Source: Bacteroidales bacterium
GTDB taxonomy: Bacteria > Bacteroidota > Bacteroidia > Bacteroidales > JAIPAP01
Assembly: GCA_021740045.1 (NCBI GenBank)
Contig: JAIPAP010000032.1
Span: 1 to 38,571, forward strand
Direction of reading: 5' to 3'
DNA length: 38,571 nt
The notes under the pieces are model-generated. The model saw only the letters and a program-made list of their open reading frames with translations. It was not told where the DNA came from and made no database searches. Positions 1 through 38,571 of the stretch are shown piece by piece. The first letter of the stretch is position 1; every line of letters starts with the position of its first letter. A program made the translations under genes and the position numbers.

Positions 1-1
1 C

Positions 2-1717
2 TCAAGCGGTAATCCCACCAGCTGGGAATGGACCTTTGAGGGAGGAACCCCATCAACTTCCAGCTCACCCAATCCCGAGGTAACCTATGAGAATGCCGGG
101 TCGTATGATGTATCGCTTACCGTGACCAATAACAACGGCATGGACACCAAAGCAGTTGAAGATTACATTACGGTGAATGTGCTCGAGCCGGTCTATTTCG
201 ATTTTGAAGGCGGTAATCCGGCCGATCCGGTTTATACCATCTATTTATCAGGTGGTGTGCTCCAAGGTGAAGACCTCCAACCCGGCGATGAAATTGCTAT
301 TTTCGACGGCGAAACCATGGTGGGCGCCATGATGCTGGATGGGGTATTGACTCCCGAAACCCAGTTCGACCATGCCCTGATCGCCTTTAGCACGGTGACC
401 TCTGGTAACGGATACACCCCCGGCAATCCGATGACATTGAAATGTTATGATGCCAGCGAAGAAATCGAATCCACCGGCTTTGAAATTGAATTTTATGATC
501 CTTACGGCGATGCCTGGACCGAAAGCTATTTCCCCGAAGGTGACGGCGCATACAGCATAGCCGGTTTAACCTTCACTGCGGGAGCCACACAGCAAATGAG
601 CCTGGGAGCCGGTTACCAGTTTGTTTCTTCCTACATGATCCCCCCCGATCCGGATATGATGACCTTGTGCGAGGATTTGATGTATGATGAAACCCTCGAC
701 TTTATAAGAAATTCTGAGGGAAGCATGTTGCAAAAGATCGGCCCCAACTGGGTGAATAATATCGGCGACTGGAATACCCTGGAAGGTTACCTGTTTAAAA
801 TGAACACCGATGATATGCTTGAAATGGGTGGTTCGATAATGGACCCGCAAACGCCTATGACCTTGGAAGCCGGTTATCAGTTTATCAGTTACCTGCCCGA
901 AACACCCATAGATGCCCTTGTTGCGATGGAAACGGTACTGGAGAATCTCGATTTTGTAAGAAACTCCACTGGAAATATGCTGCAAAAGATTGGTCCCAAC
1001 TGGGTGAACAACATCGGTAACATGAATCCCGGTGAAGGTTATCTGGTAAGAATGAATGCTGATGATGAACTGATCTATCCCGAAGCTACCAAGTCTTATC
1101 AACCGGCAAGCAATGCGCAGCCACAATACTTTGAATTTAATGGCGGCAACCCGGCCGATCCGGTGTACACCATTTTTATTGAAGCCGGCAATCTCCTGCA
1201 AGCCGGTGATGAGGTTGCTGCATTTGATGGTGATAAATTGGTAGGGTCCATGATAATCGAAAGCAGCAAGGCATTGGAAAACGATCTGCCGGTATTTGCT
1301 ACCATTAATGAAAAAGCCGGTTATACGCCCGGAAATGAGCTTATTTTGAAGGCTTATGATAAGGACAAGCAGGAAGAAATTGTGCTGAACTACACCATGG
1401 TGAATGAATACCAGGGCTCAAGGCCTGGCAATACCTACCCTGAAAAAGACGGGAAGTTTGGCGTGGTACAAATCACCAATGAAGAAACATTTGCTATGGA
1501 TATCTTTCCGAATCCGTTTAGTGAAGAGATTTCTGTTGCTACAACTCATAGCGGAGCCTCCCTTCAAGTATTCAATAGCACAGGTAAATTGATATTGGAA
1601 AAAGTTCTTGAAAACGATCAAACTATTGAAACCGGCAGTTGGGAAAGCGGCATTTACCTGCTGTGCCTGACTTCCAAAGATGGTGAAATAACTACTAAGA
1701 AGGTGATCAAGCGATAA
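2..1717 (+). CDS. T9SS-exported modular adhesin-like protein, 3' part (5' end outside window)
   Basis: The reading frame is open from base 2, so the gene is cut by the window edge; the GTG at 122 is internal. The first visible residues form the end of a PKD domain (SWEWTFEGG, then SYDVSLTV). Counting from the codon at 122, a beta-rich module A (about residues 24-148, core GDEIAIFDGETMVGA) is followed by two copies of module B (158-245 and 246-325, both with LQKIGPNWVNNIG), then a second module A (335-448, core GDEVAAFDGDKLVGS). Residues 455-531 are a type A T9SS sorting domain (DIFPNPFSEEISV, then GIYLLCLTSKDG, ending KKVIKR). The protein should be exported through the outer membrane and then released or anchored. 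Ligand or substrate is unknown; there is no visible catalytic motif. A strong hairpin terminator follows. Confidence 0.9.
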   Translation, partial: SSGNPTSWEWTFEGGTPSTSSSPNPEVTYENAGSYDVSLTVTNNNGMDTKAVEDYITVNVLEPVYFDFEGGNPADPVYTIYLSGGVLQGEDLQPGDEIAIFDGETMVGAMMLDGVLTPETQFDHALIAFSTVTSGNGYTPGNPMTLKCYDASEEIESTGFEIEFYDPYGDAWTESYFPEGDGAYSIAGLTFTAGATQQMSLGAGYQFVSSYMIPPDPDMMTLCEDLMYDETLDFIRNSEGSMLQKIGPNWVNNIGDWNTLEGYLFKMNTDDMLEMGGSIMDPQTPMTLEAGYQFISYLPETPIDALVAMETVLENLDFVRNSTGNMLQKIGPNWVNNIGNMNPGEGYLVRMNADDELIYPEATKSYQPASNAQPQYFEFNGGNPADPVYTIFIEAGNLLQAGDEVAAFDGDKLVGSMIIESSKALENDLPVFATINEKAGYTPGNELILKAYDKDKQEEIVLNYTMVNEYQGSRPGNTYPEKDGKFGVVQITNEETFAMDIFPNPFSEEISVATTHSGASLQVFNSTGKLILEKVLENDQTIETGSWESGIYLLCLTSKDGEITTKKVIKR

Positions 1718-1735
1718 TTTTTCACTAAAGAGATA

Positions 1736-1777
1736 AAGCGTGATGTAATACGGATAAGTACTACATCACGCTTTTTT
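1736..1777 (+). terminator. Rho-independent terminator after the T9SS protein gene
   Basis: A 16-bp stem with one mismatch (1736-1751 paired with 1758-1773, arms ending AAGCGTGATGTA and TACATCACGCTT) encloses a 6-base loop and runs into TTTTTT. It lies 18 bases after the stop codon of the + strand gene. It also lies downstream of hepT on the other strand, where the T-tract is poor. Confidence 0.85.
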
Positions 1778-1825
1778 GTTTTTGTAAGTGATTCCAAAAG
1801 GTTTAGGGGAAATGAGTTTGATGGT

Positions 1826-2167
1826 TCATCCCCTAAGTAATTGCGCCACCTCCCTTTTCAATACTGGCAGATGATTAATTATAATATTCCAAATTTGGAC
1901 ATTGTCAATTTCATCGTATCCATGAGTCAACTTATTACGGACATTAACTATGCGCCTGGCATTGGAAATACTTATTTTGGGATTAATTTCCAATAGGGAA
2001 TTCATTGCCTCACCAATAGTGATTAGATTCCTCTCCACAGCATCTTGTAGAAGAGAATTATGATCGTATTGTATGAACACCTTAGTATCATTTAAATAGG
2101 TTTCAATCTGCTGAATACATGATTGAATATCAAAAAGTAATTTCTTTGTAGCAGTTGTATCATCCAT
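1826..2167 (-). CDS. hepT: HepT-like HEPN toxin (DUF86 ribonuclease)
   Basis: This 113-residue all-helical protein carries the HEPN ribonuclease motif at residues 77-84, RNKLTHGY. It matches RX4HXY: R77 and H82 would be the catalytic pair and Y84 the tyrosine that the partner MntA is known to AMPylate in the Shewanella system. Length and motif position fit the DUF86/HepT family. The gene starts 8 bases inside the end of the nucleotidyltransferase gene, so the two are co-transcribed with the antitoxin first. In the family the toxin cleaves RNA (tRNA in studied cases) and modification blocks it. Family assignment is firm; activity here is inferred. Confidence 0.92.
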   Translation of the reverse strand: MDDTTATKKLLFDIQSCIQQIETYLNDTKVFIQYDHNSLLQDAVERNLITIGEAMNSLLEINPKISISNARRIVNVRNKLTHGYDEIDNVQIWNIIINHLPVLKREVAQLLRG

Positions 2168-2507
2168 ATATCTGAACTTTTGTATCAGTGATTTCTTTAA
2201 TCAAATATGGATTTTTCAATGCTCGCTCGGAGAGTAAGTCCACATCCCTGTTGAACAATTCACTCAGTTTTTCCTCAAGATCCCACAAATAACCTCCAGC
2301 TTCGATTGGGTCCAGCCCTTCTTGCAAGCAAACAAGTATATCAACATCACTATTATTGTTGAAGTTCCCCGTAGTTGCTGAGCCAAAAACATAAGCTGAT
2401 TTCACCTTATGATTCCGTAGGATTTCAATAATTCTGGGTAAGTTGCTCTTTATTACATTATTCAACATAGGTTTTATTTTTAGCAAATCCTTAAAATGCC
2501 TTATCAA
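2160..2507 (-). CDS. mntA: MntA-like nucleotidyltransferase antitoxin
   Basis: This 115-residue minimal nucleotidyltransferase has the polymerase-beta-type motif GSATTGNFNNNSDVD at residues 42-56: the G42-S43 turn, then D54 and D56 as metal-binding carboxylates, and a third carboxylate candidate in FNRDVDLL. In HepT/MntA systems this enzyme adds AMP to the toxin's HXY tyrosine. It is the first gene of a two-gene unit and overlaps hepT by 8 bases. The start at 2507 is the longest; M14 at 2468 is an alternative. A TATTTTTG element on the same strand at 2537-2530 fits the -7 box of this phylum, but no convincing -33 box was found. Confidence 0.92.
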   Translation of the reverse strand: MIRHFKDLLKIKPMLNNVIKSNLPRIIEILRNHKVKSAYVFGSATTGNFNNNSDVDILVCLQEGLDPIEAGGYLWDLEEKLSELFNRDVDLLSERALKNPYLIKEITDTKVQIYG

Positions 2508-2582
2508 AGCATTAGCAGATTACCTTATTCAAAAATAGAACAAATTTCTTGAAAAAGTATTATATGCTTTAGTTAAAGAATA

Positions 2583-2612
2583 ACCCTCAAAATTCACGTG
2601 AATTTTGCGGGT
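2583..2612. promoter_or_regulatory. 30-bp palindrome upstream of the DUF4143 gene relic
   Basis: The two 15-base arms (ACCCTCAAAATTCAC and GTGAATTTTGCGGGT) are reverse complements with a single mismatch. The central 18 bp, 2589-2606, are a perfect palindrome around CACGTG. It has no loop, so it looks like a dimer-binding operator rather than a terminator. It sits between the divergent mntA gene and the DUF4143 relic, 44 bases before the relic's ATG, over the place where a -33 box would be. The binding protein is unknown. Confidence 0.6.
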
Positions 2613-2639
2613 ATAGCAGCAATATTTGCGTTATATTTG
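2604..2639 (+). promoter_or_regulatory. Possible promoter of the DUF4143 gene relic
   Basis: TATATTTG at 2632-2639 matches the -7 box consensus TAnnTTTG. A TTTG at 2604-2607 could be the -33 box, but the spacer of 24 is longer than the usual 19-21. The upstream box lies inside the right arm of the palindrome, which would fit repression by an operator-bound protein. Confidence 0.35.
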
Positions 2640-2656
2640 TAGGAAAATAGTATAAC

Positions 2657-2852
2657 ATGAATATACAAAGAGACCTTAAAACGCAAATAATCAGCCGATA
2701 ATATTGAAGAAACCCGTGGGCGGCTTTGGGCTTATGAATTAAAATACAACATGAAAAAAGTAAAACCTCCAAAGACCTGGCTTGAAGCCTATCCTGAAAG
2801 CACTTTCAAGGTGATTAATAAAGACAATTACGATGAGTTTTTGATGGGATAA
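2657..2852 (+). pseudogene. Internally deleted AAA_14/DUF4143 ATPase gene (both ends remain)
   Basis: From the ATG at 2657 the frame reads MNIQRDLKTQIISR and stops at 2701. In the frame one base on, starting near 2697, it continues DNIEETRGRLWAYELKYN, then KTWLEAYPESTFKVIN and stops at 2852. The first piece is the typical N-terminus of an AAA_14/DUF4143 ATPase just before its Walker A region. The second is the typical C-terminus of the same family. Full members are roughly 370-420 residues, so about 85% of the gene, including all ATPase motifs, is missing and the junction is out of frame. An internal ATG at 2751 leaves a 33-codon ORF. A functional product is unlikely. Confidence 0.7.
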
Positions 2853-2887
2853 ATTTTATATCTTAGTAAGTTAAAATCTAAACGCTT

Positions 2888-5257
2888 ATGAAAACGCATC
2901 TATTGATCATATGCCTGGTGGTTATTGGTTTGATCGCCAATGCCCAGCAATTCAGCGTTAAAACCACCCATACCAAAAAGCCTGATTATTTTGCTAAAAC
3001 ACCGCCATTGCGGGATATGAAGATGATAGCCCCGCAGGATGTGGAGGTGAACGAAGGAGAAACCGAAGTTAAAAACATTAATCGCAACCCCCTGGAAAAG
3101 CTATCGAGCTTTTATGGTGATCCGCCCTTTGACGGTATACTTCAAAACCTGATGGGAAATCGCCGGCCCGATTCCATCTCGGCCAACTTCGAGGGAACCG
3201 GTAACCTGCAAAACGTACTTCCTCCAGATACCGAGGGCGATGTTGGCCCCGATCATTACCTGCAAATGGTCAATATGTCGTTTACGGTCTATAGCAAAAG
3301 CGGAGAAATACTATACGGACCCGCTTCCAATTTATCCATTTGGCAGCATGCGCCCGATCCGTGGTCGGAAACTTCCAGCGGTGATCCCATTGTGTTGTAT
3401 GATGAACGTGCCGACCGCTGGCTGGTGAGTGAGCTGGCGCTTCCGGGGCACCGGCAGGGTCCTTATTACGAGAAAATTGCGGTTTCAGCAACTTCCGATC
3501 CTACCGGCGCCTGGTATTTATATGGATATGAATACGATTATTTTTGCGACTACCCCAAGCTGGGCGTTTGGCACGACGGCTATTACATGACCGCCAACAA
3601 TTACGAATGGGTCAACAACCAGTATGATTTTCATGCGGTGGGTGTTTCGGTTTTTGAGCGCGACAGCATGCTGATCGGCTCGCCCGATGCCCGGCTGATC
3701 TTTCTGGACCTGTACCCCAACACCGTTCCCTGGAGCATGCTTCCAGCCGATTTCGACGGAACACCTCCGGAAGATGATGCGCCTCATTATCTGGCCGTTT
3801 ACAAAGAAGCCTCCGATGATAAGATCTTTATTTACCAGGTGGAAACCGATTGGGAGAACCCGGGCAACAGCGAAATAAGCCTGAGAACTACTTTGTTCCC
3901 GGAACCGTTTACCGGAAGCCTTCCCGATGGTATCCCTCAACCGGATGGTGCACCTTACCTGGCGCCCATGTCGAACCGGCTGATGTACCGTCTGCAATAC
4001 CGGAATTTTGGCGATTATGAAACCATGGTCGCCAACCATACCGTAAACCGGGGTGAGAATATTGCCGGCATCCGCTGGTATGAATTCCGCAAGGAGGAAG
4101 GTAACGACTGGCAAATTTATCAACAGGGCACTTATTCTCCCGACAATACCCACCGATGGATGGGCTCCATTGCCATGGATGCCTATGGTAATATTGCCCT
4201 GGGCTATTCGGTTTCGAGCAACCGGGTTTATCCCGGCGTGCGATTTACCGGCCGCTTTGCTGATGATCCTTTAGGCGTAATGACCCTGGAGGAGCAGGAA
4301 ATTATTGAAGGAAGGGGCGTGCAGCTTCACTCCAACCACCGCTGGGGTGATTACAGCTGCATGTCGGTCGATCCGTCCGATCAAACCCATTTTTGGTACA
4401 CCCAGCAATATTACCAGGAAACCAGTAACCGCGACTGGAAAACCCGGATAGCCGGCTTTAACATCAATCCGCTTTTGAATTTATCCATCACCTCCGACGC
4501 CGATACGGTTTGTCTCGGTAGCGAAACCACACTGCATGCCTTACCCACCGGTGGTTCCGAAAACTATACGTATAACTGGATCTCCGATCCGCCCGGATTT
4601 ACTTCCAGCGAGCAACACCCGGTGGTTTCACCTGAAGTCGATACCTGGTATATCTGCAAAGTTAATGATGGGGTGAATTTTGTTACCGACAGCATCATGA
4701 TTCATGTGCAAACCCCACCCACGGCCTATGCCGGCCCCGATACCACCATTTGCGCCAATCATACCTATGATATCCGTGAGTCGACGGCTGAAAACCATAC
4801 CGGCTTGTTATGGGAAACCAGCGGGGATGGACAGTTCAGCGACACAACCCAACTTCATCCCGTTTATTCACCCGGCCCGGAGGATATCCAAAACGAGGGT
4901 GTAACCTTGTCATTAACGGCTCAACCGCTTTCATCATGCGATCCTGTAACCGATCAAATGACATTAACCATCGATCCTTGCACCGGCTTTACTGAAGGGC
5001 AAGCTGCTCAACCGCATATTACCCTGGAGCCCAATCCGGTTAAGGACATGTTTACATTGACGGTCAAAGGCTATACGGGAAAGGTGCATTTCATTCTTTT
5101 GAATGCAACGGGAACAACGGTACATCAGGCTGTTTTCCGGGCCAATGGAAATAGCGTGGAAAAGGCTATTCATGTCAGTCATCTTTCTCCGGGCATCTAT
5201 TTTGCTAAAATAACACTTGGGGATGAGCAAAAAGTGATGAAAGTGGTGGTGGAGTGA
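2888..5257 (+). CDS. Secreted beta-propeller-like protein with Ig-like domains and T9SS tail
   Basis: The 789-residue protein starts with a signal peptide (hydrophobic residues 4-17, cleavage likely after IANA). Residues about 95-525 form a region rich in W, Y, D and G that starts with PPDTEGDVGPDHYLQMVN and reads like a beta-propeller; it recurs in large secreted proteins of this phylum. Residues about 527-610 and 612-698 look like Ig/PKD-type domains (CLGSETTLHALPTGGSENY; AYAGPDTTICANHTYD). Residues about 706-789 are a type A T9SS sorting domain (LEPNPVKDMFTLTV, then LSPGIYFAKITLGDE). It should pass the inner membrane by Sec and the outer membrane by T9SS. No catalytic motif was recognised. 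No canonical promoter was found in the 35 bases between the relic and this gene. Confidence 0.88.
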   Translation: MKTHLLIICLVVIGLIANAQQFSVKTTHTKKPDYFAKTPPLRDMKMIAPQDVEVNEGETEVKNINRNPLEKLSSFYGDPPFDGILQNLMGNRRPDSISANFEGTGNLQNVLPPDTEGDVGPDHYLQMVNMSFTVYSKSGEILYGPASNLSIWQHAPDPWSETSSGDPIVLYDERADRWLVSELALPGHRQGPYYEKIAVSATSDPTGAWYLYGYEYDYFCDYPKLGVWHDGYYMTANNYEWVNNQYDFHAVGVSVFERDSMLIGSPDARLIFLDLYPNTVPWSMLPADFDGTPPEDDAPHYLAVYKEASDDKIFIYQVETDWENPGNSEISLRTTLFPEPFTGSLPDGIPQPDGAPYLAPMSNRLMYRLQYRNFGDYETMVANHTVNRGENIAGIRWYEFRKEEGNDWQIYQQGTYSPDNTHRWMGSIAMDAYGNIALGYSVSSNRVYPGVRFTGRFADDPLGVMTLEEQEIIEGRGVQLHSNHRWGDYSCMSVDPSDQTHFWYTQQYYQETSNRDWKTRIAGFNINPLLNLSITSDADTVCLGSETTLHALPTGGSENYTYNWISDPPGFTSSEQHPVVSPEVDTWYICKVNDGVNFVTDSIMIHVQTPPTAYAGPDTTICANHTYDIRESTAENHTGLLWETSGDGQFSDTTQLHPVYSPGPEDIQNEGVTLSLTAQPLSSCDPVTDQMTLTIDPCTGFTEGQAAQPHITLEPNPVKDMFTLTVKGYTGKVHFILLNATGTTVHQAVFRANGNSVEKAIHVSHLSPGIYFAKITLGDEQKVMKVVVE

Positions 5258-5330
5258 TCCTGGTTTGGGGTATGCTGGCTTTAAATACTTTAATCGTATC
5301 TGACAAAAAGCAGATCATAGCGGGTATTTT

Positions 5331-5393
5331 GCAACCCGCCCGCTGGCGACCGATTACATCGCGTGCCGACTGATTTCACTCGCTTGTAGCGAG
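5331..5393. repeat. 63-bp GC-rich repeat R1, copy a
   Basis: This 63-base unit recurs without gaps at 5992-6054 at roughly 85% identity. It ends in the short hairpin CTCGCT-TGT-AGCGAG. The inner pair of arms (5345-5354 and 5358-5367) is decayed here but perfect apart from one base in copy b. No ORF covers it. Confidence 0.75.
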
Positions 5394-5431
5394 ATAGGAT
5401 TCGAACCTTAATGGACAGGTCTTCAACCCTG
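5387..5431 (-). other. tRNA-like 3' fragment (uncertain)
   Basis: Read on the - strand, 5431-5415 (CAGGGTTGAAGACCTGT) resembles an anticodon arm with loop TTGAAGA. Four bases later 5410-5394 (TAAGGTTCGAATCCTAT) resembles a T arm with a consensus TTCGAAT loop, followed by seven acceptor-like bases. Spacing 17-4-17-7 is that of a tRNA, but only about three of five pairs form in each stem and no D arm or 5' acceptor strand is visible upstream. At most it is a decayed tRNA or attachment-site remnant; it may be chance. Confidence 0.2.
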
Positions 5432-5481
5432 AATCTGCGTCTTTAAGCCTTGTAAAAGATTAAATGTCTTTAGAAAACTTA

Positions 5482-5721
5482 TTACTTCAGCAGCCCCTCA
5501 ATTGAAATATCCTCATCAATATCTTCCCAGTGGATGCCCTCACCCTTACCAATGAATCTCCAGTTATTTCGTTGCTTTGGTGTTGCATCCCTTAACCGGG
5601 GAAACCATTCTATTGGCACGGACAATTCTCTCCCATCTTCTAAAAGCACAGTCATTTTGGTTTCGTCAAACCAAATATCCTTTGCAAGTGTTGATTTTTC
5701 AAAAGAAAAAGCGAAATCCAT
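5482..5721 (-). CDS. DUF2442 family protein with altered N-terminus
   Basis: The 79-residue product has the DUF2442 body: KDIWFDETKMTVLLEDGREL, then WFPRLRDATPKQRNN, then IHWEDIDEDISIEGLL. DUF2442 genes usually follow a DUF4160 gene in two-gene units thought to be toxin-antitoxin-like; the function is not established. The first eight residues (MDFAFSFE) do not belong to the family. They come from reading the start of a deleted DUF4160 gene in a shifted frame, so this ORF begins inside the partner's first codons. The ATG at 5721 is the only start that covers the DUF2442 body. The body is intact, so the protein may still be made. Confidence 0.75.
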   Translation of the reverse strand: MDFAFSFEKSTLAKDIWFDETKMTVLLEDGRELSVPIEWFPRLRDATPKQRNNWRFIGKGEGIHWEDIDEDISIEGLLK

Positions 5722-5743
5722 CTTTTAATAGTACCGTTGGCAT
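5699..5743 (-). pseudogene. DUF4160 gene relic: first 14 codons only
   Basis: On the - strand from 5743 the frame reads MPTVLLKDGFRFFF and then a stop. This is the conserved start of DUF4160 proteins, which normally go on with YSNE and a histidine-containing PPHIHV segment. The remaining roughly 65 residues are gone and the sequence runs straight into the DUF2442 body in another frame. A TATCTTTG element at 5754-5747 just upstream matches the -7 box consensus. Confidence 0.65.
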
Positions 5744-5797
5744 ACCCAAAGATAATCAGAATTATGTATCTTTCATCATGTTTATATCAGGTTTTTT

Positions 5798-5879
5798 GGC
5801 ACGCCTTAAGTCCCTACACTCAACAAGGCCGGAGCATTGACGAAACGACTAGCAATTAGCCTAAAACGCGCGCCAACTA
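5798..5879. repeat. 82-bp repeat R2, copy a
   Basis: It aligns without gaps to 6139-6220 at roughly 75-80% identity. It begins GGCACGCCTT and its last ten-base module is AACGCGCGCC at 5865-5874. Together with R1 copy a it brackets the DUF2442 relic. Confidence 0.7.
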
Positions 5880-5991
5880 ACTGTTCTGCATAAAAATTAC
5901 TGACGGGGATTTTCATCGTGCATTATATATCCTGAATATCATACGTTTTTACCGGCATCTCTATCAATTACTGATATTTCTTCATAACTCC

Positions 5992-6054
5992 GCAACCCGC
6001 CTGCTGGCGCGCGTTTGCAACGCGTGCCGATTGATTTCACTCGCTTGTAGCGAG
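5992..6054. repeat. 63-bp GC-rich repeat R1, copy b
   Basis: Second copy of the unit at 5331-5393. Here the arms GGCGCGCGTT (6006-6015) and AACGCGTGCC (6019-6028) form a ten-base hairpin around TGC with one mismatch, followed by the CTCGCT-TGT-AGCGAG hairpin. This resembles REP-type or miniature-element ends. Confidence 0.75.
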
Positions 6055-6138
6055 AAAACACAATGCCCATTTATAAAAAACCAATCCTAATTTTTTTAAA
6101 CAATTTTTCTATCTCGTTCCAAACGAGGGAATTTAGCG

Positions 6139-6220
6139 GGCACGCGTTAAGTTCCTGCATTCCATAAGACCGGCGCATTGACGAAATGAATTGCAATTCG
6201 CCCAAAACGCGCGCCAACCA
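6139..6220. repeat. 82-bp repeat R2, copy b
   Basis: Second copy of the unit at 5798-5879. It starts with GGCACGCGTT and carries AACGCGCGCC at 6206-6215. That last ten-mer is the exact reverse complement of GGCGCGCGTT at 6006-6015 in R1 copy b. R1b and R2b together could therefore be one 210-bp element with perfect 10-bp terminal inverted repeats. Confidence 0.7.
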
Positions 6221-6240
6221 ACAAAACTAGATATTACTAT

Positions 6241-6275
6241 ACACTCTGCGCTTCGCGCTAAGCGCTCTGCGTCCA
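6241..6275. repeat. Degenerate heptamer tandem repeat (five units)
   Basis: Five consecutive 7-mers read ACACTCT GCGCTTC GCGCTAA GCGCTCT, then GCGTCCA. On the other strand the consensus is close to AGAGCGC, the same as the eight-unit array at 35417-35472. Confidence 0.6.
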
Positions 6276-6295
6276 CACCATTCTTTCAAGAACAA

Positions 6296-6327
6296 TTTCC
6301 AATCGCATTCGGGGTTTATTACCTTTG
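6296..6327 (+). promoter_or_regulatory. Promoter of the msrC operon
   Basis: TACCTTTG at 6320-6327 matches the -7 consensus TAnnTTTG. TTTC at 6296-6299 lies 20 bases upstream as a near match to the -33 box. The ATG of msrC follows 15 bases later. Confidence 0.5.
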
Positions 6328-6342
6328 CGGTTTTGAAAATAC

Positions 6343-6813
6343 ATGCTTATGGATAAGGAAAAGAAAAGAGGCCGTTACGGCAGGATATACAAGCAGCTCC
6401 AGGAACTTGTGCCCAAGAGTGATGATACGCTGGCTCAAATGGCCACCATGGTGGCGGTATTGTACCATAAAATGGACTATTACTTCTGGTGCGGCTTTTA
6501 CCGCCGCTACGAAAATGGCAATAAACTCATCGTAGGCCCTTACCAGGGACCGGCAGCTTGCCAGGTGCTGGAAGGTGGCGGGGTTTGCCTGGAAAGTGTC
6601 AGGCAGCAGCAAACGGTGATTGTTCCCGATGTGGAAAAATTCCCCGGCCATATCGCCTGCGATTCCCGCTCGAAAAGCGAAATCGTGGTGCCCCTGAAAA
6701 ACGACAGCGGTGAGGTTATCGCCGTGCTCGATATCGACAGCAAGGAACTGGATTCCTTTGATGAAGCAGACCGCGAGGAGCTTGAAAAAATCATAGAACT
6801 GATCCAACGATGA
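6343..6813 (+). CDS. msrC: Free methionine-(R)-sulfoxide reductase (GAF-domain fRMsr)
   Basis: The whole 156-residue protein is one GAF domain. It has the fRMsr signatures GPYQGPAAC, GGGVC and FPGHIACDSRSKSEIVVPL, and keeps all three redox cysteines (C73, C82, C106, matching C84, C94 and C118 of the E. coli enzyme). It reduces free L-methionine (R)-sulfoxide in the cytosol, with electrons from thioredoxin in studied homologues. A start at 6349 (second ATG) is also possible. Its last four bases overlap the next gene, so the two are translationally coupled. Confidence 0.93.
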   Translation: MLMDKEKKRGRYGRIYKQLQELVPKSDDTLAQMATMVAVLYHKMDYYFWCGFYRRYENGNKLIVGPYQGPAACQVLEGGGVCLESVRQQQTVIVPDVEKFPGHIACDSRSKSEIVVPLKNDSGEVIAVLDIDSKELDSFDEADREELEKIIELIQR

Positions 6814-7370
6814 TACTGGCCTTAATCTTAATCGCGCTGGGTTTGGCATCCGACTCCTTCCGAATTGCCGTTTCGGGCGGGCTTTCCTTAAAAAAGGCCG
6901 GAATGCCGGTATTTCTGAAAGTCGGTTTGGTGTTCACCCTTTTTTATGTGCTGATGGCCTGGGGAGGCTGGTGGCTGGGTGAACTCATTACTCCCATGAT
7001 CAAGCCTGCCGGGCCGTGGATCGGATCGGCTGTGTTGGTTGTGCTAGGCGGAAAGCTGATCTGGAAAGGTTTTTATGATCAGCCGGAAGACCATTTATTC
7101 AACATCAACAACTTGGTGGTACTGATTGGTATTGCACTGGCCAATGGCTTTAATGCTCTGGTAGCCGGACTGGCCATTAACTTTGGCGGATGGGGTATAC
7201 CCAGGCCATTGCTCATCATCGGGGGACTTACCCTGATTCTTGCCATTGCCGGAATTCAAACCGGTTATACCTATCAATGTTCTAAGTGCGGGAAAAAAGC
7301 CGTTTTTGCCGGGGGAATAGTGATGATCGCCGGCGCTGCACTTATTTTTGTCAATACATTAAAATTCTAA
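6810..7370 (+). CDS. MntP-like membrane protein (putative metal efflux)
   Basis: The 186-residue protein has about six membrane segments and two internally related halves, as in the MntP manganese exporter family. The first-half motif LGLASDSFRIAVSGGL keeps the conserved aspartate (D15). The second-half motif IALANGFNALVAGL has asparagine (N115) where E. coli MntP has its second conserved aspartate. A short loop carries CSKC (C157, C160) before the last membrane segment, which I do not know as a normal part of MntP. Overlap by ATGA with msrC and only six bases to the next gene indicate an operon. Substrate is uncertain: manganese by family, but the altered residue weakens that. Confidence 0.75.
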   Translation: MILALILIALGLASDSFRIAVSGGLSLKKAGMPVFLKVGLVFTLFYVLMAWGGWWLGELITPMIKPAGPWIGSAVLVVLGGKLIWKGFYDQPEDHLFNINNLVVLIGIALANGFNALVAGLAINFGGWGIPRPLLIIGGLTLILAIAGIQTGYTYQCSKCGKKAVFAGGIVMIAGAALIFVNTLKF

Positions 7371-7376
7371 ACATTC

Positions 7377-8399
7377 ATGAAAAAGACATTACTCGTTACC
7401 GTTTTATTCATTGCAACCATCATTGGCGTGGGCCAAATCCCACCCGGTTATTATGACGATGCCGAAGGTCTTTCGGGCGATCAGCTTAAGCAAGCCCTAC
7501 ATCAGATCATTGATGATCATGATGAATACAGCTACGATGACCTCCGGGATTTCATTCTTAAAAATACCGATGAAGACCCCAATAACCCCAACAATGTGAT
7601 TTTGCTGTACACCGGCCGTTCGCAGCCCAAATCCACCTTTGGCGGCGGTGCCGACGACTGGAACCGCGAACACGTTTGGGCCAAGTCGCATGGCGATTTC
7701 GGGAACTCAGCTCCTTGCGGCACCGATGCCCATCACATCCGGCCAACGGATGCTTCGGTGAACAGCTCGCGAGGCAACCTCGATTTTGATGACGGTGGTC
7801 AGCAGCATGACGAAGCAACCGGATGCTATTTTGATGATGACTCCTGGGAGCCCCGCGATGAGGTAAAAGGCGATGTAGCCCGGATGATCTTTTACATGGC
7901 CGTTCGCTATGAAGGTGGCTCGGGTGAGCCGGACCTGGAAGTGGTGGATGAGGTGGATACCTATCCCGACCCGGAACATGGTAAGCTTACAACCCTCTTG
8001 GAATGGCATACCGAAGACCCGCCGGATACGTTTGAAATGGACCGCCATGAAGTGATCTTCGATTACCAGGCAAACCGCAATCCCTTTATCGATCACCCGG
8101 AATATGCCGAATCCATTTGGGGAACCTCATCGGCAAGCCCCGGTGAAAAGGATAAAAGCATTCTCATTTATCCGTTACCGGTTGAAAACAGGCTGAATAT
8201 TCATCTCCAGGGAAATTATAATTACGATCAACTATCATTTCATATTTTTAATGCCGGCGGACAGCTGATGGAAATAGATAAAAGCATTCATTCGAAATTG
8301 ATCAGTATGGATGTGGAGGAATATCCAAAGGGCTTGTATATTTTAACCATTAAGCAAGGTGACGGGAAGCCGGTTATTAACAATAAGTTTATTAAATAA
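7377..8399 (+). CDS. Secreted endonuclease I with T9SS sorting domain
   Basis: A signal peptide (about residues 1-19) precedes an endonuclease I domain of the His-Me type. The motif WNREHVWAKSHG (residues 95-106, catalytic H99) and DAHHIRP (117-123) are the metal and nucleic-acid-cutting site of this family. Residues about 256-340 form a T9SS sorting domain (ILIYPLPVENRLNIHL, then YPKGLYILTIKQGDGK). In its signature the usual NP is LP. It should cut extracellular DNA or RNA, probably for nutrient recovery. It follows the MntP-like gene by six bases. The domain is about as long as stand-alone members, so it looks complete. Confidence 0.9.
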   Translation: MKKTLLVTVLFIATIIGVGQIPPGYYDDAEGLSGDQLKQALHQIIDDHDEYSYDDLRDFILKNTDEDPNNPNNVILLYTGRSQPKSTFGGGADDWNREHVWAKSHGDFGNSAPCGTDAHHIRPTDASVNSSRGNLDFDDGGQQHDEATGCYFDDDSWEPRDEVKGDVARMIFYMAVRYEGGSGEPDLEVVDEVDTYPDPEHGKLTTLLEWHTEDPPDTFEMDRHEVIFDYQANRNPFIDHPEYAESIWGTSSASPGEKDKSILIYPLPVENRLNIHLQGNYNYDQLSFHIFNAGGQLMEIDKSIHSKLISMDVEEYPKGLYILTIKQGDGKPVINNKFIK

Positions 8400-8411
8400 G
8401 GCATGTAACTC

Positions 8412-8861
8412 TTGAATAAAATTCGACTTACCAAAGAATTCAAATTTGAAATGGCTCATGCCCTCAAGGGCTATAATGGGCCTTGCCAAAGCATACACGG
8501 ACATTCTTACGAGTTATGGGTTACCGTTATCGGTAAACCCAATGATGATCCAAATTCCCCGGATTACGGGATGATCATGGATTTTAAGAAGTTAAAGGAG
8601 ATCGTCAGGGAAAATTTTATTAATGATTATGATCACAGTCTAGTGCTTCCCGACAGTGTTTCGCAGGAAAATATTGATGCCATGGGTGAGTTGGCCGAAA
8701 GGTTGATTGTAGTCCCCTGGCAGCCCACTACCGAGAACCTGCTTACCGAGATCGTAAGAAGGGTAGGGGACAAGCTTCCTGAAGGTGTATCGCTTCATAG
8801 CCTGAAAATCCAGGAAACGGTTACCTCTTATGCCGAGTGGCATGCGACGGATAATGAATAA
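8412..8861 (+). CDS. queD: 6-carboxy-5,6,7,8-tetrahydropterin synthase
   Basis: QueD converts 7,8-dihydroneopterin triphosphate to 6-carboxytetrahydropterin in queuosine and preQ1 synthesis. The 149-residue protein shows the zinc histidines H16, H29 and H31 (FEMAHAL; SIHGHSY), catalytic C25 (GPC), D72 and H75 in the DYDHS motif and the pterin-binding glutamate region TTENL, with E135 near the end. The start must be the TTG at 8412: a stop codon lies two codons upstream and the next ATG would remove the start of the first strand. It lies 12 bases after the endonuclease gene. Confidence 0.93.
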   Translation: MNKIRLTKEFKFEMAHALKGYNGPCQSIHGHSYELWVTVIGKPNDDPNSPDYGMIMDFKKLKEIVRENFINDYDHSLVLPDSVSQENIDAMGELAERLIVVPWQPTTENLLTEIVRRVGDKLPEGVSLHSLKIQETVTSYAEWHATDNE

Positions 8862-8896
8862 ATCGCTTTGCGCTCGGTGCCGAGCGCAAAGCGATT
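8861..8896. terminator. Perfect hairpin between convergent queD and fhs
   Basis: Arms AATCGCTTTGCGCTCGG (8861-8877) and CCGAGCGCAAAGCGATT (8880-8896) are exact reverse complements. They start at the queD stop codon and end six bases from the fhs stop. Neither side has a T-tract, so it may serve as an RNA 3'-end stabiliser rather than a classical terminator. Confidence 0.65.
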
Positions 8897-8902
8897 CTGA
8901 AT

Positions 8903-10579
8903 TTAGAACAGTCCACTTATATTACCTTCTTTATCAATATCAATATCTTCGGCCGAGGGCTTGGAAGGCAAGCCAGGCATACGCAGGATCTTACCGGTAA
9001 TTGGAATCACGAAGCCTGCTCCTGCAGCGACTTCAATTTCCCTTACGGTAACCACAAAATCTTTTGGCCGGCCCAATAATTTGGGATTATCGGATAGCGA
9101 TTTTTGGGTTTTGGCAATGCACACCGGTAAATTATCCAAACCAAGATCGGCAATCTTGCGCAGGTCGGCTTTGGCTTGTGAAGAATAATCAATGGCCTTT
9201 GCACCGTAAATGTTTGTTGCTACAGTTTCGACCTTCTTTTCAACTCCCCATTTCCAGTCATACATGGGTTTATAGGTGGAGGTACACATTTCCGCTTCTT
9301 TGATCACTTTTTCGGCCAATTCGGTAGCACCATCGCCGCCTTTACCCCAAACATCGGCTTCAACGGCTTCAACACCAAGTTCACGGCACCGGTCTTTTAC
9401 AATTTGGATCTCTTCATCGGTATCGGAAGTGAATTTATTGATGCCTACAACTGCACAAATATCAAATATCTGGATGTTCTCAATGTGCTTTTCGAGGTTG
9501 CTCAGTCCTTTTTTGAGTGCTTCGGGATTGGGTTTGTTAATGTCTTCCAGCGGAACACCTCCGTGAAATTTAAGTGCACGCACAGTAGCTACAAGGACTA
9601 CCGCCTTAGGTGATAGCCCGGAATAGCCGCATTTGATATCGAAGAATTTTTCGGCGCCCAGGTCAAACCCGAAACCGGCCTCGGTAACGGTGTAATCGGA
9701 GTAGGTCATGCCCATGCGGGTGGCAATAACGGAATTGGTACCCTGGGCTATATTTGCAAACGGGCCGCCGTGAATAATGGCTGGGGTGTTTTCGAGGGTT
9801 TGCACCAGGTTGGGCTTGATGGCATGTTTCAATAAGGCAGCCATGGCCCCGTTGGCATTCATATCGCGGGCATAAACCGGTTTTTTGTCAAAGGTGTATC
9901 CGACAAAAATATTTCCCAGCTTTTCCTTAAGGTCTTCCAGGTTTTCGGCCAGGCAGAGGGCTGCCATCACCTCTGAGGCGGCAGTTATGTCAAAGCCTGT
10001 TTCGCGGGGCATGCCTGATGTTCGTCCACCTAAACCAATTACAGCATGCCGCAGTGAGCGGTCGTTCATATCCATCACACGCTTCCAGTAAATGGTGCGT
10101 GGATCGAGCCCGATGCTGTATTCCGATTTTGGATTGCGGATGTTATTATCGATCAAAGCCGCTAACAGGTTATGGGCTTTTTCGATGGCCGCAAAATCAC
10201 CGGTGAAATGCAGGTTGATATCTTCCATGGGAATTACCTGCGAATGACCGCCTCCCGTGGCCCCTCCTTTAATGCCGAAAACCGGGCCCAGCGAAGGTTC
10301 GCGCAATACCACCGTGGATTTCTTTCCCACTTTATTCAACGCTTGTGATAGTCCGATTGACATGGTGGTTTTTCCTTCTCCGGCAGGTGTTGGTGAAATG
10401 GCCGAAACAAGGATTAGGTTGCTTTTGTCGGCCTTCTCCCGGTCAATTAGTTGCACAGGCAACTTAGCCTTATCGTTGCCATATTTTTCCAATTTGTCTT
10501 CGGTAATGCCCATTTTTTCGGCAATTTCGGCAATGGGCTTTTTATCAGCGTTTTTGGCGATATCTATATCTGTTCTCAT
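8903..10579 (-). CDS. fhs: Formate--tetrahydrofolate ligase
   Basis: This ATP-dependent enzyme makes 10-formyltetrahydrofolate from formate, feeding purine and one-carbon metabolism. The 558-residue length is the usual one. The nucleotide-binding loop TPAGEGKTT is at residues 64-72. Other family blocks are visible, such as REPSLGPVFGIKGGATGGG, GGPFANIAQGTNS, TEAGFGFDLGAEKF and the C-terminal GAGFVIPITGKILRMPGLP. It stands alone on the - strand, convergent with queD and 125 bases downstream of a histidine kinase gene. Start at 10579 (MRTDIDIAKNA) agrees with the family. Confidence 0.96.
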   Translation of the reverse strand: MRTDIDIAKNADKKPIAEIAEKMGITEDKLEKYGNDKAKLPVQLIDREKADKSNLILVSAISPTPAGEGKTTMSIGLSQALNKVGKKSTVVLREPSLGPVFGIKGGATGGGHSQVIPMEDINLHFTGDFAAIEKAHNLLAALIDNNIRNPKSEYSIGLDPRTIYWKRVMDMNDRSLRHAVIGLGGRTSGMPRETGFDITAASEVMAALCLAENLEDLKEKLGNIFVGYTFDKKPVYARDMNANGAMAALLKHAIKPNLVQTLENTPAIIHGGPFANIAQGTNSVIATRMGMTYSDYTVTEAGFGFDLGAEKFFDIKCGYSGLSPKAVVLVATVRALKFHGGVPLEDINKPNPEALKKGLSNLEKHIENIQIFDICAVVGINKFTSDTDEEIQIVKDRCRELGVEAVEADVWGKGGDGATELAEKVIKEAEMCTSTYKPMYDWKWGVEKKVETVATNIYGAKAIDYSSQAKADLRKIADLGLDNLPVCIAKTQKSLSDNPKLLGRPKDFVVTVREIEVAAGAGFVIPITGKILRMPGLPSKPSAEDIDIDKEGNISGLF

Positions 10580-10704
10580 CGTTAAAAGGTTTTGTTGTTT
10601 GCCTTAATGTTTAAAATGACATGGCTTTTAGTGAAATGAATCAATGTTCGTCACTGAAGCCTTTGCCACAAAACTTAACAATTTTCGGGGAACAGAGTTT
10701 AATA

Positions 10705-13700
10705 TTAATCCCGTATGAGGTATTCGTTGATTTTTTGCATGAGTACCTGTCGTTCGATAGGTTTTGGAACATAATCATTACAACCTGCCTTCATGCAGTT
10801 TGCCTCGTCACCGGGCGTAGCATATGCGGTTTGTGCTATAATCGGAATTTTCGGGCGGATTTCCTTCATGCGTCTGGTGGTGGCAAATCCATCCATACCA
10901 GGTAGTTGTATATCCATTAATACCAGGTCGATCTTTTCGGTATCGGCCAGATCGAGCGCTTCCTGCCCTGTTTTGGCAACCAGTATATTTGCACCCGGCA
11001 GTTTAAGAATAGTTTTTAAATATTTGGCATTAATATGATCGTCTTCAACAACCAGAATAGTTTTTCCGGACCAGTTGTAGCTCGAGTCGAATATCTGTAC
11101 TTTTCGGGGTTCGGGTTTTTCCTGCTGGGGCGATTTAAGGGGGATCTCAACGGAGAAAAGTGATCCTTCTCCTTCGGTGGATTCCAGGTGAATAGAACCG
11201 CCCAAAATGTGTGATAATCCTTTACAAATGGCCAATCCCAAACCTGTTCCCCCGTACTCGCGGGTATAACTGTAATCAACCTGCCTGAAGCGCTGGAAGA
11301 TCATCTCTTTTTCCTTTTCAGGGATCCCGATGCCGGTATCTTTTACATAAAAGTAGAAACGGTTGTTTTTCCGAATTTCCAGGCCGAACTCGATCTTTCC
11401 TTCATGGGTGAATTTTATAGCATTGGAGATGAGATTATTAGCGATTTGCTTCAGACGGTAAGGATCGGAAATAAGTTTTTTATCCTCTTTTGCACGCTCG
11501 GGATGAATGAGTTCCAGGTGTTGTTTTTCCTGTATTTCCATTTCATGCTTTGCCGACTCAATGATATCATTCAAAAAGTTATTCAGGCTAAATTCTTTTT
11601 TTACAATTTCCAGTTGACCGGATTCGATCTTGGAAATATCGATAATATCATTAATGAGTTGGAGAAGCGTATTACTGCTATTCTTGATAAGGGCTGTGTA
11701 TTCTTCCCTTTCTTCCTCCTCCAGGTCGGGATCGGTGAGCATATCGATAAAACCGATAATGTGGTTCATCGGGGTACGTATCTCGTGTGACATATTGGCC
11801 AGGAAGGCTGATTTTAAACGATCCGATTCTTCGGCCTTTTCCTTGGCCTTAAGCAGCTCCTGTTCGGCTTCCTTGCGCTTGGTAATATCCCTGATGATGG
11901 CCTGGATGTAAACATGATTTTTAAGCTCGATGCGATTGAGACCGATTTCTGCAGTAAAGGGTGTGCCGTCAATACGGAGATGTTGCCATTCGAAGGATTG
12001 GGGCTTACCTTCCAGGGTTTTATTGATTAAGCTATTGATGCGGTCACGCGAGTTACTGCCATCGGGCTGGTACTCCGGTGAAAATTTAAAAGGTGTTTCC
12101 CCAATGATCTCTTCTTTGTTGCAGCCAAACATGGATAACACCCTGTCGTTGCAATCGACGAAGTTATGGCCTTCCATCAGAAAAATGGCGTCGTTAGCCG
12201 ATTCAAAGAGCGTTTTGAATTTGATCTGGCTCTCCTTTAATTGCTGTTCGGCAAATTTGCGTTCGGTAATATCGCGATAGATGCCGTAGACGGCCGGCTC
12301 ACCCTGGCCGGTTTCCACCGGCACTCCCAGCAATGAAACATTAACCAGGGTACCGTTTTTCCGCTGGCGAACGGTTTCTTCCCATACCTTTTCGCCGGCC
12401 CATATTTTGCGGGTAATATTGGCGGCCTCCTCGCGATAGCCTTCCGGGGCCAGCAATTCATCAATACGCTCACCCATAACCTCATCGGCTTTGTATCCGA
12501 AAAGTTTCTCAAATTCTTCATTTACACGGAGACCAACACTATTCTTATCAACCAAAACAATAGCCTCGGGGGCTCCGTTAAAGAGTTTTTCAAAATATGA
12601 TTTTTCAATGGCCAGCTCACGTTGTGCCTGCTGTTTATGGATAGCTGAACCGACAATGTCAGCCGCTGTTTTGAGAATATCCATTTCGGAGTGGGTCCAT
12701 TCACGCTCATTAACACAGTCATCAAAACCTATAAAACCCCAAAAGGAGTCATTCACAAAGATGGGAACTATGATAATCGACAATATATCCTGTGGTTCCA
12801 GTATGGCCCGCATTTCGTCCGTCAAGTCCTTTACCAATCCGCTGTATATTTTGCCGGACTGAAGCTTATTGTATAACTCATCAAGACTTTGCTTATAGTT
12901 TATGTTCTGTAATTCGGAATTATTGATCTGTGCTTCTATACCCTCGGCAGCCCACTCGAAAAGCTGGCTGGTATATAGCTCGCCTTTATCGGTGTGATTC
13001 TTAAATATATAAACCCGGCTTACCATAGTAGCCTTGCCCAACTTTTCAAGAACCTGGTCAATTTGCTCAATCCAGCTAAAGGACTGAAGGAATCGCTCGG
13101 AAGCAAAACTGATGGCGCCAAGGATACTTTCTCTTACGGTTAACTTATCAATTACCTTTTTATATTCGGTAAGATCGGTGGTAACAACATATCTTATTTG
13201 TGAAGAATCCGATAGATCGGCTTTGATAAAGCGGTTACGAATGTATTTTCTTTCCCCGGTTTCTTTATTTTCAATCCAAAATTCAAGTTGATCGGGATAA
13301 GTTCCATCACTACTCATCTTGTCCTGGATTTCTTTTATACGAGGCTTCTCCTCAGGGATAGCACAATCAACACCATTTATGAGATGAATTTGATCGCGAC
13401 GATAACCCAGGATCTCACAAATTTTATCATTGGCATATACCACTTTATCGTTTTCAATAATGCTGATACCATCATTTATGTTATCAAAAAGGATTTTAAA
13501 AGGTTCGGCCTCGCCAAATGAATTTATTCCGGGATATAAGGCTTTGAATGAGATTAATATGGAGAAGGGATGTAATTCCTCCGATTCAAGCTTGCGTCCT
13601 TTTAATCCTACATTTACCGGATAATTTTCATTTAATTGAATGGGTAAGGAATGGATCACGAAAGATTTTTCCCGCTTCAGCTTTTCAATGGCAGATTTTA

Positions 13701-13986
13701 CCTGCTCACTTTGAAGAAGATCATGCATCTTATTTTTCGCTTGCGAAGACTCAATGTCAAAATGCGTTAGTTTTTTAAATTCATCATTACCCAAAATGAA
13801 GTTAGCCTGTTCATCTATCAATAAAGCTGCATTGGGAACCGAATTGATAAAATCAATCGCAAGGGAGTTGTTGTTTGGGTTAGCTTTCAAATTGTTATTA
13901 TCAGTGTTCATCTTTCTCATAATTAGTTGAAAGAAGCTGGAATATCGCTGTGCTTTTCGCTGTTGTTCAGTGCTATTTTTATACAT
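10705..13986 (-). CDS. Hybrid sensor histidine kinase: PAS-PAS-GAF-PAS-PAS-HisKA-HATPase-REC
   Basis: The 1093-residue protein has no signal peptide or clear membrane segment, so it is probably cytosolic. In order: a divergent PAS (about 45-150), PAS (160-280), a GAF domain (290-450), PAS (462-580), PAS (586-705), a coiled linker, HisKA with the phospho-acceptor H734 (ANMSHEIRTP), HATPase with NLISNAIKFT, DTGIGIP and GGTGLGLAI, and a receiver domain with D1025 (LVLMDIQLPGMDG) and K1075. There is no output domain, so phosphate must pass to another protein or the receiver self-regulates. Signal unknown. Its kinase and receiver resemble those of the protein at 32408-34363. The true start may be the ATG at 13911 (MNTDNNN), giving 1068 residues. 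Confidence 0.9.
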   Translation of the reverse strand: MYKNSTEQQRKAQRYSSFFQLIMRKMNTDNNNLKANPNNNSLAIDFINSVPNAALLIDEQANFILGNDEFKKLTHFDIESSQAKNKMHDLLQSEQVKSAIEKLKREKSFVIHSLPIQLNENYPVNVGLKGRKLESEELHPFSILISFKALYPGINSFGEAEPFKILFDNINDGISIIENDKVVYANDKICEILGYRRDQIHLINGVDCAIPEEKPRIKEIQDKMSSDGTYPDQLEFWIENKETGERKYIRNRFIKADLSDSSQIRYVVTTDLTEYKKVIDKLTVRESILGAISFASERFLQSFSWIEQIDQVLEKLGKATMVSRVYIFKNHTDKGELYTSQLFEWAAEGIEAQINNSELQNINYKQSLDELYNKLQSGKIYSGLVKDLTDEMRAILEPQDILSIIIVPIFVNDSFWGFIGFDDCVNEREWTHSEMDILKTAADIVGSAIHKQQAQRELAIEKSYFEKLFNGAPEAIVLVDKNSVGLRVNEEFEKLFGYKADEVMGERIDELLAPEGYREEAANITRKIWAGEKVWEETVRQRKNGTLVNVSLLGVPVETGQGEPAVYGIYRDITERKFAEQQLKESQIKFKTLFESANDAIFLMEGHNFVDCNDRVLSMFGCNKEEIIGETPFKFSPEYQPDGSNSRDRINSLINKTLEGKPQSFEWQHLRIDGTPFTAEIGLNRIELKNHVYIQAIIRDITKRKEAEQELLKAKEKAEESDRLKSAFLANMSHEIRTPMNHIIGFIDMLTDPDLEEEEREEYTALIKNSSNTLLQLINDIIDISKIESGQLEIVKKEFSLNNFLNDIIESAKHEMEIQEKQHLELIHPERAKEDKKLISDPYRLKQIANNLISNAIKFTHEGKIEFGLEIRKNNRFYFYVKDTGIGIPEKEKEMIFQRFRQVDYSYTREYGGTGLGLAICKGLSHILGGSIHLESTEGEGSLFSVEIPLKSPQQEKPEPRKVQIFDSSYNWSGKTILVVEDDHINAKYLKTILKLPGANILVAKTGQEALDLADTEKIDLVLMDIQLPGMDGFATTRRMKEIRPKIPIIAQTAYATPGDEANCMKAGCNDYVPKPIERQVLMQKINEYLIRD

Positions 13987-14080
13987 CAGTACGTTGTCAA
14001 AAATGGATCAAATTTTTTATTCCTATCAGTTTATCCATTTAAGGCAAAAAGGTTGCACAGTATAGGCCCTAAATTAATAC

Positions 14081-14114
14081 AAAAAAGCGAAATGGGAACC
14101 AGGTCCCATTTCGC
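14081..14114 (-). terminator. Terminator of the efflux operon
   Basis: On the - strand an 11-bp perfect stem (arms GCGAAATGGGA and TCCCATTTCGC, six-base loop) is followed by TTTTTT. It lies 65 bases after the stop of the RND gene and upstream of the kinase gene, so it closes the operon. Confidence 0.85.
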
Positions 14115-14178
14115 CTTTTAACAGCTTCTTTTTTTAAAAACACATTACAGCTATTGAATTTTCCATACTTCATGGGCT

Positions 14179-17100
14179 TTATGGCGTTTTCTTTGACTGC
14201 CTGGTTTTTTCAAACAATCGTATTAATCCTATCTGCACTCTTGTTGATATCCTGTACATAACCGGTACAATTACTAATGTTAAGAAAGTGGCAAAGGCCA
14301 GCCCGAAGATTACGGTCCATGAAATGGGGCCCCACATGGCTGATGCATCACCTCCAAAATAAATATTGGGATCGAAACTTCGTAACAGGCCTGGAAAATC
14401 AATGTTCATTCCGATGGCCATGGGCAGTAATCCCAGGATAGTGGTAATGGCGGTAAGCAATACAGGGCGCAGCCTGGTTTTTCCACCCCTTATAACGCAA
14501 TCGGTTGCTTCTTCCAGGGGCAGAAAGGCGCCTTCTTCCATTCCCAGCTCCTTACGCCGGCGAGCTTTGAGCAAATCGATATAATCAATCAATACTATGG
14601 CATTATTCACTACTACACCGGCGAGCGAAACAATGCCAATACCGGTCATGACCACTACAAAATTCATATTGAACGTTGCCAGGCCACCGAATACTCCAAT
14701 AGTACTAAAAACCACACTCACCATAATGATCACCGGCTTGATCAAAGAGTTGAACTGGGTAACCAGGATAATCAGGATTAGTGACAAAGCAATCAGGAGG
14801 GCTCTTTCGAGAAACTCCATGGATTCTTGCTGGTCTTGTTGTTCACCGGTAAAGCGATACTCATATCCCTCCGGCAGATCATATTCGGCCAGGGCTACCT
14901 TGATTTGTTCATTGATCTCGGTAGCATTGTATCCTTCCACTACATTGGATGAAAGCGTGATCACCCGGTCGAGATTCTTACGCTTAACGGAACTATAGGT
15001 GGTGCTGTATTTGTAATCGGCTACGGCAGATATGGGTACCGAAATAAGTCTTCCGCGGTTGTTTCTAAAAGTTATTTCCTGGTTCATCAATGCCGGCACG
15101 CTGTAACGGTATTTTTCCATCAATCGCAATTGTATGGGATATTCGTCTTCACCAATTTTAAAATCGGAAACGTCTTTACCATACAAAGCTGTTCGAATGG
15201 TACTGGCCACCTGTCCTGTAGACAAGCCAAAGCGGCCGGCCCGTTTACGGTCAACACTCACGAGCATTTCAGGCTTTCCGATATTGAGGTCCATTTTCAG
15301 GTTTTCGATGCCTTCAATATCCTCCGATTCAATGATGTATTGGATACTGTCGGTTATCCGTATCAATTTGTCATATTCCTGTCCCGAAATTTCGATATTG
15401 ACCGGTTTCCCCACGGGCGGTCCCATGCGATTCTTTTCAATGGTGAAGCCTACGCCCGGATAGCGGTTTGAAAGATCGCGTGAAATGTCTTTCATGATTT
15501 TTGAAGTGCTGACGCCTTGCCGGAATTCATAATCGACAAAATTAACCGTGATCAAACCCTTATTGGGGCGCCCCCCTTGCGATGATTGGGCTGCCGGACC
15601 TTCATTTTCAAGCACGGCTCCTGAGCCCACATTGGTAAGCACTGATTTAACGATCTCCTCATGTGGCTCCAATTTGTTAATCACCCTTTTTTCAAGATCT
15701 TTCATAAATTCATCAGTGGCTTCGATGCTCGTGCCTATTGGCAGCTCTGCCAAAATGTTGATATAAGAGGGTTCATTTTCGGGGAAAAACTCAAATTTTG
15801 GGTTTCTCGAAAAATAAAAACCAACGGTTAATACCAATAGAATAAGGGTTCCCACAAAAAAGAAGTAGGGTTTTTTACCCCTCAGGGCAAACTTCAATAC
15901 CTTAAGATAAATATCTTCCAGCCATACCAGGAATACATCCTGAAACCACCGGCCGAGTTGCGAAAAGAAAAGCACATTGGCCAGTGTTACAAAGGCACCG
16001 ATGAGGAAAAGGCTTCCCGGAATATTTAAACCACCCATGTAAAAGATCAGGGCAATGGCTGTGAGTATAATTGCAATTTTAAAGCCCTGTCTTTTGCTTG
16101 TTTCGTGGCGTGCGGCACCGGGTTTTACGAAAGCCGAGGATAAAACCGGGATAATAACCAATGCCACGAACAATGAGGAAGTAAGCACGATAATCAGGGT
16201 AATTGGCAGGTAACGCATGAATTCGCCGGTGATGGAATCCCAGAAGGCCAACGGTATAAAGGCTGCCAGCGTTGTGGCAGTAGAGGCAATAATAGGTACG
16301 GCAATCTCACCCACAGCCCGCCGGGCCGCTTCAAACTTGGGCAATCCCTGATCGATATGGCGGTGGATGTTTTCAACAGTGACAATGGCATTATCAACCA
16401 GCATTCCCAAGGCAAGAATAAGGCTGAATAGCACGATCATGTTGATCCGGTAATCGATCAAACCCAGAATGGCAAATGAAAGAAACATCGATAATGGGAT
16501 TGCAATTCCCACGAATATGGCATTGCGGGTTCCAAGGAAGAAAAACAACACCATCACCACAAATATGATACTGATCACCATGCTGTTTTCCAGGTTGGTA
16601 AGCTGCATCTTTACCATATCCGACTGGTCGTTGGTGATGGTTACCTTCAGGTTACCGGGTAACACGTTATCCTGCTCAATCTCCTCCAGGATATCTTTTA
16701 CCTTGGATGTTGCTTCCAGCAGGTTTTCGCCACCCTTTTTGATCACCTGCACCGAAACTACCGGCTCTCGGTTAAGGCGTGTGATACTCGACGGATCCTC
16801 ATAGCCATTAATAACGACGGCCACATCTTTAAGATGCACGATATTATTGTCTTCATTCTTGATGACGATATCGCGCATCTCCTCCACTGATTCAAATTCA
16901 CCCACGGTCCTTACCGATCTTAGGGTGCCTTCCCGTTTGATTTCACCGGCCGCGATGGAAACATTTTCCGATGAGATGGCATTTTCTATATCCCGGAAAC
17001 TCAGATCAAGAGCTTGCATTTTATGCTTATCAACATTTACCTTGATTTCCTTTTCATTCAACCCTTGTATTCTCACCTTCGACACCTCGGAAACCCCTTC

Positions 17101-17631
17101 GAAGCGATCTTCCAGAATTTCGGCGTATTCTTTCAACTCATCAATGCTAAACTCGCCCGACAGGTTAATGTTGATAAAAGGGAATTCGGAAAAGTCGATA
17201 TCATTCACAAACGGGTCACTTGGCAGGTCATCGGGTAATTCGCTTTTAGCCTGATCAACGGCATCCTTAACGTCCTGAAGCGCTTTATCGATATCTTTAT
17301 CGAACGTGAATTCCACAAATATCACCGAGGCGTCTTGCGCCGAAACCGAACTCATTTCCTTGATACCATCAATGGGTTCGATTTCCTTTTCCAGGGGGCG
17401 GGTAACCAGGTTTTCAATATCAAGGGGGGAATTTCCCGGATACGTGGTTTGAACCATTACATAAGGGATGTCGATATCGGGAAATAATTCCTTGGGAAGT
17501 AAACGGTAAGAAACCAATCCAAACACGGCTATAACCACCGCCAGAATATATACGGTATTCCGGTTTTTCAGGGCCTGTGTGGTTAGCTTGAATTCTTTGA
17601 TTACCTGATCGGTCTTATCTTTAATATCCAT
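14179..17631 (-). CDS. RND family efflux pump, inner-membrane permease (AcrB-like)
   Basis: The 1150-residue protein has the RND layout: a first membrane helix, a periplasmic porter loop starting LFPDIDIPYVMVQTTYPGNS, TM2-6, a second large loop and TM7-12. The TM4 motif reads GMLVDNAIVTVENIHR, so of the paired acidic residues of AcrB (D407, D408) only D413 remains and the second is N414. Between TM6 and TM7 there is an extra stretch of about 50 hydrophobic residues (near 515-570), enough for two added membrane segments. It would use the proton gradient to drive export with the adaptor and TolC-like gene upstream. Substrate cannot be read from sequence; it is the multidrug rather than clearly heavy-metal type. 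Gap to the adaptor gene is 23 bases. Confidence 0.92.
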   Translation of the reverse strand: MDIKDKTDQVIKEFKLTTQALKNRNTVYILAVVIAVFGLVSYRLLPKELFPDIDIPYVMVQTTYPGNSPLDIENLVTRPLEKEIEPIDGIKEMSSVSAQDASVIFVEFTFDKDIDKALQDVKDAVDQAKSELPDDLPSDPFVNDIDFSEFPFININLSGEFSIDELKEYAEILEDRFEGVSEVSKVRIQGLNEKEIKVNVDKHKMQALDLSFRDIENAISSENVSIAAGEIKREGTLRSVRTVGEFESVEEMRDIVIKNEDNNIVHLKDVAVVINGYEDPSSITRLNREPVVSVQVIKKGGENLLEATSKVKDILEEIEQDNVLPGNLKVTITNDQSDMVKMQLTNLENSMVISIIFVVMVLFFFLGTRNAIFVGIAIPLSMFLSFAILGLIDYRINMIVLFSLILALGMLVDNAIVTVENIHRHIDQGLPKFEAARRAVGEIAVPIIASTATTLAAFIPLAFWDSITGEFMRYLPITLIIVLTSSLFVALVIIPVLSSAFVKPGAARHETSKRQGFKIAIILTAIALIFYMGGLNIPGSLFLIGAFVTLANVLFFSQLGRWFQDVFLVWLEDIYLKVLKFALRGKKPYFFFVGTLILLVLTVGFYFSRNPKFEFFPENEPSYINILAELPIGTSIEATDEFMKDLEKRVINKLEPHEEIVKSVLTNVGSGAVLENEGPAAQSSQGGRPNKGLITVNFVDYEFRQGVSTSKIMKDISRDLSNRYPGVGFTIEKNRMGPPVGKPVNIEISGQEYDKLIRITDSIQYIIESEDIEGIENLKMDLNIGKPEMLVSVDRKRAGRFGLSTGQVASTIRTALYGKDVSDFKIGEDEYPIQLRLMEKYRYSVPALMNQEITFRNNRGRLISVPISAVADYKYSTTYSSVKRKNLDRVITLSSNVVEGYNATEINEQIKVALAEYDLPEGYEYRFTGEQQDQQESMEFLERALLIALSLILIILVTQFNSLIKPVIIMVSVVFSTIGVFGGLATFNMNFVVVMTGIGIVSLAGVVVNNAIVLIDYIDLLKARRRKELGMEEGAFLPLEEATDCVIRGGKTRLRPVLLTAITTILGLLPMAIGMNIDFPGLLRSFDPNIYFGGDASAMWGPISWTVIFGLAFATFLTLVIVPVMYRISTRVQIGLIRLFEKTRQSKKTP

Positions 17632-17654
17632 ATCGTTCTTCTTCTTGGCTGGTA

Positions 17655-18770
17655 TTAATTCACAATTTCAACTTCCGTTCCCGTAGTAACCTTATTATAT
17701 CCTTCGGTGATCACCTTGTCGCCAGGTTCAATTCCCGAGAGGATCTCCGTTTTGTTCTGATAGGATTCCCCGTTTTCAACATATACCTTTTTGGCTTTCA
17801 GGCTTCCATTGGTTTTGCGGGCAATGAAGACAAAAAATCCCTTAATGTCTCTTTTCAGGATAATAGAAGGCACGATCATAGCCGAATCATTGGAATAGTC
17901 ATTAATGTGAAGTACCGATATAATGTTGGGCTTGATCATTTCATTGGAGTTATCCATTTTAAGCTGTATGCTGAAAGTCCGGTTTTCGGGATTGATCACA
18001 TTACCCACAAACCCGATGGGGATCTCTCGTTTAAAGCCGGGATAAGCTGGAAATTCAACGGTTACCTTATCTCCTTCTCTAATGGCCGAAAGATATTCTT
18101 CCGAAACATCCGCTACAATTTTTATTTTATCAAGGTTTACCAGCTCTATCACCCTGGCGCCCGGTGAGGCAAGCTCTCCTTCTTTAAGGATCACGTTTTC
18201 GATGATCCCATCAAAAGGAGCTTCAATTTTAGCCATATCAAGCTGCGACTTGAGGGTTTCCATTCGTCGCTCCAGGGACTCCATCCGGTTCTTAGCCTCC
18301 AGGTATTGTATCTCCGAGCCTATGCTATCCTGCCAAAGCTCTTTTTGCTTTCGGAATGTGATACGTGCCAGTTCAAGTGAAGTTTTAACTTCTTCAATGG
18401 AATTTTGGGTTACCTCGGTTTTTAAATTTACCAGCAGCTCACCTTTCTTCACCCTTTCGCCCTCTTCCACATGGATGGTTTTGATCTGTCCGTTGGTTTC
18501 GGGGCTGATGATGGCCTGTTGCATCATTTCAGCCGAACCGTTGACCTCAATGTAATGATCGAAGGCTTCGTATTTGATATTCTTTACCCGAACCGGAACT
18601 TTTTCAACTGTGTCTTTCTCAAACTTGGCCTCAAGATTGGAAATTTCCTTTTCCAGTTCGCTTATTTCCTTTTTCTTGCTTGCTACTTCCTTTCTTACTT
18701 CCTCGGGGCCCATCTGGTTGTTGCAAGCTGCAACGATGAATACTATAATGATGAACGTGATTTTTCTCAT
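17655..18770 (-). CDS. RND efflux adaptor (membrane fusion protein, HlyD-like lipoprotein)
   Basis: The first 16 residues form a lipoprotein signal ending VAAC, so C16 should be lipidated and the protein tethered in the periplasm. A short coiled coil (about 23-52) is followed by the adaptor domains: a barrel-sandwich half (HVEEGERVKKGELLVNL), an alpha-helical hairpin (about 120-185), the second lipoyl half (APFDGIIENVILKEGELASPG) and beta-barrel and membrane-proximal domains. It bridges the RND pump and the TolC-like channel. It sits 13 bases after the TolC-like gene and 23 before the pump gene. Confidence 0.92.
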   Translation of the reverse strand: MRKITFIIIVFIVAACNNQMGPEEVRKEVASKKKEISELEKEISNLEAKFEKDTVEKVPVRVKNIKYEAFDHYIEVNGSAEMMQQAIISPETNGQIKTIHVEEGERVKKGELLVNLKTEVTQNSIEEVKTSLELARITFRKQKELWQDSIGSEIQYLEAKNRMESLERRMETLKSQLDMAKIEAPFDGIIENVILKEGELASPGARVIELVNLDKIKIVADVSEEYLSAIREGDKVTVEFPAYPGFKREIPIGFVGNVINPENRTFSIQLKMDNSNEMIKPNIISVLHINDYSNDSAMIVPSIILKRDIKGFFVFIARKTNGSLKAKKVYVENGESYQNKTEILSGIEPGDKVITEGYNKVTTGTEVEIVN

Positions 18771-18783
18771 TGCTAAACCCGTT

Positions 18784-20136
18784 TTAATAATTGTTTAAAG
18801 CTTTGTCTAGTTTGTTCTTCGAATTCAATAGCTGAAATATCGCCTGGAAGTAGCTGGTTTGTGTTTGAATGTATTGATTATGGGTTTGCGTTAATTCCAG
18901 GCTGCTAAGCATACCCTGCCGGTATTTTTTCAAATTCCGGTCATAGATCTTTTTCGACAAATTGAGGTTTTCCCTTTGCGTATTGTATTTTTCCAGGGCA
19001 TCGCGATAATCCGATTTGGCGCGTTCCACTTCCAGGGTAAGCCCATCGGCTAGTTGTTTTTTATTCACCCGTGTTTTTTCCAGGTCGAGCTGGGCTTTTT
19101 GAACCCGCGAATAGCGCATTCCACTGCTAAAGATGGGAATGTCCATTTGAAAGCCGATAGTGGTTGAGGGGAACCAGTTACCTTCACTACCAAAAAAGTT
19201 GAACTCATCACGCATTGCTTGCTCGTCATGCTGGGCAAAGGCCGAAATGGAGGGTAAATAATCCATTTTTTCCTTTTGCAGATTAAGCTGTTGAATCTGC
19301 TCCCGGGTATTGATCAGCTTAAAGTCGACATGTTCTTGCAGGTTAAACTTTTGCCGGGCAACACGGGCCAGATCAATATCATGTAATATGCCTTTCAGGC
19401 TGTCGATAAGCACAATTTCCCGGTCGAGGCTCATGCCCATTTGATATTTAAGCGCCTTAACGGCAATAACGAACTGCCGCTGGGTACTGCTAATACGGTT
19501 ATTTAAGTTCTTCAGGTTCAACCGTATCTGGTCTACATTGGTTTCTTCGATAAGCCCCTGTTCATGCATTTTTTTGGTTTCATTCAGGGATCTTTTTATG
19601 GTTTGACGGCTTTTTTCCAGCAGTCGCTTGCTTTCTTCAGCCACAAGTGCGGAATAGTAGGTCATGGAAACCGTTTCGCGTACTTCCATTTCGCGTTTTT
19701 CCATTTGCTTTTTCGATAGCTCAAGGTAGGTGCGCGAAGCTTTCAAGCCAACGATATAAGGCCCGCTAAAAATAAGTTGATTGGCCTGCACCGTTAAGCT
19801 GGCATTATGCTGGGTTCCGAATTTCAATTCGGCAAACTCCCCCTCGGGGGCATTGGGGTCGAAGAATTTTGCAGGTACCAGGGTTACCGGCAACTTAAGA
19901 TTGTTACGGTAATTCACATTGGCGCTTACCTGGGGTAAACCGCTGGCAGTGGTTTCCCAAACCTGCTCTTTGGCCTTTTTTATATCGAGCCGGGCGTTCA
20001 TAATGCCGTAACTATTTTCAAGTGCATATTGCCGAGCCTTTTTCAACGAAAGCTCCATTGCCTCCTGTGCCCTAAGGGTATTGCCAAATAAAAGCAATAT
20101 GATTATTAGAAATCCCCCGATAGTTCCTCTTCTCAT
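18784..20136 (-). CDS. TolC-like outer membrane efflux channel
   Basis: The 450-residue protein has a signal peptide (cleavage probably after TLRA) and two outer-membrane-efflux-protein repeats with long coiled helices, such as LSLKKARQYALENSYGIMN and the late SLELTQTHNQYIQTQTSYF. It should form the trimeric outer-membrane exit duct of the RND system. Its ATG overlaps the TetR stop by four bases, so the regulator and channel are translationally coupled, in the order regulator, channel, adaptor, pump. Confidence 0.93.
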   Translation of the reverse strand: MRRGTIGGFLIIILLLFGNTLRAQEAMELSLKKARQYALENSYGIMNARLDIKKAKEQVWETTASGLPQVSANVNYRNNLKLPVTLVPAKFFDPNAPEGEFAELKFGTQHNASLTVQANQLIFSGPYIVGLKASRTYLELSKKQMEKREMEVRETVSMTYYSALVAEESKRLLEKSRQTIKRSLNETKKMHEQGLIEETNVDQIRLNLKNLNNRISSTQRQFVIAVKALKYQMGMSLDREIVLIDSLKGILHDIDLARVARQKFNLQEHVDFKLINTREQIQQLNLQKEKMDYLPSISAFAQHDEQAMRDEFNFFGSEGNWFPSTTIGFQMDIPIFSSGMRYSRVQKAQLDLEKTRVNKKQLADGLTLEVERAKSDYRDALEKYNTQRENLNLSKKIYDRNLKKYRQGMLSSLELTQTHNQYIQTQTSYFQAIFQLLNSKNKLDKALNNY

Positions 20137-20762
20137 TGGTTCGTTATTTTGAAGTTCAACTTCGATTTTTGCTGTTCATAATAAGCAATGCCATCCTGGT
20201 TTGATATTCCCCTGATGTGGTTGTCAAACATGACTTCAAAGATCTTTTCGAATGTAAAATCTCCTGAGTTGATAAACTCAGGATTCTGCATGTCTTCTAA
20301 TTTTTGGCTGTATAAAAGGGCTACCAGTTCCAGGTTGAGGTCGGTGCGGTATAAACCCTCTTCAATGCCTTGCCTGAGGTTTTTAATAACATGATTAATG
20401 ATCCACTTGCGCTTTTCACGCATAAACCGCTGGTGGATATGCGGGTAATACTTTTGAAGATCATACAGGAAAGCCGGCTTGATATTGTTAATGTGTTGAT
20501 GCACAAACTTGCTTTGCTCCAGTAGTTCATCAATGGCATTTTGCTGCCCGGCTTTATGTTCATTAATAATTGTTCCCATTTCCTCCATATCCAGGTCGAT
20601 CATTTTATCAATAAGGGCTGCCTTATTTTCCACAAAGCGGTATAGTGTCTTTTTTGAGATGCCCACATAACGGCATATATCATCCATTGAGACACTGCGC
20701 AGGCCATAATTCCTGAATAGTTCCCGGGCTCCTTCCAGTATGATTAAGTCATTGTTCGACAT
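20133..20762 (-). CDS. TetR family transcriptional regulator of the efflux operon
   Basis: The N-terminal helix-turn-helix is typical (AREL FRNYGLRSVSMDDICRY, then VGISKKTLYRFVENKAALI). The C-terminal ligand domain has no close match I can name. As the first gene of the efflux operon it probably represses its own promoter and responds to a pump substrate. The start at 20762 (MSNNDLI) is chosen over an in-frame ATG at 20783, because the -7 box at 20788-20781 overlaps that upstream codon. The product is then 209 residues, normal for the family. Confidence 0.9.
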   Translation of the reverse strand: MSNNDLIILEGARELFRNYGLRSVSMDDICRYVGISKKTLYRFVENKAALIDKMIDLDMEEMGTIINEHKAGQQNAIDELLEQSKFVHQHINNIKPAFLYDLQKYYPHIHQRFMREKRKWIINHVIKNLRQGIEEGLYRTDLNLELVALLYSQKLEDMQNPEFINSGDFTFEKIFEVMFDNHIRGISNQDGIAYYEQQKSKLNFKITNQ

Positions 20763-20780
20763 AATATGAATTTGGGTGTG

Positions 20781-20812
20781 CAAATTTAGAATATTTGTAA
20801 CAAGGAAACAAA
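20781..20812 (-). promoter_or_regulatory. Promoter of the efflux operon
   Basis: On the - strand TTTG (20812-20809), a 20-base spacer and TAAATTTG (20788-20781) match the Bacteroidota consensus TTTG-N19/20-TAnnTTTG exactly. Transcription would begin shortly before the ATG at 20762. This fixes the start of the TetR gene. Confidence 0.75.
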
Positions 20813-20921
20813 GTATACTGTTTAAGTTTCCAGTTATCCATTTTAAGTTTTTGTTAAGTCCGGCTGTGTTTTATCACATAGGGGTGAGTCGATTACCTGA
20901 TTTTGGTCATACGAATTTATA

Positions 20922-21008
20922 ATGATGGGAATTACCGGAACGTTTGAAGATGATAAACCGGTAAAAGTACCGGATGAATTAACAATGAATAATGCTGAAG
21001 TGATATAG
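20922..21008 (+). pseudogene. Possible relic of a small antitoxin-like gene
   Basis: A 28-codon ORF starts MMGITGTFEDDKPVKVPDEL. The opening resembles small antitoxin or DUF104-like proteins that begin with a short beta strand and a DKPVKVPD segment, but the strand between them is missing and it ends early. There is no partner gene next to it. It could be chance. The rest of 20813-21018 shows no other gene; GATATAGCTATATC at 21002-21015 is a short perfect palindrome. Confidence 0.25.
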
Positions 21009-21018
21009 CTATATCTTT

Positions 21019-22635
21019 TTACACCAGCTTACTGTTTTTTGATTTAACTGCTGCCGTAATGGTTATTAGTACCATCAAAACAGTGCCCATTATTGATACC
21101 CGGGCAATATAATCCCCGTAAATGGCATAAAAGGTAAGCTCATGGTTTGACGTGATTTTTTTCCTGATCACATCTTTAACCCAATATTCGGTGGCTTTAT
21201 AAACATCGCCTCGCTGATCGATAAAGGAGGATATCCCGGTGTTGGCCGAGCGGGCCACGCTTCTTCTTAGCTCAATAGCACGAAGTTTGGAAAACAGGAA
21301 GTGCTGCCTGTGGCCTGGCGTATTGCCCCACCAGCCATCGTTGGTGATCACGAAAATAAAGTTTGCGCCGTTTTTGATAAACTTGCTTACAAATCCCCCA
21401 TAAACGGATTCATAACAAATGACAGGAGCTATTTTAAGCGAATCATTTTTTACATCAAACGGAATACGTTCTTTATCAATTCCAAGGCTACCAATGGTGC
21501 CGCCCAGGTCGATGGCGTATTTTTCCAGTGGCTTGAAAACTTTGGGATAAGGCATTTTTTCCACTCCCGGGGTAAGTTTGGACTTATGGTAGGTTTGGAC
21601 TGCCTGTGTAGAATCAACATAAAGAGCGGTGTTGTAAGCATCATAGTATCGATCGGCATTGGTGAACTTGCGGGCAGTGGGGGTTATTTCTTCATCTTCC
21701 TCAAATAATTTACGTGAAGAAATGCCCACAATAAAGTTGGCGTTATACCGGTGCACAAAGTCCAGGATCTTCGGAAGGGTTTCCATTCTGTCGATGTTCC
21801 TTTCCCAAACATGCTCTTGTAAAGCACTTTCGGGGGCCACAACAAATTTGGTTTCGGGCGTTACTTTCTTTTTGGCCAGTGATAAAATTCGATCGAGCGA
21901 TTGCTCTGGCGTTAGATCGTATTGCTCGTTATAAGGATCGATATTGGGTTGCACTACCACCACTTCCACCTCTTTGCCCGTTTCGTGGTAATTGTTATAA
22001 ATGATGTGGGAGATGATGACCGGAATAGCTACCCACAGGACAAGTGATCCGCTATAAATCAGAATTTCTTTTATGGAGATATTCTTATTAACAATTTTTC
22101 GAAGGAAATAAATCCCGATTATGTTTCCGATAAGTACCCATGCTGATCCGCCAAAGATACCTGTATATTCATACCATTGAATCCAGTGGTGCCAAGCTCC
22201 AAAGCCGTTGCCCAAATTCAGCCAGGGCCAGTTCAGGTCCCAGTGGTGATGGAGGTATTCAAATGAAATCCAGTAAAAGACCAAGGCTATGTAACCATGG
22301 TTTTTATTGGGGAAATTTCTTCTTGTAAGATGAAACACCATAAACACCAGCGACATGAAGCTGCTATTAAGGAAAATAGCCATTGCCGCTCCAACAAATG
22401 TTGAGTTATAAATCCAGTAGGTGGTTAAGAGGTTCCAGATAAAAAAGGCTGGAAACGCATACAGGAAAATTACAAACCGCCCGAAGTCCTGCATGTTGCG
22501 GGCTATATAATCTTCCATATAAAGAAGCGGCACAAAGGCAATAAACAGGAAAACAGGGATACCGTCCTTGGGCCACCCTGTTGTAAAAAGCACCCCGGAG
22601 AGTATGGAGAGTAGTATCAGATGAATTTTTTTCAT
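21019..22635 (-). CDS. lnt: Apolipoprotein N-acyltransferase
   Basis: Lnt adds the third acyl chain to lipoproteins at the periplasmic face of the inner membrane. The 538-residue protein has an N-terminal membrane part with about six segments (1-215, including HHWDLNWPWLNLGNGF), then a nitrilase-type domain, then a last membrane segment near 510-530. The catalytic triad is visible: E269 (VVAPES), K351 (YHKSKLTPG) and C407 (PVICYESVYGG). A TATATTTG element at 22660-22653 on the same strand, 18 bases before the start, is a likely -7 box. The adaptor at 17655 and GldD are possible clients. Confidence 0.95.
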   Translation of the reverse strand: MKKIHLILLSILSGVLFTTGWPKDGIPVFLFIAFVPLLYMEDYIARNMQDFGRFVIFLYAFPAFFIWNLLTTYWIYNSTFVGAAMAIFLNSSFMSLVFMVFHLTRRNFPNKNHGYIALVFYWISFEYLHHHWDLNWPWLNLGNGFGAWHHWIQWYEYTGIFGGSAWVLIGNIIGIYFLRKIVNKNISIKEILIYSGSLVLWVAIPVIISHIIYNNYHETGKEVEVVVVQPNIDPYNEQYDLTPEQSLDRILSLAKKKVTPETKFVVAPESALQEHVWERNIDRMETLPKILDFVHRYNANFIVGISSRKLFEEDEEITPTARKFTNADRYYDAYNTALYVDSTQAVQTYHKSKLTPGVEKMPYPKVFKPLEKYAIDLGGTIGSLGIDKERIPFDVKNDSLKIAPVICYESVYGGFVSKFIKNGANFIFVITNDGWWGNTPGHRQHFLFSKLRAIELRRSVARSANTGISSFIDQRGDVYKATEYWVKDVIRKKITSNHELTFYAIYGDYIARVSIMGTVLMVLITITAAVKSKNSKLV

Positions 22636-22716
22636 TTCTCAGTCTATTGCGGCAAATATATCCATTTCGGGTAATATTACCGGCTACCCTGTTTTAATTT
22701 ATCATTAAAGGACGTT

Positions 22717-23916
22717 TTAATAAAGAAAATTATTATAAGGATATCGTTTAACGTGAATTTTTTTCACTTCTTCATAGAGCACATCACGGAGGTAATTGAT
22801 GTTGGTTTTATCTTTAGCCGAAACAAATACCGCAGGTGCATTGGTTTTGGCCATCCAGGTTTTTTCCAGCTCATCGAGTGATTGGGAATTATTTTCCTCC
22901 CCATTAAAATCATCATTTCCGGTAGTAGCCACATGCTCCGATTTATACAGATCGACTTTATTGAACACCAGCATCATTTTCTTTTCATGCACACCGATTT
23001 CATTCAGGGTTTGACGCACCACATTGATATGGTCTTCAAAATCGGGATGCGAAATATCTACGATGTGGACGATAAGGTCTGATTCACGCACCTCATCCAG
23101 GGTTGATTTAAATGATTCCACCAGGCTGTGGGGGAGCTTGCGGATAAAGCCAACAGTATCGGAAAGCAAAAACGGGAGATTACCCACCACCACCTTTCTC
23201 ACAGTGGTATCGAGGGTGGCAAACAGCTTGTTTTCGGCAAAAACCTCCGATTTGCTCAAACGGTTCATCAAGGTGGATTTACCCACATTGGTATAACCCA
23301 CTAATGCCACTCTAACCATGCTGCCGCGGTTTTTACGCTGGGTGGCCTTCTGCTTATCGATCTGTTGAAGTTTTTGCTTGAGCTGGGTGATCTTATCACG
23401 TATGATCCGGCGGTCGGTTTCGATTTCCTTTTCCCCCGGCCCTTTCATACCGATGCCGCCTTTTTGCTTGGAAAGGTGGGTCCACATTCGGGTTAGGCGG
23501 GGTAAAAGATATTCATACTGGGCAAGCTCAACCTGGGTCTTGGCATGGCTGGTCCTTGCCCGTTTGGCAAAAATATCAAGGATCAAATTCGTTCTATCCA
23601 GCACCTTGCTTCCCAACTGCCGTTCGATGTTCCTTATTTGTGTTGGGGATAGTTCTTCATCAAAAACCACCGTATCTATCTCTTCGGCCTGAATGTATTC
23701 ATATATCTCCTCCAGTTTCCCCGAGCCCACAAAATATCTTGGATCGGGGCTTTGCAATCGCTGTACAAAACGCTTCGAAGGCTTTCCCCCGGCTGTATCC
23801 ACCAGGAAAGCCAATTCATCCAGGTATTCGTCAATTTTAAATTTATCCTGCTTATTGGTGATCAACCCAACCAGTACGACTCGTTCCTTCTGTTTTACTG
23901 CTGCTACTTCTGCCAA
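22717..23916 (-). CDS. hflX: GTPase HflX
   Basis: HflX is a ribosome-associated GTPase that splits or rescues stalled ribosomes. The N-terminal HflX domain (about 10-195, with RTSHAKTQVELAQYEYLLPR and GGIGMKGPGEKEIETDRR) is followed by the GTPase domain with G1 GYTNVGKST (207-215), G3 DTVGF (253-257) and G4 NKVD (319-322). Length 399 is normal. The start codon is TTG at 23916: an in-frame TAA lies four codons upstream and no ATG precedes the conserved part. It is 81 bases upstream of lnt. Confidence 0.95.
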   Translation of the reverse strand: MAEVAAVKQKERVVLVGLITNKQDKFKIDEYLDELAFLVDTAGGKPSKRFVQRLQSPDPRYFVGSGKLEEIYEYIQAEEIDTVVFDEELSPTQIRNIERQLGSKVLDRTNLILDIFAKRARTSHAKTQVELAQYEYLLPRLTRMWTHLSKQKGGIGMKGPGEKEIETDRRIIRDKITQLKQKLQQIDKQKATQRKNRGSMVRVALVGYTNVGKSTLMNRLSKSEVFAENKLFATLDTTVRKVVVGNLPFLLSDTVGFIRKLPHSLVESFKSTLDEVRESDLIVHIVDISHPDFEDHINVVRQTLNEIGVHEKKMMLVFNKVDLYKSEHVATTGNDDFNGEENNSQSLDELEKTWMAKTNAPAVFVSAKDKTNINYLRDVLYEEVKKIHVKRYPYNNFLY

Positions 23917-23970
23917 ATTGTCTTTTTATTAGTTAACGATAATGCCGGTAAAACTGTTTTATCAATGGGT

Positions 23971-24546
23971 TTATTTAAATACTTTTGCCTGGTTGGCTTC
24001 GCCCAGAGGCATAATATAGCGGATGCGCTGATTAGGAAGATCATATATTTCCATAATGGGTTTAACCTGGTATCCTTTTATTTCTGCATATTCACGCATG
24101 GCAGGGTGAATCCGGAGCATTCCCGCCAATTGGGTTAAGTTGTTTTCGTAGCGGATATCGACCACGATCCTTTTGTTCCTTTTCATTCGTAATGTTTCAT
24201 AAGGATAGCGCAGATCATCAAGGTGTACCGTATCGGAATGTGCGATCATGCATCCGGCATATCCCATGAGGTCGCCCTTGGGAGTAGACTCCGGCTCTTC
24301 AAAATAAACGCCGAAAACACTCGACACCGTTAGTTTATCACCGTTCAATTCCTTGTATATCTTATTCCTTACTTCCGAGGCATCGGAATGGTCGCCGTAC
24401 ACATTTTCATAAAGCCCTGTGTATGGTCCCACTTCTATTTCGGTAACCGAAAAACTTGTAAATATTCCTGCATACCAAAAAGCGCCAAAGGCAATGGCTA
24501 TTAAAAAAACAAGGATCAAGCCGGTGTAAGAAAGAAATCGCTTCAT
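23971..24546 (-). CDS. Membrane-tethered GyrI-like effector-binding protein
   Basis: The 191-residue protein has one N-terminal membrane segment (about 6-28). A single domain follows that reads like the GyrI-like/SOUL small-molecule-binding fold (SVTEIEVGPYTGLYENVYGD, later FGVYFEEP and a C-terminal YEIYDLP segment). Such domains bind hydrophobic ligands in regulators like BmrR, or act alone, but here there is no DNA-binding domain. Its start overlaps the stop of the upstream membrane protein gene by one base, so the two are coupled. Function unknown; the fold assignment is by pattern and moderately sure. Confidence 0.65.
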   Translation of the reverse strand: MKRFLSYTGLILVFLIAIAFGAFWYAGIFTSFSVTEIEVGPYTGLYENVYGDHSDASEVRNKIYKELNGDKLTVSSVFGVYFEEPESTPKGDLMGYAGCMIAHSDTVHLDDLRYPYETLRMKRNKRIVVDIRYENNLTQLAGMLRIHPAMREYAEIKGYQVKPIMEIYDLPNQRIRYIMPLGEANQAKVFK

Positions 24547-24923
24547 TAAAATACCGTCATTTTACGTTTTTTATTTCTGCTCGATTTGGTTACAAAATAA
24601 ACTGAAATCATCAACATAAGAAAATAGGAAAATATTTCCTGGTTGATATTTCCAACAGCTAACATTTCCATCATTTTAAACAGGTTGATCAGCATTACAA
24701 CTGAAAAACCGAAGATTTGCGAAGGAACCCGGTCGAGCATAATAATGATATAGGCAATAACGATGAAAACAATCAACAACACTATTTGCAGGAATGTATT
24801 CCACACCTGTGCTCCTGTTTCTATTGCCAGGGCAACATTTAATAAAAACCCGAGAATGAAAATGATAACCCCTAATCGGAGCAAAATATCAACAACTACG
24901 GCAGAATTATTTCTTGAACTCAT
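24546..24923 (-). CDS. Small four-helix membrane protein, unknown function
   Basis: The 125-residue protein is almost entirely hydrophobic, with about four membrane segments (near 9-31, 38-60, 67-90 and 95-113) and a basic tail ending KSSRNKKRKMTVF. I do not recognise a family. It is coupled to the tethered GyrI-like protein by a one-base overlap (TAATG), which suggests the two act together in the inner membrane. No promoter was identified upstream. Confidence 0.6.
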   Translation of the reverse strand: MSSRNNSAVVVDILLRLGVIIFILGFLLNVALAIETGAQVWNTFLQIVLLIVFIVIAYIIIMLDRVPSQIFGFSVVMLINLFKMMEMLAVGNINQEIFSYFLMLMISVYFVTKSSRNKKRKMTVF

Positions 24924-25001
24924 GGGCTTTGGTATTTTTCAACAGCATTTAAAATTAGAAATTTTCGGGCACATACCAAAAGCTTCCTAAGCGGATAAGA
25001 T

Positions 25002-25037
25002 CAAAAAAAATAAAACGGCACCTTCAGAAGACGCCGC
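25002..25037 (-). terminator. Terminator after trpS
   Basis: On the - strand an imperfect GC-rich hairpin (from GCGGCG to GTGCCG) is followed by TTTTATTTTTTTT. It lies about 45 bases beyond the trpS stop. Confidence 0.65.
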
Positions 25038-25082
25038 ATTTAATTGTATATCAATATTTTGCGTTGTAATAATAATCTTAAT

Positions 25083-26078
25083 TTAGAATGGAAGAAATCC
25101 GATGATCTTTCTTAGTTCGTTCATGGTTTTTGATGCACTGGCATGGGCTTTTTCGGTTCCCTGTTTAACCACCTTTTGCAGGTAGGCCTCGTCGTTCCAT
25201 AAGGCTTCTATCTTTTCCCGGTAAGGGGTAACAAATTTAATAACATCCTCGGCCAGTTGTTTCTTAAGGTCACCATACCTGATTTCGCATTTGTTGTATT
25301 GATCATCGAAATACTCCACCGTATCGGGCGATGACATTACGCGCAACAGGTTGAAGAGGTTTTCAATGTATTGCGGCTTGGTTTGGTTCATTTCCGTAGG
25401 GCCGCTATCGGTAACAGCCCGCATGATCTTTTTACGGATTACCTTGGGGTCTTCCACAAAATAAATGGCATTGGCTTCACCTTCGGATTTACCCATCTTG
25501 GTGCTGCCATCAAGTCCCGGAATTTTGATCAGGTCTTCACCGAAATTGTAAGCGAATGGTTCGGGGAAGAAATCTACCTCATACATGCGGTTAAAACGGT
25601 TCACAAAATTTCGGGCCATTTCCAGGTGCTGCTGCTGGTCCTTTCCTACCGGAACCTTGGTTGCCCGGTGAATGATCACATCGGCCGTCATTAGCGTGGG
25701 GTAGGTTAACAGGCCGACGTTGATATTATCGGGTTGCTGGCGGGCTTTTTCTTTGAAAGAGGCTACGCGTTGCAACTCTCCAAGATATGCATTCATATTC
25801 AGCAATAAATAAAGCTCAGCTGTTTCGGGTAACTGACTTTGAACGTACAAAGTTGCCTTATCGGGATCGAGGCCAGCGGCCAGATAATGAACCAACACCC
25901 GTTTCACATTCCCGTGAAGGTCTTGCGGTTTTGGATGCGTTGTTAGGGAGTGATAATCGGCTATAAAGAAATAACAGTCATTATCTTCCTGTAATTTTAG
26001 AAAATTACGGATAGCTCCAAAATGATTTCCCAGGTGGAGATTTCCTGTTGGTCTTATCCCGCTGACAATAGTTTCCAT
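25083..26078 (-). CDS. trpS: Tryptophanyl-tRNA synthetase
   Basis: This class I synthetase charges tRNA-Trp. The 331-residue length is typical. The HIGH-type motif is in TGNLHLGNHFGA (11-22) and the KMSKS motif is KMGKS at 194-198. Other family marks are DYHSLTTHP and PVGKDQQQHLEMARN. It stands alone between a terminator and about 150 bases without a gene. No canonical promoter box was seen in the upstream gap (26079-26227). Confidence 0.96.
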   Translation of the reverse strand: METIVSGIRPTGNLHLGNHFGAIRNFLKLQEDNDCYFFIADYHSLTTHPKPQDLHGNVKRVLVHYLAAGLDPDKATLYVQSQLPETAELYLLLNMNAYLGELQRVASFKEKARQQPDNINVGLLTYPTLMTADVIIHRATKVPVGKDQQQHLEMARNFVNRFNRMYEVDFFPEPFAYNFGEDLIKIPGLDGSTKMGKSEGEANAIYFVEDPKVIRKKIMRAVTDSGPTEMNQTKPQYIENLFNLLRVMSSPDTVEYFDDQYNKCEIRYGDLKKQLAEDVIKFVTPYREKIEALWNDEAYLQKVVKQGTEKAHASASKTMNELRKIIGFLPF

Positions 26079-26227
26079 ATATCAAGTCGTCTGTTTCTTT
26101 TTATTTAACAAAAATGCAGTTAAAGCCGACATGCGGCAAGCTGCAAAAGTATTAAAGATTGCATAAACCGGTAGTTATTCCGGTGTTAAAAGAGTCTTAA
26201 ATAATTTCACCTTTCCTTTTATTAGCC

Positions 26228-27778
26228 TTACATCTTTATCTCATCATCGTTTTTATTAAAGAATTTGTACTGTAGAAAATGGAAAGACGAGTCGGGTTGC
26301 AGCTTGATCCATTGTTTATATTTAAAGAACCATTTAAGATGACGGTTGATCATTCCTTTGGTCAAATAGGCATAAACGAAAGGATGCACCGAAAGGGTGA
26401 GATTTTTCTCATTCTGATCATGGATCAGGTACTGCAGGTTGTTTTCAATTTCGTCGGTAAGAATGATGCTGGGCCTTATTTTGCCGGTGCCGTCACATAC
26501 CGGGCATTTTTCAAGCACCTGCACATTCATCTCGGGGCGAACGCGCTGCCGGGTAATCTGGACCAATCCAAATTTACTGGGAGGAAGAATGGAATGCTTG
26601 GCGTGGTCGCGCGACATTTCTTCCTTCATCTTTTGATATAGCTTACGACGGTTGGCCGATTCATGCATATCGATGAAATCGACCACAATAATACCTCCCA
26701 TATCCCTGAGCCTAAGCTGACGGGCAATCTCCGATGCTGCTTCCAGGTTTACACCCAAAGCGTTAGTTTCCTGGGAGTTATCGGAATTTACCCGGTGGCC
26801 GCTATTAACGTCGATAACGTGCAAAGCCTCGGTATGCTCAATTATGAGATAGATCCCGCTTTTTATATTCACGATCTTACCAAAGGAGGTTTTGATTTGC
26901 TTGTCGATTCCAAATTGATCGAAAATGGGTACACTGCCTTTGTATAGCTTTACGATATCAGCTTTTTCAGGCGATATGGTTTGGATATAATTTTTGGTTT
27001 CCTCGTACAGTACAGGGTCGTTCACGTAAATGTTATTAAAGCTTTCATTCATCATATCGCGAAGCATGGCAGAGGTTCTGTCGAGCTCGCTCATGATCAT
27101 TTGTGGCGGGCGGGCTGCCCGCAGCTTTTTAATAACCGTTTCCCATTTTCTAACCAATTGGCTCAGGTCGGCGTCGAGGTCGGCTACTTTTTTGTTTTCG
27201 GCAACCGTGCGGATGATTACCCCGTAATTTTTTGGCTTAATGCTGCTAATGAGCCTTTTGAGGCGTTTGCGTTCAGCACTGCTTTTTACTTTTTGCGACA
27301 CCGAAATGCGATTCGAAAAAGGCACCAATACCAGGTAACGTCCCGGAAATGATATCTCCGTGGAAATTCTGGGGCCTTTTGTCGAGATCGGCTCCTTGGC
27401 TACCTGCACCAATATCTGCTGATTGGGCGAGAGTACGTTAGTGATTTTCCCGGTTTTCTCAATTTCATCTTCCTGGATAAAATCGGGCATTGCGATCTGG
27501 CTCGCCTTTCCGGTGAGTGCCAATCGAACGTACTTATTCAGCGAACGTACCTGTGGTCCTAAATCAAGATAATGAAGAAACGCATCCTTTTCATATCCAA
27601 CATCAACAAATGCTGCATTAAGGCCGGGCATTATCTTCTTTACCTTTCCAAGGTAGATGTTACCAACAGCGTATTTATTATTGGTTTTTTCCTTGTTAAG
27701 TTCAACAAGCGTTTTATCCTCAAGTAACGCTATACTTACCTCCGATGAACCGGAGTCTATGATTAATTCCTTATTCAC
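26228..27778 (-). CDS. rng: Ribonuclease E/G family protein (RNase G)
   Basis: The 516-residue protein has an S1-type RNA-binding region (about 37-125), the RNase E/G core and the zinc-link motif CPVCDGTGK (425-433). The catalytic metal-binding aspartates are D323 (VIDVNSGHR) and D367 (VDFIDMHE). It cleaves single-stranded RNA in rRNA and mRNA processing. There is no long C-terminal degradosome scaffold, so it is G-like. In related genomes it lies next to HU and mutY, as here. Confidence 0.93.
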   Translation of the reverse strand: MNKELIIDSGSSEVSIALLEDKTLVELNKEKTNNKYAVGNIYLGKVKKIMPGLNAAFVDVGYEKDAFLHYLDLGPQVRSLNKYVRLALTGKASQIAMPDFIQEDEIEKTGKITNVLSPNQQILVQVAKEPISTKGPRISTEISFPGRYLVLVPFSNRISVSQKVKSSAERKRLKRLISSIKPKNYGVIIRTVAENKKVADLDADLSQLVRKWETVIKKLRAARPPQMIMSELDRTSAMLRDMMNESFNNIYVNDPVLYEETKNYIQTISPEKADIVKLYKGSVPIFDQFGIDKQIKTSFGKIVNIKSGIYLIIEHTEALHVIDVNSGHRVNSDNSQETNALGVNLEAASEIARQLRLRDMGGIIVVDFIDMHESANRRKLYQKMKEEMSRDHAKHSILPPSKFGLVQITRQRVRPEMNVQVLEKCPVCDGTGKIRPSIILTDEIENNLQYLIHDQNEKNLTLSVHPFVYAYLTKGMINRHLKWFFKYKQWIKLQPDSSFHFLQYKFFNKNDDEIKM

Positions 27779-28015
27779 ACCGTATTAATTTTGATACGTG
27801 CATTGATCCGATAGTTTTATTATCCTAAAACTACACCAAGGAATGGAAGGTTGATCGATAAGGAACCGCAAATAAATGGGAAGAGTCCAAAAAGTGCGCC
27901 GGTTGTTGTCCTTTTTGTTTCACTGAGCTAATGAATCAACTGATATTTAATATCTTATACCGGACCTCTTAGACTCTTTCCGTTTAGAAAACTAACGAAT
28001 AAATGGAGCAATCAA
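27779..28015. other. Gap between the mS38-like gene and rng
   Basis: I see no gene, hairpin terminator or clear promoter in these 237 bases on either strand. It may carry an extended 5' leader of rng. Confidence 0.4.
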
Positions 28016-28108
28016 TTATTTATTCTTCTTATGTCTGTTTTTCCGCAGTCGCTTCTTGCGTTTGTGCGTAGACATCTTGTGTCTCTTTTTCTTTTTACCA
28101 CTCGGCAT
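28016..28108 (-). CDS. 30-aa basic AURKAIP1/COX24 (mS38-like) protein
   Basis: The ORF encodes MPSGKKKKRHKMSTHKRKK followed by eleven more, mostly basic residues, and stops at 28016. This short Lys/Arg/His-rich sequence with the KRHKMSTHKRKKR core is characteristic of the AURKAIP1/COX24 domain, the C-terminal part of the mitochondrial ribosomal protein mS38, and is conserved next to HU genes in Bacteroidota. It probably binds the small ribosomal subunit. It follows HU by 18 bases and is likely co-transcribed with it. Confidence 0.85.
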   Translation of the reverse strand: MPSGKKKKRHKMSTHKRKKRLRKNRHKKNK

Positions 28109-28126
28109 AATTACTCCTTTTCTGCT

Positions 28127-28417
28127 TTATTTAACTTCTACATTGTTCTTTACCTGATTTACAAAGCTCTTTGAAGGCTTGAAAGCAGGTATGTTGTGTG
28201 CCGGAATGATAATAGTTGTGTTTTTCGAGATATTCCGGCCAGTTTTTTCAGCACGCTTTTTAATAATGAAGCTGCCAAAACCTCTTAGATAAACATTTTC
28301 ACCGTTGATCAATGAGTTCTTAACGGCATCCATAAAAGCCTCTATAGTTGCTTGTACTGAAACCTTTTCTATTCCAGTCTTGTTAGCTATGTCAGCTACA
28401 ATTTCTGCTTTAGTCAT
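28127..28417 (-). CDS. HU/IHF family DNA-binding protein
   Basis: The 96-residue protein has the HU fold: helical dimer part (MTKAEIVADIANKTGIEK), then RGFGSFIIKKRAEKTGRN and the DNA-intercalating arm with IPAHNIPAFKPSKSF. It bends and compacts DNA. A TATATTTG element at 28474-28467 on this strand is a probable -7 box. It is divergent from mutY with a 139-base shared upstream region. Confidence 0.95.
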   Translation of the reverse strand: MTKAEIVADIANKTGIEKVSVQATIEAFMDAVKNSLINGENVYLRGFGSFIIKKRAEKTGRNISKNTTIIIPAHNIPAFKPSKSFVNQVKNNVEVK

Positions 28418-28556
28418 ACCCTATCTTTTTTAATGATTTGATACTAAATTTTTTATAAACGGGCTGCAAATATAAACGTTTTTAACTCAATACGAAAAAA
28501 ATTTAAATTTTTATCTGCATTCTAAAAAGCACTTCTTTTGTTACTTTGCAGCACAG

Positions 28557-29627
28557 ATGAAATTCAGCGAACAAATAATTAAGTGGTACCGGTATAACAG
28601 CCGCGACCTTCCCTGGCGTAAAACCTCCGATCCTTACCTTATTTGGATTTCCGAGGTGGTGCTTCAGCAAACCAGGGTGGATCAGGGATTAGCTTATTAT
28701 AACCGGCTGGTTGAACGCTTCCCCAATGTTCATTTACTTGCTGCTGCCAGTGAGGATGAGCTCCTCAAATTATGGCAGGGCCTCGGTTATTACACCCGTG
28801 CCCGGAATATGCACGCAGCGGCAAGGAAAATAGTATCTGAGCACGGGGGAAATTTCCCCGCCACCTATGAGGAAATTATTAAGCTCCCTGGTATCGGGGA
28901 ATACACGGCAAGCGCAATTGCCTCCTTTGCTTTTAACCTTTCACACCCGGTGGTTGACGGCAACGTGATGCGTGTGCTTTCGCGATTCCTGGGCATTGAT
29001 ACGCCCATCAATACCACAGAAGGAAAAAAGCAATTATCGGCCTATGCGCATAAATTTATCAATCGTGAAAATCCGGGTGAGCATAACCAAGCGATAATGG
29101 AGTTTGGGGCTTTGCATTGTACCCCGCGTAATCCATTGTGCGATAAATGCCCCCTGAAGTACGAATGCCGGGCCTTTCAAACGGATAAAGTGAATGATCT
29201 TCCGGTTAAGCTTAAAACCAGATCGCAACAAGAACGTTATTTTCATTATCTTGTGGTAAGAATTAACAACGCATCAGGACCGGAAGTGATCCTTCGAAAA
29301 CGGAGTGAAAAAGGTATATGGAAAAATCTTTACGACTTTCCGCTTATCGAAGATAAAGCTTTCCGATCTCAACAGCAGCTAAAGGAAACAACCACCTGGA
29401 AAAATATGTTCTCCTTGGATGAGATCAAGCAAATGAAGACCTCAAAGGTCTATTCGCATCAGTTAAGTCATCAATTGATAAAAGCCCGGTTTCAGTTAAT
29501 AGTTCTCTCCGGCCTGTCCAAGCAATTTAATGGGTATCAGGTGGTGAAAAACAAGGACGTTCATAATTATCCGGTTCCCAGGCTTATCGATCAATTCATG
29601 ACTGATTATGCACATTGGCTTGAATGA
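28557..29627 (+). CDS. mutY: A/G-specific adenine DNA glycosylase
   Basis: MutY removes adenine paired with 8-oxoguanine. Catalytic E33 (SEVVLQQTR), the helix-hairpin-helix LPGIGEYTASAIASFAF (110-126) with D134, and the iron-sulfur cluster cysteines C188, C195, C198 and C204 (CX6CX2CX5C) are all present. A C-terminal NUDIX-like domain (about 225-356) recognises 8-oxoguanine. Length 356 is normal. It opens the + strand block mutY, ssb, gldE, gldD. Confidence 0.96.
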   Translation: MKFSEQIIKWYRYNSRDLPWRKTSDPYLIWISEVVLQQTRVDQGLAYYNRLVERFPNVHLLAAASEDELLKLWQGLGYYTRARNMHAAARKIVSEHGGNFPATYEEIIKLPGIGEYTASAIASFAFNLSHPVVDGNVMRVLSRFLGIDTPINTTEGKKQLSAYAHKFINRENPGEHNQAIMEFGALHCTPRNPLCDKCPLKYECRAFQTDKVNDLPVKLKTRSQQERYFHYLVVRINNASGPEVILRKRSEKGIWKNLYDFPLIEDKAFRSQQQLKETTTWKNMFSLDEIKQMKTSKVYSHQLSHQLIKARFQLIVLSGLSKQFNGYQVVKNKDVHNYPVPRLIDQFMTDYAHWLE

Positions 29628-29728
29628 TTTATAAAAAAATCCATAAAAAAAATAGGGAATCACTGGATTTATGAAAAGTTAATTAGTAAATTTGGAAGCG
29701 TATTGTTTAATCTAAAAAAATTAATATT

Positions 29729-30163
29729 ATGGCAAGTGGCGTAAACAAAGCAATTCTGATTGGTAATTTAGGGAAAGACCCTGTAGTAAAGCACCTCGAC
29801 AGCGGGGCATCAGTAGCAAACTTTCCGATTGCCACCACTGAATCTTACAAAAACCGCGACGGACAGCGGGTAGATCAAACCGAATGGCACAACATTGTTG
29901 CCTGGCGAGGACTGGCAGAGGTTGCGGAAAAATACCTTAAAAAAGGTGATAAAGTTTTCATTGAAGGTCGTATCAGAACGCGGTCATATGAAAAAGAAGG
30001 GCAGAAACATTACATGACCGAAATCCAGGCGGATAATATGACCATGCTGGGAGGCGGCGCTAAACGCGACAGCTCAACACCGGAATATAACGCGCCGGAG
30101 CAGAATCAACAGCAGCAATTTGATGAACCCCAGCAACAACCCGACGACGATCTGCCTTTCTAG
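29729..30163 (+). CDS. ssb: Single-stranded DNA-binding protein
   Basis: The 144-residue protein has an N-terminal OB fold (INKAILIGNLGKDP type start, WHNIVAWRGLAEVAEKYLKK, GDKVFIEGRIRTRSYE) and a Gln/Pro-rich linker ending in the acidic tip DDDLPF that binds repair and replication partners. A TAAATTTG at 29687-29694 is a likely -7 box; no clear -33 box was found. Confidence 0.96.
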   Translation: MASGVNKAILIGNLGKDPVVKHLDSGASVANFPIATTESYKNRDGQRVDQTEWHNIVAWRGLAEVAEKYLKKGDKVFIEGRIRTRSYEKEGQKHYMTEIQADNMTMLGGGAKRDSSTPEYNAPEQNQQQQFDEPQQQPDDDLPF

Positions 30164-30302
30164 CCGGGGTTTTAACCTTCCTCCGCTGATTGAATTTTTA
30201 TCAAACGGTAAATCATTTGTTGTGGTTATGCAATATTTCTAATGCAAATTCGCTTAGCTAACGTGCAATGGTTTAAATATTTATGAGGACAGAAGGATAA
30301 AT

Positions 30303-30333
30303 TTTGAAGCCATTTTGCTAATCATTACTTTTG
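30303..30333 (+). promoter_or_regulatory. Promoter of gldE-gldD
   Basis: TTTG at 30303-30306, a 19-base spacer and TACTTTTG at 30326-30333 give an exact match to the consensus of this phylum. The TTG start of gldE follows 18 bases later. Confidence 0.75.
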
Positions 30334-30351
30334 TAAAAAACTACTTGGGTA

Positions 30352-31710
30352 TTGGAAATATCTGATTCAGCTCCTTTGTCGGCTCTGGTTTTATTGCAAG
30401 ATGCATTAATGAGGCCATTTTCCCCTGAAGCCGGAATAAGCATTTTGGTTATGCTTGTATTGCTCTTATTTTCGGGGGCCATCTCCGGCTCGGAGATCGC
30501 ATATTTTTCACTTAATCCATTGCAATTAAGAGAACTCAGAACATCAACCGACAATCGTGATCATTTGATCATCCGTCAACTGGAACGACCGAAAAGACTA
30601 TTAGCCACTATACTCATTTCCAACAATTTTGTGAATGTGGCCATCGTCATTCTCTCCACATTCATAACCACGGAAATGTTCAATTTAACCGGTTTTCCCT
30701 TAGTGGCTTTTCTTATACAAGTGGTTGTAGTTACTACACTCATCTTGATAATAGGGGAGATTATGCCTAAGATCCTGGCGAACGAGAAATCAATCAGGTT
30801 CGCCAGGATGATGGCTTATCCCATTAGTCTGCTTATTAAAATATTTTACCCGGTAAGTTCCCTGTTGGTGAATTTTACCTCTTTGATCGATAAACGGGTT
30901 AACCGAAGAGGTTATAACATTTCGATGGAGGAGTTATCGCAGGCTATCGAAATTACATCCGATGAAACAACACCCGAGGAAGAACGCAAGATATTGAAGG
31001 GGATCGTTAAATTCGGCGACATCGAAGTGAAAGAGATCATGAAATCGCGGGTGGATGTTACAGCGGTGGAAGTAAATACACCCTTTCGTGAGTTAATGGA
31101 TATTATAATTGAATCGGGCTATTCCCGTATCCCGGTTTATCGTGATAATTTCGACAACCTGGCTGGAATCCTTTATGTAAAAGATTTAATGCCCTATCTC
31201 AACAAAGGCAATGAGTTTGACTGGCGACAACTGCTGCGTGAAAAACATTTATTCTTTGTTCCCGAAAACAAACGCATCAACGACTTGCTTGAAGAGATAC
31301 AGGAAAAGAAAATCCACATGGCCATTGTGGTTGATGAATATGGTGGAACCTCAGGAATAGTTACCCTCGAAGATATCCTTGAAGAAATTGTTGGGGAAAT
31401 CACTGATGAATACGATAGCATTGATGAAGAATCGTTATACTCAAAACTTGATGAAAACCAATATCTCTTCGAAGGAAAAACATCCCTCAATGATTTTTGT
31501 AAAATACTAAACATCGACGGCAGTGTGTTTGAGCGGGTAAAAGGTGATTCGGATTCCCTAGCCGGGTTGATCCTCGAACTGGAAGGAAAAATTCCGGCCA
31601 AGGGCGAAACCATCAGCTTCGATAAATATAAATTTACCATTGAAGCGGTTGACAAGCGTCGGATTAAAAAGATCAAGGTAACCCTTAATGAAAAAGAAAC
31701 CCAGGAATAA
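30352..31710 (+). CDS. gldE: Gliding motility-associated protein GldE (CorC/HlyC-type)
   Basis: GldE is an inner-membrane protein needed alongside GldD for gliding and T9SS function. The 452 residues hold a DUF21 membrane domain with about four segments (up to residue 190), a CBS pair (about 225-345, with EIMKSRVDVTAVE and HMAIVVDEYGGTSGIVTLEDILEEIVGEI) and a CorC/HlyC transporter-associated domain (about 360-445). The start is most likely TTG at 30352, since a stop lies six codons upstream; an ATG at 30409 would cut into the membrane-proximal start. It overlaps gldD by 23 bases. Confidence 0.93.
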   Translation: MEISDSAPLSALVLLQDALMRPFSPEAGISILVMLVLLLFSGAISGSEIAYFSLNPLQLRELRTSTDNRDHLIIRQLERPKRLLATILISNNFVNVAIVILSTFITTEMFNLTGFPLVAFLIQVVVVTTLILIIGEIMPKILANEKSIRFARMMAYPISLLIKIFYPVSSLLVNFTSLIDKRVNRRGYNISMEELSQAIEITSDETTPEEERKILKGIVKFGDIEVKEIMKSRVDVTAVEVNTPFRELMDIIIESGYSRIPVYRDNFDNLAGILYVKDLMPYLNKGNEFDWRQLLREKHLFFVPENKRINDLLEEIQEKKIHMAIVVDEYGGTSGIVTLEDILEEIVGEITDEYDSIDEESLYSKLDENQYLFEGKTSLNDFCKILNIDGSVFERVKGDSDSLAGLILELEGKIPAKGETISFDKYKFTIEAVDKRRIKKIKVTLNEKETQE

Positions 31711-32296
31711 AAATCAAATAGCCTTTTTTGCATTTTTATGGTTGATCCTATTGATCAGCTCATGTGGCGGCAATGATTATAGCCCGAAACCAAGAGGGTA
31801 TATAAGAATTGATCTTCCGGAAAAGAATTATGTGAAACTCGACACCAATTTTCCCTATACCTTCGAATACCCGGCCTATACAAAGATCACACGTAATCCA
31901 AGCGTTTCCGGGCACCCTTATTGGATCAATATAGTGTATCCCGGGTATAAAGGAAAAGTACATCTTAGTTATAAGCAGGTTAACGGTAACCTGGGAAAAT
32001 ATATAGAAGATTCCTACAAAATGGCCATGCAGCATATTCCTAAAGCCAATGCCATTAAAGAAACGGTTATCCGAAGTTCTGAGCGACATGTATATGGCAC
32101 TACCTACCGGATAGGCGGAACGGAGGCAGCATCACCATACCAGTTTTATGTTACCGATAGTACCGATCACTTTCTGAGGGGAGCGCTTTATTTTAACGTA
32201 GTTCCCAATAATGATTCCCTCCGGCCGGTTATCGATTTTATCATCGAGGATATTAATCATATGTTAAGCACCCTCCATTGGAAAAATTATAAATAA
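31688..32296 (+). CDS. gldD: Gliding motility lipoprotein GldD
   Basis: The 202-residue protein has a lipoprotein signal with lipobox near LLISSC (C26) and the conserved GldD body (YSPKPRGYIRIDLP, FEYPAYTKI, DHFLRGALYFNVVPNNDSL). GldD is essential for gliding and T9SS secretion in Flavobacterium johnsoniae; its biochemical role is not settled. Its first 23 bases lie inside the end of gldE in another frame, which implies coupled translation. It is mature-lipoprotein material for Lnt in this window. Confidence 0.93.
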   Translation: MKKKPRNKNQIAFFAFLWLILLISSCGGNDYSPKPRGYIRIDLPEKNYVKLDTNFPYTFEYPAYTKITRNPSVSGHPYWINIVYPGYKGKVHLSYKQVNGNLGKYIEDSYKMAMQHIPKANAIKETVIRSSERHVYGTTYRIGGTEAASPYQFYVTDSTDHFLRGALYFNVVPNNDSLRPVIDFIIEDINHMLSTLHWKNYK

Positions 32297-32407
32297 GTAC
32301 CTGATTGTCACTATAGAAATGTAAGTACATTAATACAAAATGGCTATTTTTTTCTTATCTTTATCGCAACTTCAATTAATGGGGGTTGAAAGCTTACTTA
32401 TACAGAT

Positions 32408-34363
32408 ATGAATAAGCAGAAAGAAGCCATACTTTTTAAAAGCATATTAGGTGTTATTGATGAGGCGGTATCATTTGTAACAGCCGACTTTATATATGCC
32501 TATGTAAATCATGCCTATTCGGGGTTATTTCAAAAAGAACCCGAGCAGTTAATCGGACAACCGATCAGTAATACACTGGGTAAAAAAACTTTTGAAGGGG
32601 CGGTGAAACCCTATATCGAGAACTGCCTTCAGGGTGAAAGTATGGATTTTCAATATTCCATCCCGCATGAACAAGATAAGAGGTATTTTACGGTATCCAT
32701 GTATCCGTACAGTCCGGGTAATTCGGTGGAGGGTGTTATTGAAATTATTCGGGAAGTGCCGCCAAAGGAGCAGTCCACTAATACGTATGATATGGAAAGG
32801 CGGCTCAGGGAAAGTGAGCGTAAGCTCAACACCTTGATGGGAAATCTTCCGGGCATGGCATACCGTTGCGCTATTAGCCGGAAATATACCATGGAGTTTG
32901 TTAGCGAAGGGGCCAAAGCACTTACCGGTTATCTTCCCGAAGACATCATAAATGACAATAAAACCGCTTATGGCGACCTGATCCATCCCGCCGACCGGGA
33001 GTATGTGTGGAATACCGTTCAGCAAAAAATAACCGAAGGGCGTCATTTTAAACTTGTTTACCGGATAATAGATATTCATAAGCAGGAAAAATGGGTATGG
33101 GAGCAAGGATTAAAGGTTGAACGTCCGGGGGGTGGTTTTTGCCTCGAGGGATTTATAACCGACATCACCGAACAAAAAAAGTACGAGCAGGAGCTTATGA
33201 TAGCCCGCCACAAAGCCGAAGAATCGGACCGGTTGAAATCTGCTTTCCTTGCCAATATGTCGCATGAGATTCGTACACCCATCAATGCTATAGTCGGTTT
33301 TGCCGAAATGCTGAGATCGCCCGATGCCGATGAGCATGAAAAACCGGAATACACCGATATCATCCGTAATAATAGCCTCGACCTGCTAAACTTAATTAAT
33401 GATTTATTGGAAATTTCAAAGATCGAGGCCGGACAAGTTTCCATTAATAAGGAAGCATGTATTATTAATGCAGTTATTGATGAAATCATTATCCCTTATC
33501 GCGAAAAGCTTAAAACTAAATATCCCGGCAAGGTGGAAATAAAGGTTAAAAAGGGTCTGCCCGATAATGCCGTTGTTTATACCGATTCAAGGAGAATGAA
33601 ACAAGTACTCATCAATTTACTGGATAATGCCGTTAAATTCACTTCAGAAGGATATATTGCATTACGCTACCATGTAAAAAAGGATAACCTTATTTTTGAG
33701 GTTGAGGATACCGGTATTGGCATTGAGGCCGGAAAACAGCATTTGGTTTTTGAGCGATTTTGGCAGTTGCAGGAATCAACCGGCAGAAAGTTCGGGGGAG
33801 CCGGCTTGGGTTTATCTATATCGAAAACCCTGGTTGAATTACTGGGTGGAAAGATTTGGGTGAAATCGCAGGAAAATCATAAAACTTGTTTTTGCTTCAC
33901 GCTGCCTTATGAACCCGGAGAACCTATTGAGATAAAGAAAGCGCATGCATTATCGGCTTCTCACAAAAATTTTCAAGATAAAACCATCCTGATCATTGAG
34001 GACGATGAATCGAGTATGGGGCTGCTTTGCACTATTCTCGCAAAAACCGGTGTACAATTGCTTAAAGCCGGAAACGGTATGGAAGGCTTCAAGATATTCA
34101 AGAATAATAAAATTGATCTTATGTTGATGGATATTCGTTTACCGGACATTAGTGGTTATCGGCTCATTAAGTCAGTAAAAGAGGCTAAACCCGATGTTCC
34201 TGTAATAGCCCAAACGGCCTATGCCCAGCCCGGTGACCGCGATAAATGCTATAAATGTGGGTTCGATGCCTATTTATCAAAACCTCTTTTCAAAGAGGAA
34301 CTGCTTGAAATTATTGAACACTTTATTAAGCCTAAACATAAAGATCAAGCCGAATTACCTTAA
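32408..34363 (+). CDS. Hybrid sensor histidine kinase: PAS-PAS-HisKA-HATPase-REC
   Basis: The 651-residue protein lacks membrane segments. Domains: PAS (about 8-117), PAS with a PAC tail (138-258), a short coiled coil, HisKA with H286 (ANMSHEIRTP), HATPase (NLLDNAVKFT, DTGIGIE, GAGLGLSI) and a receiver with D575 (LMLMDIRLPDISG) and K625. As in the larger kinase at 10705 there is no output domain. The linker before HisKA and the receiver sequence QTAYAQPGD closely match that protein, so the two are paralogues. Signal and target are unknown. It lies 111 bases after gldD and 111 before corA. Confidence 0.92.
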   Translation: MNKQKEAILFKSILGVIDEAVSFVTADFIYAYVNHAYSGLFQKEPEQLIGQPISNTLGKKTFEGAVKPYIENCLQGESMDFQYSIPHEQDKRYFTVSMYPYSPGNSVEGVIEIIREVPPKEQSTNTYDMERRLRESERKLNTLMGNLPGMAYRCAISRKYTMEFVSEGAKALTGYLPEDIINDNKTAYGDLIHPADREYVWNTVQQKITEGRHFKLVYRIIDIHKQEKWVWEQGLKVERPGGGFCLEGFITDITEQKKYEQELMIARHKAEESDRLKSAFLANMSHEIRTPINAIVGFAEMLRSPDADEHEKPEYTDIIRNNSLDLLNLINDLLEISKIEAGQVSINKEACIINAVIDEIIIPYREKLKTKYPGKVEIKVKKGLPDNAVVYTDSRRMKQVLINLLDNAVKFTSEGYIALRYHVKKDNLIFEVEDTGIGIEAGKQHLVFERFWQLQESTGRKFGGAGLGLSISKTLVELLGGKIWVKSQENHKTCFCFTLPYEPGEPIEIKKAHALSASHKNFQDKTILIIEDDESSMGLLCTILAKTGVQLLKAGNGMEGFKIFKNNKIDLMLMDIRLPDISGYRLIKSVKEAKPDVPVIAQTAYAQPGDRDKCYKCGFDAYLSKPLFKEELLEIIEHFIKPKHKDQAELP

Positions 34364-34464
34364 GCTTTTCCGATTATTGAATCCATATAATTTGCTTATT
34401 TTGTTTACTTTTGAACCTTCAAAAAAACAAGCAGGAATGTAGAATGCAGTTTAAGTAAAATATG

Positions 34465-34470
34465 AGGAGG
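34465..34470 (+). promoter_or_regulatory. Shine-Dalgarno-like AGGAGG before corA
   Basis: AGGAGG lies four bases before the ATG at 34475. Bacteroidota ribosomes hide the 16S 3' end and genes seldom carry such a site, so this one is unusual for the window. Four bases is a short spacing. Confidence 0.45.
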
Positions 34471-34474
34471 GCCT

Positions 34475-35389
34475 ATGATCGAAACTATCAAAATCGGCAC
34501 ATTAAAGTGGCATCATGTGACTACACCAACTGAAGAGGACCTCCAGTATTTAAAGGATACCTTCTATTTCCACCCCCTTGACCTCGAAGACTGCCGCAGT
34601 GTGATCAATCAGCGTCCCAAGATCGACATCTATGATGATTACTATTTCCTGATCTTGCATTTTCCCACATTCGACCGCTCGAATAAATTCATCAAAACCA
34701 AGGAGGTAAAGATCTTTTGGGGTGAAGATTTTATCATCACCATAGGCAATTCGCATTGGGTGGTGAAGAATATGTTTGATAATGCCCAGGAAAACCCGGT
34801 TGATAATGAAGATTTGATGGTGGGAACCAGCGATGCCCTTCTTTATCGGATACTCGAGCGCCTGATGAAATCGACCTCTTCATTGATCCGCCGCATAGGC
34901 GATGATGTGGATTTCAGCAATCGCGACCTGTTTAGCAAACGTGCTGAAAAAACCATTGAACGTATTTCCATGACCCGCAAAAACATTATCCTTCTCAATA
35001 CCATCTTCAAGCCCCAGCTACCGCTTTTCAATAAATTTGAATCCGGAGCCATTGAGGGCTATGCTGACAATATGGAAGACTACTGGGGTAACATCCTCGA
35101 CTACTATCAAAAAATGTGGGACCTTATCGAGGATTACGGCGAATTGATCGAAGGCCTTTCGAAAACCTTCGATTCCCTGCAGACTAATCGCACTAATGAG
35201 ATCGTAAAAATACTCACTATTATATCATCCACCATTCTACCGTTAACCTTTATCACAGGTATTTACGGAATGAACTTCAAGCACATGCCTTACATCGATC
35301 ACCCTTATGCTTTTCCCATTACGATGGGCTTTATGTTGTTATTGGTGGTGATGATGTTTTTGTACTTCAAGCGAAAGCGGTGGCTATAG
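34475..35389 (+). CDS. corA: CorA-like magnesium/divalent cation channel
   Basis: The 304-residue protein has the CorA layout: a cytosolic N-terminal domain (about 1-235) and two C-terminal membrane helices. The first ends in the signature YGMNF (264-268), the second runs to a basic tail KRKRW. CorA pentamers admit Mg2+ (also Co2+ and Ni2+). Its 5' context includes a rare AGGAGG. The gene stands alone. Confidence 0.94.
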   Translation: MIETIKIGTLKWHHVTTPTEEDLQYLKDTFYFHPLDLEDCRSVINQRPKIDIYDDYYFLILHFPTFDRSNKFIKTKEVKIFWGEDFIITIGNSHWVVKNMFDNAQENPVDNEDLMVGTSDALLYRILERLMKSTSSLIRRIGDDVDFSNRDLFSKRAEKTIERISMTRKNIILLNTIFKPQLPLFNKFESGAIEGYADNMEDYWGNILDYYQKMWDLIEDYGELIEGLSKTFDSLQTNRTNEIVKILTIISSTILPLTFITGIYGMNFKHMPYIDHPYAFPITMGFMLLLVVMMFLYFKRKRWL

Positions 35390-35416
35390 TCGCCTGCTTG
35401 CCGACGGTTGGGGCTA

Positions 35417-35472
35417 AGAGTGAAGAGCACAGAGCGCAGCGCACAGGGCGCAGAGCATAGAGCCTAGAGCTG
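35417..35472. repeat. Degenerate heptamer tandem repeat (eight units)
   Basis: Eight consecutive 7-mers: AGAGTGA, AGAGCAC, AGAGCGC, AGCGCAC, AGGGCGC, AGAGCAT, AGAGCCT, AGAGCTG. The same consensus is found on the other strand at 6241-6275. The rest of the gap 35390-35630 shows no gene. Confidence 0.7.
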
Positions 35473-35630
35473 AAAGGTGTTGCGGTGTTCTTTACGAAGT
35501 CGCGACTTGGACTAAGGTGCATGGAGTTTGTACAACCCTGAAGCATATCTAAGCAGTACTCTCCTTCTCCACTCCGGAAAAAGGGCTGGAGGATGAAGGA
35601 ATTGATAAAAAAGCTAAATCTTCATTTGAA

Positions 35631-36719
35631 TCACCCCTCATTTTTCCTATCCACAATCTCTGTTTGCCGTTTAATGCTTTCGGTGTGGATAAGGTCGAAT
35701 AGCTTTTGAATGAAGGCTTTATCGAGTCCTTTATCAGTTCCTTTTTTAATGCGATTTTCCAAAAGCTTCTTCCAACGTTCCAGTTGCAGAATGGTGATTT
35801 GATGTTCCTTTTTATGATGGGCAATTTCATTAACCAACTCAAAGCGCTCGGCCAGGTTCCCGATCAATTCATGGTCGGCATGGTCGATACGTGCACGCAG
35901 CCCGGCAAGCTTTTGCTGAAAATCGGGGCTGCCGGTTGGGTATTTAGTTTGGAGGTTGCCAATGATCTTCGAAAGCTTTGCAGGGGTTACTTGCTGGAAA
36001 GCATCGCTTAAGGCCGCTTGGGGATTCCGGTGCGTTTCTATCATTAAACCTTTCATCTCAAGGTTTAACGCAATTTGGGAAATTTCACCCAGGTAATCCG
36101 GGTTGCCCGTAATGTGGCTGGGATCACAAATAACAGGGAGTTCAGGATAATTCCGTTTAAGTTCAATGGGAATTTCCCAGTAGGGGTTATTCCGGTAAAT
36201 GCTTTCGCGATAATCGGAGAAGCCGCGGTGGATAGCAACCAGCTTTTTGATGTCGGCAGTGTTCAAACGTTCCAGCGCTCCCCGCCACAGATTAATGTCG
36301 GGATTAATGGGATTTTTCACCATCACCGGGATATCAATCCCTTTTAGGGCATCAACAATGGTTTGCATGGAAAAAGGATTAACCACCGTACGTGCTCCCA
36401 CCCACAAAATGTCCACCCCGTGTTTTAGCGCCAGTTCAACATGTTTGGGTTCGGCCACTTCAATAGCGGTCTTGAGCCCGTACTCCTTCTGTACCTCTTG
36501 CAACCATAACAGCCCTTCTTTCCCGATGCCCTCGAATTCTCCCGGGCGTGAACGGGGTTTCCAGATACCTGCCCGGAAGATCTTAACATTGGGAATGGCC
36601 GCCAGTTGCGAGGCCGTGTCCATGACTTGTTCCTCGGTTTCGGCGCTGCAAGGCCCGGCAATCACCAGGGGCTTTGTATCGATGGCTAACCAGTCTTCTA
36701 TGTTTACCAGGTCGAGCAT
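35631..36719 (-). CDS. Bifunctional DAHP synthase / chorismate mutase
   Basis: The N-terminal part (about 1-255) is a type I-beta DAHP synthase that condenses phosphoenolpyruvate with erythrose 4-phosphate: AGPCSAETEEQV, FRAGIWKPRSRPGEFEGIG, GARTVVNPFSMQT, PVICDPSHITGN and METHR-like IETHRNPQAALSDA are visible. Residues about 266-352 form an AroQ-type chorismate mutase helix bundle (LRARIDHADHELIGNLAERF). The fusion joins the first step of the shikimate path with the branch step to prephenate and is common in Bacteroidota; in such fusions the mutase domain can mediate feedback control. It starts one base after the aminopeptidase stop, so the two are co-transcribed. Confidence 0.94.
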   Translation of the reverse strand: MLDLVNIEDWLAIDTKPLVIAGPCSAETEEQVMDTASQLAAIPNVKIFRAGIWKPRSRPGEFEGIGKEGLLWLQEVQKEYGLKTAIEVAEPKHVELALKHGVDILWVGARTVVNPFSMQTIVDALKGIDIPVMVKNPINPDINLWRGALERLNTADIKKLVAIHRGFSDYRESIYRNNPYWEIPIELKRNYPELPVICDPSHITGNPDYLGEISQIALNLEMKGLMIETHRNPQAALSDAFQQVTPAKLSKIIGNLQTKYPTGSPDFQQKLAGLRARIDHADHELIGNLAERFELVNEIAHHKKEHQITILQLERWKKLLENRIKKGTDKGLDKAFIQKLFDLIHTESIKRQTEIVDRKNEG

Positions 36720-36720
36720 A

Positions 36721-38163
36721 TTACTTCTTCGTCAATCGCTTGATGTAATGATATAACAATCGAACGCCCATACCTGTTCCACCTATACCGCGGTAGCTGT
36801 CTTTTTTATCCAGAAAGGCCGGCGCTGCTATGTCCATGTGGATATAGGGATAATCGGTAAAATGTTCCAGGAATTTTCCGGCCGTTATGGCGCCGGCTTC
36901 GCGACCACCTATATTTTTCAGATCGGCCACTTCCGATTTGAGCATTTCGCTGTATTCTTCCCAAAAGGGGAATTTGGCAATACGTTCATGTACCATCGAA
37001 CCCACCTCAGTAAGCTCATCCATTTCCCGGTTGCTTTTACTTCCCATGGCGATGATGCCTTGCGAACCGATGGCAATTTTGGCTGAGCCGGTAAGCGTAG
37101 CCATATCCATTACCAGTTGTGGTTCGAATTTTTTGGCATAGCTCAGGGCATCAGCCATGATCAGGCGACCTTCGGCGTCGGTGTTGAGGACCTCTACGGT
37201 GGTTCCGTCATACATTTTTATAATATCGCCGGGCACATAGGCATTCCCATCGGGACGATTATCCGTTGCGGGCATGAGGGCTACAACATGGACCGGCAGC
37301 TTGTTTTTAGCTACTGCATACATCACGCTTCCCATGGTGGCTGCCCCGGCCATGTCGCATTTCATATCGTGCATGCCCGAGGAGGGCTTCAGGCTCATGC
37401 CTCCGGTATCGTAAGTTACACCTTTACCCACTAGTACAATGGGCTTTTCGTTCACCGCGCCTTCGGGTTTCCATTCCATAATAGTGAATGTAGGCGGATC
37501 GATGCTGCCTTTATTTACCGAAAGCAAACCACCCATCTTGAGCGATTCGATCTTCTTTTTATTCATCACTTCCACGTGGATGCCGGCTTCCCTGGCCATA
37601 GCTTCAAAAGCTTTGCCCAGCTTCACGGCATTGAGTGATGAAAGCGGCTCATTTACCAGGTCGCGGCATTTCCAGGTGGACTCTGTTGTAATGTTTAGCT
37701 CTTCAATATCTTTTTCCGAAAGCTTCTTCGAAACCATGAAAACTTTTTGAAGGGTGTTTTGCTTCTTTTCGGCTTCCTTAAAATACTTAAGGAATTGATA
37801 ATTGCCCAGCAGCATTCCCTCGGCAAATGCAAGCGCTTCTTTTGCTTCACCGGAATGATCGGTGATGTAAATTTCCGCAAGTTTATTACCGTTGATATGC
37901 GAAAGCAGGGAATTGCCCGCTTGCCGGTTTTTCTCAAGTCTTTTATGCGCCTCTTCCGAGTCGTCCAAAAACTGCACATACATCCACCGGTCAAAACGGT
38001 TAAAGGCAAAACGCTTTTTTTCGAGCTTTTCCTTGTGGTTGCGGATGTATTCGAGCTCTTCTTTTTTCAGCCAATCTTCCTTTAATTGATCTTCATTTTT
38101 TAAAAGTAGCACCTGGCTTTTATCACCGGGGATTTCCGTGGCCTTATATAACTGGGTTATCAT
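36721..38163 (-). CDS. pepA: Leucyl aminopeptidase (M17 family)
   Basis: This two-metal exopeptidase removes N-terminal residues from peptides. Metal and active-site blocks are present: GKGVTYDTGGMSLKPS, then MKCDMAGAA, and NTDAEGRLIMADALSYA, plus the C-terminal GGTGMGVRLL. The start at 38163 (MITQLYKATEIPGDK) is preferred over the in-frame ATG at 38220, because the 19 extra residues are basic and unlike the family. The product is then 480 residues. It is followed after one base by the DAHP synthase-chorismate mutase. Confidence 0.94.
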   Translation of the reverse strand: MITQLYKATEIPGDKSQVLLLKNEDQLKEDWLKKEELEYIRNHKEKLEKKRFAFNRFDRWMYVQFLDDSEEAHKRLEKNRQAGNSLLSHINGNKLAEIYITDHSGEAKEALAFAEGMLLGNYQFLKYFKEAEKKQNTLQKVFMVSKKLSEKDIEELNITTESTWKCRDLVNEPLSSLNAVKLGKAFEAMAREAGIHVEVMNKKKIESLKMGGLLSVNKGSIDPPTFTIMEWKPEGAVNEKPIVLVGKGVTYDTGGMSLKPSSGMHDMKCDMAGAATMGSVMYAVAKNKLPVHVVALMPATDNRPDGNAYVPGDIIKMYDGTTVEVLNTDAEGRLIMADALSYAKKFEPQLVMDMATLTGSAKIAIGSQGIIAMGSKSNREMDELTEVGSMVHERIAKFPFWEEYSEMLKSEVADLKNIGGREAGAITAGKFLEHFTDYPYIHMDIAAPAFLDKKDSYRGIGGTGMGVRLLYHYIKRLTKK

Positions 38164-38243
38164 GATACAAATGTTTTTTCGGTTAAATAGTGCTTGTCTA
38201 TAAAGTCTCGATTTTGTCATATTCCTCCCCGCAACCCCTTAAT

Positions 38244-38318
38244 CCCCTAAAGGGGACCAGCCTCACAATCAGCCGGCTATATGGTTCTCCCCTTCAGGGG
38301 ATCCCGATAGGTATCGGG
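38244..38318. repeat. Cluster of three short GC-rich hairpins between dxs and pepA
   Basis: CCCCTAAAGGGG (38244-38255), CCCCTTCAGGGG (38289-38300) and CCCGATAGGTATCGGG (38303-38318) are each self-complementary. They lie in the gap between dxs and pepA on the - strand. Similar short hairpins are scattered in genomes of this phylum. They have no T-tract. Confidence 0.55.
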
Positions 38319-38384
38319 AAGAGGGGCCAAGTTCGAGAGGAAGTTTGTGGACAGACTCTAAATAGTGACTAACAAACGGAGGCT

Positions 38385-38571
38385 TCAGGATGTTTGCACA
38401 AGTTCTTCTATCGCAGCGATAATCCCTTCGGCATCGAAGCCGCATTCATGCTGTAATTCTTCTACCGTTCCCTGTTCAACAAAATGATCGGGAACACCCA
38501 AGCGCTTAACCCGTGCCTGGTAGTTGTGCTCCGACATAAACTCCAGCACGGCGCTGCCAAGGCCTCCCACG
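38385..38571 (-). CDS. dxs: 1-deoxy-D-xylulose-5-phosphate synthase, C-terminal end (cut by window)
   Basis: The frame is open at the window edge. The visible 62 residues (GGLGSAVLEFMSEHNYQARV, then KRLGVPDHFVEQGT and HECGFDAEGI) are the end of the transketolase C-terminal domain of Dxs, first enzyme of the MEP isoprenoid pathway. The stop is TGA at 38387-38385. Most of the gene lies beyond the window. Confidence 0.9.
   Translation of the reverse strand, partial: VGGLGSAVLEFMSEHNYQARVKRLGVPDHFVEQGTVEELQHECGFDAEGIIAAIEELVQTS

Follow-up and report, generated by a model that had tools for sequence, protein, structure and literature searches.

What is a large, almost perfect palindrome for when the gene behind it is dead? 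The question is raised by the window, meaning the whole 38,571-nucleotide stretch of a Bacteroidales contig analysed here, in which an earlier note had described such a repeat before a DUF4143 relic, suggesting that it might be the operator of these ATPases or a recombination site linked to their turnover. The palindrome is probably an operator that has outlasted its deleted PDC-S01/DUF4143 gene. The relic is by itself ordinary, and the result worth following is the family-wide occurrence of gene-specific, phased operators.

The palindrome and its promoter setting

The features of the locus are collected in Table 1. The two arms of the palindrome (2583-2597 and 2598-2612) are 15 nt each and pair at 14 of 15 positions (93%) with 0 nt between them, bearing out the loopless 30-bp inverted repeat with one mismatch of the earlier note, and the 18-bp core AAAATTCACGTGAATTTT is perfect. 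When the 110 nt preceding the relic ATG (2657) were shuffled 2000 times with dinucleotides preserved, the palindrome score of 12.5 was reached once. Three other sites in the whole window have an equal or higher score (1735-1774, 8861-8896 and 14082-14119), the first two of which, each lying just 3′ of a gene, look to us like terminators.

Table 1. Features of the palindrome locus, numbered as in the window
Feature	Positions	Strand	Basis and remarks
30-bp inverted repeat, arms ACCCTCAAAATTCAC and GTGAATTTTGCGGGT	2583-2612	none	Repeat search; perfect 18-bp core at 2589-2606
TTTGCG half-site in right palindrome arm	2604-2609	+	Sequence; in 3 of 4 aligned copies, TTTGTG in L332
Second TTTGCG half-site, 21 bp onward	2625-2630	+	In 4 of 4 aligned copies; distance identical in L132
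-7 box TATATTTG	2632-2639	+	Fits Bacteroidota -7 consensus TAnnTTTG; 19 bp past palindrome
53-bp conserved putative operator (palindrome plus third TTTGCG half-site on the right)	2581-2633	+	Four-copy alignment
N-terminal remnant, MNIQRDLKTQIISR then stop	2657-2701	+	Sequence; L132 residues 3-16 top-ranked, 57%, E 0.44
C-terminal remnant, different frame, stop included	2721-2852	+	Protein comparison; about 43 residues
MNT (NTP_transf_2/Polbeta) and HepT-like HEPN pair beside relic	1826-2507	minus	Domain matches

The -7 box follows the consensus given for Bacteroidota in the accessible text of PMC7366714. Counted from this box, position -33 falls close to where the palindrome ends on the right, and as far as position goes the repeat does lie over the -33 region as had been claimed. 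The usual spacing between TTTG and the -7 box is 19 nt; no TTTG was found at that spacing, the nearest (2604-2607) ending 24 nt before the box. That the repeat works on the transcript as an RNA hairpin or terminator is scarcely credible; while inverted repeats are able to form hairpins, this one stands before the -7 box and so would not be transcribed with the gene if transcription depends on that box, the genes on either side read away from it, and many members of the family have direct repeats rather than hairpins.

The DUF4143 relic

Two remnants are left of the gene. The C-terminal frame (2721-2849) is up to 65% identical to DUF4143 C-termini and L132, an intact relative, heads the matches to the 14 N-terminal codons at 57%, with a query so short that E = 0.44; the earlier identification of a DUF4143 relic was thereby upheld. 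Compared with L132 about 323 codons are gone, and no Pfam match was obtained to the 47-aa fragment of the relic alone. The combination of AAA_14 and DUF4143 in one protein, absent from the relic in the window, was found in the intact relatives L132, L061 and L001. Three more DUF4143 fragments in frames of 75-106 aa lie in the same genome among its 8 matches (L004, L005 and L007 on contigs C69, C68 and C137), and turnover seems high as judged from them. Relics formed by internal deletion, with the promoter or N-terminus and the C-terminus kept, recur at L135, L143 and in the window (2657-2852); at L135 about 14 N-terminal codons stand shortly before the C-terminus, and at L143 a promoter palindrome is followed by a C-terminal frame of 54 aa.

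The core does not recur before DUF4143 genes in general

The earlier note had proposed that the 18-bp core be looked for upstream of DUF4143 genes in Bacteroidota and elsewhere in this genome. With up to 3 mismatches allowed, the 3.9-Mb assembly had no second site with 0 or 1 mismatch and 10 further sites with 2-3 mismatches (3 for a control pattern), 7 of which lie inside open frames of at least 100 aa and one of which is L016, the promoter of an intact paralogue, L001. At up to 1 mismatch the 18-mer was present in 5 other genomes among 296 of the phylum, compared with 7 for the reversed control pattern, and no DUF4143 was detected in these five 3-kb loci by tblastn with one DUF4143 query protein. 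In about 85,000 genomes a 14-bp core followed by the -7 box was found at 16 loci. With nine query proteins, tblastn detected DUF4143 at one of them only, L061, a Flavobacteriales MAG in which the core site lies between two divergent DUF4143 genes. The core was therefore nearly absent from the positions at which it had been predicted, refuting the expectation in its own terms, and it was ruled out as a general DUF4143 motif by the 296-genome search and the scan of about 85,000 genomes. The core AATTCACGTGAATT also precedes -7-like boxes at the Bacteroidota-type loci L055, L057 and L066, with GTGAAAAATTCACGTGAATTTTTCAC common to L057 and L066.

The same protein lineage has the same putative operator

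A search with the C-terminus of the relic matched 97 of 247 genomes of the order, own genome included, and it was in this way, rather than via the palindrome, that L132 was retrieved. When 204 full-length DUF4143 genes are compared, L132 comes first at both ends of the relic, with 53.7% identity to its C-terminus; the C-terminus of L131 is better still (65%) and, being an open frame without the N-terminus, L131 falls outside the 204. The sequence upstream of L132 is likewise the best match to the putative window operator, with a score of 30.5 against 16.5 and 14 for the next genes and 13.5 for the best of 522 control upstreams.

The conservation of this sequence among near relatives extends over 53 bp (2581-2633), which are 90.6% identical to a second copy at L132 situated 62 bp past the stop and 84.9% identical to a solo copy, L332, in the sister genome G308, where the DUF4143 gene is missing at the L132 site and one copy has been kept. 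The predicted operator is common to the relatives L132 and L332, with only the core being found at L061. Among control genes, in a small sample, upstream conservation was seen in 0 of 9 pairs at 45-60% identity and 2 of 6 at 60-80%. What the window holds is a conserved putative operator upstream of a gene of the same lineage, and the proposal that the palindrome is the operator of these ATPases survives in this lineage-specific form, with conservation in L132 and L332 (and of the core in L061); it fails as a statement about the other DUF4143 genes, which lack the core and bear differently spelled repeats. A chance palindrome, or a functionally unrelated one that happens to precede the relic, might be suspected from the gene being dead and from the rarity of the core elsewhere (5 other genomes in 296, 7 with the reversed control pattern), but is highly improbable given its conservation upstream of the nearest intact relative, in the downstream copy and in the sister genome and the 1 shuffle in 2000 that was as good.

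The palindrome might belong instead to the neighbouring minus-strand MNT/HEPN pair, as the distance from the palindrome to the MNT start on its left is 76 bp (TTG) or 114 bp (ATG) and the operators of L132 and L332 also adjoin an MNT gene. In both L132 and L332, however, it is the 3′ end of the MNT gene that faces the operator, which cannot therefore be the MNT promoter there, and of 120 long DUF4143 loci one contained relatives of the MNT or HEPN of the window (a lower bound, from single-sequence phmmer searches) while promoter repeats are frequent without them. Ownership by this pair is accordingly very doubtful. As a regular partner of DUF4143 genes MNT/HEPN is unsupported, at 1 of 120 long loci.

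Promoter repeats are a property of the family

Repeats, inverted or direct, with a score of at least 10 within 110 nt of the gene start were counted upstream of DUF4143 genes, with gene starts set by rule and unmapped. The first set comprised 98 loci from the own genome, 40 order-level relatives and L061, taken in order from among the Pfam matches listed, in which 100 full-length open reading frames gave 94 distinct genes, two of them from L061, a locus found through the core. A repeat was present at 63 of 94 DUF4143 genes and at 46 of 231 control genes of the same loci (Fisher 1e-15), the other baselines being 37 of 126 GC-matched controls (2e-8) and 65 of 470 shuffles. The excess recurred in a second set from outside the order (90 loci, 93 genes), for which thresholds and protein model were fixed, with 70 of 93 against 31 of 291 controls (4e-32) and 12 of 465 shuffles, and was also observed in a second phylum, that of the Traorella MAG G544, with 18 of 27 against 6 of 33 controls (2e-4) and 15 of 135 shuffles. 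Shuffled upstream sequences that are AT-rich also pass the threshold, at 14% in the first set and 11% in the third, and about one third of the DUF4143 genes have no repeat over threshold. Averaged over 133 clusters at 60% identity (204 genes) the repeat fraction was 0.70. As read from these sequences, most of the DUF4143 genes sampled bear putative promoter repeats of their own, differently spelled from gene to gene.

Members of the family were present in searches of phage (17 records) and plasmid (550 records) sequences, all below 60% identity. Repeats were found at 5 of 10 named plasmid copies, picked for variety from the 30 matches listed, examples being a 32-bp repeat in Treponema saccharophilum pTS1 and a 20+20 palindrome in Spirosoma linguale pSLIN02; the plasmid copy of Thermus thermophilus HB8 had no repeat over threshold. 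In pSLIN02 (L299) the gene is Slin_6960, a DUF4143-family relative annotated as an ArsR-family regulator, and the 20+20 palindrome is perfect and abuts the start codon.

Many repeats are phased and lie over the promoter

Phasing was scored as at least 13 identities in a 16-nt window at a given lag. In the first set lag 32 was observed at 24 of 94 genes and lag 33 at 11 of 94, compared with 2 and 1 of 226 controls, and in the second set lag 32/33 was found at 27 of 93 genes against 2 of 291 controls. In the second phylum the dominant lag was 23 (10 of 27 genes, 0 of 33 controls). The lag follows protein length, with proteins of 340-381 aa having lag 32/33 in 45 of 75 and lag 22/23 in none, and those of 400-419 aa having lag 22/23 in 12 of 33 and lag 32/33 in 7 of 33. 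The -33 and -7 elements of a promoter would themselves produce a lag of 27, at which there was no excess in the first set (0 of 94). In the window the best match at lag 32 is 11 of 16 identities, under the 13 used elsewhere, with the TTTGCG half-site recurring at 21 bp.

A recognisable -7 box was found at 95 of 204 genes. Of these, 74 also have a repeat, which in 60 cases covers part or all of the -33 to -7 stretch, and the repeat thus most likely acts as DNA and not as part of the transcript. The repeat in the window has this same position at the -33 to -7 stretch.

Which protein may read the repeats

Up to 29 DUF4143 matches occur in one genome, among the matches listed. For pairs of genes in the same genome, in eight genomes, an upstream similarity of 14 was reached by 10 of 202 (3 when shuffled), and was strong only in L099/L100. 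With many paralogues in each genome and operators that mostly differ, a one-to-one regulator would most simply be the gene product itself. In keeping with this, operator similarity (score of at least 12) rises with protein identity, from 5% of pairs at 40-45% identity to 18.5% at 50-60% and 60% above, over a shuffled baseline of about 2-3%, pairs below 40% identity being represented by a 15% sample.

A logistic fit to 3362 pairs linked operator similarity most closely with identity in the winged-helix region (weight 0.55, gene-resampled range 0.32-0.86), followed by the AAA/ATPase part (0.41, 0.18-0.65), with the nuclease-like domain at -0.01; gene pairs in this fit are non-independent, and at 44-56% identity the difference in the winged helix amounts to just some 2 points. 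Residues 202-249 of L132 and L001 gave Pfam matches of the helix-turn-helix type, all below the cut-off (HTH_11 at 3e-4 to 5e-4, MarR_2 at 2e-3 and GntR at 9e-3), and in the L061 protein a helix-helix-wing was modelled by AlphaFold at 217-266 (mean pLDDT 73, pTM 0.53, wing about 49-70). We read the repeats as predicted binding sites of each gene's own product, which would then be autoregulated.

Expression of one family member has been described in Thermus thermophilus HB27, where TT_P0211 is listed with AAA 14, DUF4143 and HTH motifs (PMC4406477, Table 1). TT_P0211 was up 6.6-fold only when plasmid and Argonaute were both present, a result that is suggestive only, as given in the available portion of that paper (PMC4406477).

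Extra operator copies and gene turnover

Some predicted operators are duplicated near the gene. When units very rich in one base were excluded, 144 DUF4143 repeats could be tested, 15 of which had a further copy (score of at least 18) within 1 kb of the gene compared with 2 of 73 control repeats; at a score of at least 14 the figures were 19 and 2, and for shuffled units there were no copies near the gene (0 of 144) and 4 at other positions. L132 lies between two 51-bp direct copies (400-450 and 1675-1725) that are 92% identical, and at the corresponding site of G308 there is no gene and one copy (L332, 974-1030). At L041 and L155 two copies precede the gene and two more adjoin its stop codon, while L163 has one on each side and its site is empty in two sister genomes.

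These arrangements could mean that the repeat is primarily an element end or recombination site, with DUF4143 cassettes gained and lost together with flanking copies and the overlap with the promoter being secondary; deletion between flanking copies would then leave a solo repeat. The excess is, however, modest (Fisher 0.036 for 15 against 2), becoming 0.094 for 12 of 144 when one of the near-identical twins L170/L171 and two doubtful cases (L042 and L182, perhaps a terminator and a simple repeat) are dropped, and copies elsewhere were found for control repeats at 5 of 73 loci. No nearby copy accompanies 129 of the 144 repeats, that of the window is single, and both empty L163 sites are without any operator. 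In G308 the match to the left flank of L132 ends about 225 bp before the operator, and simple deletion between copies is thus no explanation there. As position over the promoter and phasing suit an operator better, a primary role in recombination is unlikely. The suggestion of a recombination site linked to turnover is weakly supported by the nearby copies (15 of 144 against 2 of 73, Fisher 0.036) and by the operator without a gene in the sister genome, and is contradicted at the two other empty sites, which carry no operator.

An operator copy 400-500 bp upstream was also found at L205, L207, L240 and L242, with no DUF4143 remnant between copy and gene detected by blastx at L205, L240 and L242, and the empty-site search at L221 returned many short repeat matches. 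At L204 (2781-3360) three tandem units of about 170 bp, each with an operator, stand before a DUF4143 gene. Control of the promoter does not by itself account for operator copies that lie away from it, and the presence of copies on both sides of genes or near them indicates that the repeats may also be cassette boundaries.

Relation to known systems

In PADLOC the family is PDC-S01, with matches of 4e-145 for L132, 2e-150 for L061 and 3e-138 for L001; it is thus the relatives of the relic that match the family model, the window copy itself being only a relic. PADLOC labels PDC-S01 an uncharacterised phage-defence candidate. According to the part of PMC12988326 that was available, S01 is an ATPase fused to a member of the PD-(D/E)XK superfamily and ranks fourth in frequency among the defences of prokaryotes, most PDCs still awaiting validation. 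Among individual loci counted in the rumen, PDC-S01 came first (PMC13356809, in excerpt). In those portions of the open-access literature that the search covered, no report of operators or autoregulation of PDC-S01 was found.

The structure of the L061 protein, for which sequence search found no solved structure, was compared as a model. Foldseek ranked SSO1545 (PDB 2fna) first (E 2.4e-8), and a second aligner matched PAB2304 (2qen) with Z 12.4 over 212 residues at an rmsd of 12.6; both 2fna and 2qen combine an ATPase with a winged helix. The SSO1545-like archaeal AAA+ ATPases, together with Cdc6/Orc1, are among the closest known systems, although TM-scores are low (0.27-0.28) at 15-19% identity and an AVAST5 filament (Z 12.9) and TnsC (12.7) tie within 1 Z. 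Such low TM-scores and ties among ATPases establish the ATPase fold and little more, and a profile search with L061 gave matches to ATPase domains and other nucleotide-binding proteins (best 60 of 83).

Repressors that regulate themselves through iterated palindromic or direct-repeat operators are familiar from toxin-antitoxin and plasmid partition promoters. The likeness lies in sites that cover the promoter, phasing by helical turns and an operator matched to its protein. The repressor in those systems is, however, a separate small protein, whereas the DUF4143 sites are presumably bound by one ATPase-nuclease-like protein, and unlike theirs the DUF4143 operators diversify among many paralogues. 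IniR, of the STAND/MalT type, likewise joins an ATPase to a DNA-binding domain, and its ATPase domain has also been likened to SSO1545 (PMC5760070, in excerpt); IniR differs in having a MalT-like sensor and a LuxR-like DNA-binding domain and in regulating other genes.

A model for the family and its meaning

On the most likely reading, the palindrome is the operator of a gene that encoded an AAA_14 ATPase with a winged-helix region and a PD-(D/E)XK-like domain and was later destroyed by an internal deletion. Its own product would have bound the palindrome via the winged-helix region and, as the sites cover the -33 to -7 promoter, would most likely have acted as a repressor of its own gene, to be released perhaps by ATP binding or a signal from an invader. 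Each DUF4143 lineage would have its own operator, often made up of at least two sites spaced by some two to three helical turns, and many members of the family could thereby share one genome with presumably little cross-talk between paralogues.

A further reading, which we regard as quite improbable, is that specificity throughout the system is set by the gene-specific repeat. A PDC-S01 ATPase-nuclease would then recognise its own iterated site, which would be operator and cassette boundary at home and trigger or target elsewhere, on a rival element or an invading copy. Were this true, each copy would be a self-labelled, mutually orthogonal module, and the many paralogues per genome, the flanking copies, the solo operators and the frequent relics would all be explained.

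With the repeats taken as operators of the genes that they precede, the finding bears on a family reportedly among the commonest defence candidates of prokaryotes, for which no tested mechanism was found in the literature searched, as far as its accessible text goes. The repeats would supply a predicted DNA ligand, readable from the genome, for many PDC-S01 members, making binding, autoregulation and specificity testable on many natural pairs of protein and site that are perhaps orthogonal. In annotation, such repeats would mark the promoters of lost copies, that of the window included.
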